DNA from: Prochlorococcus sp. AG-409-M05
GTDB lineage: Bacteria; Cyanobacteriota; Cyanobacteriia; PCC-6307; Cyanobiaceae
NCBI GenBank assembly: GCA_003215435.1
Contig: QCKJ01000004.1
Location: forward strand, 62,001 to 126,000
Reading direction: 5' to 3'
Length of the DNA: 64,000 nt
Position numbers and translations under genes: made by a program. Under the pieces are notes generated by a model, which saw nothing but the letters and a program-made list of their open reading frames with translations, was not told the DNA's origin and searched no databases. Of the stretch, positions 1-64,000 are shown piece by piece (position 1 is the first letter of the stretch; the number at the start of each line of letters is the position of its first letter).

Positions 1-1
1 T

Positions 2-853
2 GTACTAGGGAGTAGTGCGCTTATCGTGCCACTAAAGGTCGAAAGTCGACTGGTACGTAGAGATGTCCCCATACTGCTAGCTGTCTCGGCCGCAGTATGG
101 GGGATGGCTTCAGCTGGTCGGGTGACATGGCAGTCAGGAGTAGCTCTTTTAATTGCACTCGTTATCAACACTGTTTGGGAGGTTCGGACTGCAAGAGAAC
201 AACCTGAAGAGATGGGGAATGCAGAGCCAGAAATAAACCTAGAGACTGCAAAAAATAGTTGGAGTCAATCTCTAATCAAACTCTTAATAGGGATTATTTT
301 CCTTGGTTTGGGATCCAACCTTCTAGTAAAAGGTGCAAGCGCAGCCGCAGGCTTACTAGGGGTAAGCGAAGCAGTTATTGGCCTAACAATTGTAGCGGCA
401 GGAACCTCCATGCCTGAACTGATCACCTCTATAGTTGCAGCATTTAAAGGCCGAACGGATTTAGCAATTGGGAATGTAGTTGGTAGCAGCCTATTGAACC
501 AACTTCTTGTTCTTGGAAGTTCTGCAATTGTCTCTGGAGGAGAGGGGCTTGAAATACTAGATAATTTGCTTATTAATAGGGACTTGCCAGTAATGGTCCT
601 CACAACCCTTGCCTGCATGCCAATTTTTTGGACAAAAGGTCGAATAAGCCGAACTGAAGGAGGAGTACTTATTGGCTTATATATTTTCTACATCATCGAC
701 CAAGTTTTGCCAAAGACATTACCAACTTGGCAAGATGAATTCCGTCTAATTATTCTCTGTGTAATATTACCTGCAGTAATTGGCTTAATCACATTTCAAA
801 TGATATCTCACTGGAAGCAAATACAAGATAATAAAAAAAGCAATTATTATTAA
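2..853 (+). CDS. Ca2+/Na+ antiporter family membrane protein (5' truncated)
   Basis: This is the C-terminal part of a CaCA-family cation/proton or cation/sodium exchanger of the cytoplasmic membrane. The reading frame is open to the left window edge (VLGSSALIVPLKV...), so the GTG at 26 is probably internal and the real start lies outside the window. The second alpha-repeat is visible: a GTSMPEL motif followed by GNVVGSSLLNQ, flanked by several hydrophobic segments. A polar linker near residue 60 (REQPEEMGNAEPE) separates the two halves, as is usual in the family. The ion specificity cannot be read from the sequence. It ends five bases before the convergent glutathione reductase gene. Confidence 0.85.
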   Translation, partial: VLGSSALIVPLKVESRLVRRDVPILLAVSAAVWGMASAGRVTWQSGVALLIALVINTVWEVRTAREQPEEMGNAEPEINLETAKNSWSQSLIKLLIGIIFLGLGSNLLVKGASAAAGLLGVSEAVIGLTIVAAGTSMPELITSIVAAFKGRTDLAIGNVVGSSLLNQLLVLGSSAIVSGGEGLEILDNLLINRDLPVMVLTTLACMPIFWTKGRISRTEGGVLIGLYIFYIIDQVLPKTLPTWQDEFRLIILCVILPAVIGLITFQMISHWKQIQDNKKSNYY

Positions 854-858
854 TCTAT

Positions 859-2226
859 TCAACTCATAGTCACAAACTCCTCCGCAATAGTGGGGTGCAA
901 AGCCATTGTTTGATCAAAATCTGACTTCCTGGCTCCCATCTGAAGTGCAATGGCTGCCATTTGGATAATCTCTGCAGAATATTCACCAATCATATGACAT
1001 CCAACAACCTTTTGTGAGCTCTTAATTACAACCAACTTCAACAAACATCTGTTCTCAAGTCTAGAGAAAGCCATTTGCATGGATTTAAACTTTGCCCTAT
1101 AAATCTCCGTCTGATTCAAACCATATCTATCAATAGCCTGTTTTTCTGTTAATCCAACTGTTGCAATCTCTGGGTTGCTAAATACAGCACGCGGAACATT
1201 ATTATAGTCAGGATATCTTGGTTTACTACCAAAGATTCTATCAGCAAAAGCTCTCCCTTCCTCAATAGCCACAGGTGTAAGGTTTATATTATTAGTTACA
1301 TCACCAACGGCAAAGATGTTCTTTATATTTGTGGCCTGGTTGATATCTACAGGGATTTTATTAGACTCTAATTTAATACTAGCTAATTCCAAGCCCAAAT
1401 GAGAAAGAAGTGGCTTACGGCCTGTTGCAAAAAGGACTCCGTCACTATTATGTTTTATTCCATTATCAATAGAAATAGTTAATTCCCCAACAGAGCCTTC
1501 TATTAATCGAATTGTCTGGTTAAGTAGTAGTTGGATTCCTTTTTTCTGCATCCTCTCTTGTAGCTCAGAGGATATCTCCTCATCAAATCCACGTAGCAAT
1601 TTTTCTCCACGTACTATTAAAGTTACATTAACACCTAAGCCATTCAGTATTGAAGCAAATTCACACGCTATAAACCCTCCACCAACAACTATTATATTCT
1701 CTGGGAAAGTTTCTAAATTAAACATATCGTCGCTTACCCACCCTAACTCAGCTCCTGAGACTTCCGGTTTGTGAGGCTGGCTACCAACTGCAATAAGAAT
1801 ATTTTCTGCAAAGATTTTCCTACCATTGTTATCACTAAGGTTGTCTCTTACTAAAACACAATTTTGACTAATAAAGCTCCCCCATCCAATAATCAACTCA
1901 ACTCCTGCATCTTTAAGCAGATCAGTATGGCGTGAATTAAGCCTGTCAACTTCCTTTCTTACATTTGAAAGTAAAGTTTTAGAATCTACAGAAACATTAC
2001 CTATGTCGATGCCAAACGAACCTGATGCTTCAATATGTTCTCTATAAAGTGACCCGTAAACCAAAAGTTTCTTAGGAACACAGCCACGAATTACGCATGT
2101 CCCCCCAACACGGTCTCCTTCGATAACTGCAACACGAGCACCATAACTTGCAGCACGCTTAGCAGCAGCAAGTCCTCCGGAACCCGCACCTAAAACAATA
2201 AGGTCAAAAAAATCTTGCGATGGCAA
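859..2226 (-). CDS. gor: Glutathione reductase (NADPH)
   Basis: This flavoprotein disulfide reductase regenerates GSH from GSSG with NADPH in the cytoplasm. The 455-residue length is normal for the family. An N-terminal FAD-binding GAGSGG motif (residues 13-18) precedes the redox-active pair C44/C49 in GGTCVIRGCVPKK. A second Rossmann motif (VVGGGFIACEFA) lies near residue 180, and the C-terminal HPTIAEE supplies the catalytic His444/Glu449. The CVIRGC active-site spacing is of the type found in cyanobacterial and plant-like enzymes. It is divergent from a GST gene 197 bp away, so the two thiol-metabolism genes could share a control region. A related disulfide reductase is possible, but GR is the best fit. 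Confidence 0.9.
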   Translation of the reverse strand: MPSQDFFDLIVLGAGSGGLAAAKRAASYGARVAVIEGDRVGGTCVIRGCVPKKLLVYGSLYREHIEASGSFGIDIGNVSVDSKTLLSNVRKEVDRLNSRHTDLLKDAGVELIIGWGSFISQNCVLVRDNLSDNNGRKIFAENILIAVGSQPHKPEVSGAELGWVSDDMFNLETFPENIIVVGGGFIACEFASILNGLGVNVTLIVRGEKLLRGFDEEISSELQERMQKKGIQLLLNQTIRLIEGSVGELTISIDNGIKHNSDGVLFATGRKPLLSHLGLELASIKLESNKIPVDINQATNIKNIFAVGDVTNNINLTPVAIEEGRAFADRIFGSKPRYPDYNNVPRAVFSNPEIATVGLTEKQAIDRYGLNQTEIYRAKFKSMQMAFSRLENRCLLKLVVIKSSQKVVGCHMIGEYSAEIIQMAAIALQMGARKSDFDQTMALHPTIAEEFVTMS

Positions 2227-2423
2227 TGTGCTTCTCCTAAATTTTGACTTTAATAAAGGTCGTCTGATTTAATCTCTTCCTAAATTATCTATAAAATGGA
2301 TAAGAAGGTTATAAATATGAAAAATCAACCTTACAACAGCTCCAGGTAAAGAGGTTACTTGTTTAGTCATTATCCACCTATATTTAGCTTATATCCCGAA
2401 TCCAGGTAGTCAAGCAAAAGAAA

Positions 2424-3680
2424 ATGGCTCAAGAATGCAATTCAATACCAGTCCTAAGTTGGGACGAATTAGCAAAGTCAGCTCAAAAAGAGCCCGACCG
2501 AATAAACGGGCATACCAACCCTCAATCAAATCTCCGTCTTTTTGGCCATCCAGATAATGCTACACGGGTAACTCTTTATAGGGATCATCATGCCTGGTGT
2601 CCATACTGTCAGAAAGTCTGGCTCTGGCTCGAGTGGATGCAAATCCCTTACAGGATCAAGAAGGTCACAATGCGCTGTTATGGGCAAAAGGAAGCCTGGT
2701 ATTTAGAGAAAGTTCCTTCAGGAATGCTCCCTGCTATCGAGCTTGATAACCAACTAGTTACCGAAAGTGACGTAATCCTAAAATGCTTAGAAAATGCCTT
2801 TGGCCATCTCGGCAACCCGCTAGACCATCCTAGAACCATCAAATTACGCAGATTAGAACGCAAGCTTTTTCAAGCATGGTGTCGATGGCTTTGTAATCCT
2901 TCACTCCTACCAGGACAAGAAGAGTTCCGTAGGAAACAGTTTCAAGCTATTGCGAAGGAGATGGAGGAAGAGCTCAAAATTGAGGATGGACCTTTTTTTG
3001 ACCAATCTAATCATCACAAAACTCATCCTATCCCTGGTACAGCAGATGTGATTTTCATTCCTTATGTAGAACGAATGAATGCATCTCTTGCCTATTACAA
3101 AGGACTAAACCTAAGAGAAGAACACCCATTAATTAATAGATGGCTAGAGGCTCTGGAACAGCTAGAAGTTTATAGAGGAACTCAAGGGGATTTTCATACC
3201 CACGCGCATGACCTTCCTCCTCAAATGGGCGGGTGCTGGACTGATCCCAATCAAGATCAAAAGTATCTCTCAAAGAAAATCGATAGCGGGCAAGGCCTAG
3301 GAAAGATGGAAACCGTTTGGACCTCTAAACCTCAAACAGAGAATGCGAACCCAAAGTTTCATGCTCTTGCAAGAGTTATAAAGCATCGTCAGAAAATTTT
3401 AGAAGTCAACCCTCTTGGGGAAAAAGCATTTGATCAACCCTTACGTGCCGCTCTAACGCTATTAATCAAGGAACAGCCTTGCAAGCCAACTGCTAATAGT
3501 GCCTTAGGGTTGAGATACCTCAAAGACCGAGTATCTGTACCCAGAGACATGTCAGTACTTGCTGCCAGGGCATTACGCCAAGCTCTTGAAGAAACCGCTG
3601 CACTGGATGGAATACAGAGTGGTCCCCCTATCAACACAAACAATCGATTCGATCAAGATCCACGTCCTTTCCTTGACTGA
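2424..3680 (+). CDS. Glutathione S-transferase family protein with long C-terminal extension
   Basis: The thioredoxin-fold GST N-domain begins near residue 38 and carries a C59-P-Y-C62 motif, more glutaredoxin-like than classical Ser/Tyr GSTs. It also has the cis-proline region (VPSGMLPAIE) and the conserved TESDVI element. An all-helical C-domain extends to about residue 250. Most bacterial GSTs are 200-230 residues; this protein has 418, and the last ~150 (with a basic, Pro-rich stretch and a helical tail) are not recognised. The CPYC pair suggests thiol-transferase or dehalogenase-like chemistry rather than simple conjugation. It is divergent from gor. The substrate is unknown. Confidence 0.8.
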   Translation: MAQECNSIPVLSWDELAKSAQKEPDRINGHTNPQSNLRLFGHPDNATRVTLYRDHHAWCPYCQKVWLWLEWMQIPYRIKKVTMRCYGQKEAWYLEKVPSGMLPAIELDNQLVTESDVILKCLENAFGHLGNPLDHPRTIKLRRLERKLFQAWCRWLCNPSLLPGQEEFRRKQFQAIAKEMEEELKIEDGPFFDQSNHHKTHPIPGTADVIFIPYVERMNASLAYYKGLNLREEHPLINRWLEALEQLEVYRGTQGDFHTHAHDLPPQMGGCWTDPNQDQKYLSKKIDSGQGLGKMETVWTSKPQTENANPKFHALARVIKHRQKILEVNPLGEKAFDQPLRAALTLLIKEQPCKPTANSALGLRYLKDRVSVPRDMSVLAARALRQALEETAALDGIQSGPPINTNNRFDQDPRPFLD

Positions 3681-3688
3681 TTGGGATG

Positions 3689-5083
3689 CTAGCGTCGCTG
3701 CCTTGAGTCAATTTGCAACAAATCTCTTATACGTTGAACTTGGCTGGCAGTTTGTGGATCACTAGACAACTTCTTTTCAACCTGTTCGATAGCGTACAAA
3801 ACTGTTGTGTGATCTTTTCCGCCAAAAACATCTCCTATCCTAGGTAAGCTCAACCCTGTCCCTTGCCTCATTAAATACATGCCTACCTGGCGAGCTTGAC
3901 TAACAGGCCTACGTCTACTACTACTGCACATCTCCTCAGTAGTAACCTTGAAAACCTCTGAGACCTTATTCATTACTTGTTCTGGGGTAACCTCAACGCC
4001 CTGCCCTCCAGGGTCAAGCATTGGAGCCACTGAATCTACAGTCATTGGCAGGCCTGTAATAGAAGAAAAAGCAACTGCTCTAGTCAATGCTCCCTCTAAT
4101 TCACGAATATTAGAAGTGAATCGCCCAGCAATAAAATGCACTAGATCTCTTGGAAGTTTCATTCGCTCCTGTTCTGCCTTCTTCTGCAAAATCGCCATTC
4201 GCGTTTCCAAGTCTGGAGCTTGAATATCAGCAATCAACCCCATGGAGAACCTGGATATTAATCGTTCTTGAAGGCGTGGAATCTGACTAGGAGGTCTATC
4301 ACTTGCTATAACAATCTGTCGACCAGCTTCATGGAGAGCATTGAATGTATGAAAGAACTCTTCTTGCGTATACTCCTTACCCTCAATGAATTGAATATCA
4401 TCTATTAGGATCAAATCAGCTTGACGATACCTATTTCGAAAAGCTTGCATCCCATCCTTTCGAATTGCCACAATAAGATCATTCGTAAACGTCTCTGTTG
4501 AGACATAAGCGACTTTCGCAGATGGATCTATCTCTAAGCGATAGTGTCCAATTGCCTGCATTAAATGTGTCTTACCCAAACCAACTCCGCCACAAATAAA
4601 TAGCGGATTAAATTCACGCCCAGGTGACTCTGCAACAGCCAATGCAGCTGCATGTGCCATACGACTGTTTGGTCCTACTACAAAGCGGTTAAACACATAT
4701 CTGAGATTCAAGCCTGGAAGGATTCTTCGAGGACCCTTCATTTTGGAAGGGCCCTCAACAAAGTCATCTGGCAGGTCCTTTGCCTGACTCGGAGTTGATG
4801 AGATGACAGTGGGTACCTCATTCTCTAAAGGCTTCTGCTCGGTTTGAATCGTAACTTTTACAGATACTCCACAGATCTCTTGAGCAACTTGCTCAATGGT
4901 TTTTACATAATTTTTCCGGAGCCAATTACTTGAGAAGCTATTAGGGGCATGCAGCAAAAGCTCTCCATCACGAAATTGAGTGCATCGAGCTGGGCGAATC
5001 CAGGTCTCAAAAGTTGGTTTACTTAGGCTGAGCTGAAGTGCCTTTTGCACCCTTTCCCAAAGCTCCTCACCCGTTAACACCAC
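3689..5083 (-). CDS. dnaA: Chromosomal replication initiator DnaA
   Basis: This AAA+ ATPase binds DnaA boxes and melts the origin. The N-terminal helicase-loading domain I (residues 1-80) and a variable linker (80-120) precede the AAA+ core with Walker A GGVGLGKT (K171), Walker [10 protein letters not shown] (about 229-237) and the arginine-finger region RLISRFSMG. The C-terminal DNA-binding domain ends in [15 protein letters not shown], the family signature helix. Tandem GTG codons at 5083 and 5080 are the possible starts; no Shine-Dalgarno is visible. An 18-bp palindrome lies directly against the start. No cluster of DnaA boxes was seen nearby, so oriC is probably elsewhere. It converges on the GST gene with an 8-bp gap. 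Confidence 0.96.
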
Positions 5084-5101
5084 TTCAAAAGCACTTTTGA
5101 A
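5084..5101. promoter_or_regulatory. 18-bp palindrome immediately upstream of dnaA
   Basis: TTCAAAAG-CA-CTTTTGAA is a perfect inverted repeat of 8-bp arms around CA. Its edge touches the GTG at 5083 and lies where a ribosome-binding site would be expected. It could be an operator or an mRNA hairpin controlling dnaA; this is inferred only from position and symmetry. Confidence 0.35.
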
Positions 5102-5355
5102 AGTCGAATCTAGTCATAACTTGCGAAAGAGGGGTGTTCATAAGAAGAACTTTTTTGCTATCAATAAATACACAAGTAGCCCTTGTAACTGGCTAACACT
5201 TTGACCTGACTATCTTTTACAGGAGGAAAAGACGTTTAAAAGCCCCCTCAAGTTTTACCTGGATGAAACGAACAGTTACTTAAGCAGCTCAAAAAAGAGC
5301 CAAAACGCAAAACCACGCAAAAGAATCAAATCTCCAAAAAGTGATAAAAAGCCTG

Positions 5356-6033
5356 ATGACCCAAACCCAGTTGATTCTTATGACGAGGTGGCCGGCAGCA
5401 GGCCGCTGCAAAACACGTCTTGCTGAAACAATTGGGCATAGTCATGCAGCAGCAATCCAGGCAAACCTGACAAAACACACTTTTATGGTCGCCAAGTCTC
5501 TAGCAGAACAAAATCTAGTTGACATTCAACTCGCTGTATCAGGTCTTGGGGCTAAAGCCGCTAAAAGGTGGGGCAATCAAAACGGTTTTGCCAAAATCGA
5601 ACTTCAGGGCCAAGGCAGCCTGGGTTTAAGAATGAAAAAACAAATTTTGTTAGCCAAAAATCATTCTTATATGCACAAAAAAAAACCTCTCTGTTCAGTA
5701 CTCGTTATTGGAGCTGACATTCCAGCATTAAGCGTCAGAGATTTAACTTGTGCACTAATAGAATTAAAAAGTCATGAAATGGTAATTGGCCCTGCTTCAG
5801 ACGGAGGATACTGGTTGCTGGGACTCTCAAATCAACTTCTCTACCCTTTTATTGAGACTTGGCCTTTTTGCGGAATCCCATGGGGCTCTGATCAGGTTTT
5901 AGAAATGACCCTGCATAAAGCTGAGAAACAAGGTACATCAGTCTCATTATTACGCCCTCAATTTGACATTGACACTTTGGATGACCTCAAACCATGGCAT
6001 TCGGACCAAACTCCTCACCAGTCCTTAGCGTAG
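5356..6033 (+). CDS. DUF2064 / TIGR04282-like glycosyltransferase
   Basis: The protein belongs to the nucleotidyl/glycosyl-transferase-A fold family DUF2064, whose TIGR04282 members are associated with arsenosugar biosynthesis. Visible family marks are the N-terminal MTRWPAAGRCKTRLA (Lys/Arg nucleotide loop), a VIGADIPALS metal-site segment around residue 125, and GPASDGGYWLLGL further on. The ATG at 5356 gives a family-typical N-terminus; a GTG at 5341 would add five residues. The next gene overlaps its end by 40 bp and belongs to the partner family TIGR04283, so the two are almost certainly co-transcribed and act together. An in-frame A9 run at 5677-5685 is a possible slippage site. The acceptor is unproven. 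Confidence 0.8.
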   Translation: MTQTQLILMTRWPAAGRCKTRLAETIGHSHAAAIQANLTKHTFMVAKSLAEQNLVDIQLAVSGLGAKAAKRWGNQNGFAKIELQGQGSLGLRMKKQILLAKNHSYMHKKKPLCSVLVIGADIPALSVRDLTCALIELKSHEMVIGPASDGGYWLLGLSNQLLYPFIETWPFCGIPWGSDQVLEMTLHKAEKQGTSVSLLRPQFDIDTLDDLKPWHSDQTPHQSLA

Positions 6034-6710
6034 TTATACCAACTCTTAACGAGGCAAATCAACTACCTCTATTATTTGCCGATCTTCATCAATGGCCTTC
6101 TCAAATTGAAGTATTAATTGTTGACGCTGGGAGTAGTGATAAAACGAAAAAGGTCGCACAACTCTCAGGAGCAAGGTTTTTTAGATCTCCTTCTCCTAAT
6201 AGAGGAGCTCAACTCAGGGAAGGGGCATCTTTAGCAAGCGGGGCCTGGTTACTATTTCTTCATGCTGATTGCAGACTCCCTAAAAAATGGTACCTAAGGG
6301 TAAAAAAAATTATAAAAAGTCCTATAGCCGATCAAAAAGCATGGTTCTTCGACTTTCGAATAAAAGGGGAAAGAATTGATTATCGCTTATTAGAAATTGC
6401 CGTGCATATCCGCAGTGCTATCGCGAAGCGTCCTTATGGAGATCAGGGGTTATTAATTAGCAAGCATCTTTATAACAGTCTAGGTGGTTTTTCCCCAATT
6501 CATATTATGGAAGACATTGACTTTATTCAAAGGATAAAATGTATAGCTCCACTTAAGAGGATAGCTATGCCTATTTATACAGATGGTAGGAAGTGGGCCA
6601 ACGTAAACATCATTATTCAAGCAATCAGAAATGCAAGACTTCGACGAAGATGGAGGAGAGGCGAACCGACTTCAACTCTTCTAAAAGAGTATTACAAAGG
6701 CAAAGGTTAA
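5994..6710 (+). CDS. GT2 family glycosyltransferase (TIGR04283-like)
   Basis: This is a GT-A fold inverting glycosyltransferase of about 238 residues. The N-terminus LSVVIPTLNEANQLP is the classical GT2 nucleotide-sugar site, followed by EVLIVDAGSSDKT and a metal-binding HADCRLP (DxD-like). MEDIDFIQRI near residue 165 supplies the ED catalytic-base element. TIGR04283 members sit beside TIGR04282 members in cyanobacteria and are named for arsenosugar synthesis; the same pairing is seen here with a 40-bp overlap. No arsM-like methyltransferase occurs in the window, so the arsenosugar role is inference from family pairing. A plain polyprenol- or lipid-glycosyltransferase role is also possible. 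Confidence 0.82.
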   Translation: MAFGPNSSPVLSVVIPTLNEANQLPLLFADLHQWPSQIEVLIVDAGSSDKTKKVAQLSGARFFRSPSPNRGAQLREGASLASGAWLLFLHADCRLPKKWYLRVKKIIKSPIADQKAWFFDFRIKGERIDYRLLEIAVHIRSAIAKRPYGDQGLLISKHLYNSLGGFSPIHIMEDIDFIQRIKCIAPLKRIAMPIYTDGRKWANVNIIIQAIRNARLRRRWRRGEPTSTLLKEYYKGKG

Positions 6711-6830
6711 TCTATTAGATAAATAGTCTCAAAGAGAAATAGAATTGGTTTGTAAAAAAACAATATTTAATGACATTAGTAACTAGAAAAGGCCCATATT
6801 CGACATGGAATAAATGTATGTCCATCATTA

Positions 6831-7346
6831 CTAATTTGCATACCAAAAGGCACACCGATTGCCTCTTGGTTCAAGTTTCCAACCAAGGCGCTTATAAAAA
6901 GGGATCACCTCTGGATCAGCAAAGAGAGTAACCCTCTCTGTTCCCATTTTCCTTAGTGCATCTAGCGTATAAGCCATTAGTTCTTTACCTAAACCATCCC
7001 CTTGGAAGAGAGGGTGTATAGCAACATCCCATACCGTCGCCTCCAAAACTCCATCTCCGGTACACCTTGCAAATCCAATTAGGCGTGGGAAAGCAGGATC
7101 ATGCTGCCATAATCCAACCGACAACAACCCTCCTGACAAGGCTCGTTGAACCCTCCTAGCCGGCCGACGACTCCATCCCACAGCCTGAAGCAACTGTTCT
7201 AATTCAACTAAATCAAAAGGCCTACTTTGACTAAACACAAAGGTCAGTTTTTTGCTCCCACAAGTGCACTTTCGTGCAGCATTTCCATAGCTTTCTCTAA
7301 GCTCCTCCGGTGTTATAGACAAGGAACCAATCAACGAATTACTCAT
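6831..7346 (-). CDS. GNAT acetyltransferase (plastid GNAT/SNAT-like)
   Basis: This single-domain GCN5-related N-acetyltransferase has 171 residues. The acetyl-CoA pyrophosphate loop is VAIHPLFQGDGLGKELM (Q/R-x-x-G-x-G/A pattern), preceded by the GFARCTGDGVLEATVWDV beta strands and followed by FADPEVIPFYKRLGW, the C-terminal strand-helix typical of the fold. The overall arrangement resembles the cyanobacterial/plastid group that includes plant GNAT/serotonin N-acetyltransferase enzymes. A CTCGSKK segment near residue 28 could mean the annotated start is a little upstream of the true one. The substrate (protein N-terminus, lysine, or amine) cannot be told. Confidence 0.75.
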   Translation of the reverse strand: MSNSLIGSLSITPEELRESYGNAARKCTCGSKKLTFVFSQSRPFDLVELEQLLQAVGWSRRPARRVQRALSGGLLSVGLWQHDPAFPRLIGFARCTGDGVLEATVWDVAIHPLFQGDGLGKELMAYTLDALRKMGTERVTLFADPEVIPFYKRLGWKLEPRGNRCAFWYAN

Positions 7347-7389
7347 GATTTTGATTCCGAGAAACCTTCCAGAAGCATGATCTAAACAT

Positions 7390-9189
7390 TCAGAGACTTG
7401 AAAGACCCCTTTCCTGTAGTTCTGCTAACTGAGCATATAAGCCCCCCTCTGAGCGCAATTCCAAATGAGTACCTTCCTCAATTAATTCACCATTTCGTAA
7501 AACCAGAATGCGATCAGCCGACTCAACGGTTGCTAAGCGATGGGCAATTACCAAGGCAGTTCGATGTTCAAGCAATCGTTCTAAGTCTCTTTGTAAAGTC
7601 GCTTCAGTTGAAGGATCCATAAAAGCAGTTGCTTCATCCATAACCAACACTGTTGGATTCCTAATAGCTACCCTTGCAACTGCTAATAATTGGCGTTCAC
7701 CAGATGAGAGATTCCCACCTCTCTCTCTCAACTCAGTATTTAATCCATTAGGCAACCTGCCTAGAAGAGAGCCTAAACCCAGCTCTCCGCATATCTCCTT
7801 CAGGCGAGCATCACTAATTGGTGTGTCTAAGCGAAGGTTATTAGCAACGTTGCCACTAAACAAAAAAGTGTCTTGCAGAACTACTCCAAGTTTTTTACGA
7901 AGCTCGCTGATTGGAAATGTTCTAATGTCCTCTCCATCAAGAAGAATTCTTCCCTTCTGAGGTTCATACAAACGACAAAGCAACCGAATCAAAGTTGTCT
8001 TACCTGAACCAGTAGGCCCTACCAATGCGACATGCTCCCCTGGTGCAATTCGAAAACTAAGGTCCTTGATTATTGGCTCATCTTTTCGGTAAAAAAAACT
8101 GACGCGATCAAAAACCACTTCTCCTTGGTAAGCACCTCTTGTCCTTGAAAATTCTTTAAATCTAGAAGTCCTCGGCTCGCAATCGACTATTTCTAATGGT
8201 TCTTCTAATAACTCACCAATTCTTTCAACAGCAGTTAGCCCCCCTTGGATTTGGGTAAAACGTTCTGCAAGCTGCCGTAAGGGTTCAAAAAGTCGTTGGG
8301 AGTAAAGAATAAATGTCGTCAATGTTCCTATTCCCATTACCTGAGCCGTTACCATCCAGCCGCCAAGAACAAGGACAAACGCTACTGCTGCCAATGCAAC
8401 CCATTCAACAAAAGCAGAGATAGAGCTGTCGTAAAAGATAGTTCCATTTACTGCATCCCTATAAGCCCTCCCAGTAAAGTCAAACTTCTCAGAGTTGTAA
8501 CTTTCTCTTCTAAACATTTGTACGACCTCCAATCCCTGTAGATTCTCCTGGAAATCTGCATTCAGCTGGGAAAGCTCCTCGCGAACACGATAATTAGCTT
8601 TTCTATATAATCTCTGCAACCAAAGGATCAATATTGTCACGGGTATCTGAGTCATCAAAAGAAGACCACCCAATCTCCAGTCGATAAGCATCATCGTTAC
8701 AGCAATAACCCCTAGGCTTACGAAATCAGCAATTACACCAACAGCTCCGCTACCAAACACCTCTGAGAGGGCATCTACATCACTAGTCAGCCGAGTAAGT
8801 AACTTCCCAACTGGCATCTTGTCATGGAAGCGTAATGACAAAGCCATTGAATGGGAAAAAAGATCAGACCGAATCCTTGCTGTCAATCTTTGCCCAACAG
8901 ATTGGATAGTGAATGTTTGAAAGCCCTGGCAGCCGAGGCGCAATAGTACCGAAACCAACAAGCTAATTACCAAAAACCTTATTGCGGAACTGGTTGACAT
9001 GTCGTTCAAAAAAGGGAATGTTGGCTCTCCTCTTAAAACGCTTATAACCTGGCCAACTAAGAGTGGTTGCACTGCACCAGCCAGTGCTACTGGCAAAAGG
9101 AAAAAAAGTATTAGAAGAAGACTTTTTCTGTCCTTACGCAAATATCTGCCTAGGCGCCTAACTCTTTGGAAGTCCTTCAAGGCAATCAT
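7390..9189 (-). CDS. ABC exporter, fused permease-ATPase (MdlB/MsbA-like)
   Basis: The protein is a half-transporter of 599 residues. An N-terminal membrane domain with about six hydrophobic helices (residues 20-320) is followed by an ATPase domain with Walker A GPTGSGKTT, Q-loop VLQDTFLF, signature LSSGERQLLAVAR, Walker B VLVMDEATA and the switch His in IAHRL. Such proteins homodimerise and export lipids, peptides or drugs from the cytoplasmic membrane; the substrate here is not identifiable. Its ATG overlaps the TAA stop of hisG (TAATG), suggesting translational coupling within one transcript, although the functions are unrelated. Complete and normal in length. Confidence 0.9.
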   Translation of the reverse strand: MIALKDFQRVRRLGRYLRKDRKSLLLILFFLLPVALAGAVQPLLVGQVISVLRGEPTFPFLNDMSTSSAIRFLVISLLVSVLLRLGCQGFQTFTIQSVGQRLTARIRSDLFSHSMALSLRFHDKMPVGKLLTRLTSDVDALSEVFGSGAVGVIADFVSLGVIAVTMMLIDWRLGGLLLMTQIPVTILILWLQRLYRKANYRVREELSQLNADFQENLQGLEVVQMFRRESYNSEKFDFTGRAYRDAVNGTIFYDSSISAFVEWVALAAVAFVLVLGGWMVTAQVMGIGTLTTFILYSQRLFEPLRQLAERFTQIQGGLTAVERIGELLEEPLEIVDCEPRTSRFKEFSRTRGAYQGEVVFDRVSFFYRKDEPIIKDLSFRIAPGEHVALVGPTGSGKTTLIRLLCRLYEPQKGRILLDGEDIRTFPISELRKKLGVVLQDTFLFSGNVANNLRLDTPISDARLKEICGELGLGSLLGRLPNGLNTELRERGGNLSSGERQLLAVARVAIRNPTVLVMDEATAFMDPSTEATLQRDLERLLEHRTALVIAHRLATVESADRILVLRNGELIEEGTHLELRSEGGLYAQLAELQERGLSSL

Positions 9190-9842
9190 TAGGAAGGGTA
9201 AGCAATATCTATTTCAGAAGCTCTCATCAAGTCAACTATTGATTGAAGCTCACCTCGATCTAACCTCAGTGAAAGAGGATGACCTATAAGCCTTGCGGAA
9301 GATTGAAAAATCTCTTCTATTGCCACAAGTCCGTTTTCACGGAGCGTTCTACCAGTGGCGACCAAATCGACAATAGCTTCAGCAATACCAGTAATCGGCC
9401 CAAGCTCTACAGAACCAGTCAAATGGACAAGTTCAACAGGAAGGTCTATCGAATCAAAAAAGCCTCGTGCGCAATGAGTGAATTTACTTGCGACCCTACA
9501 GTGAGGTGGGAGGTCCGAGGCTCTTAAATATCCGCTATCTTCCTTGACAGCAACTGCCATAGAACAACCTCCAAAACCAAGGTCGACAAGTTGGGCTACT
9601 GGCAATTGTTTCTCTTTTAAAACATCCAAACCTACGACTCCCAATTGAGCCTGACCATATGTGACATAGACAGGAACATCCGCGTTTCGAACCAAAAGGG
9701 CCCTGCCCCTACCACAGACTGATGGGATCATTAACTGACGATTATCAGGGTCCAAAACAGCAGAAAAATCTAACCCCGCGGCTTTAAATCGAGCCACTGA
9801 ATCTTTCAACAAAGCCCCTTTTGCAATCGCGACAGTGATCAT
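9189..9842 (-). CDS. hisG: ATP phosphoribosyltransferase, short form
   Basis: This enzyme catalyses the first step of histidine biosynthesis, ATP + PRPP to phosphoribosyl-ATP. The 217-residue length and the lack of the C-terminal regulatory ACT-like domain place it in the short HisG-S class, which needs HisZ as a regulatory partner; hisZ is not in this window. Characteristic are the N-terminal [14 protein letters not shown], the segment [20 protein letters not shown], and the PRPP loop region [16 protein letters not shown]. The ATG at 9842 gives the family-typical start; an in-frame ATG at 9860 would add six residues. The next gene overlaps the stop codon. It is divergent from gloB with about 29 bp between starts. 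Confidence 0.93.
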
Positions 9843-9871
9843 GGAATTATTCTTCAACATAGACTCTAACG

Positions 9872-10654
9872 ATGACTAGGCCTCAAAGAGGTTTTTACCG
9901 AAGAAAAAATCTTCGTGATGTTTATGGCCTGCCTGTACTGCAGGACAACATCACTTGGATTTGGGTAGTAGGCAAAGAAGCTGTTGTAATTGATCCTGCA
10001 ATTGCAGCACCAGTAAAAACTTGGCTACATAGTCTTGATTTAAACCTAATTGCAGTTTTACAAACCCACCACCACTCTGACCACATCGGTGGAACGAAAG
10101 ATTTACTAAGGCAGTGGCCAAAAGCAGATGTTATAGCTGCAATAAAAGACCAAGCTCGCATTCCTTTTCAAACTATCTCGGTTGCCGAGGGTGACAAAAT
10201 AAATTTATTGAACTCAACGCTTGAGGTCCTTGAAGTACCCGGTCACACACTAGGGCATATTGCCTTTTTTATACCCAAAAATCCAGACAGCGGGGAGGAA
10301 TCAACGTTGTTTTGTGGAGACACTTTATTTGGGGCTGGTTGTGGAAGGTTATTCGAAGGAAGTCCTGAAGAAATGTATCTTTCATTAAAACGAATTGCCG
10401 ATTTACCTCTAGAGACAAGAATTTACTGTGCCCATGAATATACAGAAGCAAATTTATTGTGGGCCATGGGTATTAAGCCTACTGATATTGCAATCAGAGA
10501 AAGACTTAAAGAAGTTAAGAAAGTTCGTCATCGCGGAGGGTTGTCCTTGCCAAGCACAATTAAGATAGAGCTATCTACCAACCTCTTTCTGAAAGCGAAA
10601 ACTGCTGAAGAACTTGCGATACTACGTAAAAATAAAGATAACTGGAGAGGCTGA
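9872..10654 (+). CDS. gloB: Hydroxyacylglutathione hydrolase (glyoxalase II)
   Basis: This metallo-beta-lactamase-fold hydrolase converts S-D-lactoylglutathione to lactate and glutathione in methylglyoxal detoxification. The two-metal motif [10 protein letters not shown] (THxHxDH) lies near residue 70, followed by VPGHTLGH (metal His), LFCGDTLF (bridging Asp) and YCAHEYT (third His set). The 260-residue length matches glyoxalase II and includes the C-terminal helical substrate-binding domain. It fits with gor and the GST in the same neighbourhood as part of glutathione metabolism. The intergenic space to hisG is so small that the two divergent promoters must overlap. Confidence 0.92.
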
Positions 10655-10686
10655 AAGGTTTAATAGAGAGTAAAAATGAAACTTTT

Positions 10687-11082
10687 ATGACTCCTCCTCC
10701 TAAAGCGATCTCAACACAATCCGCACCTGCACCTGTTGGGCCTTACAACCAAGCCATTTGTGCAGGTGAATGGCTCTACTGTTCTGGTCAAATCGCACTT
10801 GAGCCTGAGACTGGTTTAATGACCGGAGAAGGCGATATTGAGGCTGAGACTAAACAGGTTTTAAGCAACTTGCTAGCCGTCTTAAAATCAGCAGGAGCAA
10901 GCTCTTCACAAGTAGTAAAAACAACTATTTATCTTATAAATCTTGGTGACTTTGAAAAAGTCAACTCGATTTATGCACAGACATTCGGCACCGGAGTCAG
11001 CCCTGCGCGCGCCTGTGTAGAAGTTTCTGCCCTACCAAAAGGAGCTCGAGTTGAGATCGACTGTGTAGCTTGGCTGGGGTAA
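10687..11082 (+). CDS. ridA: RidA family reactive-intermediate deaminase
   Basis: This small trimeric protein of the YjgF/YER057c/UK114 family hydrolyses reactive enamine/imine intermediates such as 2-aminoacrylate released by PLP enzymes. Family marks are GPYNQAICAG near the N-terminus, YCSGQIALEPETG, the central NLLAVLKSAGAS, and the C-terminal PARACVEVSALPKGARVEIDC, which holds the substrate-binding Arg and Glu. The 131-residue length is normal. It lies 32 bp after gloB on the same strand and may be co-transcribed with it. The assignment to the family is firm; the in vivo substrate is inferred. Confidence 0.92.
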   Translation: MTPPPKAISTQSAPAPVGPYNQAICAGEWLYCSGQIALEPETGLMTGEGDIEAETKQVLSNLLAVLKSAGASSSQVVKTTIYLINLGDFEKVNSIYAQTFGTGVSPARACVEVSALPKGARVEIDCVAWLG

Positions 11083-11148
11083 AACCCTTTAACCACAACC
11101 TTTACACTAAGCCCCAAAAATCCTATCTAAGGCCTTAAAGCAAGCATT

Positions 11149-11268
11149 TTGAAGCAACACTGGTCTGAAAGACTAGTTTGTTGGGCTACAAGCAAATGCC
11201 TTTTTTACTACCAAGAAGGACTTGAAAGCATTAATTACGAAGTTATAAAGCAAAAGATCCCAAAATAA
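11149..11268 (+). CDS. Candidate small ORF, 39 aa, unknown
   Basis: A TTG-initiated frame encodes a 39-residue peptide beginning KQHWSERLVC and ending YEVIKQKIPK. The composition (Trp, Tyr, Cys, balanced charges) looks protein-like rather than random, and it sits alone in the 232-bp gap between ridA and the next small gene. No ribosome-binding site is evident and no family was recognised. It is only a candidate; conservation in related genomes would decide. Confidence 0.2.
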   Translation: MKQHWSERLVCWATSKCLFYYQEGLESINYEVIKQKIPK

Positions 11269-11314
11269 ACACTTAAATCACCCATAGGTATCCCGTGATT
11301 GTCTAGATTAAGTC

Positions 11315-11557
11315 TTGAACTGCGACAAACCATTGGCCGTAGCCAAGCTGACTATTGGAGAACTTGAGGCTGGCTATCCGCTTTACTGCAAAGCTCTAAG
11401 GCGATTGCTTCAAGAAGGACGGAGCACAGCAGAGATACAACGCACCGTCTGCTGGGGCCACCTTGAAACATTAAACCGTTGTCTTCCAGGGAGATACAAA
11501 GCTCCTTCATATCTTCTAGTACTCATTAAACGAGATCTTGAACAGCCAAAGGAATAA
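11315..11557 (+). CDS. Small conserved picocyanobacterial protein (DUF3136-like)
   Basis: This is a soluble protein of up to 80 residues with no signal peptide or membrane segment. The core TIGELEAGYPLYCKALRRLL followed by a Trp-containing helix and CLPGRYKAP recalls the small cyanobacterial family DUF3136, recognised from memory and therefore tentative. Starts are ambiguous: TTG at 11315 or TTG at 11333, neither with a clear ribosome-binding site. It converges on cbbX with a 31-bp gap. The function is unknown; proximity to the carboxysome operon is probably incidental since it is on the opposite strand. Confidence 0.6.
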   Translation: MNCDKPLAVAKLTIGELEAGYPLYCKALRRLLQEGRSTAEIQRTVCWGHLETLNRCLPGRYKAPSYLLVLIKRDLEQPKE

Positions 11558-11570
11558 GGGTCAGGTCTCT

Positions 11571-11593
11571 AAAAAACTGATTTATCTTTCAGT
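11571..11593 (-). terminator. Possible terminator of the carboxysome operon
   Basis: Read on the minus strand, ACTGA-N8-TCAGT (11593-11576) is followed by a run of six T. The 5-bp stem is weak and overlaps the cbbX stop codon, so the call rests mainly on the T run and the position at the end of the operon. Confidence 0.3.
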
Positions 11594-12503
11594 CCAGACC
11601 AGTCAAAGGGACAGAAGGATCTCTTCCCTCTATCTCTCCTTGAAACACTCGACTAGCCAAAATATCCTCAGCTTCAATAGTCATTAATTCTTCACGGCTT
11701 AGCATTTGCCCCATTCGAGAAAAAAGTCTATTTGCTTGTCTTAATCGACTTCGATCAATCGCGTTTCTTATGGAACGTGCATTTGCAAAGAAAGGAAGTT
11801 CCTTTCGCCTTTGAATATAATCTTGAAATGAAACATAGGCCTTTTTGCTAAAGCAATAGCCCTGACAATCAAGAAAAATTTTGGCGATTTTCATTAGCTC
11901 CTCATTATTGTAATCAGGAAAATCAATATGATGAGAAATTCTGGAAGATAGTCCAGGGTTTGACTGATAAAAAGAATCCATTCGATCCTTATAACCAGCT
12001 AAAACAACAACAAATTCGCACCTCTTCTTCTCCATCTCTTGGAGCAGAATTTCTACAGCTTCTGAGCCATAATCTCTTTCATTTCCTTCCTTGTAGAGGT
12101 AATAGGCCTCATCAATAAAAAGAACACCTCCTTGAGATCTCTTGATGATTTCCTTTGTTTTTGGAGCAGTATGCCCAACATATTGACCAACAAGGTCATC
12201 TCTTGTGACCGTAACAAGGTGTCCCTTTCTCAAATAACCAAGCCTATGGAGAATCTCCGAGATACGTCCAGCGACTGTAGTTTTACCTGTCCCAGGCCTC
12301 CCAGTAAAAGACATATGTAGTCCTGGCATCGTATTAGGCAGATCAAATCCCTGTCTGGCTTTATCAACCAAAAGCAAAGCTGCTATTTCCCTTATTCTTG
12401 TTTTCACTGGTTTGAGTCCTATAAGCTCAACATCTAGTTGATCAAGAACTTCTCTAACCCCAGATTCTGAATAAGCCGAAGAAAGGTCAATCAAGGAGTC
12501 CAT
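11589..12503 (-). CDS. cbbX: AAA+ RuBisCO activase CbbX
   Basis: CbbX remodels inhibited RuBisCO by pulling on the large-subunit C-terminus. The 304-residue protein has an N-terminal helical part ([19 protein letters not shown]), Walker [10 protein letters not shown], a pore-loop region [10 protein letters not shown], Walker [12 protein letters not shown] and sensor region [14 protein letters not shown], all in the order of known CbbX. The ATG at 12503, preceded by GGAAGAG, is preferred over a TTG at 12518. It overlaps the acRAF stop by 17 bp and is the last gene of the carboxysome cluster. CbbX is best known with red-type RuBisCO, so its pairing with form IA is notable; activity on this enzyme is inferred. 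Confidence 0.9.
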
Positions 12504-12741
12504 CAATCTCTTCCGCAAATTGATAGTCAGTTTTAGTCAATTCCGCCCCTTGATCCTCACTCTCTGGGCGCAAAGTAATGTTCACATAATTGGTGCCAAA
12601 ACTAATATCAGGGAAACGTTTGGTTTCTTCACTATATGCACCAAGACGATCTAAGAAATCTCTTGTAGCTTCATAAGTCTTGAATTCAAATCGCCTTTCA
12701 AGACGGAAAGGTCGCTGACGTTCTTGCCATTTATCCATCAC
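12487..12741 (-). CDS. acRAF: Alpha-carboxysome RuBisCO assembly factor (PCD-like)
   Basis: This 84-residue protein has the pterin-4a-carbinolamine dehydratase fold adapted as a RuBisCO assembly factor in alpha-carboxysome operons. The sequence has the PCD-like core ([19 protein letters not shown], then [16 protein letters not shown] and [13 protein letters not shown]) but the canonical PCD catalytic H-H-P arrangement is not apparent: the expected first-His region reads [13 protein letters not shown]. This agrees with a chaperone rather than an enzyme. It lies between csoS1E and cbbX on the same strand and overlaps cbbX by 17 bp. The family identity is firm from context and sequence; the mechanism is from published work on the family. 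Confidence 0.87.
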
Positions 12742-12828
12742 AGCTTTAATTCTTGACTTGGGACGAACCTAGAATAACTAACAAATTTCTGCCCTGTTAA
12801 ATCTTAAATTCACTCAAAAAAAATTGTT

Positions 12829-13437
12829 TTAATAACGTCTTTTAGCACCACTAGACCTTAATGCGGGCTCAACTTCTAAATGAGGTCGGGCAATTATGTG
12901 AGCAGCAACTAATCCGTCTCCAACACGATCACAAGCATCAGCACCCGCTCTAACAGATGCATTTACAGCACCAGTCTCGCCGCGAACCATAACCGTCACA
13001 TAACCACCTCCAACATATTCCCTAGCAATCAAGAAAACTTCAGCTGCCTTGGTCATCGCATCTGCAGCTTCAATAGCAGGGACCATCCCACGAGTTTCAA
13101 TCATTCCCAATGCAACTCCTTGAATTTGAGGTTCATCAGAACGAGAAGTCCTCCTAGATCTGAGAGTAGTCCCGCTACCACCAGTCGATGAGTTATTGCC
13201 TGATCTTGAGTTACTGCGCGAAGGACCAGAACCCCCCTTAGGTACTTTTGCAGTATTTTCTGTTGAGCTCAAGCTTTCAGAAGTTGATACTCCTTTTATG
13301 GGTGTAGCAAGGGGTACAACGTCTACTGTTTGAGGAACCTTAGATGAGCTACTTCTGGCAGAACCTTTTTTAATACTTCCAGCTCCATTCTTTTCAGAGG
13401 AGTTGTCAGAACGTTTCCTAGGGGTTGAATTAGTCAT
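12829..13437 (-). CDS. csoS1E: Carboxysome shell protein CsoS1E (BMC hexamer with extended N-terminus)
   Basis: The C-terminal ~95 residues are a bacterial-microcompartment domain almost identical to CsoS1 (ALGMIETRGMVPAIEAADAM, then the pore-lining REYVGGGYVTVMVRGE). The first ~105 residues are a Ser/Gly/Thr/Lys/Arg-rich, low-complexity and presumably disordered extension ending in LRSRRTSRSDEP. Ordinary CsoS1 is ~100 residues, so this is a distinct paralogue of the type called CsoS1E in low-light Prochlorococcus and marine Synechococcus. It follows csoS4B and precedes acRAF. The basic extension could bind RuBisCO, CsoS2 or another cargo; this is inference. Confidence 0.85.
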   Translation of the reverse strand: MTNSTPRKRSDNSSEKNGAGSIKKGSARSSSSKVPQTVDVVPLATPIKGVSTSESLSSTENTAKVPKGGSGPSRSNSRSGNNSSTGGSGTTLRSRRTSRSDEPQIQGVALGMIETRGMVPAIEAADAMTKAAEVFLIAREYVGGGYVTVMVRGETGAVNASVRAGADACDRVGDGLVAAHIIARPHLEVEPALRSSGAKRRY

Positions 13438-13484
13438 GAAACAAAAAACAAAAAGTCAGTAGAAGAGAAAGGATTCAATTGCCT

Positions 13485-13736
13485 CTACCCATCAGGAGTC
13501 CAATGATCAATAATTCCTCCAATAGTGAGATCTGTTTGTATTGCAGGATTAGGACAAGCAAATCTTGCAGCAGAGCCACTAGCTGTAAAAACCCAGTTAC
13601 CTTCTCTAGCTCCAACTGGGTCAACAGCAACCAATTGCTTTCCTTTATTAGTTCGCAATATACGTAAGTGCATATGACCTAATCCCTCGACACGTTGGGT
13701 ACACACCAGGCGCCCCATTACTTGCATGATTTCCAT
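13485..13736 (-). CDS. csoS4B: Carboxysome vertex pentamer CsoS4B
   Basis: This protein of the CcmL/EutN/CsoS4 pentamer family caps icosahedral vertices of the shell. The 83-residue product starts MEIMQVMGRLVCTQRV and has the family elements LVAVDPVGAREGNWVF and ASGSAAR, ending with DLTIGGIIDHW. Its ATG at 13736 overlaps the TGA of csoS4A (TGATG), so translation is probably coupled and gives matched amounts of the two pentamers. A TTG at 13739 is less likely. Vertex proteins are needed in very small copy number per shell. Confidence 0.93.
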   Translation of the reverse strand: MEIMQVMGRLVCTQRVEGLGHMHLRILRTNKGKQLVAVDPVGAREGNWVFTASGSAARFACPNPAIQTDLTIGGIIDHWTPDG

Positions 13737-14011
13737 CAAACATTTCCTCCCAGTTGAGGACTAGGAGACTCAGGGTCCCAATGGTCAATAATCCCAACAA
13801 TCGTAAGATCACTTGGATAAGACTTACTTCCTGCTGCCTCTCTTGCAGCGGAACTCCCCACACAAATTACCCAGTCATCTGGCTTACAACCCACAGCGTC
13901 AACTGCAACTTTTTTAGAGCTCCCATCCAAGACAACCTGAAGGTGTCTATGTTCAAATCCTGGGATTCGGTTGGTTGAAACAAGTGGTTTTAAGACCTTA
14001 CAAATCAACAT
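13736..14011 (-). CDS. csoS4A: Carboxysome vertex pentamer CsoS4A
   Basis: This is the second EutN/CcmL-type pentameric vertex protein, 91 residues. MLICKVLKPLVSTNRI, VAVDAVGCKPDDWVICVGSSAARE and DLTIVGIIDHWDPE match the family core; it differs from CsoS4B by an extra ~8-residue C-terminal tail (SPSPQLGGNV). The ATG at 14011 is one base after the csoSCA stop and its own stop overlaps the csoS4B start, making a tightly coupled csoSCA-csoS4A-csoS4B unit. Both paralogues are standard in alpha-carboxysome operons. Confidence 0.93.
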   Translation of the reverse strand: MLICKVLKPLVSTNRIPGFEHRHLQVVLDGSSKKVAVDAVGCKPDDWVICVGSSAAREAAGSKSYPSDLTIVGIIDHWDPESPSPQLGGNV

Positions 14012-14012
14012 G

Positions 14013-15554
14013 TCAGTGAGCCTCCTGAAGATCAGGTTCTAGTGAAGAACCTACAACCTCTGCTGGAGCTTTTTTATCACGGTCCCTAATAGTTAGAAGC
14101 GTATGTAACAGCCCATCATCTACCAAATCTCGATAGCGTGAAGCAATTGCACTATTAACCCGTAGACAATCAGCTAATGCTCGCCCTCTTGCTCCAGGAA
14201 CTTTCCCAGAATAGTCAAAACGAATAACAACTGGTATGGGCAAATCTCGGGACACATTTAAGCCTTTAAAAATTTTCACGCCAACATCTAAGTCAGGGGC
14301 ACCTTCCTCAACAGTATCTAGATGAGAAAAATAAGTAAGGTTTCTCAAATGCACTTCTTTAAACCCTATACCAACACCAATAAACCTTTCTGCATGACCT
14401 GCATCTGGATAAGGGCCATCATGCAAGTTACGAACATAGTCAATCTGTGAAAGATTATTGGTTATCAACTGCGTAATAAAAGAAAGCATTCCTTTGTCTA
14501 CATTCTCAGGTGAACTAGCCTCAACTATTTCAAAAATCTTCTGAGTTGCATGCTCTTTTGACAGATGTTCAGTCTCTTTATAAACCTTCAAAGCACAAAT
14601 CCACTTATCCAAAGACATCTTGCTATCAACAGAAGGAACATGTACTCGAATTGCATCTGTATCAGTATCAAGGCCAATCAAAAGGAGGTCAACAGAAGCT
14701 CCACAACAAAAACTGTTCTCAACTGACTCACGGAAATCAAGTAATCGTTGCAAGCCGGCCTGAGCAGCAACAGCATCATCACTACCATGCGCTGCACATC
14801 CTTGGTGAGAAGGATCAACTGAGCTAAAATGATAAGTAACAACTTTTAGATAACGTGTTGGGGATGCAGATGAATTCGGGATACCTTCCCTATAACGACT
14901 ATGTTCAGTTTTAATCCAACGGTTGACTGTATTCTCAACATCAAATAAGGCTCCCGCATGAGAACGTCGTCGTACGGCACTGAAGGGGATTCTTAATACA
15001 TAAGCAATTGAATGGGCTAACCGTCCATCTGCGCAAGGAGTCACATCAAGAAGATGAAACCCACAATCTGTTAAAAATGATTGGAAAGCTACTGCTTCAG
15101 GGCTTTCTTCTCCTCCATGTAAGGGGTCAGAGTTGAAAAACTGCTCACTAACTTTTTGATGAGCCTGAAAGACGCATGAAGCAAACAATGCTCTCATGTC
15201 AAGAGGGTTGACCCATGCCCTCTCAAGGACATGAGAAGGTAATTCAAAACCCAATTGAGATCGACTGAGCTCTTGGGCTTTAATTACGAAATCTTGATCA
15301 TGCTGAAGAGCCGAGACACTTTTTAGCAAAGGCACAATTTTGTCGAATCTGTCTTTGACCGAAGCCTCATATTCTTCCAATCGCTGATTAACCGCTACAT
15401 TCGATAGGGGATGGTGTAGAGAGTTTCCTCGCCTGTGGAAGGTATTGACTACTAGTTCCGGAGAGTCTTGCCGCTTCGCATGACGCTTGCGAGGTGCTGT
15501 AGGGCCACGAAAGCGTTCTGCATTTTTGGCCAAACTTCGATTGCGATAGGCCAT
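14013..15554 (-). CDS. csoSCA: Carboxysomal carbonic anhydrase CsoSCA
   Basis: CsoSCA (CsoS3) is a shell-associated beta-class carbonic anhydrase that dehydrates bicarbonate to CO2 inside the carboxysome. In this 513-residue sequence the zinc and catalytic residues are visible: C174, D176 and R178 in TPCADGR, H242 in VVTYHF and C253 in HQGCAAHGSDD, spaced like those of the Halothiobacillus enzyme. The N-terminal ~40 residues are basic and Pro-rich (FRGPTAPRKRHAKRQ), probably the RuBisCO-binding/targeting peptide. A helical N-domain, catalytic domain and degenerate pseudo-repeat C-domain account for the length. It follows csoS2 and is one base from csoS4A. Confidence 0.95.
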   Translation of the reverse strand: MAYRNRSLAKNAERFRGPTAPRKRHAKRQDSPELVVNTFHRRGNSLHHPLSNVAVNQRLEEYEASVKDRFDKIVPLLKSVSALQHDQDFVIKAQELSRSQLGFELPSHVLERAWVNPLDMRALFASCVFQAHQKVSEQFFNSDPLHGGEESPEAVAFQSFLTDCGFHLLDVTPCADGRLAHSIAYVLRIPFSAVRRRSHAGALFDVENTVNRWIKTEHSRYREGIPNSSASPTRYLKVVTYHFSSVDPSHQGCAAHGSDDAVAAQAGLQRLLDFRESVENSFCCGASVDLLLIGLDTDTDAIRVHVPSVDSKMSLDKWICALKVYKETEHLSKEHATQKIFEIVEASSPENVDKGMLSFITQLITNNLSQIDYVRNLHDGPYPDAGHAERFIGVGIGFKEVHLRNLTYFSHLDTVEEGAPDLDVGVKIFKGLNVSRDLPIPVVIRFDYSGKVPGARGRALADCLRVNSAIASRYRDLVDDGLLHTLLTIRDRDKKAPAEVVGSSLEPDLQEAH

Positions 15555-15561
15555 TACCTAC

Positions 15562-17919
15562 TCAGCCCCTTGCTCCGCCAGAAAAAGTGACAAGCTGCCC
15601 TTCATGGGTGTTTCCACTTGATCCAGTTATTAAGAAGTCTGGCTTTAAGAGTTCTTCATTCCGCTTGGAGCTCACTGGAGGCATTGCACCCATTGGGCCT
15701 GGCCGTGAAGGATTACGTCGGCGAGCAGAGGCACCTTCAGTCCCCGTCACAGATTCACCTCTAGCCCAATCATCTCCAGTAATATTTAGGCCTGCAGACT
15801 GACCCTCGCCAGTAATCCGAGAGCGTGGTCGAGATTCATCCTCTTCTCCAATTGACTCATTTAAAGGAAGAGCATTGAACTCTCTTTGTTTCCGATCAAA
15901 ACGGAACTGCTCTGTACCGGTGACCTTCTCAGGTGCCATGTCAAATGGTCCCGTGATCCTAGAACCATTTTCATAACTTGTACCTGTTACCGCAGACTGC
16001 TGTTCTCTCTCTGCCTGAGCAGCCCTGGCAGGGGATTGAACTGTGAATTTAGTACCAAAAGCACTCTCCGATGCGACCCTATTGTCATCAGTAGGAAGTG
16101 TGTTTTTAGCGACGCACGCCTGAGAAAATTGGTCAGAACCAACGTAAGGAGTTCCGGTCAAGCTTTCACAGGCACCCTTAGTAGCTCCTGTCATAACCCC
16201 ACCGATACCTGGCTGCTGCCCTGTCATTCGAGCTCCTGGTGTTCCAAGCCTGTTAGGGGTTCTCTGTTGGATTTCATCAACAGAACGTGAGTTGCACCTG
16301 TCAACTGCTTGCTCAACCCCAGCATATGGAGTACCTGTTACAGCCTTACAAGTTCCAGGCTCATCACCTGTGACCAGATCAGATCTACCTGTAAGTGTTC
16401 CACTAACAGCCTGAGACTTATTGGTAAGACTTAAACCAACTTTCGCTGCCTCAGGTGCTGGTTTACCGCCACAAAAAGATTGGTATTGCTGTGGTCCAAC
16501 ATATTCATCCCCTGTAACGTTCTTACAACTTCCTGGCTCATTACCTGTCACAAATTCTGAGCGTGCAACATTTGTTCCTGTTACACCTGAACCACGCAAA
16601 GTATTAAATAAGCCAACTTTCTCAGCAGGTCTACCTTCAGGTAGTGGATCTGATCCCAAGTATTGATCACCTGTAAGCCCCCTATTAGCACCAGACTCAT
16701 CCCCAGTCACTTTTGAAGAACGCCCAACCATCACTCCACTCACCTTCCTTCCATCAAGTGTGAGGCTCTGACCAACTTTACGGGGAGATGGCTGCACACC
16801 ACCGCAATAAGAATTTGATTGATTTGCAGATATATATTCTGTTCCTGTAAGTGTCTTACAAGTTCCGGGCTCGTCTCCAGTAACTTTCTCAGAACGTCCG
16901 ACTTCATTACCAGTCACCCTATTCCCGTGAGTTGTATTTGTAACTGCAACTTTAGAAGGCTGGCCAGGTGAAGGAGCAGCTTGGCAAAAAGTCTCAAAAA
17001 CTTCTGATCCTAAATATTGTGTTCCAGTAATTGACCTGCAAGTACTGGCCTCATTACCAGTCGTTTGAGTGGACCTATTGGCCTGTGTTCCAGTTACTAG
17101 CTGTCCTGAATTAGTCTCACTTTGTCCAACTTTCCAATGGGCATCTGCAGCAACGTTTTGCTTCGAACCATTTCTGTTCGGACCACAAGGACGTGCAGTG
17201 CCAGAACGTTGCTTACCGGTAGAACCACTCTTGCTGCGAAGTTCCCGTACTCTTTGTGACAGCTCCCTACTAGTGAGGTCAGGGTCTCCCTGACGAGCAA
17301 CTGAAGCTGGAGAAGAAGGTTGCTTACCTGCTGTTTTTCCATGTTTTGATTGCGCTTCACGACGAGCTAGTACGATTGCTCTACTAGGGTTTTGAATAGC
17401 GCGACGCTTATTAGTCGAACGACGACCTTTAGATGTCAGGCTTGAATCTGATGATCTTTGTGAAATAGATAATGATTTTGGTGATTCAAAAGGAACTTGA
17501 TCTTTTTCCTTGCAATCATCGCAACAGTACTTGATATCAACTTGTTTTGCAGAAGTAGCTGTTTTGTTTTCAACATCTACTCTTGTACGGTCCTTACTTT
17601 TATCTGCTCTCTTACCATGACGAGAAAGTGCTTCTCTCCGTTCGAGAACCAACTCTCTACTTGGCATACTTACTTTTTTGGTAGTTATCCTTGGAGATGA
17701 ACTAACAGCAGAAATACTAGAACTTTTATAGGAGCTTGAACTTGGCGTTTTTGGCATGCCATGTTGCACAGCAGACGAATCCGTTCTGGTAGCACGCGCA
17801 TCAGTAGCAGAACGGACTCGATTTTCTTTTGATCCGTTGACTGTAAGAGCTTTTTTGCCGCCTTGACTAAGAGCCTTTCGGCGCTCAAGTACTAAATCGC
17901 GACTAGATTGTTTTGCCAT
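15562..17919 (-). CDS. csoS2: Carboxysome scaffold protein CsoS2
   Basis: This intrinsically disordered 785-residue scaffold links RuBisCO to the shell. Four N-repeats with the R-xxx-L-x-x-R-R pattern lie at about 5-25, 86-107, 178-199 and 216-237 (RuBisCO-binding in known CsoS2). Six M-repeats built of VTG/ITG triplets with paired Cys lie at about 263-312, 323-372, 381-429, 434-483, 493-542 and 558-602; the third lacks the usual Cys pair. The C-terminal domain ends in the shell-anchoring FLITGSSGNT and LVTFSGGARG. An extra C132-C133-x-x-C136 cluster between N2 and N3 is unusual. A cbbS-csoS2 hairpin lies upstream. Confidence 0.95.
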   Translation of the reverse strand: MAKQSSRDLVLERRKALSQGGKKALTVNGSKENRVRSATDARATRTDSSAVQHGMPKTPSSSSYKSSSISAVSSSPRITTKKVSMPSRELVLERREALSRHGKRADKSKDRTRVDVENKTATSAKQVDIKYCCDDCKEKDQVPFESPKSLSISQRSSDSSLTSKGRRSTNKRRAIQNPSRAIVLARREAQSKHGKTAGKQPSSPASVARQGDPDLTSRELSQRVRELRSKSGSTGKQRSGTARPCGPNRNGSKQNVAADAHWKVGQSETNSGQLVTGTQANRSTQTTGNEASTCRSITGTQYLGSEVFETFCQAAPSPGQPSKVAVTNTTHGNRVTGNEVGRSEKVTGDEPGTCKTLTGTEYISANQSNSYCGGVQPSPRKVGQSLTLDGRKVSGVMVGRSSKVTGDESGANRGLTGDQYLGSDPLPEGRPAEKVGLFNTLRGSGVTGTNVARSEFVTGNEPGSCKNVTGDEYVGPQQYQSFCGGKPAPEAAKVGLSLTNKSQAVSGTLTGRSDLVTGDEPGTCKAVTGTPYAGVEQAVDRCNSRSVDEIQQRTPNRLGTPGARMTGQQPGIGGVMTGATKGACESLTGTPYVGSDQFSQACVAKNTLPTDDNRVASESAFGTKFTVQSPARAAQAEREQQSAVTGTSYENGSRITGPFDMAPEKVTGTEQFRFDRKQREFNALPLNESIGEEDESRPRSRITGEGQSAGLNITGDDWARGESVTGTEGASARRRNPSRPGPMGAMPPVSSKRNEELLKPDFLITGSSGNTHEGQLVTFSGGARG

Positions 17920-17973
17920 GTCTACCCAAAAGGAACGTCTTAAATAGAGAAGAGGTAATCTTCTCGAAGAAAA

Positions 17974-18008
17974 ATTAATAGCCTCAGAAGAGTTCCGAGG
18001 CTATTAAT
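17974..18008 (-). terminator. Terminator-like hairpin between cbbS and csoS2
   Basis: A perfect 12-bp inverted repeat (ATTAATAGCCTC, 11-nt loop, GAGGCTATTAAT) starts 11 bases after the cbbS stop. On the transcribed minus strand it is followed by T4-5 then C. It looks like an intrinsic terminator or an mRNA-stabilising 3' structure inside the operon. Since csoS2 and later genes must still be expressed, partial read-through or processing is likely, leaving cbbL-cbbS mRNA more abundant. Confidence 0.6.
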
Positions 18009-18019
18009 AACATCGCTGA

Positions 18020-18361
18020 TCAGCGACCTTCAAAAACCACGAATGCAGTCCCCTGGCTTTGGGTATATGCGTCGTAACCAACCATACGAACATGGTGGTC
18101 AGGGTATGCACGGTGGCAAGCTTCAAGCTCGCTAACAACCACATTCAGATCCTTTTCTCCGAAGAAAGGCAACTTCCAATAAGACCAATAGGTCTGCATA
18201 GAGCCACTTGGATGAACGTGTTCAATGACAGGGCTCCAACCCTGAGCAATGATGTAAGCAATTTGATCGTAGATTTCGTCCTGGGTCATCGGCGGTAAGA
18301 AGCCGAAGGTTTCCAGGGTGGCGACTGTTTGATAGTCACCAACTGTGCTCTGGAAAGGCAT
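18020..18361 (-). CDS. cbbS: RuBisCO small subunit (form IA)
   Basis: This is the small subunit of the L8S8 ribulose-1,5-bisphosphate carboxylase/oxygenase. The 113-residue length and absence of the longer beta-A/beta-B loop insertion of plant enzymes match form IA. Family segments include ETFGFLPPMTQDEIYDQI, WSPVIEHVHP, YWSYWKLPFFGE and CHRAYPDHHVRMVGYD. It follows cbbL by 102 bp and precedes the terminator-like hairpin and csoS2. The product is packaged in the carboxysome. Confidence 0.97.
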   Translation of the reverse strand: MPFQSTVGDYQTVATLETFGFLPPMTQDEIYDQIAYIIAQGWSPVIEHVHPSGSMQTYWSYWKLPFFGEKDLNVVVSELEACHRAYPDHHVRMVGYDAYTQSQGTAFVVFEGR

Positions 18362-18427
18362 GGTGAACCTGGGATTGTGTATGGAATAATTGCCGGTAAA
18401 GATTCCGGTTAGTGAAATTGTTGAAGC

Positions 18428-18457
18428 AATTGAGGAGGAAGAAATGCCCCCTCAATT
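18428..18457 (-). repeat. Inverted repeat between cbbL and cbbS
   Basis: AATTGAGG ... CCTCAATT (8-bp arms, 14-nt loop) lies in the 102-bp cbbL-cbbS gap, just after the cbbL stop. There is no T run after it on the minus strand, so it is more likely an RNA-processing or stabilising hairpin than a terminator. Confidence 0.35.
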
Positions 18458-18463
18458 TCTTCG

Positions 18464-19879
18464 CTATTGCTGAACGTCGAGTTTATCGACTGTATCGAAT
18501 TCAAACTTGATCTCTTTCCAAGTTTCAAGTGCGATTGCGAGTTCAGGACTGTGCTTAGCGGCTTCCATAAGGATGTCGCGGCTTTCCTTCTCAATCTCAC
18601 GCCCTGCATTACGTGCTTTTACGCAAGCTTCAAGAGCTACACGGTTAGCAGCGGCTCCAGCAGCAGATCCCCATGGGTGACCATGAGTACCACCACCGAA
18701 TTGGAGACAAGAATCATCTCCGAAGATTGCAAGTAATGCAGGCATGTGCCATACATGAATACCGCCAGAAGCGACAGCAAATACACCAGGCATTGAGCCC
18801 CAATCCTGATCAAAGAAATTACCGCGGGTGCGGTCTTCAGGAACGAAAGACTCACGAAGGTTGTCGATGTAACCAAGGGTGGTCTGACGATCACCTTCAA
18901 GTTTTCCAACAACAGTTCCTGTATGGAGCTGATCACCACCTGAAAGACGTAAGCACTTAGCAAGTACACGGAAGTGAATACCATGCTTTGGATGACGGTC
19001 AATCACAGCATGCATTGCACGGTGAATGTGAAGAAGCATCCCGTTCTTACGGCACCAGTTAGCTAACCCTGTATTAGCAGTAAATCCTCCAGTGATGTAA
19101 TCATGCATGATGATAGGCATGTCAAGTTCTTTAGCGAACTCAGCACGCTCATACATCTCCTCAGGAGTAGTCGCAGTGCAATTTAGATAATGACCCTTGA
19201 CCTCTCCTGTTTCCTGTTGAGCAAGCTTTACAGCTTCAGCAACGAACTCGAAGCGCTCACGCCAACGCTGGAAAGGCTGAGAATTGATGTTCTCATCATC
19301 CTTTGTGAGGTCTAATCCACCACGCAGGCATTCATAAACTACCCGGCCATAGTTTTTACCGGATAGACCAAGCTTAGGTTTAATGGTGCAACCAAGAAGA
19401 GGTCGTCCATACTTATTAAGACGGTCACGCTCAACCACAATTCCGTTAGGAGGGCCACCACAGGTCTTAATAAAAGCCATTGGGAAGCGAATATCTTCAA
19501 GACGAAGATGCCTCAATGCTTTAAACCCAAAAACGTTTCCAACTAAAGAAGTCAGTACGTTTGTGATAGAGCCTTCCTCAAAAAGGTCTAGAGGATATGC
19601 AATGAATGCATAAAAAGACTCTTTGTCTCCAGGTACATCTTCGATGCGATAACAGCGACCCTTGTAAAATTCAAGGTCAGTCAATAACTCAGACCACACA
19701 GTGGACCAAGTACCTGTTGATGATTCTGCAGCAACAGCAGCTGCTACTTCTTCTCTTGGTACGCCTTCTTGGCCAGTGCATTTAAAGCAGGCCAAAAGGT
19801 CTGTATCTAGGGGGACATAATCGGGAGTCCAGTAGGTGTCCCTGTACTCCTTGACCCCAGCGTCATACTTCTTACTCAT
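18464..19879 (-). CDS. cbbL: RuBisCO large subunit (form IA)
   Basis: This is the catalytic subunit of RuBisCO, fixing CO2 onto RuBP. Of its 471 residues, K167 and K169 in TIKPKLGLS are the catalytic lysines, and K193 (carbamylated), D195 and E196 in LTKDDE bind Mg2+. Loop 6 is in the VVGKLEGDR segment. The sequence type is form IA as in proteobacteria and alpha-cyanobacteria. A strong Shine-Dalgarno AAAGGAG (19893-19887) stands seven bases before the ATG, in keeping with very high expression. It follows csoS1 by 70 bp. The C-terminus ([10 protein letters not shown]) is where CbbX-type activases pull. Confidence 0.98.
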
Positions 19880-19949
19880 GGAATAACTCCTTTAGTTCGG
19901 TATTTAAGGCTTAAATGTCACGCTGATCTGAAAAGCAGCGCTTCAAATA

Positions 19950-20261
19950 TCAGTCCTTTTGACCAAGGAAAGCTCCATTGCCAAGAGCAGGCTCAACTTC
20001 GCGATGAGGACGCGCAATGATGTGAGCAGCAACAAGGCCGTCACCAACACGTTCGCATGCGTCAGCGCCAGCCCGAACGGCTGCGTTTACAGCACCTGTT
20101 TCGCCACGAACTAGGACGGTTACGTAACCACCACCGACGAATTCACGACCAATAAGGCGCACTTCAGCTGCCTTGGTCATTGCGTCAGCTGCTTCGATTG
20201 CTGGGACAAGTCCGCGAGTCTCGATCATGCCGAGTGCGATGCCCATAGTTTCGTTAGCCAT
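19950..20261 (-). CDS. csoS1: Major carboxysome shell protein CsoS1 (BMC hexamer)
   Basis: This single-domain bacterial-microcompartment protein forms hexamers that tile the shell facets. The 103 residues include GIALGMIETRGLVPAIEAAD, the pore-lining REFVGGGYVTVLVRGE and AAHIIARPHREVEPAL. It is the first gene of the operon and therefore the one nearest the promoter, consistent with its role as the most abundant shell protein. Proteobacterial operons carry two or three csoS1 copies at the other end; here the single classical copy leads and the extended CsoS1E is downstream. Confidence 0.97.
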   Translation of the reverse strand: MANETMGIALGMIETRGLVPAIEAADAMTKAAEVRLIGREFVGGGYVTVLVRGETGAVNAAVRAGADACERVGDGLVAAHIIARPHREVEPALGNGAFLGQKD

Positions 20262-20612
20262 TGCCTGCCTGATAAGTGGGATGGAATGTTCGCTATGGAC
20301 AATGCTCTGATGACCCCCATTCAGTCAAGTGATTTTGACTAAAAACCCGATCACTGTACGTGTTGACTGTTATAAGCAAACCTTATCTCCCTTTGCCTGA
20401 CTGTTAAAAACGCCTATTGATTTTTAAGTGAGGACCTCAGCATATTGACTTGCGATGAAGTGACTTCGTTAGTACCTTCTCCATCTGAGACAGGGCCCAA
20501 GGCATTGCCAAGGGGTGGAATGTTCAACCTACCTTGTCTCTATAAAATTCTCTAAGGCACAACCCCAGTCCATTCGTTAAACGGAGAACTGGGAGAATTT
20601 GACATTCCACTC
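20262..20612. promoter_or_regulatory. Divergent control region of the carboxysome operon and HAM1 gene (351 bp)
   Basis: No gene is seen in this stretch, which must contain the minus-strand promoter for csoS1-cbbX and the plus-strand promoter for HAM1. Symmetric elements are AGTCAA-N6-TTGACT (20323-20340), TGAGGACCTCA (20429-20439) and GAAGTGACTTC (20457-20467). A direct repeat CCAAGG recurs with an 11-bp period (20497 and 20508). Any of these could bind a LysR-type CO2 regulator, but none matches a known box well enough to name one. No -35/-10 pair was convincing on either strand. Confidence 0.45.
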
Positions 20613-21197
20613 TTGGCTAGACCAATCCTCACAATTGCCAGCGGAAACCCTAAAAAGGTTGAAGAAATAGAAGCAATGCTTGGACCACTTCCTTTAGAAG
20701 TGAACAAGCAGCCAAATGACTTGGATGTCGAAGAGACAGGTTCTACCTATCTAGAGAATGCTCTTTTAAAAGCACGAGCCGCTGCAATAAGAACAAATAG
20801 TTGGTCAATTGCCGACGATTCAGGCTTAGAGATTGATGCTCTCGGAGGTTCTCCAGGGATTTTTTCAGCACGTTTTGCCGAAAATAATGAAGAAAAGATC
20901 AAAAAAATTCTTTTTGAGCTTGGTGAGACCCCTTATCGAAGCGCCCGTTTCCGAAGCGTGATGGTCTTTTGCAATGCAAAAGGAGAATTAATTAAAGAAG
21001 CGGAAGGGATTTGTTGGGGTGAAATTCTTAAGCAACCTGCTTATCCAGGAGGTGAATTCGAATCACTCCTTTGGGTGAGAGAAGCAAACTGCACATATGG
21101 AGAACTAAATCATGAGCAGTTATCTCGACTAGGTAGCCGAGGGAAAGCTGCACGCGTGTTAGCACCGTATTTACTAGGCCAACTGGGTCTCTCTTAA
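20613..21197 (+). CDS. rdgB: Non-canonical purine NTP pyrophosphatase (HAM1/RdgB)
   Basis: The HAM1-family enzyme hydrolyses dITP, dXTP and related triphosphates to monophosphates, keeping damaged purines out of nucleic acids. Family motifs are TIASGNPKKVEEIE at the N-terminus, YLENALLKARAAA, the metal-binding SIADDSGLEIDALGG, PGIFSARFA and the C-terminal SRGKAARVLA. The start is a TTG at 20613 since no ATG or GTG fits the conserved N-terminus. The gene is inserted on the opposite strand between csoS1D and csoS1 and converges with csoS1D (8-bp gap). The placement is typical of picocyanobacterial carboxysome loci; a role in carbon fixation is not implied by the sequence. Confidence 0.92.
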   Translation: MARPILTIASGNPKKVEEIEAMLGPLPLEVNKQPNDLDVEETGSTYLENALLKARAAAIRTNSWSIADDSGLEIDALGGSPGIFSARFAENNEEKIKKILFELGETPYRSARFRSVMVFCNAKGELIKEAEGICWGEILKQPAYPGGEFESLLWVREANCTYGELNHEQLSRLGSRGKAARVLAPYLLGQLGLS

Positions 21198-21205
21198 AAA
21201 AACAA

Positions 21206-22030
21206 CTATCGGTTTATCTGGTCAATAGCTCGCATTGCAGCAGCAGCAGCCTCCTCAACATCTCCTTCTTTACCTGCAAGAGTTAAACGACCAAAGGCTC
21301 CTACTCCCTTCACATCAACAACAGTAATATTTGATGCTTTTTCGGCCTCATTGGCCGCAATCAAAACATAACCAGCCGGCTCTGTTTCAAGAATAAACAT
21401 ACTCATTCCTGACTCAATCATCGAGCCTCTGCGATTCTGGCGGTTAATTAAAACTGCGTGGTCAGGAGTAATTGCTCTAATCACCTCAGTCCAACTCACT
21501 TCACAAGGACTCCTTCTACTAACAGTGCTTCCAATCGCATCAAGGACTACATCACCAGAGTGAAGAACAGTACTTTGATCTCGGTGATACAGGGCCAATG
21601 AACCAAAAGCCCTTTCAACAACCATCTGTCCAAGGCGAACATTGCTTGCTTTAAGTGCAATGTCAGTTACCCGATGAACAGCCATACCTGGTGAGACTTC
21701 CATCCAAAGGCAAGCGTCGCCAGGTATAGGAAGGAATCCCTGACTGACAGTCCCCATATAAGCGGCAAGTTGAGGCTGAAGAGAATCTAAAAACACATAT
21801 GTTCTGAGTTCTATCTGCTGCACATGACTATTTTGGCGAGCAACTCTTGAAGACTCTGAATCAGTAGTAATTACGCAACTTGCTCCTGAGGTATGAGGAT
21901 GCACCTCAGTACCTGTCACGAGAGCACTACCCCCTTGCCGCCATTCTTGTATGTCTAAGCCAGCTGAACGGTTCATGGCGCGGATACTACCGGAAGGTTC
22001 GCCGATCTCATAATTTTCTAGAGGTTGCAA
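21206..22030 (-). CDS. csoS1D: Tandem BMC shell protein CsoS1D
   Basis: CsoS1D is a trimeric protein made of two fused BMC domains (pseudohexamer), able to stack and with a large gated pore thought to admit RuBP-sized metabolites. The 274-residue sequence has an N-terminal ~50-residue extension, then two circularly permuted BMC-like halves (about 70-165, [16 protein letters not shown]... and 165-270, [14 protein letters not shown]... [16 protein letters not shown]). It is separated from csoS1 by the opposite-strand HAM1 gene, as in other alpha-cyanobacteria, and so has its own promoter in the 45-bp space shared with the divergent unknown gene. Confidence 0.92.
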
Positions 22031-22075
22031 GCTCGTTAGAAGCCGATACTGTCAAGCCCATATAGGGGATCTCTT

Positions 22076-22447
22076 ATGGACACTCAGCAGAAAGCAGAGT
22101 CTGATTCAAAGACACTCAAAACCGAGCTAAAGGCAGAGCAAGCCTTGGGTTTAATTGGTCTAGGTCTCATGCAAAAAATGCAACGAGAAGGCAATTCCGA
22201 ATGGTCCTGGAATAATGCAGAAGACAGTGGGCAAGCTGACTTGCATAGCCTTAGACAACGTTTAGAGCTGACGAATCTTGCAATTCAAACTGGCGCACCT
22301 CTATCTACTGCCGAAGTCAGTCATCTTCTAGGGGCTCGCCCTGGTTCAGGAAAAACCGAACGTGGAGGTCTTATAGCTAGGCGGATAAGTAGAAATGTTT
22401 GGAAATTAACCCGAAATGACAACGAATCCGCCTATTGGCGCAACTAA
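22076..22447 (+). CDS. Conserved hypothetical protein divergent from csoS1D
   Basis: This 123-residue soluble protein has no family that I recognise. Its N-terminus is Lys/Glu-rich and helical (KTELKAEQALGLIGLGLMQKM). The C-terminal half has the pattern STAEVSHLLGARPGSGKTERGGLIARRISRNVWKL: a helix, a Gly-rich turn and a basic helix, which could be a small winged-helix or HTH-like DNA-binding unit. It is not a P-loop despite the GSGKT string, because the surrounding strand and spacing are wrong. It is 45 bp from csoS1D on the opposite strand, so a regulator of csoS1D is an attractive guess but only inference. Confidence 0.7.
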   Translation: MDTQQKAESDSKTLKTELKAEQALGLIGLGLMQKMQREGNSEWSWNNAEDSGQADLHSLRQRLELTNLAIQTGAPLSTAEVSHLLGARPGSGKTERGGLIARRISRNVWKLTRNDNESAYWRN

Positions 22448-22725
22448 GTAGAAAAAGCAATTAAGAGAAAAGTCCAGATAAATCTCAATATCTAACCAGA
22501 GAGGAATTCTCTATACATCTAAATAAACTCTTAAAAATTGATATTAGTAAGGACCTTTGATCTCATTTAACCCAAAAAAGTTGGATTCTGATGAAGAGTT
22601 TATTTGTTGATTTGCCAAAAATTGAAACATCACTGAAACAAAAGGTCCTCAATCCCAAAGAGTTTCCGTAACTAATGCACACTTTCTTTTAATACCAATC
22701 AATTTAAACAAAGATATCTCGTTAA

Positions 22726-23985
<1,260 letters not shown>

Positions 23986-23987
23986 AA

Positions 23988-25580
23988 ATGGAACTCACTC
24001 TTTGGACATATGAAGGTCCTCCTCATGTTGGGGCCATGCGGATTGCAGCTTCAATGAAGGGCGTTCACTATGTTCTGCATGCTCCCCAAGGAGATACCTA
24101 TGCTGACCTTCTTTTCACAATGATAGAAAGAAGGGGAGAAAGGCCCCCAGTTACATATACAACCTTTCAAGCTAGGGACCTTGGTGGGGACACAGCAGAA
24201 CTAGTGAAGAGTCATATCAGCGAAGCTGTTGATCGATTCAAGCCAGATGCACTTTTAGTGGGAGAAAGCTGTACAGCTGAATTAATCCAAGATCAACCTG
24301 GCTCACTTGCTCACGGAATGGGGTTGAACCTCCCAATAGTCAGTCTTGAATTACCTGCTTACAGCAAAAAAGAGAATTGGGGAGCTTCAGAGACCTTTTA
24401 CCAGCTTGTTCGCACTCTCCTAAAAGACACCCTAAAAGAAGATAATGAACATGATCCAACCGCATGGAAAACTGAGGAAAGGCATCCAAGAGTAAACCTT
24501 TTAGGCCCCTCTTTACTTGGATTTAGATGTCGAGACGATGTACTTGAAATACAGAAATTACTGAATGAACACAATATCGACGTAAATGCTTCAGCACCGC
24601 TTGGGGCATCACCAGCAGATCTTTTAAACCTTCCGAAAGCCGATATTAATGTTTGCTTATATCCAGAAATTGCAGAAAGTACATGCACCTGGCTTGAACG
24701 TAATTTAGGGATGCCCTTTAGCAAAAAAATCCCTATTGGAGTAAATGCGACCCAAGAGTTTTTAGAGGAAATTCATGATCTTCTTGGGATGGCCCCTCCA
24801 AATCAAAATTTACTCGTCCAAAAATCAAGATTGACCTGGTATTCAAAATCAGTAGATTCAAACTATCTCACTGGGAAACGGGTATTCATATTTGGGGATG
24901 GGACTCACTCAATTGCTGCTGCGAAAATTGCAAAGGAGGAACTTGGTTTTAAAGTTGTAGGGATAGGAACCTATAGCAGGGAGATGGCTCGCGCTGTTCG
25001 TGCTACCGCCAAAGAGTTTGGACTTGAAGCCCTAATTAGCAATGACTATTTAGAAGTAGAAGCAGCCATAACAAATGCCGCGCCAGAACTTGTTTTAGGA
25101 ACTCAAATGGAGCGGCATAGTGCTAAAAGACTGGGTATTCCCTGTGCAGTCATCTCTACACCAATGCACGTACAAGATGTACCTGCGCGATATAGCCCAC
25201 AAATGGGATGGGAAGGTGCAAACGTAATTTTTGATGACTGGGTTCATCCTCTAATGATGGGCCTTGAGGAACATTTAATTGGCATGTTCCGACATGACTT
25301 TGAATTCGTAGATGGTCATCAAAGTCACCTAGGTCATCAGGGGGCCAAGCAACATCAATTTGACGAGCCAGAAGAAAACTGTTTTGAAAATCTACCTAAA
25401 ACTGACTCGTCAGAAATAATTCCAATTTGGACACCAGAAGGAAAAGCAGAGCTAGCTAAGATTCCCTTCTTTGTTAGAGGGAAAGTTCGGAGAAACACGG
25501 AAAAATATGCCCTCCAAACTGGATGCAAAAGCATAGATAGCGAAACTCTTTTTGATGCAAAAGCCCATTTCGGAGCTTAG
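23988..25580 (+). CDS. chlB: Light-independent protochlorophyllide reductase subunit B
   Basis: ChlB is the second subunit of the NB component and supplies Asp36, seen here in [10 protein letters not shown], as the fourth ligand of the NB cluster. Other family segments are VGESCTAEL (about residue 103), [13 protein letters not shown] and the C-terminal domain QFDEPEEN to [14 protein letters not shown], which is the Ycf-type PCP-like extension. It directly follows chlN and must be co-translated with it. 197 bp separate it from chlL, so the reductase component is probably transcribed separately or by read-through. Confidence 0.97.
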
Positions 25581-25774
25581 GCTCAGAAAAGAGAATGTTG
25601 ATTACTATAAACAAGCTTATTTGAAATGAGTATTTATCCTTAATTGATTCAAGAGAAATTGTATTAGATCGTGCTTTCAAATTAATCAAAAATTCAATGT
25701 GTCGTATTTCGCAAACAATCTCCAATAAGTGTTTATCAGTCCTTAAATGATAAGAATATCAATATCAAATTTAA

Positions 25775-26668
<894 letters not shown>

Positions 26669-26691
26669 AAGAATTAAAACCTTTAGGTGAA

Positions 26692-27708
26692 TTAGCTATC
26701 CAAACCCACAAGTTGCATTGACAAGTCCCAAACTTTGCGAGCAGTGATTTGATCTGTTGCTCGTTCAGAAAGTTCCTGGGAAAAAGGTCTTGGTGTTTTC
26801 TTCTGACGATTGCCCCAACTCCAATGCACTCCCGAAATACCAAACTCTGCCTCAGCAACAACCTGGGCGACCCTTTTCCCTGCCAAAGGCTCACTTACAT
26901 AACCCCCTGTAATCAACTTTTGAAACCAAGGGAAAAGAATTTGAAATAGCTTAGGAGTGTTTCGAAACAATTTTGTGTTTGCTACGCAACCTGGATAAAG
27001 AGAACTAAACAAGATTGGAGAATCTTTATATCTTCTGTGCAACTCTTGAGTTGTGATCATATTGCAAAGCTTGCTGTCCTTATAAGCTTTGCCTGGTTTA
27101 AAACGTTTTCCACTAGCCATCGATATAGGTTCCCGAAACCCTTGTTCAAACCCAGAAAGGTTACCCAAATCTGCAGGAGCAGGTATAGGGATTTTACCTC
27201 CCAATTCTTTGTAATTTGCAGTAACTGTTCCAAGAATCACCACCCTTGCAGGCTCTCCTCCCCATGAAGTTCCTTTCCAAACTGGACGAGTTGATCTTCT
27301 CAGGTTGTCTAAAAGAAGTTGAATTAACAAGAAATGGCCAAAGTGATTTGTAGCCATTGAGATCTCATATCCCTGAGCAGATCTTTGTGGTTTATTTAAC
27401 CTCGGAAGGTAAACCGCTGCATTACAAACCAATGCATCCAAGGGAGCATCTAGCAAATCAAGGAGATTGTTCACGCCCTCTCTAACACTATCTAAATCCC
27501 CTAGGTCCATATACAAATGTTCTAGCTGCCTAGGGGATCCTGATGGCAAGCCAATCCGAACTGCTGCATCTTCGGCCCTTAAAGGGTTCCTGTTTGCTGT
27601 GATAACTCTCCAACCAAGTTCAACTAAAGCTTTTGTGGCATACAAGCCAACTCCTGAAGTCGTGCCCGTGATCAATACCGTTCCTGGAGCAGCCTGAGAA
27701 GAAGCCAT
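26692..27708 (-). CDS. por: Light-dependent protochlorophyllide oxidoreductase
   Basis: LPOR is the NADPH-dependent, light-driven enzyme of the SDR superfamily that makes chlorophyllide a. Motifs: N-terminal TGTTSGVG (NADPH loop), VCNAAV, and catalytic Y209/K213 in YKDSKLCN. The C-terminal domain and 338-residue length match cyanobacterial LPOR. Together with chlLNB the window holds both alternative routes for the same step; LPOR works in light and DPOR in low oxygen or dark. It converges on chlL tail-to-tail. Confidence 0.97.
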
Positions 27709-27772
27709 TTAATTTGTCTTTTCAGTGTTTGTGTTATGCAATCATTCGAAATAAGACTAATAAAAAATGGAC

Positions 27773-28189
27773 TTACCTCCAAATAATCCGCAATCTATTT
27801 GGCTCAATCCACTGGTCTTGCTCATCCATAAGACGATTACGTCCACCGATAGTAAACAAATGGTCAAATCTTCTTTGAATATTGTTCAGTCTTGAGGTCT
27901 CAACATTCATAACTGCAGTCAACTCGCCAAAACGGTCAAGTCGATGGTGATATGCAATGGAAAGTTTTACAAGACTCACCGCCCCCAAAGAAAAAATGCC
28001 TAATTTCATAGCAAGCCCCAAAGAGCTATAAATAAACTCTCTACGCTCTTCTTGAAGCTGCAGCCTTGAGGCCAAAGTGGCAGCATCTATCCTCTGATTT
28101 CTCCTCTTTAGAGGAGGCCTCTTCGAGGGATCAGAACGAGAAGGGGGTACTCGATTAGTCCTGACTTTTTTCCCCTGGGGTCGGGACAA
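27773..28189 (-). CDS. Conserved hypothetical single-span membrane protein
   Basis: This 138-residue protein has a very basic N-terminus (KKVRTNRVPPSRS... KRPPLKRRNQR), a hydrophobic segment around residues 54-76 (LGLAMKLGIFSLGAVSLVKL) and then a helical, possibly coiled-coil region (ETSRLNNIQRRFDHLF). The layout resembles small bitopic proteins of the septum/cell-envelope kind such as FtsL-like proteins, but no specific family could be recognised. It is 65 bp downstream of psaM on the same strand and may share its transcript. Its product would have the basic end in the cytoplasm. Confidence 0.6.
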   Translation of the reverse strand: MSRPQGKKVRTNRVPPSRSDPSKRPPLKRRNQRIDAATLASRLQLQEERREFIYSSLGLAMKLGIFSLGAVSLVKLSIAYHHRLDRFGELTAVMNVETSRLNNIQRRFDHLFTIGGRNRLMDEQDQWIEPNRLRIIWR

Positions 28190-28254
28190 GGCAAATAATC
28201 TAATTAACCGCTTTTATCGCAGTAAATACAATCTGCCAAGTCCCCTTTTCAAGT

Positions 28255-28353
28255 TCAGGCTCGTTGAAGGGCAATCCCTAAGCGAAGAGCCAATATGCCT
28301 GCGTGAATGATGACCACTAGAAGCATCCCAGCCAAGTCAATATTGGGGTCCAT
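28255..28353 (-). CDS. psaM: Photosystem I subunit XII (PsaM)
   Basis: This 32-residue single-helix PSI subunit sits at the trimer interface region. The translated start is MDPNIDLAGMLLVVIIHAGI and the end LRLGIALQRA, matching the cyanobacterial PsaM pattern exactly in length and hydrophobic profile. No good Shine-Dalgarno precedes this ATG. The only strong one (AGGAG, 28381-28385) points to another ATG at 28373 that opens an 18-aa frame overlapping psaM. Confidence 0.92.
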   Translation of the reverse strand: MDPNIDLAGMLLVVIIHAGILALRLGIALQRA

Positions 28354-28373
28354 GAGATAAAGATCAGAAACAT
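28317..28373 (-). other. Candidate upstream ORF (18 aa) overlapping psaM
   Basis: ATG at 28373 is seven bases from AGGAG (28385-28381). It opens a hydrophobic frame (MFLIFISWTPILTWLGCF) that ends 36 bases inside psaM in a different frame. It may be an attenuating or coupling leader for psaM; nothing beyond the SD and overlap supports this. Confidence 0.25.
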
Positions 28374-28491
28374 GCTTATTCTCCTAGCAAATCAGCAATA
28401 GAACTCGTATTTGCAAAAGGCTGTCACACCTTTTTCAGTTGAAGTTGCTGTTAGAACATAAAAATGACTTGCTGAAAACTTTGTGAAATAA

Positions 28492-29271
28492 ATGACTCAA
28501 CCAAATTCCCAATCTCAAGTCATCCCGAATAACAGGCTATTCATAGAGCCACTGAAATTGACTGGGCCTTGTCAAATGGCTTTGGACATGATGCTTTTAG
28601 AAGAATCAATCAAAGCAAAAAATGATCAGCCCATGATTCGCTTCTACTCATGGGAGGGTGATTGGCTCTCTGTTGGTTCACATCAAAAGATTTTTCCAGA
28701 GAGGTGGAAAACCTTAGTAAGGAATCAAAAGCTCAATCTTGTTCGAAGACCTAGTGGAGGCGGTGGAGTCCTCCATGTTGGAGGTCTTACCTATGCCTTG
28801 GTATGGCCTTCTCCACCAAAGAGCCGACCAAAAGCGTACCTAAAAGCATGTGAATGGTTAACAAAAGGGTTCTTAAAAACAGGACTGGTTTTGCAATTCG
28901 GAAATAAATCTCCAATGAGAGAAGTGGAAAACTGTTTTGGAACATCATCTGTTGCTGATCTGGTTGATCAATTTGGACAGAAACGAGTTGGGAGTGCCCA
29001 ATATTGGCGCTTTGGTCAACTACTACAACATGGAGAAATACTCTTAGACCCCCCAAAAGCCCTTTGGCAAGAAGTCTTTAATGAAGAACCTCCTAGTCCA
29101 GCTCCATCGTGGGTTCCTCGGCAAGGCCTAGATCAGATACTTAAAAAGTCTTTCCTTACAGAATGGAGGGGGCTCGAATGGAAAGCTGATCAGTTGAGTA
29201 TGGAAGACTGGAATCAAATGAATACCAAAGGTGAAAGATATGAAATCAGGCTTCCTAACAGTCAAGAATGA
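28492..29271 (+). CDS. Lipoate-protein ligase A family protein
   Basis: This is a BPL/LplA fold enzyme of 259 residues. The characteristic segments are IRFYSWEGDWLSVGSHQK, the RRPSGGGGVLHVGGLTYALVWP loop (RRxSGGG, the adenylate-binding motif) and GSAQYWRFGQLLQHGEILL with a lipoyl-AMP-binding Lys/Arg region. It may attach octanoate or lipoate to PDH or GCV-H proteins. Biotin ligase is unlikely since the GRGRxGR motif is absent. It converges on the S2P protease gene and overlaps its stop by about 10 bp. Confidence 0.82.
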   Translation: MTQPNSQSQVIPNNRLFIEPLKLTGPCQMALDMMLLEESIKAKNDQPMIRFYSWEGDWLSVGSHQKIFPERWKTLVRNQKLNLVRRPSGGGGVLHVGGLTYALVWPSPPKSRPKAYLKACEWLTKGFLKTGLVLQFGNKSPMREVENCFGTSSVADLVDQFGQKRVGSAQYWRFGQLLQHGEILLDPPKALWQEVFNEEPPSPAPSWVPRQGLDQILKKSFLTEWRGLEWKADQLSMEDWNQMNTKGERYEIRLPNSQE

Positions 29272-30545
29272 GGCCGCTTAAGAAGTCCTGCAGACAACAT
29301 ATCCTCGACAATCTTGGGAAGAGCTAAACCCAAAGGATAAATTCTTTGATTTCTTGCTGTTTCAATAATTTGTGAAGGAAGTCTTACTCCAAGCTTCTTA
29401 AGGACTGCCTGACCTAAGTCAACCCTATCTAATGTCCCGCAAGGAAGACCCGCAGGGCTAAAAACCAAAAGCCTACCTTCTTCTGAATCTTCAAGTTTCA
29501 ATACAGCCTCCCAAAGTGCGGCTCTTTGATCGATAGAAGGCAATTCATCGAGAGGTCTTATATGGTCTCTTAAGCAATGCTGATCCCAAACTTGAACAGG
29601 CAGTTCCTTAAGGGGTTGTTCAGTTACATATCCAACCCATCTACCCGAACTACATACCAAAACCCACTCTGATTGATTTTTTTTTGAGCTTTGGGCTAAA
29701 TGAATTTCACTCAGCCTTCTAAGAGGCTGATCCTCTTCAAGTACACGAAAACGATGACCCGAAGTATTAATCACTTTGAGCTGGCAAAGAATCTCCTGCA
29801 AAGCCAACATTTGACTCTGAGACCTAGATGCAGCAAGACCAAACCATCCCAACAAAATCAACCATAGGCCTCCTCCCAAACCACCGCCTAGAAGAAAAAG
29901 AAGTATCCCAATTGAAATTGCGATGAACGAAAGCAATCTTCCAGTAGCAGTAGCAACCTGAATACCTTTACGCTGACTACCTGTCCAATACCAAACCAAA
30001 GCCTTAAGGATCAGGCCCCCATCTAAAGGCAAGCCAGGTAGCAGATTAAATAGCGCAAGGACCAAATTAATTGCTCCAACCTGGCCAAAAAGATTCGCTA
30101 GTAGAGGACTAACATTTGCAAAGGTTTGAACCCCCATAAACAAGACCATTGCAAGCAAGAAGCTCACCACTGGCCCGGCAAGAGCAACCCTAAATGCAGC
30201 CATAGGAGTAGAACACTCTTTTTCTACTCTTGCCACTCCTCCCAAGAGGAAAAGAGTAATACTTCGAACTTTCACTCCCTCATGTATCGCTACAAAGGAA
30301 TGACCCAATTCATGAAGAACAACTGAGAGGAATAAAAGTAACGCTGTTAAAAAGCCAATCGCCCAACTAACCCAAATTGAGATCGAAGACTTCGCTACGC
30401 TTAATACCTGCCCCTGTGCAGACCAAGTAAAAAGAAGCAAAATCACAAACCAACTTGGATGCACCCTCAATGGAATCCCCTTTATACGCATTATCTGCCA
30501 GCCTTCAAACACCTTTACTCCTCCTATGAATCTAGTCAGGGGCAA
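29262..30545 (-). CDS. Site-2 protease family zinc metalloprotease with C-terminal CBS-like domain
   Basis: This intramembrane zinc protease (M50) has 427 residues. HELGH, with the first metal ligands, is in VVLHELGHSFVAI near residue 83; the second motif LFNLLPGLPLDGG (N-P-x-x-D-G-G type) supplies the third ligand. Several hydrophobic helices fill residues 20-240, and the last ~180 residues form a soluble region resembling a degenerate CBS pair. S2P homologues cleave anti-sigma or membrane-bound transcription factors. A start at the ATG near 30491 (MRIKGIPLRVHPSW) would give the usual family N-terminus, so the first ~18 residues are uncertain. Confidence 0.85.
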   Translation of the reverse strand: MPLTRFIGGVKVFEGWQIMRIKGIPLRVHPSWFVILLLFTWSAQGQVLSVAKSSISIWVSWAIGFLTALLLFLSVVLHELGHSFVAIHEGVKVRSITLFLLGGVARVEKECSTPMAAFRVALAGPVVSFLLAMVLFMGVQTFANVSPLLANLFGQVGAINLVLALFNLLPGLPLDGGLILKALVWYWTGSQRKGIQVATATGRLLSFIAISIGILLFLLGGGLGGGLWLILLGWFGLAASRSQSQMLALQEILCQLKVINTSGHRFRVLEEDQPLRRLSEIHLAQSSKKNQSEWVLVCSSGRWVGYVTEQPLKELPVQVWDQHCLRDHIRPLDELPSIDQRAALWEAVLKLEDSEEGRLLVFSPAGLPCGTLDRVDLGQAVLKKLGVRLPSQIIETARNQRIYPLGLALPKIVEDMLSAGLLKRPHS

Positions 30546-30576
30546 TCTTCACTAATCCTAGAAAAGACCTGAGCCA

Positions 30577-31254
30577 ATGGCTTTAATTATGGGTCCTAAA
30601 ACATCCACTGCTATAAAAATCTGTGGAATCACCCAATTAGAGCAAGCTATGGCAATCGCCAAGCTTGGAATTAATGCTCTTGGGGTGATCGGAGTACATA
30701 ACTCACCTCGCTTCGTCAGTCCCTCAACTAGACGAGAAATATTTTCGGCACTAGAAATCTCAGCTCCAGATATTAAAAGAGTATGGGTAATCGCCAATCT
30801 TAAAGAGGAAGAGATCCTTGAAGGCCTAAAAGGCGAAGGCACTCCATCTGTTCTCCAACTGCATGGTCAAGAGACCGAGCATTCCTGCAAGAAGCTTCAG
30901 GGATGCTTTCCAAATATCGAAATTTGGAAAGCCTTTAGAATCAGAGAAAAGAAAGATCTTCTGCTTCTAGAAAATTACAAAGAAGTCGTTGATGCTTTTT
31001 TGATAGATGCATGGGACCCTAAACATTTAGGTGGAACAGGCAAGCAATTACCAATTGAATGGTTGAAAAATATTTGTTTAGCTAAACGCTGGTGGCTAGC
31101 TGGAGGCATTTGCGCAGATTGCATTCCAGCATTACTTAGTGAGTCATCACCCTATGGAATAGATGCATCTAGTCGCTTAGAAGTATCTCCAGGAGTCAAA
31201 GATCTTCTCCTAGTAAAAGCCTTAGTAAAAGCTGTTGCTAGTAATCAAGTTTAA
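30577..31254 (+). CDS. trpF: Phosphoribosylanthranilate isomerase
   Basis: TrpF catalyses the Amadori rearrangement of PRA to CdRP in tryptophan biosynthesis. It is a TIM-barrel of 225 residues with the N-terminal IKICGIT (catalytic Cys), the LQLHGQE strand, a central VDAFLIDAWDPKHLGGTGK loop carrying the catalytic Asp and phosphate-binding Gly, and the C-terminal GIDASSRLEVSPGVKD. It stands alone, not in a trp operon, as in cyanobacteria. The ATG at 30577 or 30589 could be the start. Downstream is a 113-bp AT-rich gap before the convergent folE. Confidence 0.94.
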   Translation: MALIMGPKTSTAIKICGITQLEQAMAIAKLGINALGVIGVHNSPRFVSPSTRREIFSALEISAPDIKRVWVIANLKEEEILEGLKGEGTPSVLQLHGQETEHSCKKLQGCFPNIEIWKAFRIREKKDLLLLENYKEVVDAFLIDAWDPKHLGGTGKQLPIEWLKNICLAKRWWLAGGICADCIPALLSESSPYGIDASSRLEVSPGVKDLLLVKALVKAVASNQV

Positions 31255-31367
31255 ATCCATTTTTTTATTAAAGAAAATTAATTAGTTAAGCAAGTAATTT
31301 ATTAGGTTAATGATATTTATCAATTAAATTGTTTTCAACTATAACGGCTATGTAACGTGCTCAAATT

Positions 31368-32135
31368 TCACCTTGACAAGGCATTCTCTTGTTGATGAAC
31401 AAGTTCAAAGAATTCCTGTTTAAGGCTAGGGTCATGACGAAAATCTCCCCTTACTACTGAATTCACCATGCTGCAATGAGGCTCTTTAACCCCTCTTAAT
31501 TTCATGCAATAATGCTCCGCTTTTAAAATAATTCCTACCCCCTGAGGTTCACACAACCTTTCGATTTCATCTGCAAGTATCATTACTGCCTCTTCCTGAA
31601 TATGTGGCCTAGAGAACACCCAATCAGCCACCCTTGCAAACTTAGATAGTCCAATAACCCTCTTTCCAGGTTTAACGCCTATCCAACAACTGCCCATTAT
31701 TGGTACAAAGTGATGAGAGCATGCTGAGCGAACAGTAATAGGCCCTACTGTATATATTTCATCTAGGTGTTTTACGTTTGGGAAACTAGTGATTTTGGGC
31801 TGATTATGATACCTCCCCTTAAAGACTTCGTTAAGGTACATCTTTGCAACTCTTTGAGCCGTATCAGCTGTATTGTGATCATTGTCTAAATCTATAACTA
31901 AAGATTTTAATAAGTCCCCAACCTTTTCTGCAACTTCGATTTGAAGCTCTTCAAGTTCACCTTCTTCAATGCATTCTGAAACATTGTCATTAGCGAAGAA
32001 AGAGACGCCTCTGTCTAAAAGTCGTTGACGAATTCGTTCAGAGACTTTTTCATGAGTGCCTCCATTATTTATATCGTCATAGAGTTCATTTTCATCTCTA
32101 AATTGCCCTTTAGAAGGGGACGCTGTAGAAGTCAT
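31368..32135 (-). CDS. folE: GTP cyclohydrolase I
   Basis: FolE converts GTP to 7,8-dihydroneopterin triphosphate, the entry to folate and pterin synthesis. The 255-residue protein has an N-terminal variable region, then CSHHFVPI (zinc Cys-His), VIGLSKFARVADWVFSRPHIQE and AEHYCMKLRGV (second zinc ligand set), all typical of the type IA enzyme. It follows an SDR gene by 10 bp and probably shares its transcript, a possible hint that the SDR acts on pterins. Regulation cannot be seen. Confidence 0.95.
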   Translation of the reverse strand: MTSTASPSKGQFRDENELYDDINNGGTHEKVSERIRQRLLDRGVSFFANDNVSECIEEGELEELQIEVAEKVGDLLKSLVIDLDNDHNTADTAQRVAKMYLNEVFKGRYHNQPKITSFPNVKHLDEIYTVGPITVRSACSHHFVPIMGSCWIGVKPGKRVIGLSKFARVADWVFSRPHIQEEAVMILADEIERLCEPQGVGIILKAEHYCMKLRGVKEPHCSMVNSVVRGDFRHDPSLKQEFFELVHQQENALSR

Positions 32136-32145
32136 AAATAACTGA

Positions 32146-32853
32146 TTAGAAAGCTCCTTTTGCAGGCATCAAGGTTAAATCCTCAATAACCTGAGAAGAG
32201 GGTTGTTGCGCTAGCTGTAGGAGTGCTTCGGCAACCTGCTGAACAGAAAGCATAGAACTGCGATCAAATTCACTTTTGACTGACTCCGAATCCCACAAGC
32301 TTGAATCAACAGAACCAATTGTAAGAGTACATGCGCGAATACTGTTTTGTCGTTCTTCTTCAGCAAGGCATCTAGTAAAACTTTCTAGGGCTGCCTTAGA
32401 GACGCAATATGCTCCCCATTGAGGAAATGCATTACGCGAAGCATGGCTACTAACATTTATAACCAAGCCCCCTTTCCCTCTCATAGAAGGAACAACTGCA
32501 GAGCAGACTTGAAATACGCTTGAAATATTGATTTGCAAAAGCCACTGCCACCTAGCTAGTGGCATTGACAACAGATCTCCAGTCCAAGCTACGCCTGCAT
32601 TATTAATCAACACAGAAGGTGTTAACCCTTCTGTAAGGAGAGCCTCTATTCCTGGAGAGATCTCCTCTGGATTGGAGAGATCAACACTTCTATAAAAAAC
32701 CTTTCTCCCAACTTTCTCGACCTCAAGAGATAAAGATTCCAGTTCTTCGCTACCTCGAGAAAGTAATAACAGATCCCAACCAGAATTAGCAAAGAGCTTT
32801 GCTGTAGCTTTCCCAATTCCTCTTGAGGCTCCAGTAATTAGTGCTGTAGGCAA
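32146..32853 (-). CDS. Short-chain dehydrogenase/reductase
   Basis: The protein is a classical SDR of 235 residues with TGASRGIG (nucleotide loop, residues 7-14), NNAGVAW (residues ~85-90), catalytic Ser (NVSSHASR), and YCVSK with Tyr/Lys. The Arg just after the first strand favours NADPH. Its neighbours are folE (10 bp downstream) and accA (39 bp upstream), all on the minus strand. A role as a pteridine or beta-ketoacyl reductase is possible from those neighbours, but the substrate is not determinable. The C-terminus is not of the FabG type. Confidence 0.85.
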   Translation of the reverse strand: MPTALITGASRGIGKATAKLFANSGWDLLLLSRGSEELESLSLEVEKVGRKVFYRSVDLSNPEEISPGIEALLTEGLTPSVLINNAGVAWTGDLLSMPLARWQWLLQINISSVFQVCSAVVPSMRGKGGLVINVSSHASRNAFPQWGAYCVSKAALESFTRCLAEEERQNSIRACTLTIGSVDSSLWDSESVKSEFDRSSMLSVQQVAEALLQLAQQPSSQVIEDLTLMPAKGAF

Positions 32854-32892
32854 TGTTTTAATTCTATAAAGGGATTAAATAGACAAAGAACT

Positions 32893-33882
32893 CTAAGCAG
32901 TGATGCCTTCACCAGAGTTTTTCTGCTCCAAAACTCTCCCCATTGCCCGAAATTTCTTGTATCTCTGCTGACGAAGCTTTGATATAGGCAATGAAGTCAA
33001 TTGATCAAGATGATTCTCTATTGCTTTTCTTAGGACCTCCCCAGCCTTAAGAGGAGCCCAGTTATTACCTCCGGCTGGTTCTGGTAAAACCTCATCAACG
33101 ACTCCTAAAGTCAGAAGATCTTGTCCAGTTATCTTTAAAGCAGCTGCAGCTTCAGGAGCTTTAGCTGCATCTCTCCATAAAATTGATGCACATGCCTCTG
33201 GACTAGCAACTGTATAGACACTGTGCTGGAACATAAGAAGCCTGTCTGCGACACCAATACCTAAAGCTCCTCCTGACCCCCCTTCTCCAATAACCGTGGC
33301 GATAATTGGTACCCGAAGTCGAAACATCTCCCTCAAGTTGACCGCAATCGCCTCACCTTGACCTTGTTCCTCAGCTAAAAGGCCTGCATAGGCACCGGGT
33401 GTGTCAATAAGGGTAATAATTGGCAATCTAAAACGATCGGCATGATCCATTAGCCGGAGTGCTTTGCGATAGCCACCTGGAGTGGCCATCCCAAAATTTC
33501 TCGCAACATTCTCTTTTGTATCCCTTCCCTTTTGATGTCCAATCAACAGAACAGAGCGCTCGCCTATTCGGCCTACTCCTCCAATTAATGCTTGATCATC
33601 ACTACCACTCCTATCTCCATGTAACTCAATCCAGTCATCACAAAACATTTGGATGTAATCCAAGGTACTTGGTCTATGAGGATGGCGAGCTACTTGGATC
33701 TTCTGAGCAGGAGTGAGCGCTGCAAAAATTTCTTCTCTTCTCTTAGCTGCAAGTGTTTCTAATTGAAGAAGTTGCTGACTAACATCAACCTCAGAATCTC
33801 TTGCAAGCTCCCTTATCTGTTCAATTTGTTTCTCAAGCTCAACCAAGGGCTTCTCAAACTCCAACAAGTATCTACGAGCCAT
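32893..33882 (-). CDS. accA: Acetyl-CoA carboxylase carboxyltransferase subunit alpha
   Basis: AccA is half of the carboxyltransferase that makes malonyl-CoA for fatty-acid synthesis. Its 329 residues include [17 protein letters not shown] at the N-terminus, the crotonase-like core with [29 protein letters not shown] and [18 protein letters not shown] (oxyanion hole and acyl-CoA site), then [13 protein letters not shown]. It lies 23 bp after the acyl-ACP reductase gene, so fatty-acid supply and alkane synthesis may be co-expressed. Confidence 0.96.
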
Positions 33883-33905
33883 AACAAAGAGGAATAGAAC
33901 CTAAA

Positions 33906-34940
33906 TCAGGCAAGAGCTGCCTGAAGCTGAAGATTGAGTGTAGAGAAACCGTGCTTTACCGAAGCTTTTCCGATGAAGTCCATTTTCTCCAGTGTGATGT
34001 TATTACGACCCCAACTAAAATTCGTATGGCATTCCTCAAATTCCAAAAGCATCGCTTCAGCGAAGCATGCAAACATTTCTCTTTGAGGCTTATCCATTTC
34101 GGCAAGCTGCATCATGTTCCAACCAATATCTTTGCAAAACTGAACAATGCCTCCTTTAAGGACATGAACCCCTGATCCATCCAGCTTTGAGTCTAGGTTT
34201 TTCGGATAACCTCCATCAATCATCAAACAAGGAGACTTCAAAGTATCAACTTTAATTTCCATAGTTTTAGGCATGCTTGCAACCCAAACAACTACATCCG
34301 CTTCTGGCAAAGCTTCTTCAAGTGGCATTATCCTTCCTCCCTTTAACTCTTTCTGAAGCTCAATCAAAGGTTTTTGCTGCCTGGCAACTAAAAGTAATTC
34401 AGCCACACCAGTTCGGGTAGAAAGCCAGCGGCAAACAGCGCTGCCAATATCACCAGTAGCACCTACCACCGCAACTCTTGCTTTTTTAATATCTACCCCT
34501 ATCAAAGGCGCATTTATTTCAAGCTGCCTACAAATAACCCAGGCTGTATGAGTATTGCCTGTTGTAAATCGTTCCCAATCCAAAGTTGTATTTCTTACAT
34601 GCTGATGCTGCAAAAGGTTGAAGTTCTCAAAAATAATTGATGTAAATCCTCCTAGAGCAGTGATGTTTATATCCTTCTTTTGAGCCAATTCCATTGCATT
34701 GAGGACTTTCCTTCTTGCAGTCTTAAAGCGTCCTAGCATTTCTGGAACAAAGCAAGAGTCAATGTAGGCGCCTTCAATTGACTTACCGGTAGGGCTTTTA
34801 ACCTCTACATGTTCAACCAGCTGTGGGGGAGCACTACACCAAACATCTAGGTCACCTTCAGCAATATGCTCATAACCAAGCTCTTGAGCCTTTTTTCGGG
34901 CATCCTCAAAGCTTGTTGAATGTCCTATAAGGCCAAACAT
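33906..34940 (-). CDS. aar: Long-chain acyl-ACP (acyl-CoA) reductase
   Basis: AAR reduces acyl-ACP to fatty aldehyde with NADPH, the first step of cyanobacterial alkane synthesis. The sequence has [14 protein letters not shown] (nucleotide loop, residues ~155-168), an N-terminal acyl-binding region beginning [37 protein letters not shown] as expected for the family, and a C-terminal helical domain. The 344-residue length matches. ADO is 163 bp upstream on the same strand, accA 23 bp downstream; the three are likely one functional group. Confidence 0.94.
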
Positions 34941-35103
34941 GTACTACCGAGATATGCAAGGGAAAGGAGAAGCTAAAATAGCCTTGGCTTTGGAGAATAA
35001 TGCACCATGAAGCAGAGTAAGCGTATGGATAAACTTTTTAGCTAAAAATTTTTAAGTAGGTCTGTGCTCTCCTAAAGAAAATAATACCTCTTAATTTCCC
35101 TGG

Positions 35104-35832
35104 TCAAACAAGAGCAGCCAAGGCCATCCGGGCAATCTCTCGATTATCCAAGCCTATTTCAGTTAAAGAATCTTGATAGGCAATCATAAATTCCTCCATC
35201 AACTCCTCCTTGTCCATATGCAGGGCCAAAGCATCTTTTGCTACTTCTTCCAACATTGAGCGAATCAAAGGAAGATTTTCCTTGTTAGCCCTAATCAACT
35301 CGTCTTTGCAAGTAGCCAAATTTGCTTTCAACCATTGCTGGCCATAATTGAGATGAAGATATTCATCTTGAACTACACCCTCAGTAATTTTCCTTGCGAA
35401 TGGATCAGCAACCTGGATATACACGTGATATGCAGAGATCGCAAAGGCTTCAATCAATATGGCCTGAATTAAAAAACAGGTGGTGAGATTAGAAGCTTCA
35501 TAGGCTTTTTGAAAATTGCCATGAAGAGAAGCAAAGAATTTTTTAGCAAACAACATATCCGCCTCGACACCTAGGTTTTTTCCACAGGCGGTAAAGCCTC
35601 TCATATGTTTCATCTCCATTCGGGCGAGCTTCTTTAGCTCATCTGCCTTGTCAGGAATCAGTGTCCCTAGAGACATATAATTGTCATGAGCTTCTTGCTC
35701 ACCCTCAATGACAATTGCATTTATTCTGCTGTAGGCATCTTTATAAGATTCCGTTGAAAAGTCTGGAAGACCTTCTGCCGTTGAAACAGGAGGGGCAAAA
35801 TTAGAAATCGAAGGCGATTCGAGCGTTTGCAT
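35104..35832 (-). CDS. ado: Aldehyde-deformylating oxygenase (alkane synthase)
   Basis: ADO is a ferritin-like di-iron enzyme that turns fatty aldehyde into an alkane and formate. Numbering from the ATG at 35832 (MQTLESPSIS...), the six metal ligands fall exactly at E45, E73, H76, E128, E157 and H160, as in the structurally known Prochlorococcus enzyme. An in-frame upstream ATG would add 21 residues without homology and is rejected. The product is 242 residues. Its partner AAR is downstream; the product (usually a C15 or C17 alkane) is inferred from the family. Confidence 0.96.
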   Translation of the reverse strand: MQTLESPSISNFAPPVSTAEGLPDFSTESYKDAYSRINAIVIEGEQEAHDNYMSLGTLIPDKADELKKLARMEMKHMRGFTACGKNLGVEADMLFAKKFFASLHGNFQKAYEASNLTTCFLIQAILIEAFAISAYHVYIQVADPFARKITEGVVQDEYLHLNYGQQWLKANLATCKDELIRANKENLPLIRSMLEEVAKDALALHMDKEELMEEFMIAYQDSLTEIGLDNREIARMALAALV

Positions 35833-35917
35833 AAAGTCTCTTCTAATCTGAGGCAATGCCGAAGAGTGTAACCACCTCTTCAGCAATTTGAACAATCATT
35901 ATTACTACTTAGTCAGA

Positions 35918-36748
35918 TCAAAACTTTTCTAAACGTTTCACTGGAGGCCAATTACTGGTCAACAAGCTAGTCAGTAACTGGACCCAATGATCAATCAAGG
36001 CATTTTCTATTTGTTTCCCTAAAGATAAATTTGATTCACTACTGTCACCAATAACTCCACTCTTACTCAAATCTTCTGTTAACCAAGCACATGGAGCAGC
36101 CCCTTCAAGACTCCAACCCTTAGGAGGCCTTAATTTCTCATCTTGATAAAAAGAATCACCATCTGAAGGCCTTTCATGACCAACTAATTCAGGGGCCAAA
36201 GAAAGCATCAAGCTTGTTTCAGCTTGACCAGCATGCAACCCCTGTTCTATCTCCTGATCTGGAATCAGCTCCTTTAAAGCAGAGACGCCATTCCATAGGA
36301 AGCAAGGCAAAACAGCCATCTCTGGTCGCTGCTTTCTTAATTCTCTTCCTGCTGACTGCAATAAACCAATTTGACCTCCATGGGCATTAAAAAGGACTAA
36401 GCGTTTCACGCCAATATCAGCCAACTGGTTACCTACCTCGATTACAAGTTGAAACATCAAGTTCCCTGACAAAGAGAGTGTTCCAGGGAAAGAACAGTGC
36501 TCAGGTGAAAAGCCTATGGACTGAGTTGGCAGCTTCCATATAGGAAAAGATGATGGCAACTTTTTCAAGACCGCAGTGATTATGGTCTCTGCGAAAAGGG
36601 TATCTGTCGATAAAGGGAGATGAGGGCCATGCTGTTCACAGGCACCTAAAGGCCATACAAAGGTTGAGCCTTCTTGAGAAGCAGCCTCAGCAGCAGCAGG
36701 CCAACTGAGGCTTTCAAAGCATCTAAAAGAACGAGTCATCACAAACAT
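35918..36748 (-). CDS. Creatininase family amidohydrolase
   Basis: The protein is a metal-dependent amidohydrolase of 276 residues with the family elements LPLGACEQHGPHLPLSTDT (metal ligands), LVLFNAHGGQ (GHGGN-like) and HAGQAETSLML. Homologues include creatininase and formamide/riboflavin-related hydrolases; the substrate here is unknown. It lies 85 bp upstream of ADO on the same strand, but no link to alkane synthesis is known. On the other side it is divergent from the S1-domain gene with a 56-bp gap. The active-site set appears intact. Confidence 0.82.
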   Translation of the reverse strand: MFVMTRSFRCFESLSWPAAAEAASQEGSTFVWPLGACEQHGPHLPLSTDTLFAETIITAVLKKLPSSFPIWKLPTQSIGFSPEHCSFPGTLSLSGNLMFQLVIEVGNQLADIGVKRLVLFNAHGGQIGLLQSAGRELRKQRPEMAVLPCFLWNGVSALKELIPDQEIEQGLHAGQAETSLMLSLAPELVGHERPSDGDSFYQDEKLRPPKGWSLEGAAPCAWLTEDLSKSGVIGDSSESNLSLGKQIENALIDHWVQLLTSLLTSNWPPVKRLEKF

Positions 36749-36804
36749 CTATGTTTAGACCACGCAGCCTGTCAAACTGATAGGCAGACCACCACAATGG
36801 CCCA

Positions 36805-38052
36805 ATGGGCGGATCAGGCAGTCCAGAACCAAAGAGACCCAAGGCACCAAAGCCCCAAGCAGAAGCCCCTCGTAGGCCTTTGCAGGTTTTGCATATCAGC
36901 AAACGAAGTAAAGAAGGTGTCTCAACCCCCCAAGAACCCATCGCAGGAAAAGAGAGCGCCAAACTGCAGCCTAATGAAATTCCATTAAAAAGCCCAATAG
37001 AAGAGCCCTCACAAGGTGACTCATTGGATAACAAAGGGCTTGAAGCTGTAACCATGGCAGATTTACTTGCCCCAACCAACCGAAAAGCTACTCAATTCCA
37101 AGAGGATCAATTCTTTGGCGAAATATCGGATAAATCAAGTGGGCCTCCATCTAGAAGTCTCGATGATTTTGACTTTGACGAGGATGCCTTCTTAGCTGCA
37201 CTGGATGAGAACCAACCTATAGGAGCAACTGGTGAACTCGCCAAGGGGAAAGTCATTGCAATTGAAAGTGATGGGATTTACGTTGACATTGGAGGCAAAG
37301 CCCCTGGGTTTATGCCCAAAAACGAGTGCGGCCTTGGCGTAATAACAAATCTCAAAGAGAGGTTCCCAAAAGGAACAGAGCTAGAAGTACTTGTAACCCG
37401 AGAACAAAATGCTGATGGGATTGTCACCATAAGCTGCAGGGCCCTTGAGTTACGCAAGAGCTGGGACAAAGTCAGTGATATGGAAAAAGAAGGAAAAGCT
37501 TTAAAAGTAAAAGTTAATGGCTTCAATCGTGGAGGGGTGACTTGTGATTTAGAGGGTTTGAGAGGCTTCATCCCACGCTCTCAACTTTTAAATGGGGAGA
37601 AACATGAAGAACAAGTAGGCAAGACTATTTCGGTTGCATTTCTTGAAGTCAATCCAGACACAAGGAAACTTGTTCTATCCGAAAAGAAAGCTCTAATTGT
37701 CTCGCGATTCAGTGAACTAGAGATTGGTCAACTAATCACAGGGAAAGTTGCAGCCATTAAGCCTTATGGCTTTTTCGTTGACCTTGGAGGTGTTAGTGGA
37801 CTTCTCCATCACACCTTAATCACTGGGGGAAGCCTCAGGTCCCTTAGAGAGGTCTTTAACGTTGGGGATGAGATAAAAGCCATGATTATCGAATTAGACC
37901 CAGGGAGAGGAAGAATTGGATTAAACACCGTCCTCCTAGAGAATCAACCTGGCGAAATAATTGCTGATAAAGAGAAGGTCATGGCAGAAGCAGAAAATCG
38001 TGCAAAAAAAGCTCGAAATGCTCTTAATAAAGAGGAGAAATCAGACCAATGA
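36805..38052 (+). CDS. S1 RNA-binding domain protein (ribosomal protein S1 homologue)
   Basis: The protein has an N-terminal ~130-residue low-complexity, Pro/Lys/Glu-rich region, then an S1 domain (about 143-210, GKVIAIESDGIYVDIGGKAPGF), a degenerate second one (about 226-296, VKVNGFNRGGVTCDLEGLRGF) and a third (about 308-380, GKVAAIKPYGFFVDLGGVSG). At 415 residues it is longer than the main cyanobacterial S1 but shares the three-domain plan; cyanobacteria carry a second S1-like gene and this looks like it. It probably binds RNA in translation or stability control. The Tab2-like gene follows by 22 bp. Confidence 0.85.
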   Translation: MGGSGSPEPKRPKAPKPQAEAPRRPLQVLHISKRSKEGVSTPQEPIAGKESAKLQPNEIPLKSPIEEPSQGDSLDNKGLEAVTMADLLAPTNRKATQFQEDQFFGEISDKSSGPPSRSLDDFDFDEDAFLAALDENQPIGATGELAKGKVIAIESDGIYVDIGGKAPGFMPKNECGLGVITNLKERFPKGTELEVLVTREQNADGIVTISCRALELRKSWDKVSDMEKEGKALKVKVNGFNRGGVTCDLEGLRGFIPRSQLLNGEKHEEQVGKTISVAFLEVNPDTRKLVLSEKKALIVSRFSELEIGQLITGKVAAIKPYGFFVDLGGVSGLLHHTLITGGSLRSLREVFNVGDEIKAMIIELDPGRGRIGLNTVLLENQPGEIIADKEKVMAEAENRAKKARNALNKEEKSDQ

Positions 38053-38074
38053 AAATCACTAACTTCCCTTAAAA

Positions 38075-38947
38075 ATGAACTCACTTAATAACTCAGACTG
38101 GGAACTTGATTTTTATTCTCGACCAATCCTTGAACCAGATGGCAAAAAAAGATGGGAGCTACTAATTTGCAGTCCTCAAGACCCAAAAAACAGCAAATTA
38201 TTTCGATGGGAAAAACGCTGCCCTGCTTCAGAGGTGAATTCTCTTTGGCTTGCCAAATCCCTAAAAGAAGCAATTGAAGAAGCCAACAATCAAGGTTGGG
38301 CTCCACCTTTGAGGCTTCGGTGCTGGAGGACCTCAATGCAAACCATGGTCAAACGTGCCGCTTTGGAAATCGGACTTGAAGTGATTTCAAGTCGCCGCAC
38401 TTATTCACTTGTGGAATGGCTTTTAGATCGAGAAAAAAACCTCTACCCATATCAGGAGGGCTACATGGCAGGCCCTCTTGCTCCTCCGCCTTCACCTATC
38501 CCAAATGATCCAATCCCTCTCCCAGAAGCAGTTCGGGGAGATTCATTGAGTCTTGCTTCCCTCCCATTAGGTTTACTTAGGGAAGCAGCAGAATGGCCAA
38601 TAGAGTTTTCAGGACTTCTCCCTGTAAATACAACAGAAAACGATGATTTTCCTGTCCCAGGCTTAAGAATGTTCAGCAAAAGCCGATCTTTGGCTTTAGC
38701 TGGACGGCTTGGATCTCTAGAGCCAGTGAGGCTTACCATTCAAGATCGCAAGCTGATTCTTGAGGCAGGACAGGATGACCTATGGCTTGTAACTGACTTA
38801 GACAATTCCACCGCAGATGCTGCCAAAAAGAGCCTCAGAGAAACAAGGGATAAAGCAGGAGGACTTCAATTCATTGCTATTCAAGACTCTCCAGAAGTGG
38901 AAAAGTTTGCTGGGTTCTGGATGCTCAAAGACCTAGCCCAGGGATGA
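38075..38947 (+). CDS. Tab2/Atab2-like RNA-binding protein
   Basis: This 290-residue protein is of the cyanobacterial/plastid Tab2 family (DUF1092), whose plastid members bind the psaB 5' region and aid translation of photosystem I reaction-centre subunits. The N-terminal WELDFYSRPILEPDGKKRWELLI and the C-terminal QDDLWLVTDL... KEVEKFAGFWML-like block (residues ~270-285 EKFAGFWMLKDL) match the family. It follows the S1-domain gene by 22 bp and overlaps pgeF by 4 bp, so RNA-linked genes are grouped. The role in this organism is inference from homologues. Confidence 0.83.
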   Translation: MNSLNNSDWELDFYSRPILEPDGKKRWELLICSPQDPKNSKLFRWEKRCPASEVNSLWLAKSLKEAIEEANNQGWAPPLRLRCWRTSMQTMVKRAALEIGLEVISSRRTYSLVEWLLDREKNLYPYQEGYMAGPLAPPPSPIPNDPIPLPEAVRGDSLSLASLPLGLLREAAEWPIEFSGLLPVNTTENDDFPVPGLRMFSKSRSLALAGRLGSLEPVRLTIQDRKLILEAGQDDLWLVTDLDNSTADAAKKSLRETRDKAGGLQFIAIQDSPEVEKFAGFWMLKDLAQG

Positions 38948-39804
38948 CAAATTGGGGGCAAAGGTCAAAACACTGCTGTAATGATGGTCTTAAAGATTTT
39001 AAATTTCAAGCTGTAGGAAGCAGTGGATGGGAATGGGTAAAAACCAAAAATGGAATTTACCTCAAGAGTGAATTACTTAGCAATGCAGGTTTCCGACACG
39101 GATTCTTTACGAAGCTTTGGAATGGCTACAAACCAATTCATCTAAATAAATTTCTGCAAGATGAAGCAAATGTTTTTTCTCTCAAGCAAATTCATAGCAA
39201 CAAAGTCATAGAAGTTCCGCCTCTGAAAAGCTTCCCACCAGTTGAAGCAGACGGATTGGTTAGCAAAACAAAGAACCAAAGTCTTTGGGTATGCACTGCA
39301 GACTGCATCCCAGGACTTATTGCGGACCCACAAACAGGAAATGTTTGTGCCTTTCATGCTGGATGGAGAGGAATAGCTTCAAATATTATTCATGAAACAC
39401 TAATGAAAATGACGGGTATAAAAACAAATGTAGGGTCTCTCTTAATAGCTTTAGGTCCAGCAATAAGCGGTAAAAATTATCCAGTTGGAGAAGATGTAGC
39501 TGAAGCTGTCTTTAAACATATTTCAAAAACGAAACCCTCCAGAGAACAATCATCTAGGAAAGATTTATTTACTCTAAAGCCAGGTAAAGATAATTTACCT
39601 AAATGTGAATCATCTAACAAGATCCTACTTGATCTTCGCCTGGCTGCGTTAGATCAACTGCTAAAGGAAAGTTTAGATGTTCACCAAATAAGCATTGCTC
39701 CTTTTTGCACATTCAAGGAAAATGATCTTTTCCATTCGTGGCGAAGAGACAGAGTTAAAGCAGTTCAATGGAGTGGAATAGTTTCAAGGGAAGGAAGACA
39801 ATAA
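38944..39804 (+). CDS. pgeF: Peptidoglycan editing factor / laccase-domain protein PgeF
   Basis: This 286-residue protein of the YfiH family (often annotated polyphenol oxidase) removes misincorporated amino acids from peptidoglycan precursors. Signature segments are FSLKQIHSNKVIEV (metal His), VCTADCIPGLI (Cys ligand), AFHAGWRGIASNI (His ligand, family hallmark) and the C-terminal NDLFHSWRRD. The N-terminal 40 residues are longer than usual; a start at a later ATG is possible. The start overlaps the Tab2-like gene end by 4 bp (ATGA). Confidence 0.85.
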   Translation: MTNWGQRSKHCCNDGLKDFKFQAVGSSGWEWVKTKNGIYLKSELLSNAGFRHGFFTKLWNGYKPIHLNKFLQDEANVFSLKQIHSNKVIEVPPLKSFPPVEADGLVSKTKNQSLWVCTADCIPGLIADPQTGNVCAFHAGWRGIASNIIHETLMKMTGIKTNVGSLLIALGPAISGKNYPVGEDVAEAVFKHISKTKPSREQSSRKDLFTLKPGKDNLPKCESSNKILLDLRLAALDQLLKESLDVHQISIAPFCTFKENDLFHSWRRDRVKAVQWSGIVSREGRQ

Positions 39805-39846
39805 AATCGGGGAAAGATGCTAAAACTTATTTTCTATAGACTAATC

Positions 39847-40212
39847 TTAACAAGTAGACTTACCAAGTCCTGCTCTAATTAATTCATCAGACAAATCATT
39901 AGAGCTGCCTAACTTACTTACGCTTGCTATCAATATCCCTTCTGATGACCCTTGAGGTTTTAAGTTAACCTTTTGACCTCTTGGCAATAAGTTCCTCAAG
40001 AAGTTCCTGGCATCATCAGCGTATTCTTGGGGTGATTCAATACAAGAAAGTCTAACGGTATATGTTCGATTCTGATCTCCTATTTGTAGTAATGAAGAGC
40101 TGCGTACTTGTAGAACTTCCGCTGAAAAAGCTGGGGACACAAAAATGAATAAGGAGAAAATGACCGAAAAGAAAAGCCTATGCTTTTTAGGTTTTAAAGA
40201 GAGACTCCACAT
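39847..40212 (-). CDS. Secreted SNase-like protein, probably inactive
   Basis: An N-terminal signal peptide (hydrophobic core at 13-28, AFSA cleavage near residue 31) precedes a shortened thermonuclease-like domain. The first active-site region reads [10 protein letters not shown], where typical enzymes have VRLxGIDAPE: R54 is kept but the acids and the Glu (Q62 here) differ. The third catalytic Arg is replaced in [11 protein letters not shown]. At 121 residues it is also shorter than usual. Its start overlaps the ilvB stop by 19 bp, hence possible co-translation. Probably a non-catalytic secreted relative; the function is unknown. Confidence 0.55.
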
Positions 40213-42047
40213 TTAGGGCAATAAATATATTCATTGGGAATAGTAAAACCACATGAATCACAGTTACGAGTCACCTCCATTGCCAATTCGGGATGAGCGG
40301 GAAGTCCAACCATTTGGGCATTACTTTTACCAGGAGGAACCATCGGATAACAATTTTCTCCCCTACGTACATGTATATCTATGAGCATTGGCTCAGCAGA
40401 AGAAAGGGCATCTTTTAATTGAGTTTTCATATCACTTCTATTAGTTATTAAAGTTCCTTTTATTCCAAAAGAGGCTGCCAGTGCAATGAAATCTGGCATA
40501 CCTGGAAGCATGTCAGAAGCCGAATAACGTTCTTCATAAAAACTTTCTTGCCATTGTCTTACCATTCCCTGCCAATGATTATTAACTATGACAATCTTTA
40601 CTGGCATTTTGTACTGCGAGATAGTCCCCAACTCCTGAATATTCATCAAAATGCTCGCATCGCCAGCAATGCAAACTACTTGTTCTTTTGGGAGTGCCAT
40701 TTGTACACCCATAGCTGCTGGCATCCCATAGCCCATTGTCCCAAGGCCACCACTACTAATCCATTGCCTTGGTCCATTCCTTAGATACTGAGCAGCCCAC
40801 ATCTGATGCTGACCAACATCAGTAGTTATATAAGCATTTGGAGCAAGGTCTCTCACAGCAAGGAGTACTTCCTGTGGATAAATTTCCCCTTCTTCCGGTG
40901 GCGTTAAAAGAGGGAATTTATTCTTCCATGAGTCAATTAGAGCAAGCCAGGCTGATGTTTTTATCTGAACCTGCTTTTTCGAGCTCAGCTGAAGCAACTT
41001 CTCTAGGCTGACTCCAACATCTCCAATAACAGCCAAATCAGCCTTTTTATTCTTACAAACTTCAGCAGGGTCAATTTCAAAATGAATAACTTTTGCTCTA
41101 GGTGCAAAAGTATCTAATTTGCCTGTTACTCGATCATCAAAACGAGCACCAATCGCAATTAACAAATCGCATTCGGTGACCGCAAAATTTGCATATGCTG
41201 TTCCATGCATTCCCAGCATTCCTACAGAAAGGGGATCGCGCTCATCAAAAGCCCCCTTACCCATCAAAGTTGTAGTTACAGGAATCTTGTACCGTTTTGC
41301 CAATGCTTCAAGACTTGCATGAGCTCCAGCAGAAACGACCCCACCGCCTACATAAAGCAGAGGGCGATTGGCCTGATGAATAAAATCTAAAGCCGCCAAC
41401 AAACTTGTATCCTCGGGAGCTTTGGGCAGCCGAAATCCTTCTGGAACTATTGACCCTGGCTTTACCGGAACATACTCAAACATCTCTTGCCCAACATCTT
41501 TCGGGATATCAATCAAGACAGGGCCTGGACGTCCAGAAGAAGCTATAAAAAATGCTTGCGCAACAACTGAGGCTAAATCAGAAGGATCACGCACAACCCA
41601 TGAATGTTTCACAATTGGGAGGGTGATTCCAAAGATATCTGTTTCCTGAAAAGCATCCGTTCCAATGGATGGACGTGGAACTTGGCCCGTTACAACTACC
41701 ATTGGGACTGAATCCATCTGGGCTGTAGCAATCCCTGTAACTAAATTCGTTGCTCCTGGCCCGGAAGTACCAAAACAAACTCCTACTCTTCCTGTTGCAC
41801 GTGCGAAACCATCTGCGGCATGACTGCCTCCCTGCTCATGGCGAACCAAAACATGCTTAAGCCAGCCCTCTTTTTCCGCCTTATGAACAGCGTCATAAAT
41901 TGGAAGAATTGCTCCACCTGGATAACCAAAGATGGTATCTACACCATGACGGCGAAGAGAATCCATCAAAGCTTCAGCTCCTGAAATCAGGAGCCCCTTT
42001 TTCTTTGCTGATTCATCTAAACCCTGAGGTGAAGAAGTAAGTATCAC
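40194..42047 (-). CDS. ilvB: Acetolactate synthase large subunit
   Basis: This is the ThDP/FAD enzyme of branched-chain amino-acid synthesis. Landmarks are [14 protein letters not shown], catalytic Glu in [21 protein letters not shown], and the ThDP-binding [12 protein letters not shown]...NN segment. The expected GDG is GDA here, a common variant. The C-terminus carries an unusual extra zinc-ribbon-like tail: C596-x-x-C599 and C610-x-x-C613. The 617-residue length exceeds most IlvB (560-590) mainly by this tail. The regulatory subunit ilvH is not in the window. Confidence 0.94.
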
Positions 42048-42187
42048 GAAAGCAAAAAAGTAGCCTGACTATAAAGATTAAAGGCGTATTGACAATTATG
42101 CCCAATAGCTAATCAGCATGAAATGAAGAATGTTGCCAAATCAAAGATTTTCAAGGTTTATCAAGGACGTCAATATCCACTAACAGC

Positions 42188-43363
42188 TCATAAAAGGCCC
42201 ACTGAATGAAGAGGGCCAAATCCAGTTAGCAGCTCTACCAAAAAGCACAAAAACACAATCATTGCAACTCGACCATTCCAAACTTCTGAGCTGTTATTCC
42301 ATCCCCATTGCCACTTCTCCTGAGGGTACAACTTGACTTTTATGGGCAACCTTGCAACTGCATCAAGATCCACCTCCGGCCCTTCCAAAGTTGTAGTCAC
42401 AAGATCCGCAAGTGCCTCAATAAATGCCGGGTAAGTATCAAGAGCACGGACACGACGAAAATTGATGATTCCATTTTTTTCTGCAAGGTGTCTATATGAA
42501 ATATCAATCTCTTCAAGGGTTTCAATGTGCTCACTTACGAAGCTAATAGGAACAACAATTAAGTCTCGCGTCTTTTTCTTCCCCAGATCTTCCAATACCT
42601 CATCTGTATATGGTTTTAGCCACTCCTCAGGTCCAACGCGACTTTGATAGGCAAGGGTATATGGATTTGCGTGCCCCAAAATCGATTCAAGGCCTTGCAT
42701 GATCAAAGAGGTTGAGCCTTCAATCTCTTTTTGATAAGGGTCACCAGCCTGCTCAACGTAACTTTTAGGGACCCCATGGGCAGTAAAAAAAACATGAGCC
42801 TCTTTGGGGCTCTCACTCAGCACAACTTGTTGAGCTATCAATTCGGCCATGGCTCCCACATATCCAGGGTGGTCATACCAACTTCGAATACAACGAATAG
42901 GAAGCTGTCTAAAGAAAGTATCTTCTTCCCTTAAGCGATTGAGTTCCCGAAAGCTTGATCCACTTGTACTAAGAGAGAAATGTGGGTATAGAGGCAAAAC
43001 AACAACTTCATCTATTCCATCAGCTTTAATGTCGGCTACAGCTGACTCAGTAAAAGGATGCCAATAACGCATCGCTACATAGCTTGTTACATCTAAACCT
43101 CTTTGCCTTAAAAGGCTCTGCAACTCTCTAGCTTGTTGTTCAGTTATTCGTCGCAAAGGAGACCCTCCGCCAATAGTGCGATAGGCCTGTTGAGACTTTT
43201 TACTTCTCAAAGTACTGATCAACCAAGCAAGTGGCTTCTGAAGAGAAGGATTAGGGAGCCTAATTATCTCAGGATCAGAAAAGAGGTTATAAAGAAAAGG
43301 TCCAACATCCTGTATCCGCTCAGGTCCTCCAAGATTCATTAAGAGGATTCCGACGCGTGACAT
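42188..43363 (-). CDS. hemH: Ferrochelatase with C-terminal CAB-like helix
   Basis: HemH inserts Fe2+ into protoporphyrin IX. The sequence has [25 protein letters not shown], the catalytic [19 protein letters not shown] (His) and [16 protein letters not shown] (Glu). After the enzyme proper (~320 residues) come a linker and a chlorophyll a/b-binding (high-light-inducible-type) helix with [16 protein letters not shown], found in cyanobacterial and plastid type-2 ferrochelatases. The gene is 140 bp from ilvB and divergent from the recombinase gene. The total of 391 residues fits the type. Confidence 0.95.
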
Positions 43364-43433
43364 AAAAAATTTCCTAATAGGGCTTGAGCGTAGCCGGCAT
43401 CAGCGCCAAGTTGGGTGCATAAATTAAAAAAAG

Positions 43434-44612
43434 ATGAATCTCGATTGTGAGTTACAAGGAGTCAATCAAAGTCTCCAAAGCAAAGGAGTTAGTCTTCGAA
43501 TTGAGCAGAGAGGGGAGCGGCTTAACCTCCGGGGTCCATTGCCTTCTAAAACAACAACAGATCAAGGTTCACTCAAGACACAAAGAATAAGCCTTTGTCT
43601 ATTAGCAACAAAAGAAGGCCTTAAAGAAGCTGAACAAATTTTAGAACTTATTTTGCTGCAAATACAAAGAAACCAATTTAAATGGGACGATTGGAGCATT
43701 AAGAAGTCTCAATCGGAACCAATCCAGGTCAATTCTGGAGCCGCTGAAGCAATCAAAAGTTTTAAGCATAGTTTCTTCTCCACCCCCTATCGAAGACAAT
43801 CACCTTCTGGTAGTAGAACTACCTGGAGGGCCTCTTATTTGCCATATTTAAACCGGTTAAAAACCTTAGCTGATCAAAAGAAAGTCGATATCGACCGTTC
43901 TCTACTAAATGAAACTCTCACTAGCTATAAACAAAACAGCAGGAGTCGGCAACAGTGTGCCACTGCTCTCGGGGCTCTTGCCACACATCTCAACATAGAG
44001 TTACCAGAAGACTGGAGAGCAAAAGCATGTGGATATGGTCTACATCTTGCTCGCTTCAGAGACCTTCCTAGTGACAAGCTCATCTTGGACACCTGGGAAA
44101 AGATTCCCAATCCAAAATGGAAACTTGCATATGGGCTAATGGCCACATATGGATTAAGAAATCACGAGGTGTTTTTTTGTGATCTCTCATCTCTTACAAA
44201 CGGTGGTGACAAGGTCATTCGTGTATTACCCAATACAAAAACAGGCGAACACCAATCATGGCCATTTCACCCACAATGGGTAGATCATTTTGGACTAAAT
44301 GAGCTTTCTATAGGTCAAGGTGCTCTCCCGCCGGTGAACACAAATCTCAACAGCACTACACTTCAACAAGTTGGCAAAAGAGTTGCTGAACAATTCCGAA
44401 GATACAACCTACCCATAACCCCATATGACCTTCGACATGCATGGGCTGTTCGCACTATCCACATCGGATTACCTGACACAGTAGCTGCAAGAATGATGGG
44501 GCATTCTGTGGCAATACACACGCGAACATATCATCATTGGATTACTCGTAGAGACCAACAAAGAGCTGTAGACACAGCATTAGGAAGACAAAGCAATAAT
44601 TTAATTGCCTAA
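43434..44612 (+). CDS. Tyrosine recombinase/phage-integrase family protein
   Basis: This is a tyrosine recombinase of 392 residues. The catalytic residues are R242 (YGLRNHE), K269 (PNTKTGE), R334/H335 (YDLRHAW), H357 (MMGHS) and Y366 (RTYHHW). The box II His of HxxR is Tyr331 here. The N-terminal SAM-like domain is divergent. No tRNA, direct repeat or phage gene flanks it, and the hemH and cobO neighbours are housekeeping, so it looks chromosomal (XerC/D-like or a domesticated integrase) rather than part of an island. The site it acts on is unknown. Confidence 0.78.
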   Translation: MNLDCELQGVNQSLQSKGVSLRIEQRGERLNLRGPLPSKTTTDQGSLKTQRISLCLLATKEGLKEAEQILELILLQIQRNQFKWDDWSIKKSQSEPIQVNSGAAEAIKSFKHSFFSTPYRRQSPSGSRTTWRASYLPYLNRLKTLADQKKVDIDRSLLNETLTSYKQNSRSRQQCATALGALATHLNIELPEDWRAKACGYGLHLARFRDLPSDKLILDTWEKIPNPKWKLAYGLMATYGLRNHEVFFCDLSSLTNGGDKVIRVLPNTKTGEHQSWPFHPQWVDHFGLNELSIGQGALPPVNTNLNSTTLQQVGKRVAEQFRRYNLPITPYDLRHAWAVRTIHIGLPDTVAARMMGHSVAIHTRTYHHWITRRDQQRAVDTALGRQSNNLIA

Positions 44613-44672
44613 CGAATCGATTCAACCTCAACAATTCCAACCATTCCCAATCGAGCTGAGGTCTTCTCAAAA

Positions 44673-45365
44673 ATGAACCCCAATCCTTCATCAAATTCTG
44701 TTGACTCTAAAAGTCTTGATGAGAAAGCACTAGATCTTGGGATGGGAGGCGAACTTGCTCCAGAGAAAGACCCAGTCAGCTATCGCAGGAGAATGCAAAG
44801 GCGACAGGAGATCCAGCAAGAGAGAATAAACCAACGTCATAAGGAAAAAGGATTGATCCTTGTTTTCACTGGACATGGGAAAGGTAAAACAACTGCAGCC
44901 CTTGGACTCGCAATACGAACTCTTGGGCATGGGGAGAAAGTCGCAATAGTTCAATTCATCAAAGGTGGCTGGGATCCTGGGGAAGAAAAGGCTTTGAGGT
45001 TATTTGGAGATTCCTTAAAGTGGCATTCCTATGGAGAAGGATTTACCTGGGAAACTCAGGACAGGCAAAAAGATAAATACTTGGTATCAAAATCATGGGA
45101 CAAGGCTCTTTGTTATCTTGAAGATCCTCTGCAAAAACTAGTTATTCTTGATGAAATTAATATTGCTCTCAAGCTTGGATATCTTGACTTAGAAGAAGTG
45201 CTAAAAGGGCTCAGAAAACGTCCTCCTCTTACACATGTTGTCCTAACAGGTCGGAGTGCTCCAAAAGAACTAATTAAAAAGGCAGATCTTGTTACTGAAA
45301 TGTCACTAATTCACCACCCTTTTAAAGAACAAGGGATAAAAGCCCAATTAGGCATTGAATACTAA
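44673..45365 (+). CDS. cobO: Cob(I)yrinic acid a,c-diamide adenosyltransferase
   Basis: CobO/BtuR adenosylates cobalt in corrinoids, a step in coenzyme B12 synthesis. The sequence contains the P-loop FTGHGKGKTTAALG (residue ~71), AIVQFIKGGWDPGEEKA, VILDEINIAL and THVVLTGRSAPKEL. Of its 230 residues the N-terminal ~60 are a polar extension rich in Arg/Gln (RRRMQRRQEIQQERINQRH) common to cyanobacterial CobO. Picocyanobacteria make pseudo-B12, so CobO is expected. It is on the same strand as pyrH but 308 bp apart. Confidence 0.93.
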   Translation: MNPNPSSNSVDSKSLDEKALDLGMGGELAPEKDPVSYRRRMQRRQEIQQERINQRHKEKGLILVFTGHGKGKTTAALGLAIRTLGHGEKVAIVQFIKGGWDPGEEKALRLFGDSLKWHSYGEGFTWETQDRQKDKYLVSKSWDKALCYLEDPLQKLVILDEINIALKLGYLDLEEVLKGLRKRPPLTHVVLTGRSAPKELIKKADLVTEMSLIHHPFKEQGIKAQLGIEY

Positions 45366-45673
45366 ATCAAATCATCTCAATGATTTACACCCTAATTTAA
45401 CAACTTCATTCCATTAAAACGGTAATTAAAGACAACTTACCAGAATTCAACTATCAAATTTAGAGTCCTTCCATTAAACATGATCTTATCGAACAAGATA
45501 TTAGAGGAAAGTGTTAGGCCAAGAATTACACTATTTATACAAGTTATTTTCTTTCACAACACAAAGAATTTTTAACTCATCCAAGCGATGATCGGCATAA
45601 TTGCAAGCAATTACTATCTTCTACATAGATGGCCTTCAAAACCTTGCTAAGGTCATTAAGATCTCAATTCTGA
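45366..45673. other. 308-bp intergenic region without a recognised gene
   Basis: The region between cobO and pyrH is AT-rich. I saw no tRNA, hairpin with T run, or convincing small ORF. The motif TTCCATTAAA occurs twice (about 45409 and 45470). TTGCAA at 45601 with CATAGA 17 bases on (45624) is a poor promoter candidate for pyrH. Confidence 0.5.
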
Positions 45674-46387
45674 ATGGCATACAAACGAGCTCTTCTAAAA
45701 CTTAGTGGTGAAGCCCTAATGGGAGATAAGCCGTACGGCATAGACCCCGCAATAGTGCAAGCAATAGCAGAAGACGTTGCGAAAGTTGTCACTAAAGGCA
45801 CCCAACTTGCAATTGTTGTTGGTGGGGGAAACATTTTCCGAGGCCTAAAAGGGTCGTCAGAAGGAATGGATCGCGCTACTGCTGACTATGTGGGAATGTT
45901 GGCTACAGTAATGAACGCAATTACTTTGCAGGATGGTTTAGAAAGGAAAGGTGTACCAACAAGAGTGCAAACTGCTATTGCAATGCAACAAGTAGCAGAA
46001 CCTTATATTCGTCGAAGAGCAATTCGGCATCTTGAGAAAGGGAGAGTAGTTGTATTTGGCGGTGGATGTGGAAACCCATTTTTTACTACTGACACGACTG
46101 CCGCCCTAAGAGCTGCTGAAATAAGTGCAGATGTAGTGTTCAAGGCGACAAAGGTTGATGGTGTTTATGACCGTGATCCGCAACTGTTCCCGAATGCAGT
46201 TAAATATGAATCCCTTAGCTTTCAACAAGTACTCAGCGGAGAACTCGGTGTGATGGACAGTACTGCAATCGCACTCTGCAAAGACAACAACATTCCTATT
46301 GTGGTGTTTAACCTTTTCGAACCTGGCAATATAGAAAAGGCTGTAGCAGGGGCGTCAATAGGTTCAAGAATTAGCGATGAGAGCTAA
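45674..46387 (+). CDS. pyrH: Uridylate kinase (UMP kinase)
   Basis: PyrH phosphorylates UMP to UDP and belongs to the amino-acid-kinase fold rather than the NMP-kinase fold. The 237-residue sequence starts [16 protein letters not shown] (phosphate loop), with [13 protein letters not shown], a central [35 protein letters not shown] and the C-terminal [13 protein letters not shown]. It is hexameric and regulated by GTP/UTP in relatives. It precedes frr by 50 bp, the common bacterial order pyrH-frr. Confidence 0.96.
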
Positions 46388-46437
46388 CTGCTTATCTGAT
46401 TCCACTTTCCTACTATCTTTTTGATTTAACTGGTGTC

Positions 46438-46986
46438 ATGTCGAGACAAGAACTTGAAGCCAACATGCGTAAATCGGTTGAAGCCGCTCAACGCACTTTT
46501 AATACCATCCGAACAGGTAGAGCCAATCCTTCTTTACTTGATAGGCTAACTGTTGAGTATTACGGTGCAGAGACTTCCCTGAAAGCACTTTCCACAATTT
46601 CAACTCCAGACTCACAAACAATCTCAATCCAGCCATTTGACTTAAGTTCTCTCTCTCTGATTGAGAAGGCAATTTCGACTAGTGATCTAGGTTTTACTCC
46701 AAACAGTGATGGGAAAATAATTCGAATCAACGTTCCGCCATTAACAGAAGAGCGTCGAAAGGATTTCTGCAAGCTTGCTTCAAAATATGCTGAAGAAGGG
46801 AAAGTAGCCTTAAGGAATATTCGTAGAGAGGCTATCGAAAAAGTTAAAAAACTAGAGAAGGATGGGGATCTCTCAGAGGATCAAAGCAGAGACGAGCAAA
46901 ACGAAATACAAAAGCTCACGAATAAATTCATCTCAGAGATAGAACAACATTTAGCGGATAAAGAGGCCGATATCCTCAAGGTGTGA
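46438..46986 (+). CDS. frr: Ribosome recycling factor
   Basis: RRF splits post-termination ribosomes together with EF-G. Family signature segments are the N-terminal [28 protein letters not shown] and TVEYYGAET, with [17 protein letters not shown] and [26 protein letters not shown] near the C-terminus. 182 residues is normal. Its stop overlaps the GTG start of the next gene (GTGTGA), suggesting coupling. Confidence 0.97.
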
Positions 46987-48113
46987 CAACAAGAGACGTT
47001 CTCATAATTGGTGGAGGTGCTGCTGGGGCATCAGCTGCTTTTCACTTAGCGAAGGAAGGCCACAAAATAACGCTACTTGAGAAAGAGAAAGACCCCCTTA
47101 TAAAACCATGCGGAGGAGGGATGGCTGCTGCAGTACAAAAGTGGTTCCCATTCAATCTAATGCCAGTAGTAGATGAAATCATTGAGCAAGTTGAATTCAC
47201 CTGGCGTCTCGAAGACCCTGTCATAGCCAAGTTGCCTGGTTCAGCCCCTTTTTGGATCGTAAGGAGAGAGTTGCTTGATGCTTATATAACAACCCATGCT
47301 ATTAATGAAGGAGCAGAGCTATTACGAGACTTTTCAGTTATAGGCCTAAAAAGAGAAGGGCCTCTCTGGCAAGTTTCCTCAAGTGATGGAAGGCAGCTCG
47401 AAGCAAAAGCAGTGATCGTAGCGGATGGATCAAAATCACCATGGCCAAGCCAGTTTAATCTTGGTCCAAAAGCTCTACATTATGCATCGACTACTTCTGT
47501 GAGACTTAGCAGAAGAGGGGAACTAAAAGCAGGATCAGCCAGGTTTGAATTTGGCTTAGTTCATCACGGATTTGCTTGGGCCTTCCCCATAAACCAAGGA
47601 GTCAATGTAGGGGTAGGAAGCTTTATAGGTAACGACTTACTTAACAGTGAGCTAATTCTTAAAGAACTACTACCAAGTATTGGTTTTGACCCAAACGAAG
47701 GAGAAAGAAAAAATAATTCTTTAAGGGTTTGGAATGGACATTCTTCTCTTCATGGTAATGGGATCCTTGTCATTGGGGATGCAGCATCTCTGTGCGATCC
47801 ATTTTTAGCCGAAGGTCTACGACCAGCTCTGATGAGTGGTACTAAGGCAGCTTCTGCACTAAATCATTGGCTACGAGATGAAACGCCTGACTTAAAAGAG
47901 TACACCCACCTAATGAGAAAAGAGTGGGGTGAATCAATGGCTTGGGGGAGGAGGATTGCACAAGTCTTCTATAGATTTCCAAAAGTTGGTTATCAACTGG
48001 GCATCAAAAGGCCTACAGCTCCACAAAGAATTGCACAGATTCTTTCAGGGGAAATGGGCTATGGTGATATTGCACAACGAGTGATTAAAAGGTTGCTGTT
48101 TCAAGGAAAGTAA
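46983..48113 (+). CDS. FAD-dependent oxidoreductase, geranylgeranyl-reductase family
   Basis: This is a flavoprotein of 376 residues starting at GTG 46983. The N-terminal [16 protein letters not shown] is the FAD dinucleotide loop; KPCGGGMAA (residue ~41) is the GGR-family CGGG motif, and [20 protein letters not shown] is the second FAD motif. It may reduce isoprenoid double bonds or act on another hydrophobic substrate; it is not the chlP geranylgeranyl reductase, which is larger with other signatures. The GTG overlaps the frr stop, so co-translation with an unrelated gene is likely. Confidence 0.85.
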
Positions 48114-48227
48114 AGTCTCGTGTTTTTTGACAAGAAACTCTTAATTGCTAAAACGAAGTTTTTCTTGTCCACAATATGACTAGGTCAATCAATTCTATAG
48201 ATGAAAAATTCATCCCGTTGACGAACT

Positions 48228-48449
48228 ATGGAAAAAGAAAAAGCATGGGTTTGGTTTAAAGGTGGTCTATCAGGAGGGTATTGGAAAGGCGGCTTCAAAG
48301 CTACAAGAGTCAGAGATGACATTGTATTAATAGAGCATGCAGATTTCAAGAGCTGTCAAGTGCCTGAATGGAGGGTCTGCCTATCAGAACCAGTAGACAA
48401 AAAGATAGGTCCTAAAGTCCCTGAAAAGACTATCTGGATTTACTCCTGA
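48228..48449 (+). CDS. Small conserved hypothetical protein
   Basis: This 73-residue soluble protein has many aromatic residues (EKAWVWFKGGLSGGYWKGGF at the start) and a Pro/Lys-rich end (KVPEKTIWIYS). No family was recognised. The start at ATG 48228 is preceded by a short inverted repeat (GATGAA-AAA-TTCATC, 48200-48214). The amino-acid mix looks coding, and it stands alone between the reductase and the convergent transaldolase. Nothing in the sequence gives the function. Confidence 0.5.
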   Translation: MEKEKAWVWFKGGLSGGYWKGGFKATRVRDDIVLIEHADFKSCQVPEWRVCLSEPVDKKIGPKVPEKTIWIYS

Positions 48450-48485
48450 AGGATGATTAGTTATCTCAAGAATTAAAGATAAAGG

Positions 48486-49658
48486 TCAGGCTTTACTAAA
48501 GGCCAACGCAGCGCCAAGTCCTCTCTTTACATCATCATGAAGGAGACGTCCATCATGATCAAGATCTAAAGCATCAAAAACAGCATCACTACCAAGCCAT
48601 TCCTCTCGAGTAATGCAACCATCTCCATCAAGGTCATTAAGCATAAAGATTTCTTGGGCCACATGGCTAAAGGCAGCCCCGCCTTCAACCACAGCCAGTC
48701 TATGAGCAAGTTGAGCTTCAAGAGCTTCAATAGCCTTGCTAAAGCCCCTGATTCCTTCTCCTAATTTCTCCGAAGCCATTCGATCACTGCTCATCATCAA
48801 GTCAAATTCTTTTTTACCTATATGAACCTGAGCTTCAGAACAAGTTGGCTCTTGAGCATCGAGTTTTCTTAATAAAGCTTCGTCTGCATTCCTCAACTGA
48901 TCCAGCAACTTTGGAGAGATGGTTAGCAAGTCACAACCGGCAAGTTCAATAATTTCATCTATATTCCTAAAACTAGCTCCCATGACCTCAGTCTTATAAC
49001 CATGTTTTTTAAAGTAATTAAAAATTCTAGTTACTGATATCACCCCAGGGTCTTCTGCTCCTGGGTAAGAATCACGCCCCGTATCAGCTTTATACCAATC
49101 AAGAATTCTCCCTACAAATGGTGAGATAAGAGTGACACCTGCCTCAGCACAAGCAACTGCCTGCCCAAAGCCAAATAACAAGGTTAAGTTGCAATGAATC
49201 CCTTCTTTTTCCAAGACTTCAGCAGCTTTAATGCCTTCCCAAGTAGAAGCAATCTTGATAAGAACTCGATCACTTCTAACACCTAGCTCTTGATAAAGCT
49301 CGATCAATTTTTTCGCCTTAACAATAGTCGCATCGGTATCAAAACTAAGCCTTGCATCAACTTCAGTAGAGACACGTCCAGGAACAATCTTTAGTATCTC
49401 CGAACCAAAAATTACACAAATTTCATCCAAAGCCTCTTCAACAACTTCTTCTACCGCTGCAAGGTCTCCCATCCTCTTTCTAGAAGATTTAAGCGCTGCA
49501 TCAATCAAAGCTTGATATTTTGGCATTTGTGCAGCCGCCAAAATCAAAGATGGGTTTGTCGTTGCATCTCTAGGAGTAAATTGCTTAATCGCCTCAAGAT
49601 CTCCTGTGTCAGCAACAACAGTCGTCATTGAGGAAAGCTGTTCTAAAAGGTTGGCCAT
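48486..49658 (-). CDS. tal: Transaldolase with C-terminal EF-hands
   Basis: Transaldolase moves dihydroxyacetone units in the pentose-phosphate pathway. The class I aldolase barrel (residues ~1-320) has [38 protein letters not shown] with the Schiff-base Lys, and [18 protein letters not shown]. The last ~60 residues contain an EF-hand pair: [13 protein letters not shown] and [13 protein letters not shown], each with the Dx[DN]xDG loop. Ca2+ control of a sugar enzyme would be inferred. The start chosen is the ATG at 49658 (390 residues); a GTG at 49676 would add six residues. Confidence 0.93.
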
Positions 49659-49734
49659 AAAAGAGAACGAACTCACCTGTTTGATAAATTAGCCCGCTTT
49701 TCAAGAATTACACCCCCTTTTGGATTTCGTACAG

Positions 49735-51555
49735 CTAATTTTGTCCAAGCTCCGTCGAAGAATGAAGCCTGGCTTGACTTGTAGATGGTGGAATTTTCTC
49801 AAGTACTAACAATCCATCAATAATTTGCTTCGCCACAGGTACTGCAACTGTTGATCCATAAGCATTACCTCCTTTAGGCTCATCTACAACAACCAAAACG
49901 ATGTAGCGAGGGTCATCTACAGGCAAGTTGGCAACAAAGCTACATACCTTTGAGCCAGGCTTATAAGTACCATTTTCTGCCTTCTGAGCAGTGCCAGTTT
50001 TTCCTCCTATTCGATATCCAGGGATTTTAACGCCAACACCACTACCTCCTTCAACGACAGACTCCATCCATTCCCTGACTATCTGAGTCACATCAGATCG
50101 TATTAATTGCTGTCTTTTCAGAGAATTCGGAGGGACAAGTAATTCACCTACAGGGAATCCTCGAGTTATATGTGGGTTAACTAAGTATCCACCATTTGCA
50201 ATAAGAGCATGAAGCTGCGCAAGTTTCAAAGGCGTTAGAGAGAAGCCCTGTCCAAATGCTGCTGTTGCTGGTTCAATTGGATGTGTAACAAAATTTTCTT
50301 TACTTTTCAACTGGCCTGCCACTGCACCCGGAAGATCCGTATCTGGACTTGTATTTAATCCAAGACGATGCAGCCAATCCCAATACAATTCTGGCTTAAG
50401 TTGATTCATTGTTTTGACCATCCCAATATTGCTTGAAACTTGTAAAACCTTGGCAAAGTCGATAACACCATGAGCTTGGTGGTCATGGTTATAAATCGGC
50501 CAACCTCCAATTTGCAATGGACCATTATCCTCAACAGTGCTTTGAGATTTAATAACTCCTTCCTGGAGAGCAAGAGCAAGATTAATTGGTTTAAAGGTTG
50601 AGCCAGGCTCAATCAAATCTTGAACAGACCACTCCCGAAAACGCGCTGGTGGATATTTCCAGTATTTATTTGAATCGTAAGTTGGAGTAGAAGCTAAAGC
50701 TAATAATTCGCCATTATGTACATCCATCACAATGGCTACTCCTTTATGAGCATTCCACTGTCTGACCTGATCAGTCAAAGCCCTAAGTGATAGTTCCTGA
50801 AGGCGCGCATCAAGAGTTAACTGTAAACGCAAATCATCCCCAAACAAAACTCCAGGAGCCAAGTCATCAGGCAAAGGAGTCCCATCCGCCCCCTTCCTTA
50901 AGACACGAGTTTGTTCATTGCGCAACAGATCTTCATTTCGACTGAGTTCTAGACCTGCTTGGGGTACACGCTCTTGGTTCAAGAATCCAACAACATTTGC
51001 AAATAAATTCCCCTGAGGATAAACACGTTGCGGATAGGGTTCTAAATCCAAGCCGCTAATACCAAGGTTCCTTATCACTGAGGCACTGTCAGAGTCCAAC
51101 CCCTCTATAAGGTTTACACCTGAGGGTCTATCTCCTAGGCGTCTTATAATTTCTCTCATTGGCAGCTTTATCAAGCCAGAGAGTTTTCTTGCAACCTCTA
51201 TTGGAGCCCGAGTTAGTTGTGGGTCATCCCCAGGAAAGTTGAAATAGACTGGATGTGCCCACAAGCGGTAACGTTCCTCATCTAAGGCAACCAAGCGACC
51301 ATTTCGATCAACAATTGATCGTCTTGTACCAAGTGGCTTAGTTCGTTGTGTTTGGAATGAACGTGCACGTGCCTGAAGTGATGGGGACTGCAATACCTGT
51401 AACCAGGTCACCCGCCCAAACAATCCAAAAAGCCCAAGGCAAAGGATATAAAAAACTAGTCGAATTCTATTAGCAGGTATTTTCTTCAATGGGATAACCC
51501 TGTGGTGCAAGTGCCGAGATCCTCTTGAGCGGCTAGTCCTAGGGCGAGACATCAA
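49735..51555 (-). CDS. ftsI: Peptidoglycan transpeptidase FtsI (PBP3)
   Basis: FtsI is the division-specific class B penicillin-binding protein. N-terminal TM (VFYILCLGLFGLFGRVTW) after a basic start, a pedestal domain (~60-250), then the transpeptidase with the SxxK motif GSTFKPIN, SSNIGMVK (SxN) and KTGTAQK (KTG). The 606 residues match. The ATG at 51555 overlaps the stop of the preceding small membrane-protein gene by 4 bp (ATGA), so the two are coupled. No dcw cluster is present nearby. Confidence 0.95.
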   Translation of the reverse strand: MMSRPRTSRSRGSRHLHHRVIPLKKIPANRIRLVFYILCLGLFGLFGRVTWLQVLQSPSLQARARSFQTQRTKPLGTRRSIVDRNGRLVALDEERYRLWAHPVYFNFPGDDPQLTRAPIEVARKLSGLIKLPMREIIRRLGDRPSGVNLIEGLDSDSASVIRNLGISGLDLEPYPQRVYPQGNLFANVVGFLNQERVPQAGLELSRNEDLLRNEQTRVLRKGADGTPLPDDLAPGVLFGDDLRLQLTLDARLQELSLRALTDQVRQWNAHKGVAIVMDVHNGELLALASTPTYDSNKYWKYPPARFREWSVQDLIEPGSTFKPINLALALQEGVIKSQSTVEDNGPLQIGGWPIYNHDHQAHGVIDFAKVLQVSSNIGMVKTMNQLKPELYWDWLHRLGLNTSPDTDLPGAVAGQLKSKENFVTHPIEPATAAFGQGFSLTPLKLAQLHALIANGGYLVNPHITRGFPVGELLVPPNSLKRQQLIRSDVTQIVREWMESVVEGGSGVGVKIPGYRIGGKTGTAQKAENGTYKPGSKVCSFVANLPVDDPRYIVLVVVDEPKGGNAYGSTVAVPVAKQIIDGLLVLEKIPPSTSQARLHSSTELGQN

Positions 51556-52016
51556 TAACCGTGAGAGATTGGTTGAGCCAAAAGTTGCCTTATCAAAAAA
51601 CTAAAAGGTGGTTTTTGCTGAACAATGACATTTGAAGGGTGGCTGAGATAAAGCAAATCTGCGACCTTTGTCGGCACCATGGAGTTTGGTGAGCTGGCAG
51701 CATTTATAAAGTACCTCTCAAGGGTTGCCGTTGACTCTGTAAGCCGGTGAAGCAATGAGCGAGTAATCTCAAGCCTCTCAAACACAACACTCCAACGATT
51801 TTGCCAATGCAAAGTAAAGCCAGACATTGCAGTCGCTGCAACAATTGAGCCAATCAAGGCTCCATCGACGACTCTATGCAACCCAGCAAGAAAAGGGGCC
51901 TGACGAGCAACTTTTCTGGGAGACATTGACCCTTGAATTAACTCAAAAGTCCCAGCCTGACGACGATTGAAAGGCTCACTTTCTGTAGATATTTTTCTCG
52001 CCTGAGTCACGGCCAC
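51552..52016 (-). CDS. Membrane protein preceding ftsI (FtsL-like position)
   Basis: This 154-residue protein has a basic N-terminus, a single hydrophobic segment (VVDGALIGSIVAATAMSGFTLHW, ~68-90), then a possible coiled coil (SVVFERLEITRSLLHRLTESTATLERYF). Topology and the 4-bp overlap with ftsI are those expected for FtsL, although no FtsL sequence signature is recognised and FtsL is poorly conserved. A divisome role is inference. Co-expression with ftsI is certain in sequence terms. Confidence 0.6.
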   Translation of the reverse strand: MAVTQARKISTESEPFNRRQAGTFELIQGSMSPRKVARQAPFLAGLHRVVDGALIGSIVAATAMSGFTLHWQNRWSVVFERLEITRSLLHRLTESTATLERYFINAASSPNSMVPTKVADLLYLSHPSNVIVQQKPPFSFLIRQLLAQPISHGY

Positions 52017-52093
52017 AAAAAATCAACTTACGCAATTAATCAAGTCAAACACCCCTAAGACTCCTAGGCAAGGCTGAATTATTATCGATTCAA

Positions 52094-53452
52094 TTATCCA
52101 CCCAAAAGCAATAGGTTCGTAAAAGTAATTCCATTCCATAAAGCATGCATACAGATTGAAGGCAATAAGCGACCTGTTCTTAATCGCAAGACTGCCAGGC
52201 CTATTCCCAAAACAAACAAAGCAGGTAGCTCGCCAACACTTAAATGAGCAATCCCAAAAATCAAAGCACTTGAAACTACTCCAATGATTGAGCCAAATGA
52301 TCGGGCAAAGACAGGGAGAAGAATGCCACGAAAAATCACCTCTTCAAAAAGTGGCGCAAGTACAACAGTTGTGAGGGCTAATAGAACCAATGCAAGAGGG
52401 TCCCTACTTCCCAGAACCATTTCAAGTAAGGGGTTGCTTCCGCCTTGATCCCCAAGTAATCGGATTGTCAACCAACTTATCAATAGAACAAAAGGCATCA
52501 CCATCGCCCAACCCCGTATCGCATTAGAGACAGCTGAAGGCCATGGGTTTAGACGCCACTGCAACCATCCATTAAGCGGCTTGTCAGAATCATCCAAGCC
52601 ATTTAATTGATTGCGAAGAATCAGAAGTGGTGGAACTGTCATGCCGCAATAGCCAATAAAAACTCTTACCGCCTCTTGAAGGGGAGCATTAAGTCCACTG
52701 CTCAGACTTGTCGATATTGGAGAGAAAAGAATAGGTGAGGCAACCTCTCCAAGGATCACAAACCCGCCGCCAACCAATAGAACCATATCCAAAACCGTTA
52801 GAGGCATAGGGGTCAATTCACTCCAAGGAGCAAAAGATCCTCTTAGAAATCGCCAACCACTTACAAGGATCAGTCCTATCCCGAAAAGGACTGCAATTAC
52901 TGGAACCCCTTGGCTTAACATCAACCTTAAGGCCATTACTTTTGAAACACTTGAACTAATGCACTGATCGTTGTTTCCGCCTAAAGCAAAACATGCAATT
53001 TGATCGAGTAATGGATCGCCATCAATTCTCCCTAAGCCATTGAAGCCACTGTTTAAAGGTCCCTTGTGATCATCCCTATCCAAGAGAACCTTCTGAAAAG
53101 TTAAAAGAGATTGGGTTGTTACAACAGAAGATAATGCTTCTTGACGCTTCACCCAAGAGGTATCTAAACCAGCGAGTAATAGTCTCTGACGTTCACTCAT
53201 CTGATCGAAAGGAATTTCACGCAGTCCTTCTACTAACTGTGATTTTGGATCTAAACCAGTCAAAAAAGGAGTCAAGGATGAAGGGACTGATGGCTGCGCT
53301 AATAGTGCTATCTCTTGTTGATGGAACGAGAGCGATGGTGTAACAGAAGGGCGTTGAAAGCTATCTTCTAATCCCTTTTTCCAGATAAAAAAGACAAGAA
53401 AAATTGATAGAAAAGCTAGAAAAATCTTCCAAGCCGGCGTTGTTCTTTTCAT
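52094..53452 (-). CDS. CPBP family intramembrane metalloprotease
   Basis: The CAAX-protease/bacteriocin-processing (CPBP) domain is in the C-terminal half: EEVIFRGILLP (EExxxR motif), then IFGIAHLSVGELPALFVLGI and CMHALWNGITF (second and third His motifs). The N-terminal ~150 residues are outside the domain with one TM and a long periplasmic region (SFHQQEIALLAQPSVPSSL). Several further TM helices fill 180-330. The substrate is unknown. Length 452. Confidence 0.83.
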   Translation of the reverse strand: MKRTTPAWKIFLAFLSIFLVFFIWKKGLEDSFQRPSVTPSLSFHQQEIALLAQPSVPSSLTPFLTGLDPKSQLVEGLREIPFDQMSERQRLLLAGLDTSWVKRQEALSSVVTTQSLLTFQKVLLDRDDHKGPLNSGFNGLGRIDGDPLLDQIACFALGGNNDQCISSSVSKVMALRLMLSQGVPVIAVLFGIGLILVSGWRFLRGSFAPWSELTPMPLTVLDMVLLVGGGFVILGEVASPILFSPISTSLSSGLNAPLQEAVRVFIGYCGMTVPPLLILRNQLNGLDDSDKPLNGWLQWRLNPWPSAVSNAIRGWAMVMPFVLLISWLTIRLLGDQGGSNPLLEMVLGSRDPLALVLLALTTVVLAPLFEEVIFRGILLPVFARSFGSIIGVVSSALIFGIAHLSVGELPALFVLGIGLAVLRLRTGRLLPSICMHALWNGITFTNLLLLGG

Positions 53453-53519
53453 CAGGATCTACTCAAAAGCTGAACTTCAACCAAAATTGATTCTCACCCC
53501 AATAACATTATGAGGAAAG

Positions 53520-54890
53520 ATGACCTCATACGATGAGGACTCACAGAGGTATTTAAAGGTGACCCTGCGTCTTCTCCTTATTCGTCATGGCCTAAGCAGT
53601 TTTAACTGTGAGAATAGGATTCAAGGCCGCATTGATCATTCAAAACTTACATCCGAAGGGCAAAATCAAGCCTTCAAAGCGGGAGAAGCCCTTCAAGGGG
53701 TCAAAATCGACGCCATCTACAGCTCCCCTCTTCAACGAGCTTTAACCACCGCGAAAACCCTTAAAGAAGCAAGCAATTGCTCAGTAAAGCCTATTGTTGA
53801 TGAAGGACTCCTAGAAATAGATCTAGGGATTTGGGGGGGGCTAACTATTGAGGAAGTGCGAAGCAAGCATCCTTCCGACTACGAAATTTGGTGCAAAAAT
53901 CCACAAGAGCTTGTGCTAAAAGACAAGGATGGGAGAAGTTTTAATCCCATAAAGGAGCTGAAAGAGCAAGCCCAGTCATTTATAAGATCCTTAATTGAAC
54001 GACACCCAATCGACTCAAATCAAACGGTTGTAATTGTTGCCCACAATGCAATTTTACGTTGCATCATTCTTCTTTTATTGAAGAATCCAGATCTTGGCTT
54101 CCGTCGTATAAAACTGAACAATGCATCCATCTCTGTTTTCAATCTCACAGAAAGTGGAGAAACCAATTTTCAGGTCCAGATTGAATGCCTAAACAGTACT
54201 ACTCATCTAACGCCACAGATACCAATAAAAGGCAAAGGGGCTCGTATTATTCTCGTTAGACATGGAGAAACCGATTGGAACAAGCAAGGACGCTTTCAAG
54301 GTCAAATCGACATTCCACTTAATAAAAAGGGACTAGAGCAAGCAAGTGCCGCTGGTCAGTTCCTTAAGAAGGTCTCTATAACCAGAGCCTTTAGCAGCAC
54401 AATGACAAGGCCTAAACAAACAGCCAGAACAATCCTTAAGTTTCACCTTGGTATTGAGTTAGAAGTAGATAAAGATCTTATGGAAATTGGGCATGGACTC
54501 TGGGAAGGAAAACTTGAGTCAGAGATTCAAATCAGTTGGCCTGAGCTCCTTGAAATTTGGAAAACCCATCCAGAAAAAGTAGAAATGCCCGAAGGAGAAT
54601 CTATAAATATTGTCTGGGAAAGAGCAGTAAGGTCATGGAATAAAATCCGCAAAGAACTAAGCCCTGAAGACACTGGGTTAGTAGTTGCTCATGACGCTGT
54701 AAACAAAACCATTCTGTGTAATCTCCTTGGGCTCTCCTCTAGCGATATATGGATGGTAAAGCAAGGGAATGGAGGCGTAACCATAGTCGACATCTCTGAC
54801 GACCCAACCCAGCCAGCAGTAGTTAGCTCTCTAAACCTAACCTCACACCTTGGTGGGTTGCTAGACAACACTGCAGCAGGAGCACTCTAA
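53520..54890 (+). CDS. Tandem phosphoglycerate-mutase-like histidine phosphatase
   Basis: The 456-residue protein contains two histidine-phosphatase domains in tandem: domain 1 (~17-215) with phosphorylated H23 (LLIRHGLS) and H175 (IVAHNA), and domain 2 (~241-440) with H248 (ILVRHGET) and a second His in VVAHDAVNK. Single-domain relatives are about 200 residues. Domain 1 lacks the standard Glu after RHG (it has RHGLSS), so it may be less active. A G8 run at 53833-53840 lies inside domain 1. The substrate is unknown. It is followed after two bases by a dihydroorotase-like gene. Confidence 0.85.
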   Translation: MTSYDEDSQRYLKVTLRLLLIRHGLSSFNCENRIQGRIDHSKLTSEGQNQAFKAGEALQGVKIDAIYSSPLQRALTTAKTLKEASNCSVKPIVDEGLLEIDLGIWGGLTIEEVRSKHPSDYEIWCKNPQELVLKDKDGRSFNPIKELKEQAQSFIRSLIERHPIDSNQTVVIVAHNAILRCIILLLLKNPDLGFRRIKLNNASISVFNLTESGETNFQVQIECLNSTTHLTPQIPIKGKGARIILVRHGETDWNKQGRFQGQIDIPLNKKGLEQASAAGQFLKKVSITRAFSSTMTRPKQTARTILKFHLGIELEVDKDLMEIGHGLWEGKLESEIQISWPELLEIWKTHPEKVEMPEGESINIVWERAVRSWNKIRKELSPEDTGLVVAHDAVNKTILCNLLGLSSSDIWMVKQGNGGVTIVDISDDPTQPAVVSSLNLTSHLGGLLDNTAAGAL

Positions 54891-54892
54891 TA

Positions 54893-56146
54893 ATGAAAGA
54901 GGCTCAGCTTTTTGACCCAATCAAAATCCTCCACGGATCCGAGCAATCCTTAGTAAAGGATGCAGTGCTAATAAATGATGGGCACCTTGTCGCCTTCGGA
55001 GATAAAGCTCGTGAAGAAGGCAAAAAACTAGGGCTAACTCCCACGTCTTCAGAAAAAAATCTCCTTGCACCATGCCTTGTTGACCCTCACTCAATACTTG
55101 AAGACCCTATTTGCAGTAAACGAGAAACACTACTTAGCCTTTGCGAATCTGCAGCCACCGCAGGCTATGGGCATATAGCTCTATTGCCTAGGAGCAACTG
55201 CTTTAGAGATCGCCCTGAAAGGCTCATTGGGTTTCAAAACAAAGGAGATGTCTCAGTGCATCTATGGGGTGGCTTTAGCAAAGAAGGTGAATCAAAAGAA
55301 CTATCAGCCCATGGAGATCTTATTCAAAATGGCGCCATTGGGCTGGCAGAAGATGACAAAATTCCTTCTCTGGACCTTCTGCAAAGAGGACTTGTACTTA
55401 AAGAAATGGGTAAAGCCCCAATTCTGCTCGCACCTAGAAATAAAGATCTCCAAGGTAATGGAATGGTTCGAGAAGGAGTAGAGGCATTGAGAGCTGGCTG
55501 GGTTCCTGATCCAATTGCCAGCGAAACTCTCCCTCTTAGTCAGTTAATTGAGCTTCAAAAACAACACCCAGAATGCTCCCTTCGACTAATGAATATCTCT
55601 ACATCAGCTGGTGTAAAGATGCTCTCTACTCAAAAAACAAAGCAACTTGCAACTGTTTGCTGGTGGCATTTAGTTCAAGATGCCTCCTTACTAAGGCCTA
55701 CTGATCCAGGTTGGCGAATTTGCCCGTCTTTAGGGAGTAAGGAAGACCGCCTGGCACTGATTGACGGTTTAAAGAAAAAGATCATTACGGCAATAGCGGT
55801 CCATGCAATCCCATTAGATGAGGAAGATATGCAACACCCCCCGAATCAACGGGAACCAGGCCTAGCAGGGCATCACCTTGTACTTCCTTCTATATGGAAT
55901 GAACTTGTAGAGAAGGGTGGCATATCTATAGAAGACTTATGGAAGTTTCTCAGTTTTGGCCCTTCATCATTTTTAGGATTGCCGAAAGAGAAACTAACTA
56001 TTGGCAGTAATAGGTGGTTGATTTTCGACCCAAATAAATCCTGGGTTCAGCGCCGAAGAAGCAAATTAACTCCAATGGCAGCCAACCAACCATGGGAAGG
56101 GGAGACGATAAAAGGCAAAGTCATAGCATGTGGTCTCAAGGCCTAA
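54893..56146 (+). CDS. Dihydroorotase-like protein, metal ligands lost
   Basis: The fold is that of type I dihydroorotase (417 residues; N-terminal beta-rich part, DPHS motif in the barrel, LAPCLVDPHSILEDP). The binuclear site is degraded: HxH reads H66-S-I68, the substrate Arg is Glu70, and the expected IATDHAPH reads IAVHAIPL (Asp lost). The lysine/His regions around 180 and 234 also deviate. It is therefore unlikely to hydrolyse dihydroorotate; such pseudo-DHOases can serve as structural partners of aspartate transcarbamoylase. It is co-directional with the tandem phosphatase gene and overlaps lepB tail-to-tail. Confidence 0.75.
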   Translation: MKEAQLFDPIKILHGSEQSLVKDAVLINDGHLVAFGDKAREEGKKLGLTPTSSEKNLLAPCLVDPHSILEDPICSKRETLLSLCESAATAGYGHIALLPRSNCFRDRPERLIGFQNKGDVSVHLWGGFSKEGESKELSAHGDLIQNGAIGLAEDDKIPSLDLLQRGLVLKEMGKAPILLAPRNKDLQGNGMVREGVEALRAGWVPDPIASETLPLSQLIELQKQHPECSLRLMNISTSAGVKMLSTQKTKQLATVCWWHLVQDASLLRPTDPGWRICPSLGSKEDRLALIDGLKKKIITAIAVHAIPLDEEDMQHPPNQREPGLAGHHLVLPSIWNELVEKGGISIEDLWKFLSFGPSSFLGLPKEKLTIGSNRWLIFDPNKSWVQRRRSKLTPMAANQPWEGETIKGKVIACGLKA

Positions 56147-56858
56147 GCATTCCTATCCTGTTAAATGGAAAAAAGCGCCATATTGCTCTCCCAATAATCT
56201 GATGTTCTGGTAAAAAAGGTCCTCCAGACCAATACCTGCTATCCATACTGTTACGTCTATTATCACCTAATACCAAAAAATGTCCTTCAGGAACTAAAAC
56301 ATCTATAGGAGGACAAGTCTTGGAGAAGATATCATTAAGACTACAATAATTAGATGCAGAGACATAGGGCTCCTTCAAACGTGTTCCATCAACAAAGACT
56401 TCTCCTTTAACATTAACAATCACCTTGTCGCCAGGAACCCCTACCACTCGTTTGATATAGGCGTCACAAGCGGGATGCGCCAGTCCAGGGATCGAATTTA
56501 TGAGTGGCAAGCTCAACAAGCCACATTGAAAAGGGGAAGGTAAATCAAAAGACTTTCGTTCTGGGTGAAAAAGATAAGGTGATTTAAACACAACTATTTC
56601 CCCCCTCGTTGGTTGTCTCACTCGAAAAGTCAGCTTTTCAATTAACAAGCGGTCATCTACCTGAAGGCCAGGAAGCATTGAACCTGAAGGGATATATCTT
56701 GCCTCTACGAGATAAGTCCTAATGCCAAAATATATTGCCAGAGTAAAGACTATAGGTCCCCAAAAATCCCAGAGCGGGTGATGCTTGGGTGATTGTGGAG
56801 GCTCATCTTTTTGCAAAGAATGATCTTCGACAAGTGAACTCTTCTCTGTATCAAGCAA
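56136..56858 (-). CDS. lepB: Signal peptidase I
   Basis: LepB cleaves Sec signal peptides at the outer face of the cytoplasmic and thylakoid membranes. 240 residues; one TM (PIVFTLAIYFGIRTYL, ~35-50), nucleophile S60 in YIPSGSMLPG, general-base Lys in IKRVVGVPGDK and box E GDNRRNSMDSRYW. A variable loop (LPSPFQCGLLSLPLINSIPGLA) lies between boxes C and D. It is convergent with the dihydroorotase-like gene, overlapping by 11 bp. Confidence 0.95.
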   Translation of the reverse strand: MLDTEKSSLVEDHSLQKDEPPQSPKHHPLWDFWGPIVFTLAIYFGIRTYLVEARYIPSGSMLPGLQVDDRLLIEKLTFRVRQPTRGEIVVFKSPYLFHPERKSFDLPSPFQCGLLSLPLINSIPGLAHPACDAYIKRVVGVPGDKVIVNVKGEVFVDGTRLKEPYVSASNYCSLNDIFSKTCPPIDVLVPEGHFLVLGDNRRNSMDSRYWSGGPFLPEHQIIGRAIWRFFPFNRIGMLRP

Positions 56859-56916
56859 AACATCTCTCCTATCTCAAAGTCTTAACCATAGGCGAAAACG
56901 GAAAATTACCTTAGCT

Positions 56917-58443
56917 TTGAAAGGCGTATCCAGTCTCATGGTCCGTCCTCGCTGGCAAAGGTTTAAACCCAAGAGAGAGAGATTGTTCTGGTATTGCTGG
57001 AATAGAGCAATTGCTGTTCTTGCTACAGCCAATTTTGCATGGATATTATTTGACATCACGTACATTCCTCTTCGGACCTTCTGGATAACTCGAAACTTTT
57101 ATCCCATTTCATCGGGATCACTAGTGATCCCGATGAAATGGCTTCCAAATGTAACTACATTTTATGACCACGTAAAAGGCATAAAACCAAGCAATGAAAC
57201 CAAAGGTTTTATAGAAAACCTTGACCAACTCAATCGCAGTCTCAACGCTGAAGGAATTAATGGAGATAACACCCAAAAATTACGTCTCAAGCAAGTAGAC
57301 CTTACCCAACAAGTCATAGAGAAAGTCCCTGCTGGAAGTTCAGAGTATATAGAGAATCATAGAAGATTACTAGCCATTCTTCGTAATAGAGCAGGAATGA
57401 CATCTCCAAAAGAATCTTCTATTCACCTACTAAGTAAAGGCTACCTAAAGAGAAATAATTGGGATGAAGAGTACGTCTTCTGGGAACGCAAAGTTATTCC
57501 ACTTATGGCAAATAACTACTCAAGGGAATTAACCGAGAATGGAAAGCAGATCGATTTTGCATGGCAAATAGATGCTCATTTTCAGTTGTTTTTTTTACTC
57601 GACATCCTCCTCAGAACTCTGCGTCTCAAAAAACGATTTCCTGGTATTAACTGGAGAGACGCATTTCTTAGAAGATGGATAGACCTTCCTCTATTTCTTC
57701 CCTTCTGGAGGCCGTTACGGCTATTACCTGTAACAGAGCGCCTTTGCAGTGTAGGGATGCTTCAAATGGAGCCTCTTCGAGCTGTAGTAAGTAGAGGTGT
57801 TGTAGCACTTCTCGCCCTTGAACTTTTTGAAGTCCTTACCGTTCAGGTCCTTGACGGAGTGCAGAAAGTAGCCCGTTCACCTCAACTTCCTCAGCGAATT
57901 AGAGATCTGAGGAGTCACCAATCAATTGAAAGAAGCGATAATGCTGAATTAATTGAATTAATAAGATTGTGGATACCTTTACTCCTTACCCAAGTCGCCC
58001 CAAATATGCGCTCCCAACTAATAGATTTGTTTGGTCATGCTCTAAAAAAGAGTATGGAGGGGACAATGGTACCTAGTCGACTAAAAGAGCTAAGTGCTAT
58101 TCAAAAGGCGGAGTCTGCATTAAGCAATCAACTATCAGCAGGAATGGTAGACACACTTCTTGGAATAGCAAAAAATACTGGAAAAAAATTCAAGGTCAAA
58201 GATCAACACCTTGAGCAACTAAGTATCAACACCATAGACCGTTTTTGGGAGGAACTTGCTCGCGCCCTTGAGAGCGAGCAAGTGCTGGAAGAAAGTCAAG
58301 AACTATTTATCGCCTTCCTTGAAAATCTGAAACGCTCTAGCTTCCGAGAGTTACGTAACCAAGGAAGAGTAGATGAATTAATCAAGGAGCTAGATGGACT
58401 AAGCTTCAACTCGGTAAAGACTGAGCCCAAATCTCCGGGTTAA
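56917..58443 (+). CDS. Large cyanobacterial membrane protein of unknown function
   Basis: The protein of 508 residues has TM segments at about 28-50 (NRAIAVLATANFAWILFDI) and around 215-320 (HFQLFFLLDILLRTL, LPLFLPFWRPLRLLP, AVVSRGVVALLALELFEVL). The C-terminal ~190 residues are soluble, helical and charged. No family is recognised; the central aromatic/Arg clusters recall channel-like or scaffold proteins. A 38-bp perfect palindrome (57104-57141) lies in the codons of about residues 63-75 (PISSGSLVIPMKW). It overlaps the Spx-like gene by 38 bp tail-to-tail. The GTG upstream makes the start uncertain. Confidence 0.65.
   Translation: MKGVSSLMVRPRWQRFKPKRERLFWYCWNRAIAVLATANFAWILFDITYIPLRTFWITRNFYPISSGSLVIPMKWLPNVTTFYDHVKGIKPSNETKGFIENLDQLNRSLNAEGINGDNTQKLRLKQVDLTQQVIEKVPAGSSEYIENHRRLLAILRNRAGMTSPKESSIHLLSKGYLKRNNWDEEYVFWERKVIPLMANNYSRELTENGKQIDFAWQIDAHFQLFFLLDILLRTLRLKKRFPGINWRDAFLRRWIDLPLFLPFWRPLRLLPVTERLCSVGMLQMEPLRAVVSRGVVALLALELFEVLTVQVLDGVQKVARSPQLPQRIRDLRSHQSIERSDNAELIELIRLWIPLLLTQVAPNMRSQLIDLFGHALKKSMEGTMVPSRLKELSAIQKAESALSNQLSAGMVDTLLGIAKNTGKKFKVKDQHLEQLSINTIDRFWEELARALESEQVLEESQELFIAFLENLKRSSFRELRNQGRVDELIKELDGLSFNSVKTEPKSPG
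57104..57141. repeat. 38-bp perfect palindrome within a coding region
   Basis: The left arm is CCATTTCATCGGGATCACT and the right arm is its exact reverse complement, with no loop. It is in frame with the large membrane-protein gene. No second copy was seen in the window. Confidence 0.85.
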
Positions 58444-58774
58444 ATCCAACCAAAATCTTCCCTTGTTTTGAGATCAATAAAGGTCTCTTAACTAATTTCC
58501 CGTCAGAAGCCAAAGCATTAAGTGCTTCTTGGTCACTCATTGCGCGAACAACCTCCCCTCCGAGAGTTCTATAACTCAAGCCACTTGTGTTGAAGAGTGG
58601 TTTACGGCTACCCAATTGAGACAAAGCCTCCTCTAGTATCTCCAAAGTAGGTGGAGTATCCACAATGTCTAGAAGTTCATAGTCAATTTCGTTAGCTTCT
58701 AACCAAGACAAAGCTTTTCGACAAGTTGTGCAACGTGAATAGCTATAAACCCTAACCGATCGAGACATGTTCAA
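58406..58774 (-). CDS. Spx/MgsR (ArsC-like) family protein
   Basis: This thioredoxin-fold protein of the ArsC/Spx family has 122 residues with C15-T-T-C18 (SRCTTCRKALSWL) near the N-terminus, then IDYELLDIV and the KPLFNTSGLSYR segment characteristic of Spx/MgsR. Spx proteins bind RNA polymerase alpha and control thiol-stress genes, while ArsC members reduce arsenate; which applies here cannot be decided by sequence. An in-frame ATG at 58768 is an alternative start. The window also has arsenosugar-type glycosyltransferases, far away. Confidence 0.78.
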   Translation of the reverse strand: MNMSRSVRVYSYSRCTTCRKALSWLEANEIDYELLDIVDTPPTLEILEEALSQLGSRKPLFNTSGLSYRTLGGEVVRAMSDQEALNALASDGKLVKRPLLISKQGKILVGFNPEIWAQSLPS

Positions 58775-58823
58775 GCTCCCTTAAATGATTTCTAAAAGAA
58801 TAAGCCTCGTAAAAGCTTAGTTT

Positions 58824-59348
58824 CTAATTTGTCTTTTTCTTCGCTGCCTTTATACATTTTTGAAGCAAAGGCTCAACTGCCTCAAAGTCTCTCCAACCTC
58901 CAATAACAACTACTCGTCCTTCTAAGCTTTTATAAGTTCGAAAGAACTCGGCAACCTCCTCTAATTGGTTTGGAGCAATTTGTCGAATGCTATTGATCGA
59001 TTTCTGACGCGGGTCTGCTACTGGAACACATAATAATTTCCCGTCATAAGCCCCCGAATCCTGCATATCTAGTACACCAATCGGCCGCGCCTTAATAAGA
59101 CAACCAGCAAATGTAGGTTCCTCCATTATCACCATCGCATCTAAAGGGGCTCCATCTTCTGCAAGTGTGTTTGGAATAAACCCATAGTCAAATGGATACC
59201 TAACAGAGGAATGAAGAACCCTATCCAAGGCCATAACACCAGACGAAGCAAAATATTCGTATTTATTTCTACTTCCAGCAGGTATTTCAACTACCAGGTT
59301 TACCAACCCTGGTGAGGGAGATGGGGCAAGAGGGTTTAGATCCATCAC
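58824..59348 (-). CDS. ppa: Inorganic pyrophosphatase
   Basis: This family I soluble pyrophosphatase hydrolyses PPi released in biosynthesis. 174 residues with [45 protein letters not shown] (metal and substrate residues), and the C-terminal [21 protein letters not shown] is the signature where most have DGDPLDVL. Its start overlaps the small membrane gene upstream by 62 bp in another frame. Confidence 0.95.
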
Positions 59349-59535
59349 TTTCTAAGGCAGTAGGAGCCATACGTGATCCTCTAAAATGAATGTCATTTAG
59401 AACAGCCCCTATAGGAACTGCGATAGCTGCTACAGCAATAGTGAGGCCTAGCACTGCAATCGAAGGACCACTAAAACTATAAGGGTCTTCTTGCTCAATA
59501 CTCGGATTTTCTTCTCTCTCAGAAGATTGCTCCAT
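59287..59535 (-). CDS. Small single-span membrane protein overlapping ppa
   Basis: This 82-residue reading frame has an acidic N-terminus ([17 protein letters not shown]) and one hydrophobic helix ([21 protein letters not shown], ~25-46). The last ~20 residues overlap the ppa start in a different frame. The TM helix and the acidic head look like a real small membrane protein, but no family was recognised. The tail overlapping ppa is poorly supported, so the true end may be less constrained. Confidence 0.45.
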
Positions 59536-59673
59536 GTCAAGGTTTCAAGAAAAGGGTTTGAAAGAACTCATTGGGCAGATTCCATTCAAGACAAAAGAAA
59601 GGAAGCAAAAAAGAAAAGCAGAGATTTTATATAAAGCAAATTAATCTCAGCAATTTTTTTTCATTTAAAAGTT

Positions 59674-60141
59674 CTATGCCGCAGGCCGATCACGAAGGTC
59701 TTGACTTTTTGATAGATCCTCAGAGGATCCAATTATCTCAACCATATGTTCACGAATAAAACGCAACTCTTCAAGAATAGAAGTCAAGGTCTTCTGAGTT
59801 TCTGTTGAGGGGGAATTAAGAACCTCAACAGTAACTTCCTTAATCCTTAAGACATCCTTTGCGAAACGAGCTACCTCATTGGGATGAAACAAAAGAGCAT
59901 CTTTTTGATCACTTCTATATTCCGGATTCAATTTGCGGGGATTGAACGGGGGATTAAGAGTTCTAGGATCAGTATTTGAATACCTGTAAACAGACGCTCT
60001 TGAACGATTGAGGGATTTTTGAACTTCATCAATCCCAAAAAGCGCTTCTGAATTTGCCACCTGTGAGTGCAAATTATTTGTCAATCCTGAAAAAGGACTT
60101 AAAGACTCAGAACTGTCAGTGCTTACCCAGTCAGGGGACAT
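59674..60141 (-). CDS. Possible HTH-type DNA-binding protein
   Basis: This 155-residue soluble protein has a polar, Ser-rich N-terminus and a central block GIDEVQKSLNRSRASVYRYSN that looks like a helix-turn-helix (SRASVYRY recognition helix). It is followed by LLFHPNEVARFAKDVL, like MerR/excisionase-type or resolvase-type small regulators. The C-terminal ~50 residues form an amphipathic helix (ETQKTLTSILEELRFIREH) that might dimerise. It is divergent from proS with 144 bp between starts, in which a 19-bp dyad lies. Autoregulation is a plausible inference. Confidence 0.55.
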   Translation of the reverse strand: MSPDWVSTDSSESLSPFSGLTNNLHSQVANSEALFGIDEVQKSLNRSRASVYRYSNTDPRTLNPPFNPRKLNPEYRSDQKDALLFHPNEVARFAKDVLRIKEVTVEVLNSPSTETQKTLTSILEELRFIREHMVEIIGSSEDLSKSQDLRDRPAA

Positions 60142-60178
60142 TTCAGAGCCTCAGAGCTTTTAAGTTGGCGGGATAGTA

Positions 60179-60197
60179 GCAGATGAGACTCATCTGC
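60179..60197. promoter_or_regulatory. 19-bp dyad, candidate operator
   Basis: GCAGATGAG-A-CTCATCTGC is a perfect 9-bp inverted repeat around one base, 38 bp from the start codon of the HTH-like gene and 89 bp from that of proS. A second short dyad (TGCGAT-N6-ATCGCA, 60195-60212) overlaps its right edge. Confidence 0.4.
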
Positions 60198-60285
60198 GAT
60201 ACACGCATCGCAAGCAATTAGACAATTTCACAATTCTTTTGCACTGGTTTGATGGTATCTTCCGACGTCTTGTCGTGTAAGTCTC

Positions 60286-62082
60286 ATGTATGTCTCCCAG
60301 CTGATGCTGGCCACCCTTAGAGACACCCCTTCTGATGCAGAGATCATCTCTCATCAACTGCTCATCAGAGGAGGGTATATACGTCGTGTGGGTGCTGGGA
60401 TTTATGCCTATCTGCCTTTGATGTGGAGAGTCCTAAAAAAAATTAATGCCATCGTTAAAGAGGAGATTGACGCCACAGGAGCTCTTGAAACATTGCTACC
60501 TCAGTTGCAACCTGCTGAGCTCTGGAAAAAAAGTGGCCGCTGGCAAGGGTATACGGATGGGGAGGGAATTATGTTCCACCTCATTGATCGACAAGGGAAA
60601 GAACTTGGCTTAGGTCCAACACATGAAGAAGTAATAACAAGCCTAGTAGGTGAAATTGTTAACTCTTACCGACAACTTCCTCTAACGCTTTATCAAATTC
60701 AAAGCAAATTCCGAGATGAGATCCGCCCAAGGTTTGGCCTAATGCGTGGCAGGGAATTCATCATGAAAGATGCGTATTCCTTTCACTCAGACGAAGCCAG
60801 TCTTCAAAAAGGATATGCCTCAATGGGGGTGGCTTATCGGAAAATTTTCAACCGCTGTGGTCTTGAAGCTTTAGTTGTTGATGCAGACAGTGGCGCCATT
60901 GGTGGCTCGGCCTCTCAAGAATTCATGATTGCATCAGAGACCGGGGAAGACTTGATCTTGACAAGTCCTGATAACAAATATTCTGCTAATCAAGAAAAAG
61001 CCGTCTCAGTCCCTACTCAAGAAGTCCCCCTCGCTGTAGAGGAAACTTCAATAATAAGAACCCCAGGACAGTCAACCATAGATAAATTGTGTGCAGAGAA
61101 TGGATTTGCCCCTTCACAGATAGTCAAATCCCTAGTAATGCTTGCAAAAACAGATGATGGCCACAGTCAACCTCTTCTTTTATGTTTAAGGGGCGATCAT
61201 GAATTAAATGAAGTAAAACTTGTTAATGCAATAACTTCTGAGACAGGAAAGACAGTTCAAGAGATAACAATTATATCCCCAAAACAGCTGGCTGAACAAG
61301 GGTTATCTCCCTTTCCTTTTGGTTATATAGGCCCTGATATAGATGATGTTGTTCTGAAAGGCGCTAAGAGCTGGAACAACAATTTTCTCCGTATATTTGA
61401 CAGTTCAGTTTGCTCACTAAAGAAATTTATTTGTGGTGCTAATCAAAATGATAAACATTTGATAGGAGCGACTTGGGAAACCGTTGGAGGGATCCCTATA
61501 AAGACTGATATTAGGAAGGCCAAATCTGGTGAAAGATGTCTCCATGACCCTACTCAGATGCTTCAAGAGCGGAGAGGTATTGAAGTTGGTCATATTTTTC
61601 AACTAGGGCAGAAGTACTCAGAAGCACTTGGCGCATGTTTTACAAATGAGAGAGGGCTTCAGGAGCCTTTATGGATGGGGTGCTATGGAATCGGCATTTC
61701 CAGACTTGCTCAGGCTGCAATTGAACAACATCACGATGAAGCAGGGATGATATGGCCAATTGCTATAGCTCCATTTGAAGCAATCGTTGTGATCGCAAAC
61801 ATGAAAGATGAACAACAAAAGGAACTCGGCAAGAAGTTTTACAACCAACTAAAAGAAGCTGGTGTTGATGCCCTATTAGATGATCGTGATGAAAGAGCAG
61901 GTGTGAAATTTAAAGATGCTGATCTAATTGGCATTCCATGGAGAGTGGTTGTAGGGAGAGACTCTTCTGAAGGAAAAGTTGAGTTATTTCAAAGATCAAG
62001 CAGGAAGACTGAGAAGCTCGTAACAGAAGAAGCAATCAATACTTTGATCTCCGAAATAACTCAAACAAAACCAATTGACTAA
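60286..62082 (+). CDS. proS: Prolyl-tRNA synthetase
   Basis: ProS attaches proline to tRNA-Pro. The class II motifs are visible: motif 1 GALETLLPQLQPAELWKKSGRW region, motif 2 FRDEIRPRFGLMRGREFIMKDAYSFH (Arg pair) and motif 3 GCYGIGISRLAQAAIEQHH. The INS editing domain lies between motifs 2 and 3, as in bacterial ProS, and the 598-residue length is correct. The C-terminal anticodon-binding domain spans residues ~505-590. The ATG at 60286 is used. Confidence 0.97.
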   Translation: MYVSQLMLATLRDTPSDAEIISHQLLIRGGYIRRVGAGIYAYLPLMWRVLKKINAIVKEEIDATGALETLLPQLQPAELWKKSGRWQGYTDGEGIMFHLIDRQGKELGLGPTHEEVITSLVGEIVNSYRQLPLTLYQIQSKFRDEIRPRFGLMRGREFIMKDAYSFHSDEASLQKGYASMGVAYRKIFNRCGLEALVVDADSGAIGGSASQEFMIASETGEDLILTSPDNKYSANQEKAVSVPTQEVPLAVEETSIIRTPGQSTIDKLCAENGFAPSQIVKSLVMLAKTDDGHSQPLLLCLRGDHELNEVKLVNAITSETGKTVQEITIISPKQLAEQGLSPFPFGYIGPDIDDVVLKGAKSWNNNFLRIFDSSVCSLKKFICGANQNDKHLIGATWETVGGIPIKTDIRKAKSGERCLHDPTQMLQERRGIEVGHIFQLGQKYSEALGACFTNERGLQEPLWMGCYGIGISRLAQAAIEQHHDEAGMIWPIAIAPFEAIVVIANMKDEQQKELGKKFYNQLKEAGVDALLDDRDERAGVKFKDADLIGIPWRVVVGRDSSEGKVELFQRSSRKTEKLVTEEAINTLISEITQTKPID

Positions 62083-62118
62083 CACTCTTCTAAAGTCAGA
62101 TCAATTGCTCCTAAAAAA

Positions 62119-62553
62119 ATGGCCCATGTACTGCACCGCCTTGTCAAAAGGCTGATGGGAGCAACTTTGACTTTATTTCTTGTCCTAACGCTAGTACTGA
62201 CTTCCTCTGTCAACACTGCTGAAGCAAGGAATTCGTCTATTTCGGGTGACTATGAGAAAGATACTGTTTTTGTGGTTCACAGCCTCCAAGAGACCATGGA
62301 GCTTCCTCAAGATGCAGAGAACCATTCAGCAGCAGAAAGCGATGCAGTGGAACTAATAACCGATTACATGTCTGTTTACAGGAATCGCCAAGGTCTTGGC
62401 TCTCTAAATTCCTTCACTACGATGCAAACCGCCCTTAATTCTTTAGCCGGACATTACAAAAACTACTCGAATCGTCCTTTGTCCGAAGAGCTTAAAACCC
62501 GGCTCACCAAAGAGCTTGACAAGGCTGAACGGAGTGTTCTCAGAGGTAACTAA
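62119..62553 (+). CDS. psb27: Photosystem II assembly factor Psb27
   Basis: Psb27 binds the lumenal side of PSII during assembly and repair. The N-terminal signal peptide (LMGATLTLFLVLTLVLTSSVNTAEA) is followed by the four-helix core (YEKDTVFVVHSLQETM, VELITDYMSVYRNRQG, SFTTMQTALNSLAGHY, ELKTRLTKELDKAERS). Other Psb27 are lipoproteins with a cysteine after the signal; this one has no Cys at all. It is 36 bp after proS, probably its own transcript. Confidence 0.93.
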   Translation: MAHVLHRLVKRLMGATLTLFLVLTLVLTSSVNTAEARNSSISGDYEKDTVFVVHSLQETMELPQDAENHSAAESDAVELITDYMSVYRNRQGLGSLNSFTTMQTALNSLAGHYKNYSNRPLSEELKTRLTKELDKAERSVLRGN

Positions 62554-62567
62554 AAAAATCTTTTAGT
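62549..62567 (+). terminator. Weak AT-rich hairpin after psb27
   Basis: ACTAAAA-AAATC-TTTTAGT follows the psb27 stop. The stem is all but one pair A-T and the T run after it is poor, so it may only be a weak terminator. Confidence 0.2.
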
Positions 62568-62617
62568 AATTTCTTTGACTAATTGAAGGTATTTCTGCGA
62601 TTCTTGTTCACTCTTAA

Positions 62618-63958
<1,341 letters not shown>

Positions 63959-64000
63959 GAACCTTATTTCTGCCCTACAGATTCACGAATAAGAAACTGA

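Follow-up and report, generated by a model that had tools for sequence, protein, structure and literature searches.

Marine picocyanobacteria are responsible for a large part of the carbon fixed in the ocean, and their alpha-carboxysome operon raises the question of how one operon can yield many RuBisCO subunits and few scaffold and shell proteins, a question that the conserved hairpin pair described here makes directly testable. In the window, i.e. the 64,000-nucleotide stretch of Prochlorococcus sp. AG-409-M05 DNA that was analysed, the operon lies on the minus strand in the order csoS1, cbbL, cbbS, csoS2, csoSCA, followed by the csoS4 genes:

19950 to 20261, minus strand: csoS1, major shell protein; the gap between csoS1 and cbbL served as a hairpin-poor control.
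18464 to 19879, minus strand: cbbL, RuBisCO large subunit (NF003252).
18020 to 18361, minus strand: the RuBisCO small subunit gene, which we take from its sequence to be cbbS, closely matched in 80 records of Prochlorococcus and related cyanobacteria.
15562 to 17919, minus strand: csoS2, scaffold protein (NF050159).
14013 to 15554, minus strand: csoSCA (csoS3), carbonic anhydrase of the shell, separated from csoS2 by 7 bases (TIGR02701).

The genes from csoS2 through csoS4B are tightly packed, overlapping or separated by gaps of at most 7 bases. The roomy gaps are those between cbbL and cbbS (102 bp) and between cbbS and csoS2 (100 bp), and each of them holds a strong hairpin:

18423 to 18462, minus strand: hairpin B, between cbbL and cbbS, GAAGAAATTGAGGGGGCATTTCTTCCTCCTCAATTGCTTC; dG -18.9, T-score 0.2, without a U tract.
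17974 to 18008, minus strand: hairpin A, after cbbS; 16-pair stem with a loop of 3.
17966 to 17973, minus strand: tail of hairpin A, TTTTCTTC; T-score 3.77, terminator-grade here, unlike the tails of most low-light or Synechococcus-type relatives.

The cbbS stop codon (18022-18020) lies 11 bases ahead of hairpin A (minus strand 18008-17974, ATTAATAGCCTCGGAACTCTTCTGAGGCTATTAAT), and the csoS2 ATG (17919) follows 54 bases beyond the end of the hairpin. The stem, counted as 16 pairs in a terminator scan, consists of 12 outer Watson-Crick pairs followed by G-U, G-C, A-U and A-U, and closes on a CTC loop, which bears out the perfect 12-bp stem and T run that the original prediction had placed after cbbS within the carboxysome operon. 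With a dG of -20.3 the hairpin has a stable stem that contains G+C and stands directly behind a gene, as terminators do. When the surrounding 126 nt were folded on the coding strand, the z-score was -4.6 and 0 of 200 shuffles folded as well, which argues that the hairpin is not a chance structure. It is also the third strongest among the 315 gaps of 30-300 bp that separate same-direction genes, ranked across 61 stretches covering 1.252 Mb of the 1.69-Mb assembly by mechanical calls of open reading frames of at least 80 aa, with some gaps approximate; other top-ranked hairpins in this genome lie behind psbO, psbA and an HU-like gene, all of which are strongly expressed. The plus strand has no T run after the stem, and hairpin A is thus not bidirectional. 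We rejected the idea that hairpin A is a dispersed repeat of its core because the core pattern AGCCTC-N11-GAGGCT occurs at a single place in this genome, and an Rfam search of 17700-20400 returned two matches, both far below threshold (21.4 against 141 bits and 19.6 against 100 bits). Just before the hairpin, a 14-base perfect palindrome, TCGCTGATCAGCGA (18013-18026, minus strand), spans the cbbS stop codon. Hairpin B, which the original prediction had overlooked, pairs the arms GAAGAAATTGAGG...CCTCAATTGCTTC (18462-18423) and ranks sixth among the same 315 gaps.

To place these structures in the family, we used 182 gap records, comprising the window, 80 from the named records and others from further genomes of the family, of which 142 distinct cbbS-csoS2 gaps were kept after dropping 40 that were identical to another record or shorter than 40 nt. 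Where no start of csoS2 lay within 250 nt (L005, L095, L131 and L171), the stretch of 110 nt that follows the stop stood in for the gap, and the terms "low-light" and "high-light" type are labels taken from the hairpin sequence rather than from a tree. The conserved structure in relatives on which the original prediction was made to depend is present, with covariation: 135 of the 142 distinct gaps hold a hairpin at dG <= -10 kcal/mol (median -15.8), with a median z of -4.2 (20 shuffles each) and 118 gaps beating all 20 shuffles. Between cbbL and cbbS, the same threshold is reached in 115 of 140 gaps (median -12.8, z -4.45; 108 beat all 20 shuffles), and hairpin B is absent from some short-gap genomes. 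The csoS1-cbbL control gap holds such a hairpin in 3 of 78 cases, its weak hairpins beating all 20 shuffles in 32 of 78. Of the seven cbbS-csoS2 gaps in which no plain hairpin reaches -10, L110 keeps the usual stem, interrupted by an internal mismatch, L171 has a true terminator, and L149, L162, L166, L168 and L131 have other or weaker structures.

The stem of hairpin A differs in sequence by clade (ATAGCCTCGA, CTTTCTCCAAAA, GAGCCCTGA, GGTCCCGGC) while pairing is kept. Within a set of 30 Synechococcus/Cyanobium-type sequences (A2; 32 less L143 and L155, which have odd long stems), 96.6% of cells are paired, changes on both sides occur in 6 of 9 pairs, and the covariation score of 0.560, compared with 0.252 after shuffling, was reached by 0 of 500 shuffles. 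The 38 low-light types (A1) display compensatory changes in 7 of 14 pairs (2 of 500 shuffles); these pair counts cover A1 and A2, with 32 high-light and 31 "other" types outside them. The outer pairs of A1 are often broken, in up to 21 of 38 sequences, and the perfect 12-bp outer stem is therefore peculiar to this genome. Hairpin A is thus stable, lies between co-directional genes of one operon and is conserved through compensatory changes, as intercistronic stabilising hairpins are. In relatives, hairpin B often pairs GAGGAG with CUCCUC, and the GAGGAG is presumably complementary to the Yfr1/Yfr10 motif.

Position relative to the flanking genes is also informative. The distance from stem to upstream stop codon is steady, with an interquartile range of 6 nt for A and 7 nt for B, whereas the distance to the next start varies (27 nt and 16 nt, respectively), so both hairpins behave like elements belonging to the 3' end of the upstream cistron, a fixed placement (6 versus 27 nt for A) that is likewise characteristic of stabilising hairpins. 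Two smaller features lie in the csoS2 leader:

17947 to 17965, minus strand: hairpin C, weak, GAGAAGATTACCTCTTCTC; similar structures (dG <= -5) in 35 of 38 low-light-type relatives.
17920 to 17927, minus strand: leader octamer directly before the csoS2 ATG, GGGTAGAC here.

Structures like hairpin C beat all 30 shuffles in only 3 of the 38 low-light-type relatives. Among 178 leaders the octamer reads GGGCGGAC in 59, GGGTAGAC in 14 and, in high-light types, TGAAGATT in 39; it sits nearer to the ATG than a usual Shine-Dalgarno site.

On this evidence, we give a probability of roughly 0.5 to the reading that A and B are intercistronic hairpins that protect the 3' ends of both RuBisCO cistrons, and that in high-light strains, perhaps also in the window, partial termination comes on top of this. 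Each RuBisCO cistron would close with its own hairpin, B for cbbL and A for cbbS, and polymerase would read through both. Cleavage or exonuclease attack would then hit the single-stranded leader downstream of a hairpin, which would block 3'-to-5' exonucleases, such that the cbbL and cbbS segments would outlive the csoS2-csoSCA-csoS4 segment and RuBisCO mRNA would exceed that for scaffold and shell. In addition, the U tract at hairpin A may release some polymerases in high-light Prochlorococcus and perhaps also here. That hairpin A sets the RuBisCO:shell stoichiometry is a plausible inference, although the stoichiometry could equally be fixed at translation. More tentatively, the cso operon may be a segmented message in which the RuBisCO cistrons are capped separately, so that cargo and shell mRNAs from one promoter decay apart and mRNA decay sets the cargo:shell ratio; high-light lineages would later have turned A into a partial terminator by way of the U tract. 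Published decay data from MED4 lean the other way with regard to a more stable upstream RuBisCO segment, since in the accessible part of that study RNA half-lives generally increase with distance from the promoter (PMC2897979); the same part places 5 of 9 CO2-fixation genes, not named there, in a long-lived cluster from mid to end of operons (PMC2897979).

The main competitor to protection is a partial intrinsic terminator, or attenuator, at which some polymerases would stop at hairpin A and its U tract so that fewer transcripts reach csoS2; the original prediction had left the choice between attenuation and 3' stabilisation open. Tails were scored by the d'Aubenton-Carafa T-score, with values of at least 3 taken as terminator-grade. 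The 16-pair stem and TTTTCTTC score 3.77 in the window, near the psbA hairpin of this genome (3.92), and 30 of 32 high-light-type Prochlorococcus A hairpins score at least 3, which makes partial termination possible in those strains and possibly in this genome. Such a tail is found in only 7 of the 104 others, the window among them, and a U tract of this grade directly after the stem is absent in the remaining 97. Overall, 37 of 136 cbbS-csoS2 hairpins are terminator-grade, 30 of these being high-light types, as are 3 of 120 B hairpins. By comparison, psbO and psbA 3' hairpins from 30 of the same genomes, used as a positive control with comparably strong stems (median dG -17.5 and -20.4, versus -15.8 for cbbS-csoS2), are terminator-grade in 39 of 51 cases (psbO 19/27, from 29 loci less 2 without a hairpin at -9; psbA 20/24), a cross-gene comparison of related sequences for which a Fisher p-value overstates independence and is not literal. 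A run of at least four U starting no more than 2 nt from the stem occurs in 42 of 136 A hairpins, about a third, and termination at some of them is thus conceivable; in marine Synechococcus types the U run is frequent but shifted 2-5 nt off the stem, and 67 of 136 A hairpins have at least four U within 14 nt of it. Because the U tract is missing outside high-light Prochlorococcus and hairpin B has none, 3' stabilisation fits better than attenuation. Hairpin B, moreover, is left unexplained by an attenuator, and a terminator after cbbL makes no sense since L and S are needed equally. We regard attenuation as a rather unlikely explanation. The idea behind the original prediction is thus partly supported, and its observation is confirmed and enlarged.

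Improbable, too, is a true terminator that splits the operon into two transcription units, with a csoS2 promoter inside cbbS or in the gap. It would agree with the tail in high-light strains and the window and with the perfect terminator at L171, whose cbbS has no csoS2 downstream, but -10-like TANNNT motifs are depleted in the leader after the hairpin (present in none of 32 high-light types, 6.9 expected, and in 16 of 38 low-light types, 27.0 expected), and we rejected a csoS2 promoter there, these motifs being depleted rather than enriched. With no promoter evident after the hairpin, transcription of csoS2 most likely relies on read-through or starts from a promoter farther upstream. Within cbbS, third-position variation is not reduced in the last sixth of the gene (1.53 bits, compared with 1.44-1.75 mid-gene), and an overlapping element at that end was rejected on the same grounds. 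In A. ferrooxidans, moreover, RT-PCR was reported to show the cbbLS-cso cluster to be a single transcription unit (PMC2942843, accessible part). We consider it very improbable that the hairpins serve the gene that follows them, as leader structures for cbbS or csoS2 translation or as sRNA sites: the conserved octamer ahead of the csoS2 ATG is consistent with such a role, as is the pull-down of csoS1 and csoS2, and none of the operon's other genes, by the MED4 sRNA Yfr10 (PMC6778093, accessible part), but A and B both track the upstream stop and not the downstream start. The pull-down of these two genes alone nevertheless hints at separate post-transcriptional fates within the operon (PMC6778093, same part). 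Chance or local base composition has a practically negligible probability; the number of terminator-like sites across the region is only mildly above that in shuffles (26 versus 18.7 +/- 4.2 expected), but conservation refutes this explanation, and the rank of third among 315 gaps and the covariation also stand against it.

If A and B are protective, as we favour, then on the best reading these cyanobacterial hairpins belong to a known kind, the intercistronic stabilising hairpin. The puf operon of Rhodobacter carries such hairpins, and the two systems share strong in-operon hairpins after highly needed early cistrons, with segment-specific mRNA levels as the outcome. They differ in that the decay effect was reportedly measured in puf and is inferred here, and in that both RuBisCO cistrons are involved here; no homology is claimed. 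For the cso operon of Halothiobacillus neapolitanus, Cai 2008 reportedly proposed secondary structures within the operon as a cause of differing transcript levels. This operon is of the same type, and its transcript levels vary by gene and correlate with protein abundance (PMC2760150, accessible part, citing Cai 2008), in keeping with the protective reading, but it belongs to a proteobacterium, whereas conservation across the family and the lack of a U tract are described here for cyanobacteria, and homology of the hairpins is not implied. We found no description of hairpins A or B in the accessible parts of the open literature, a scope outside which most subscription papers fall, and no mention of cso genes in those of two Prochlorococcus transcriptome papers (PMC5069720, PMC5607370); two others give, in the parts available, only time courses, e.g. 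of rbcL and csoS3 (PMC3430701, PMC2663038). Copy numbers per alpha-carboxysome are given in the available part of PMC12918739. Conserved hairpins at RuBisCO cistron boundaries also matter for efforts to transfer carboxysomes to plants, in which the native intergenic sequences may be left out.

Two proteobacterial cso operons, both plasmid-borne, were examined with opposite results: the cbbS-csoS2 gap of Thiodictyon is very strongly structured (z -6.0), while that of Nitrobacter hamburgensis did not exceed its shuffles (z -0.53). We therefore limit the hairpin claim to cyanobacteria. The Thiodictyon gap (L184:4346-4571) contains a perfect 21-base inverted repeat, GGAGGTCGAGGCTTTAGCCGG, which may be a repeat element. 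Elsewhere in the collection, L131 has CTGATTCAG-like repeats after cbbS and, over about 1.5 kb, no recognisable csoS2. In L171, a cbbS 66% identical to that of the window is followed by a textbook terminator, and a carbonic-anhydrase-like gene, so named from its sequence, takes the place of csoS2; this arrangement is odd for the family and possibly reflects a mis-binned contig. Finally, across 147 distinct cbbS genes, fourfold sites in the first 38 codons (18248-18361, minus strand) vary by only 0.83-0.95 bits, compared with 1.44-1.75 later in the gene, and this low variation in the 5' third possibly marks an overlapping signal or an effect of translation initiation.
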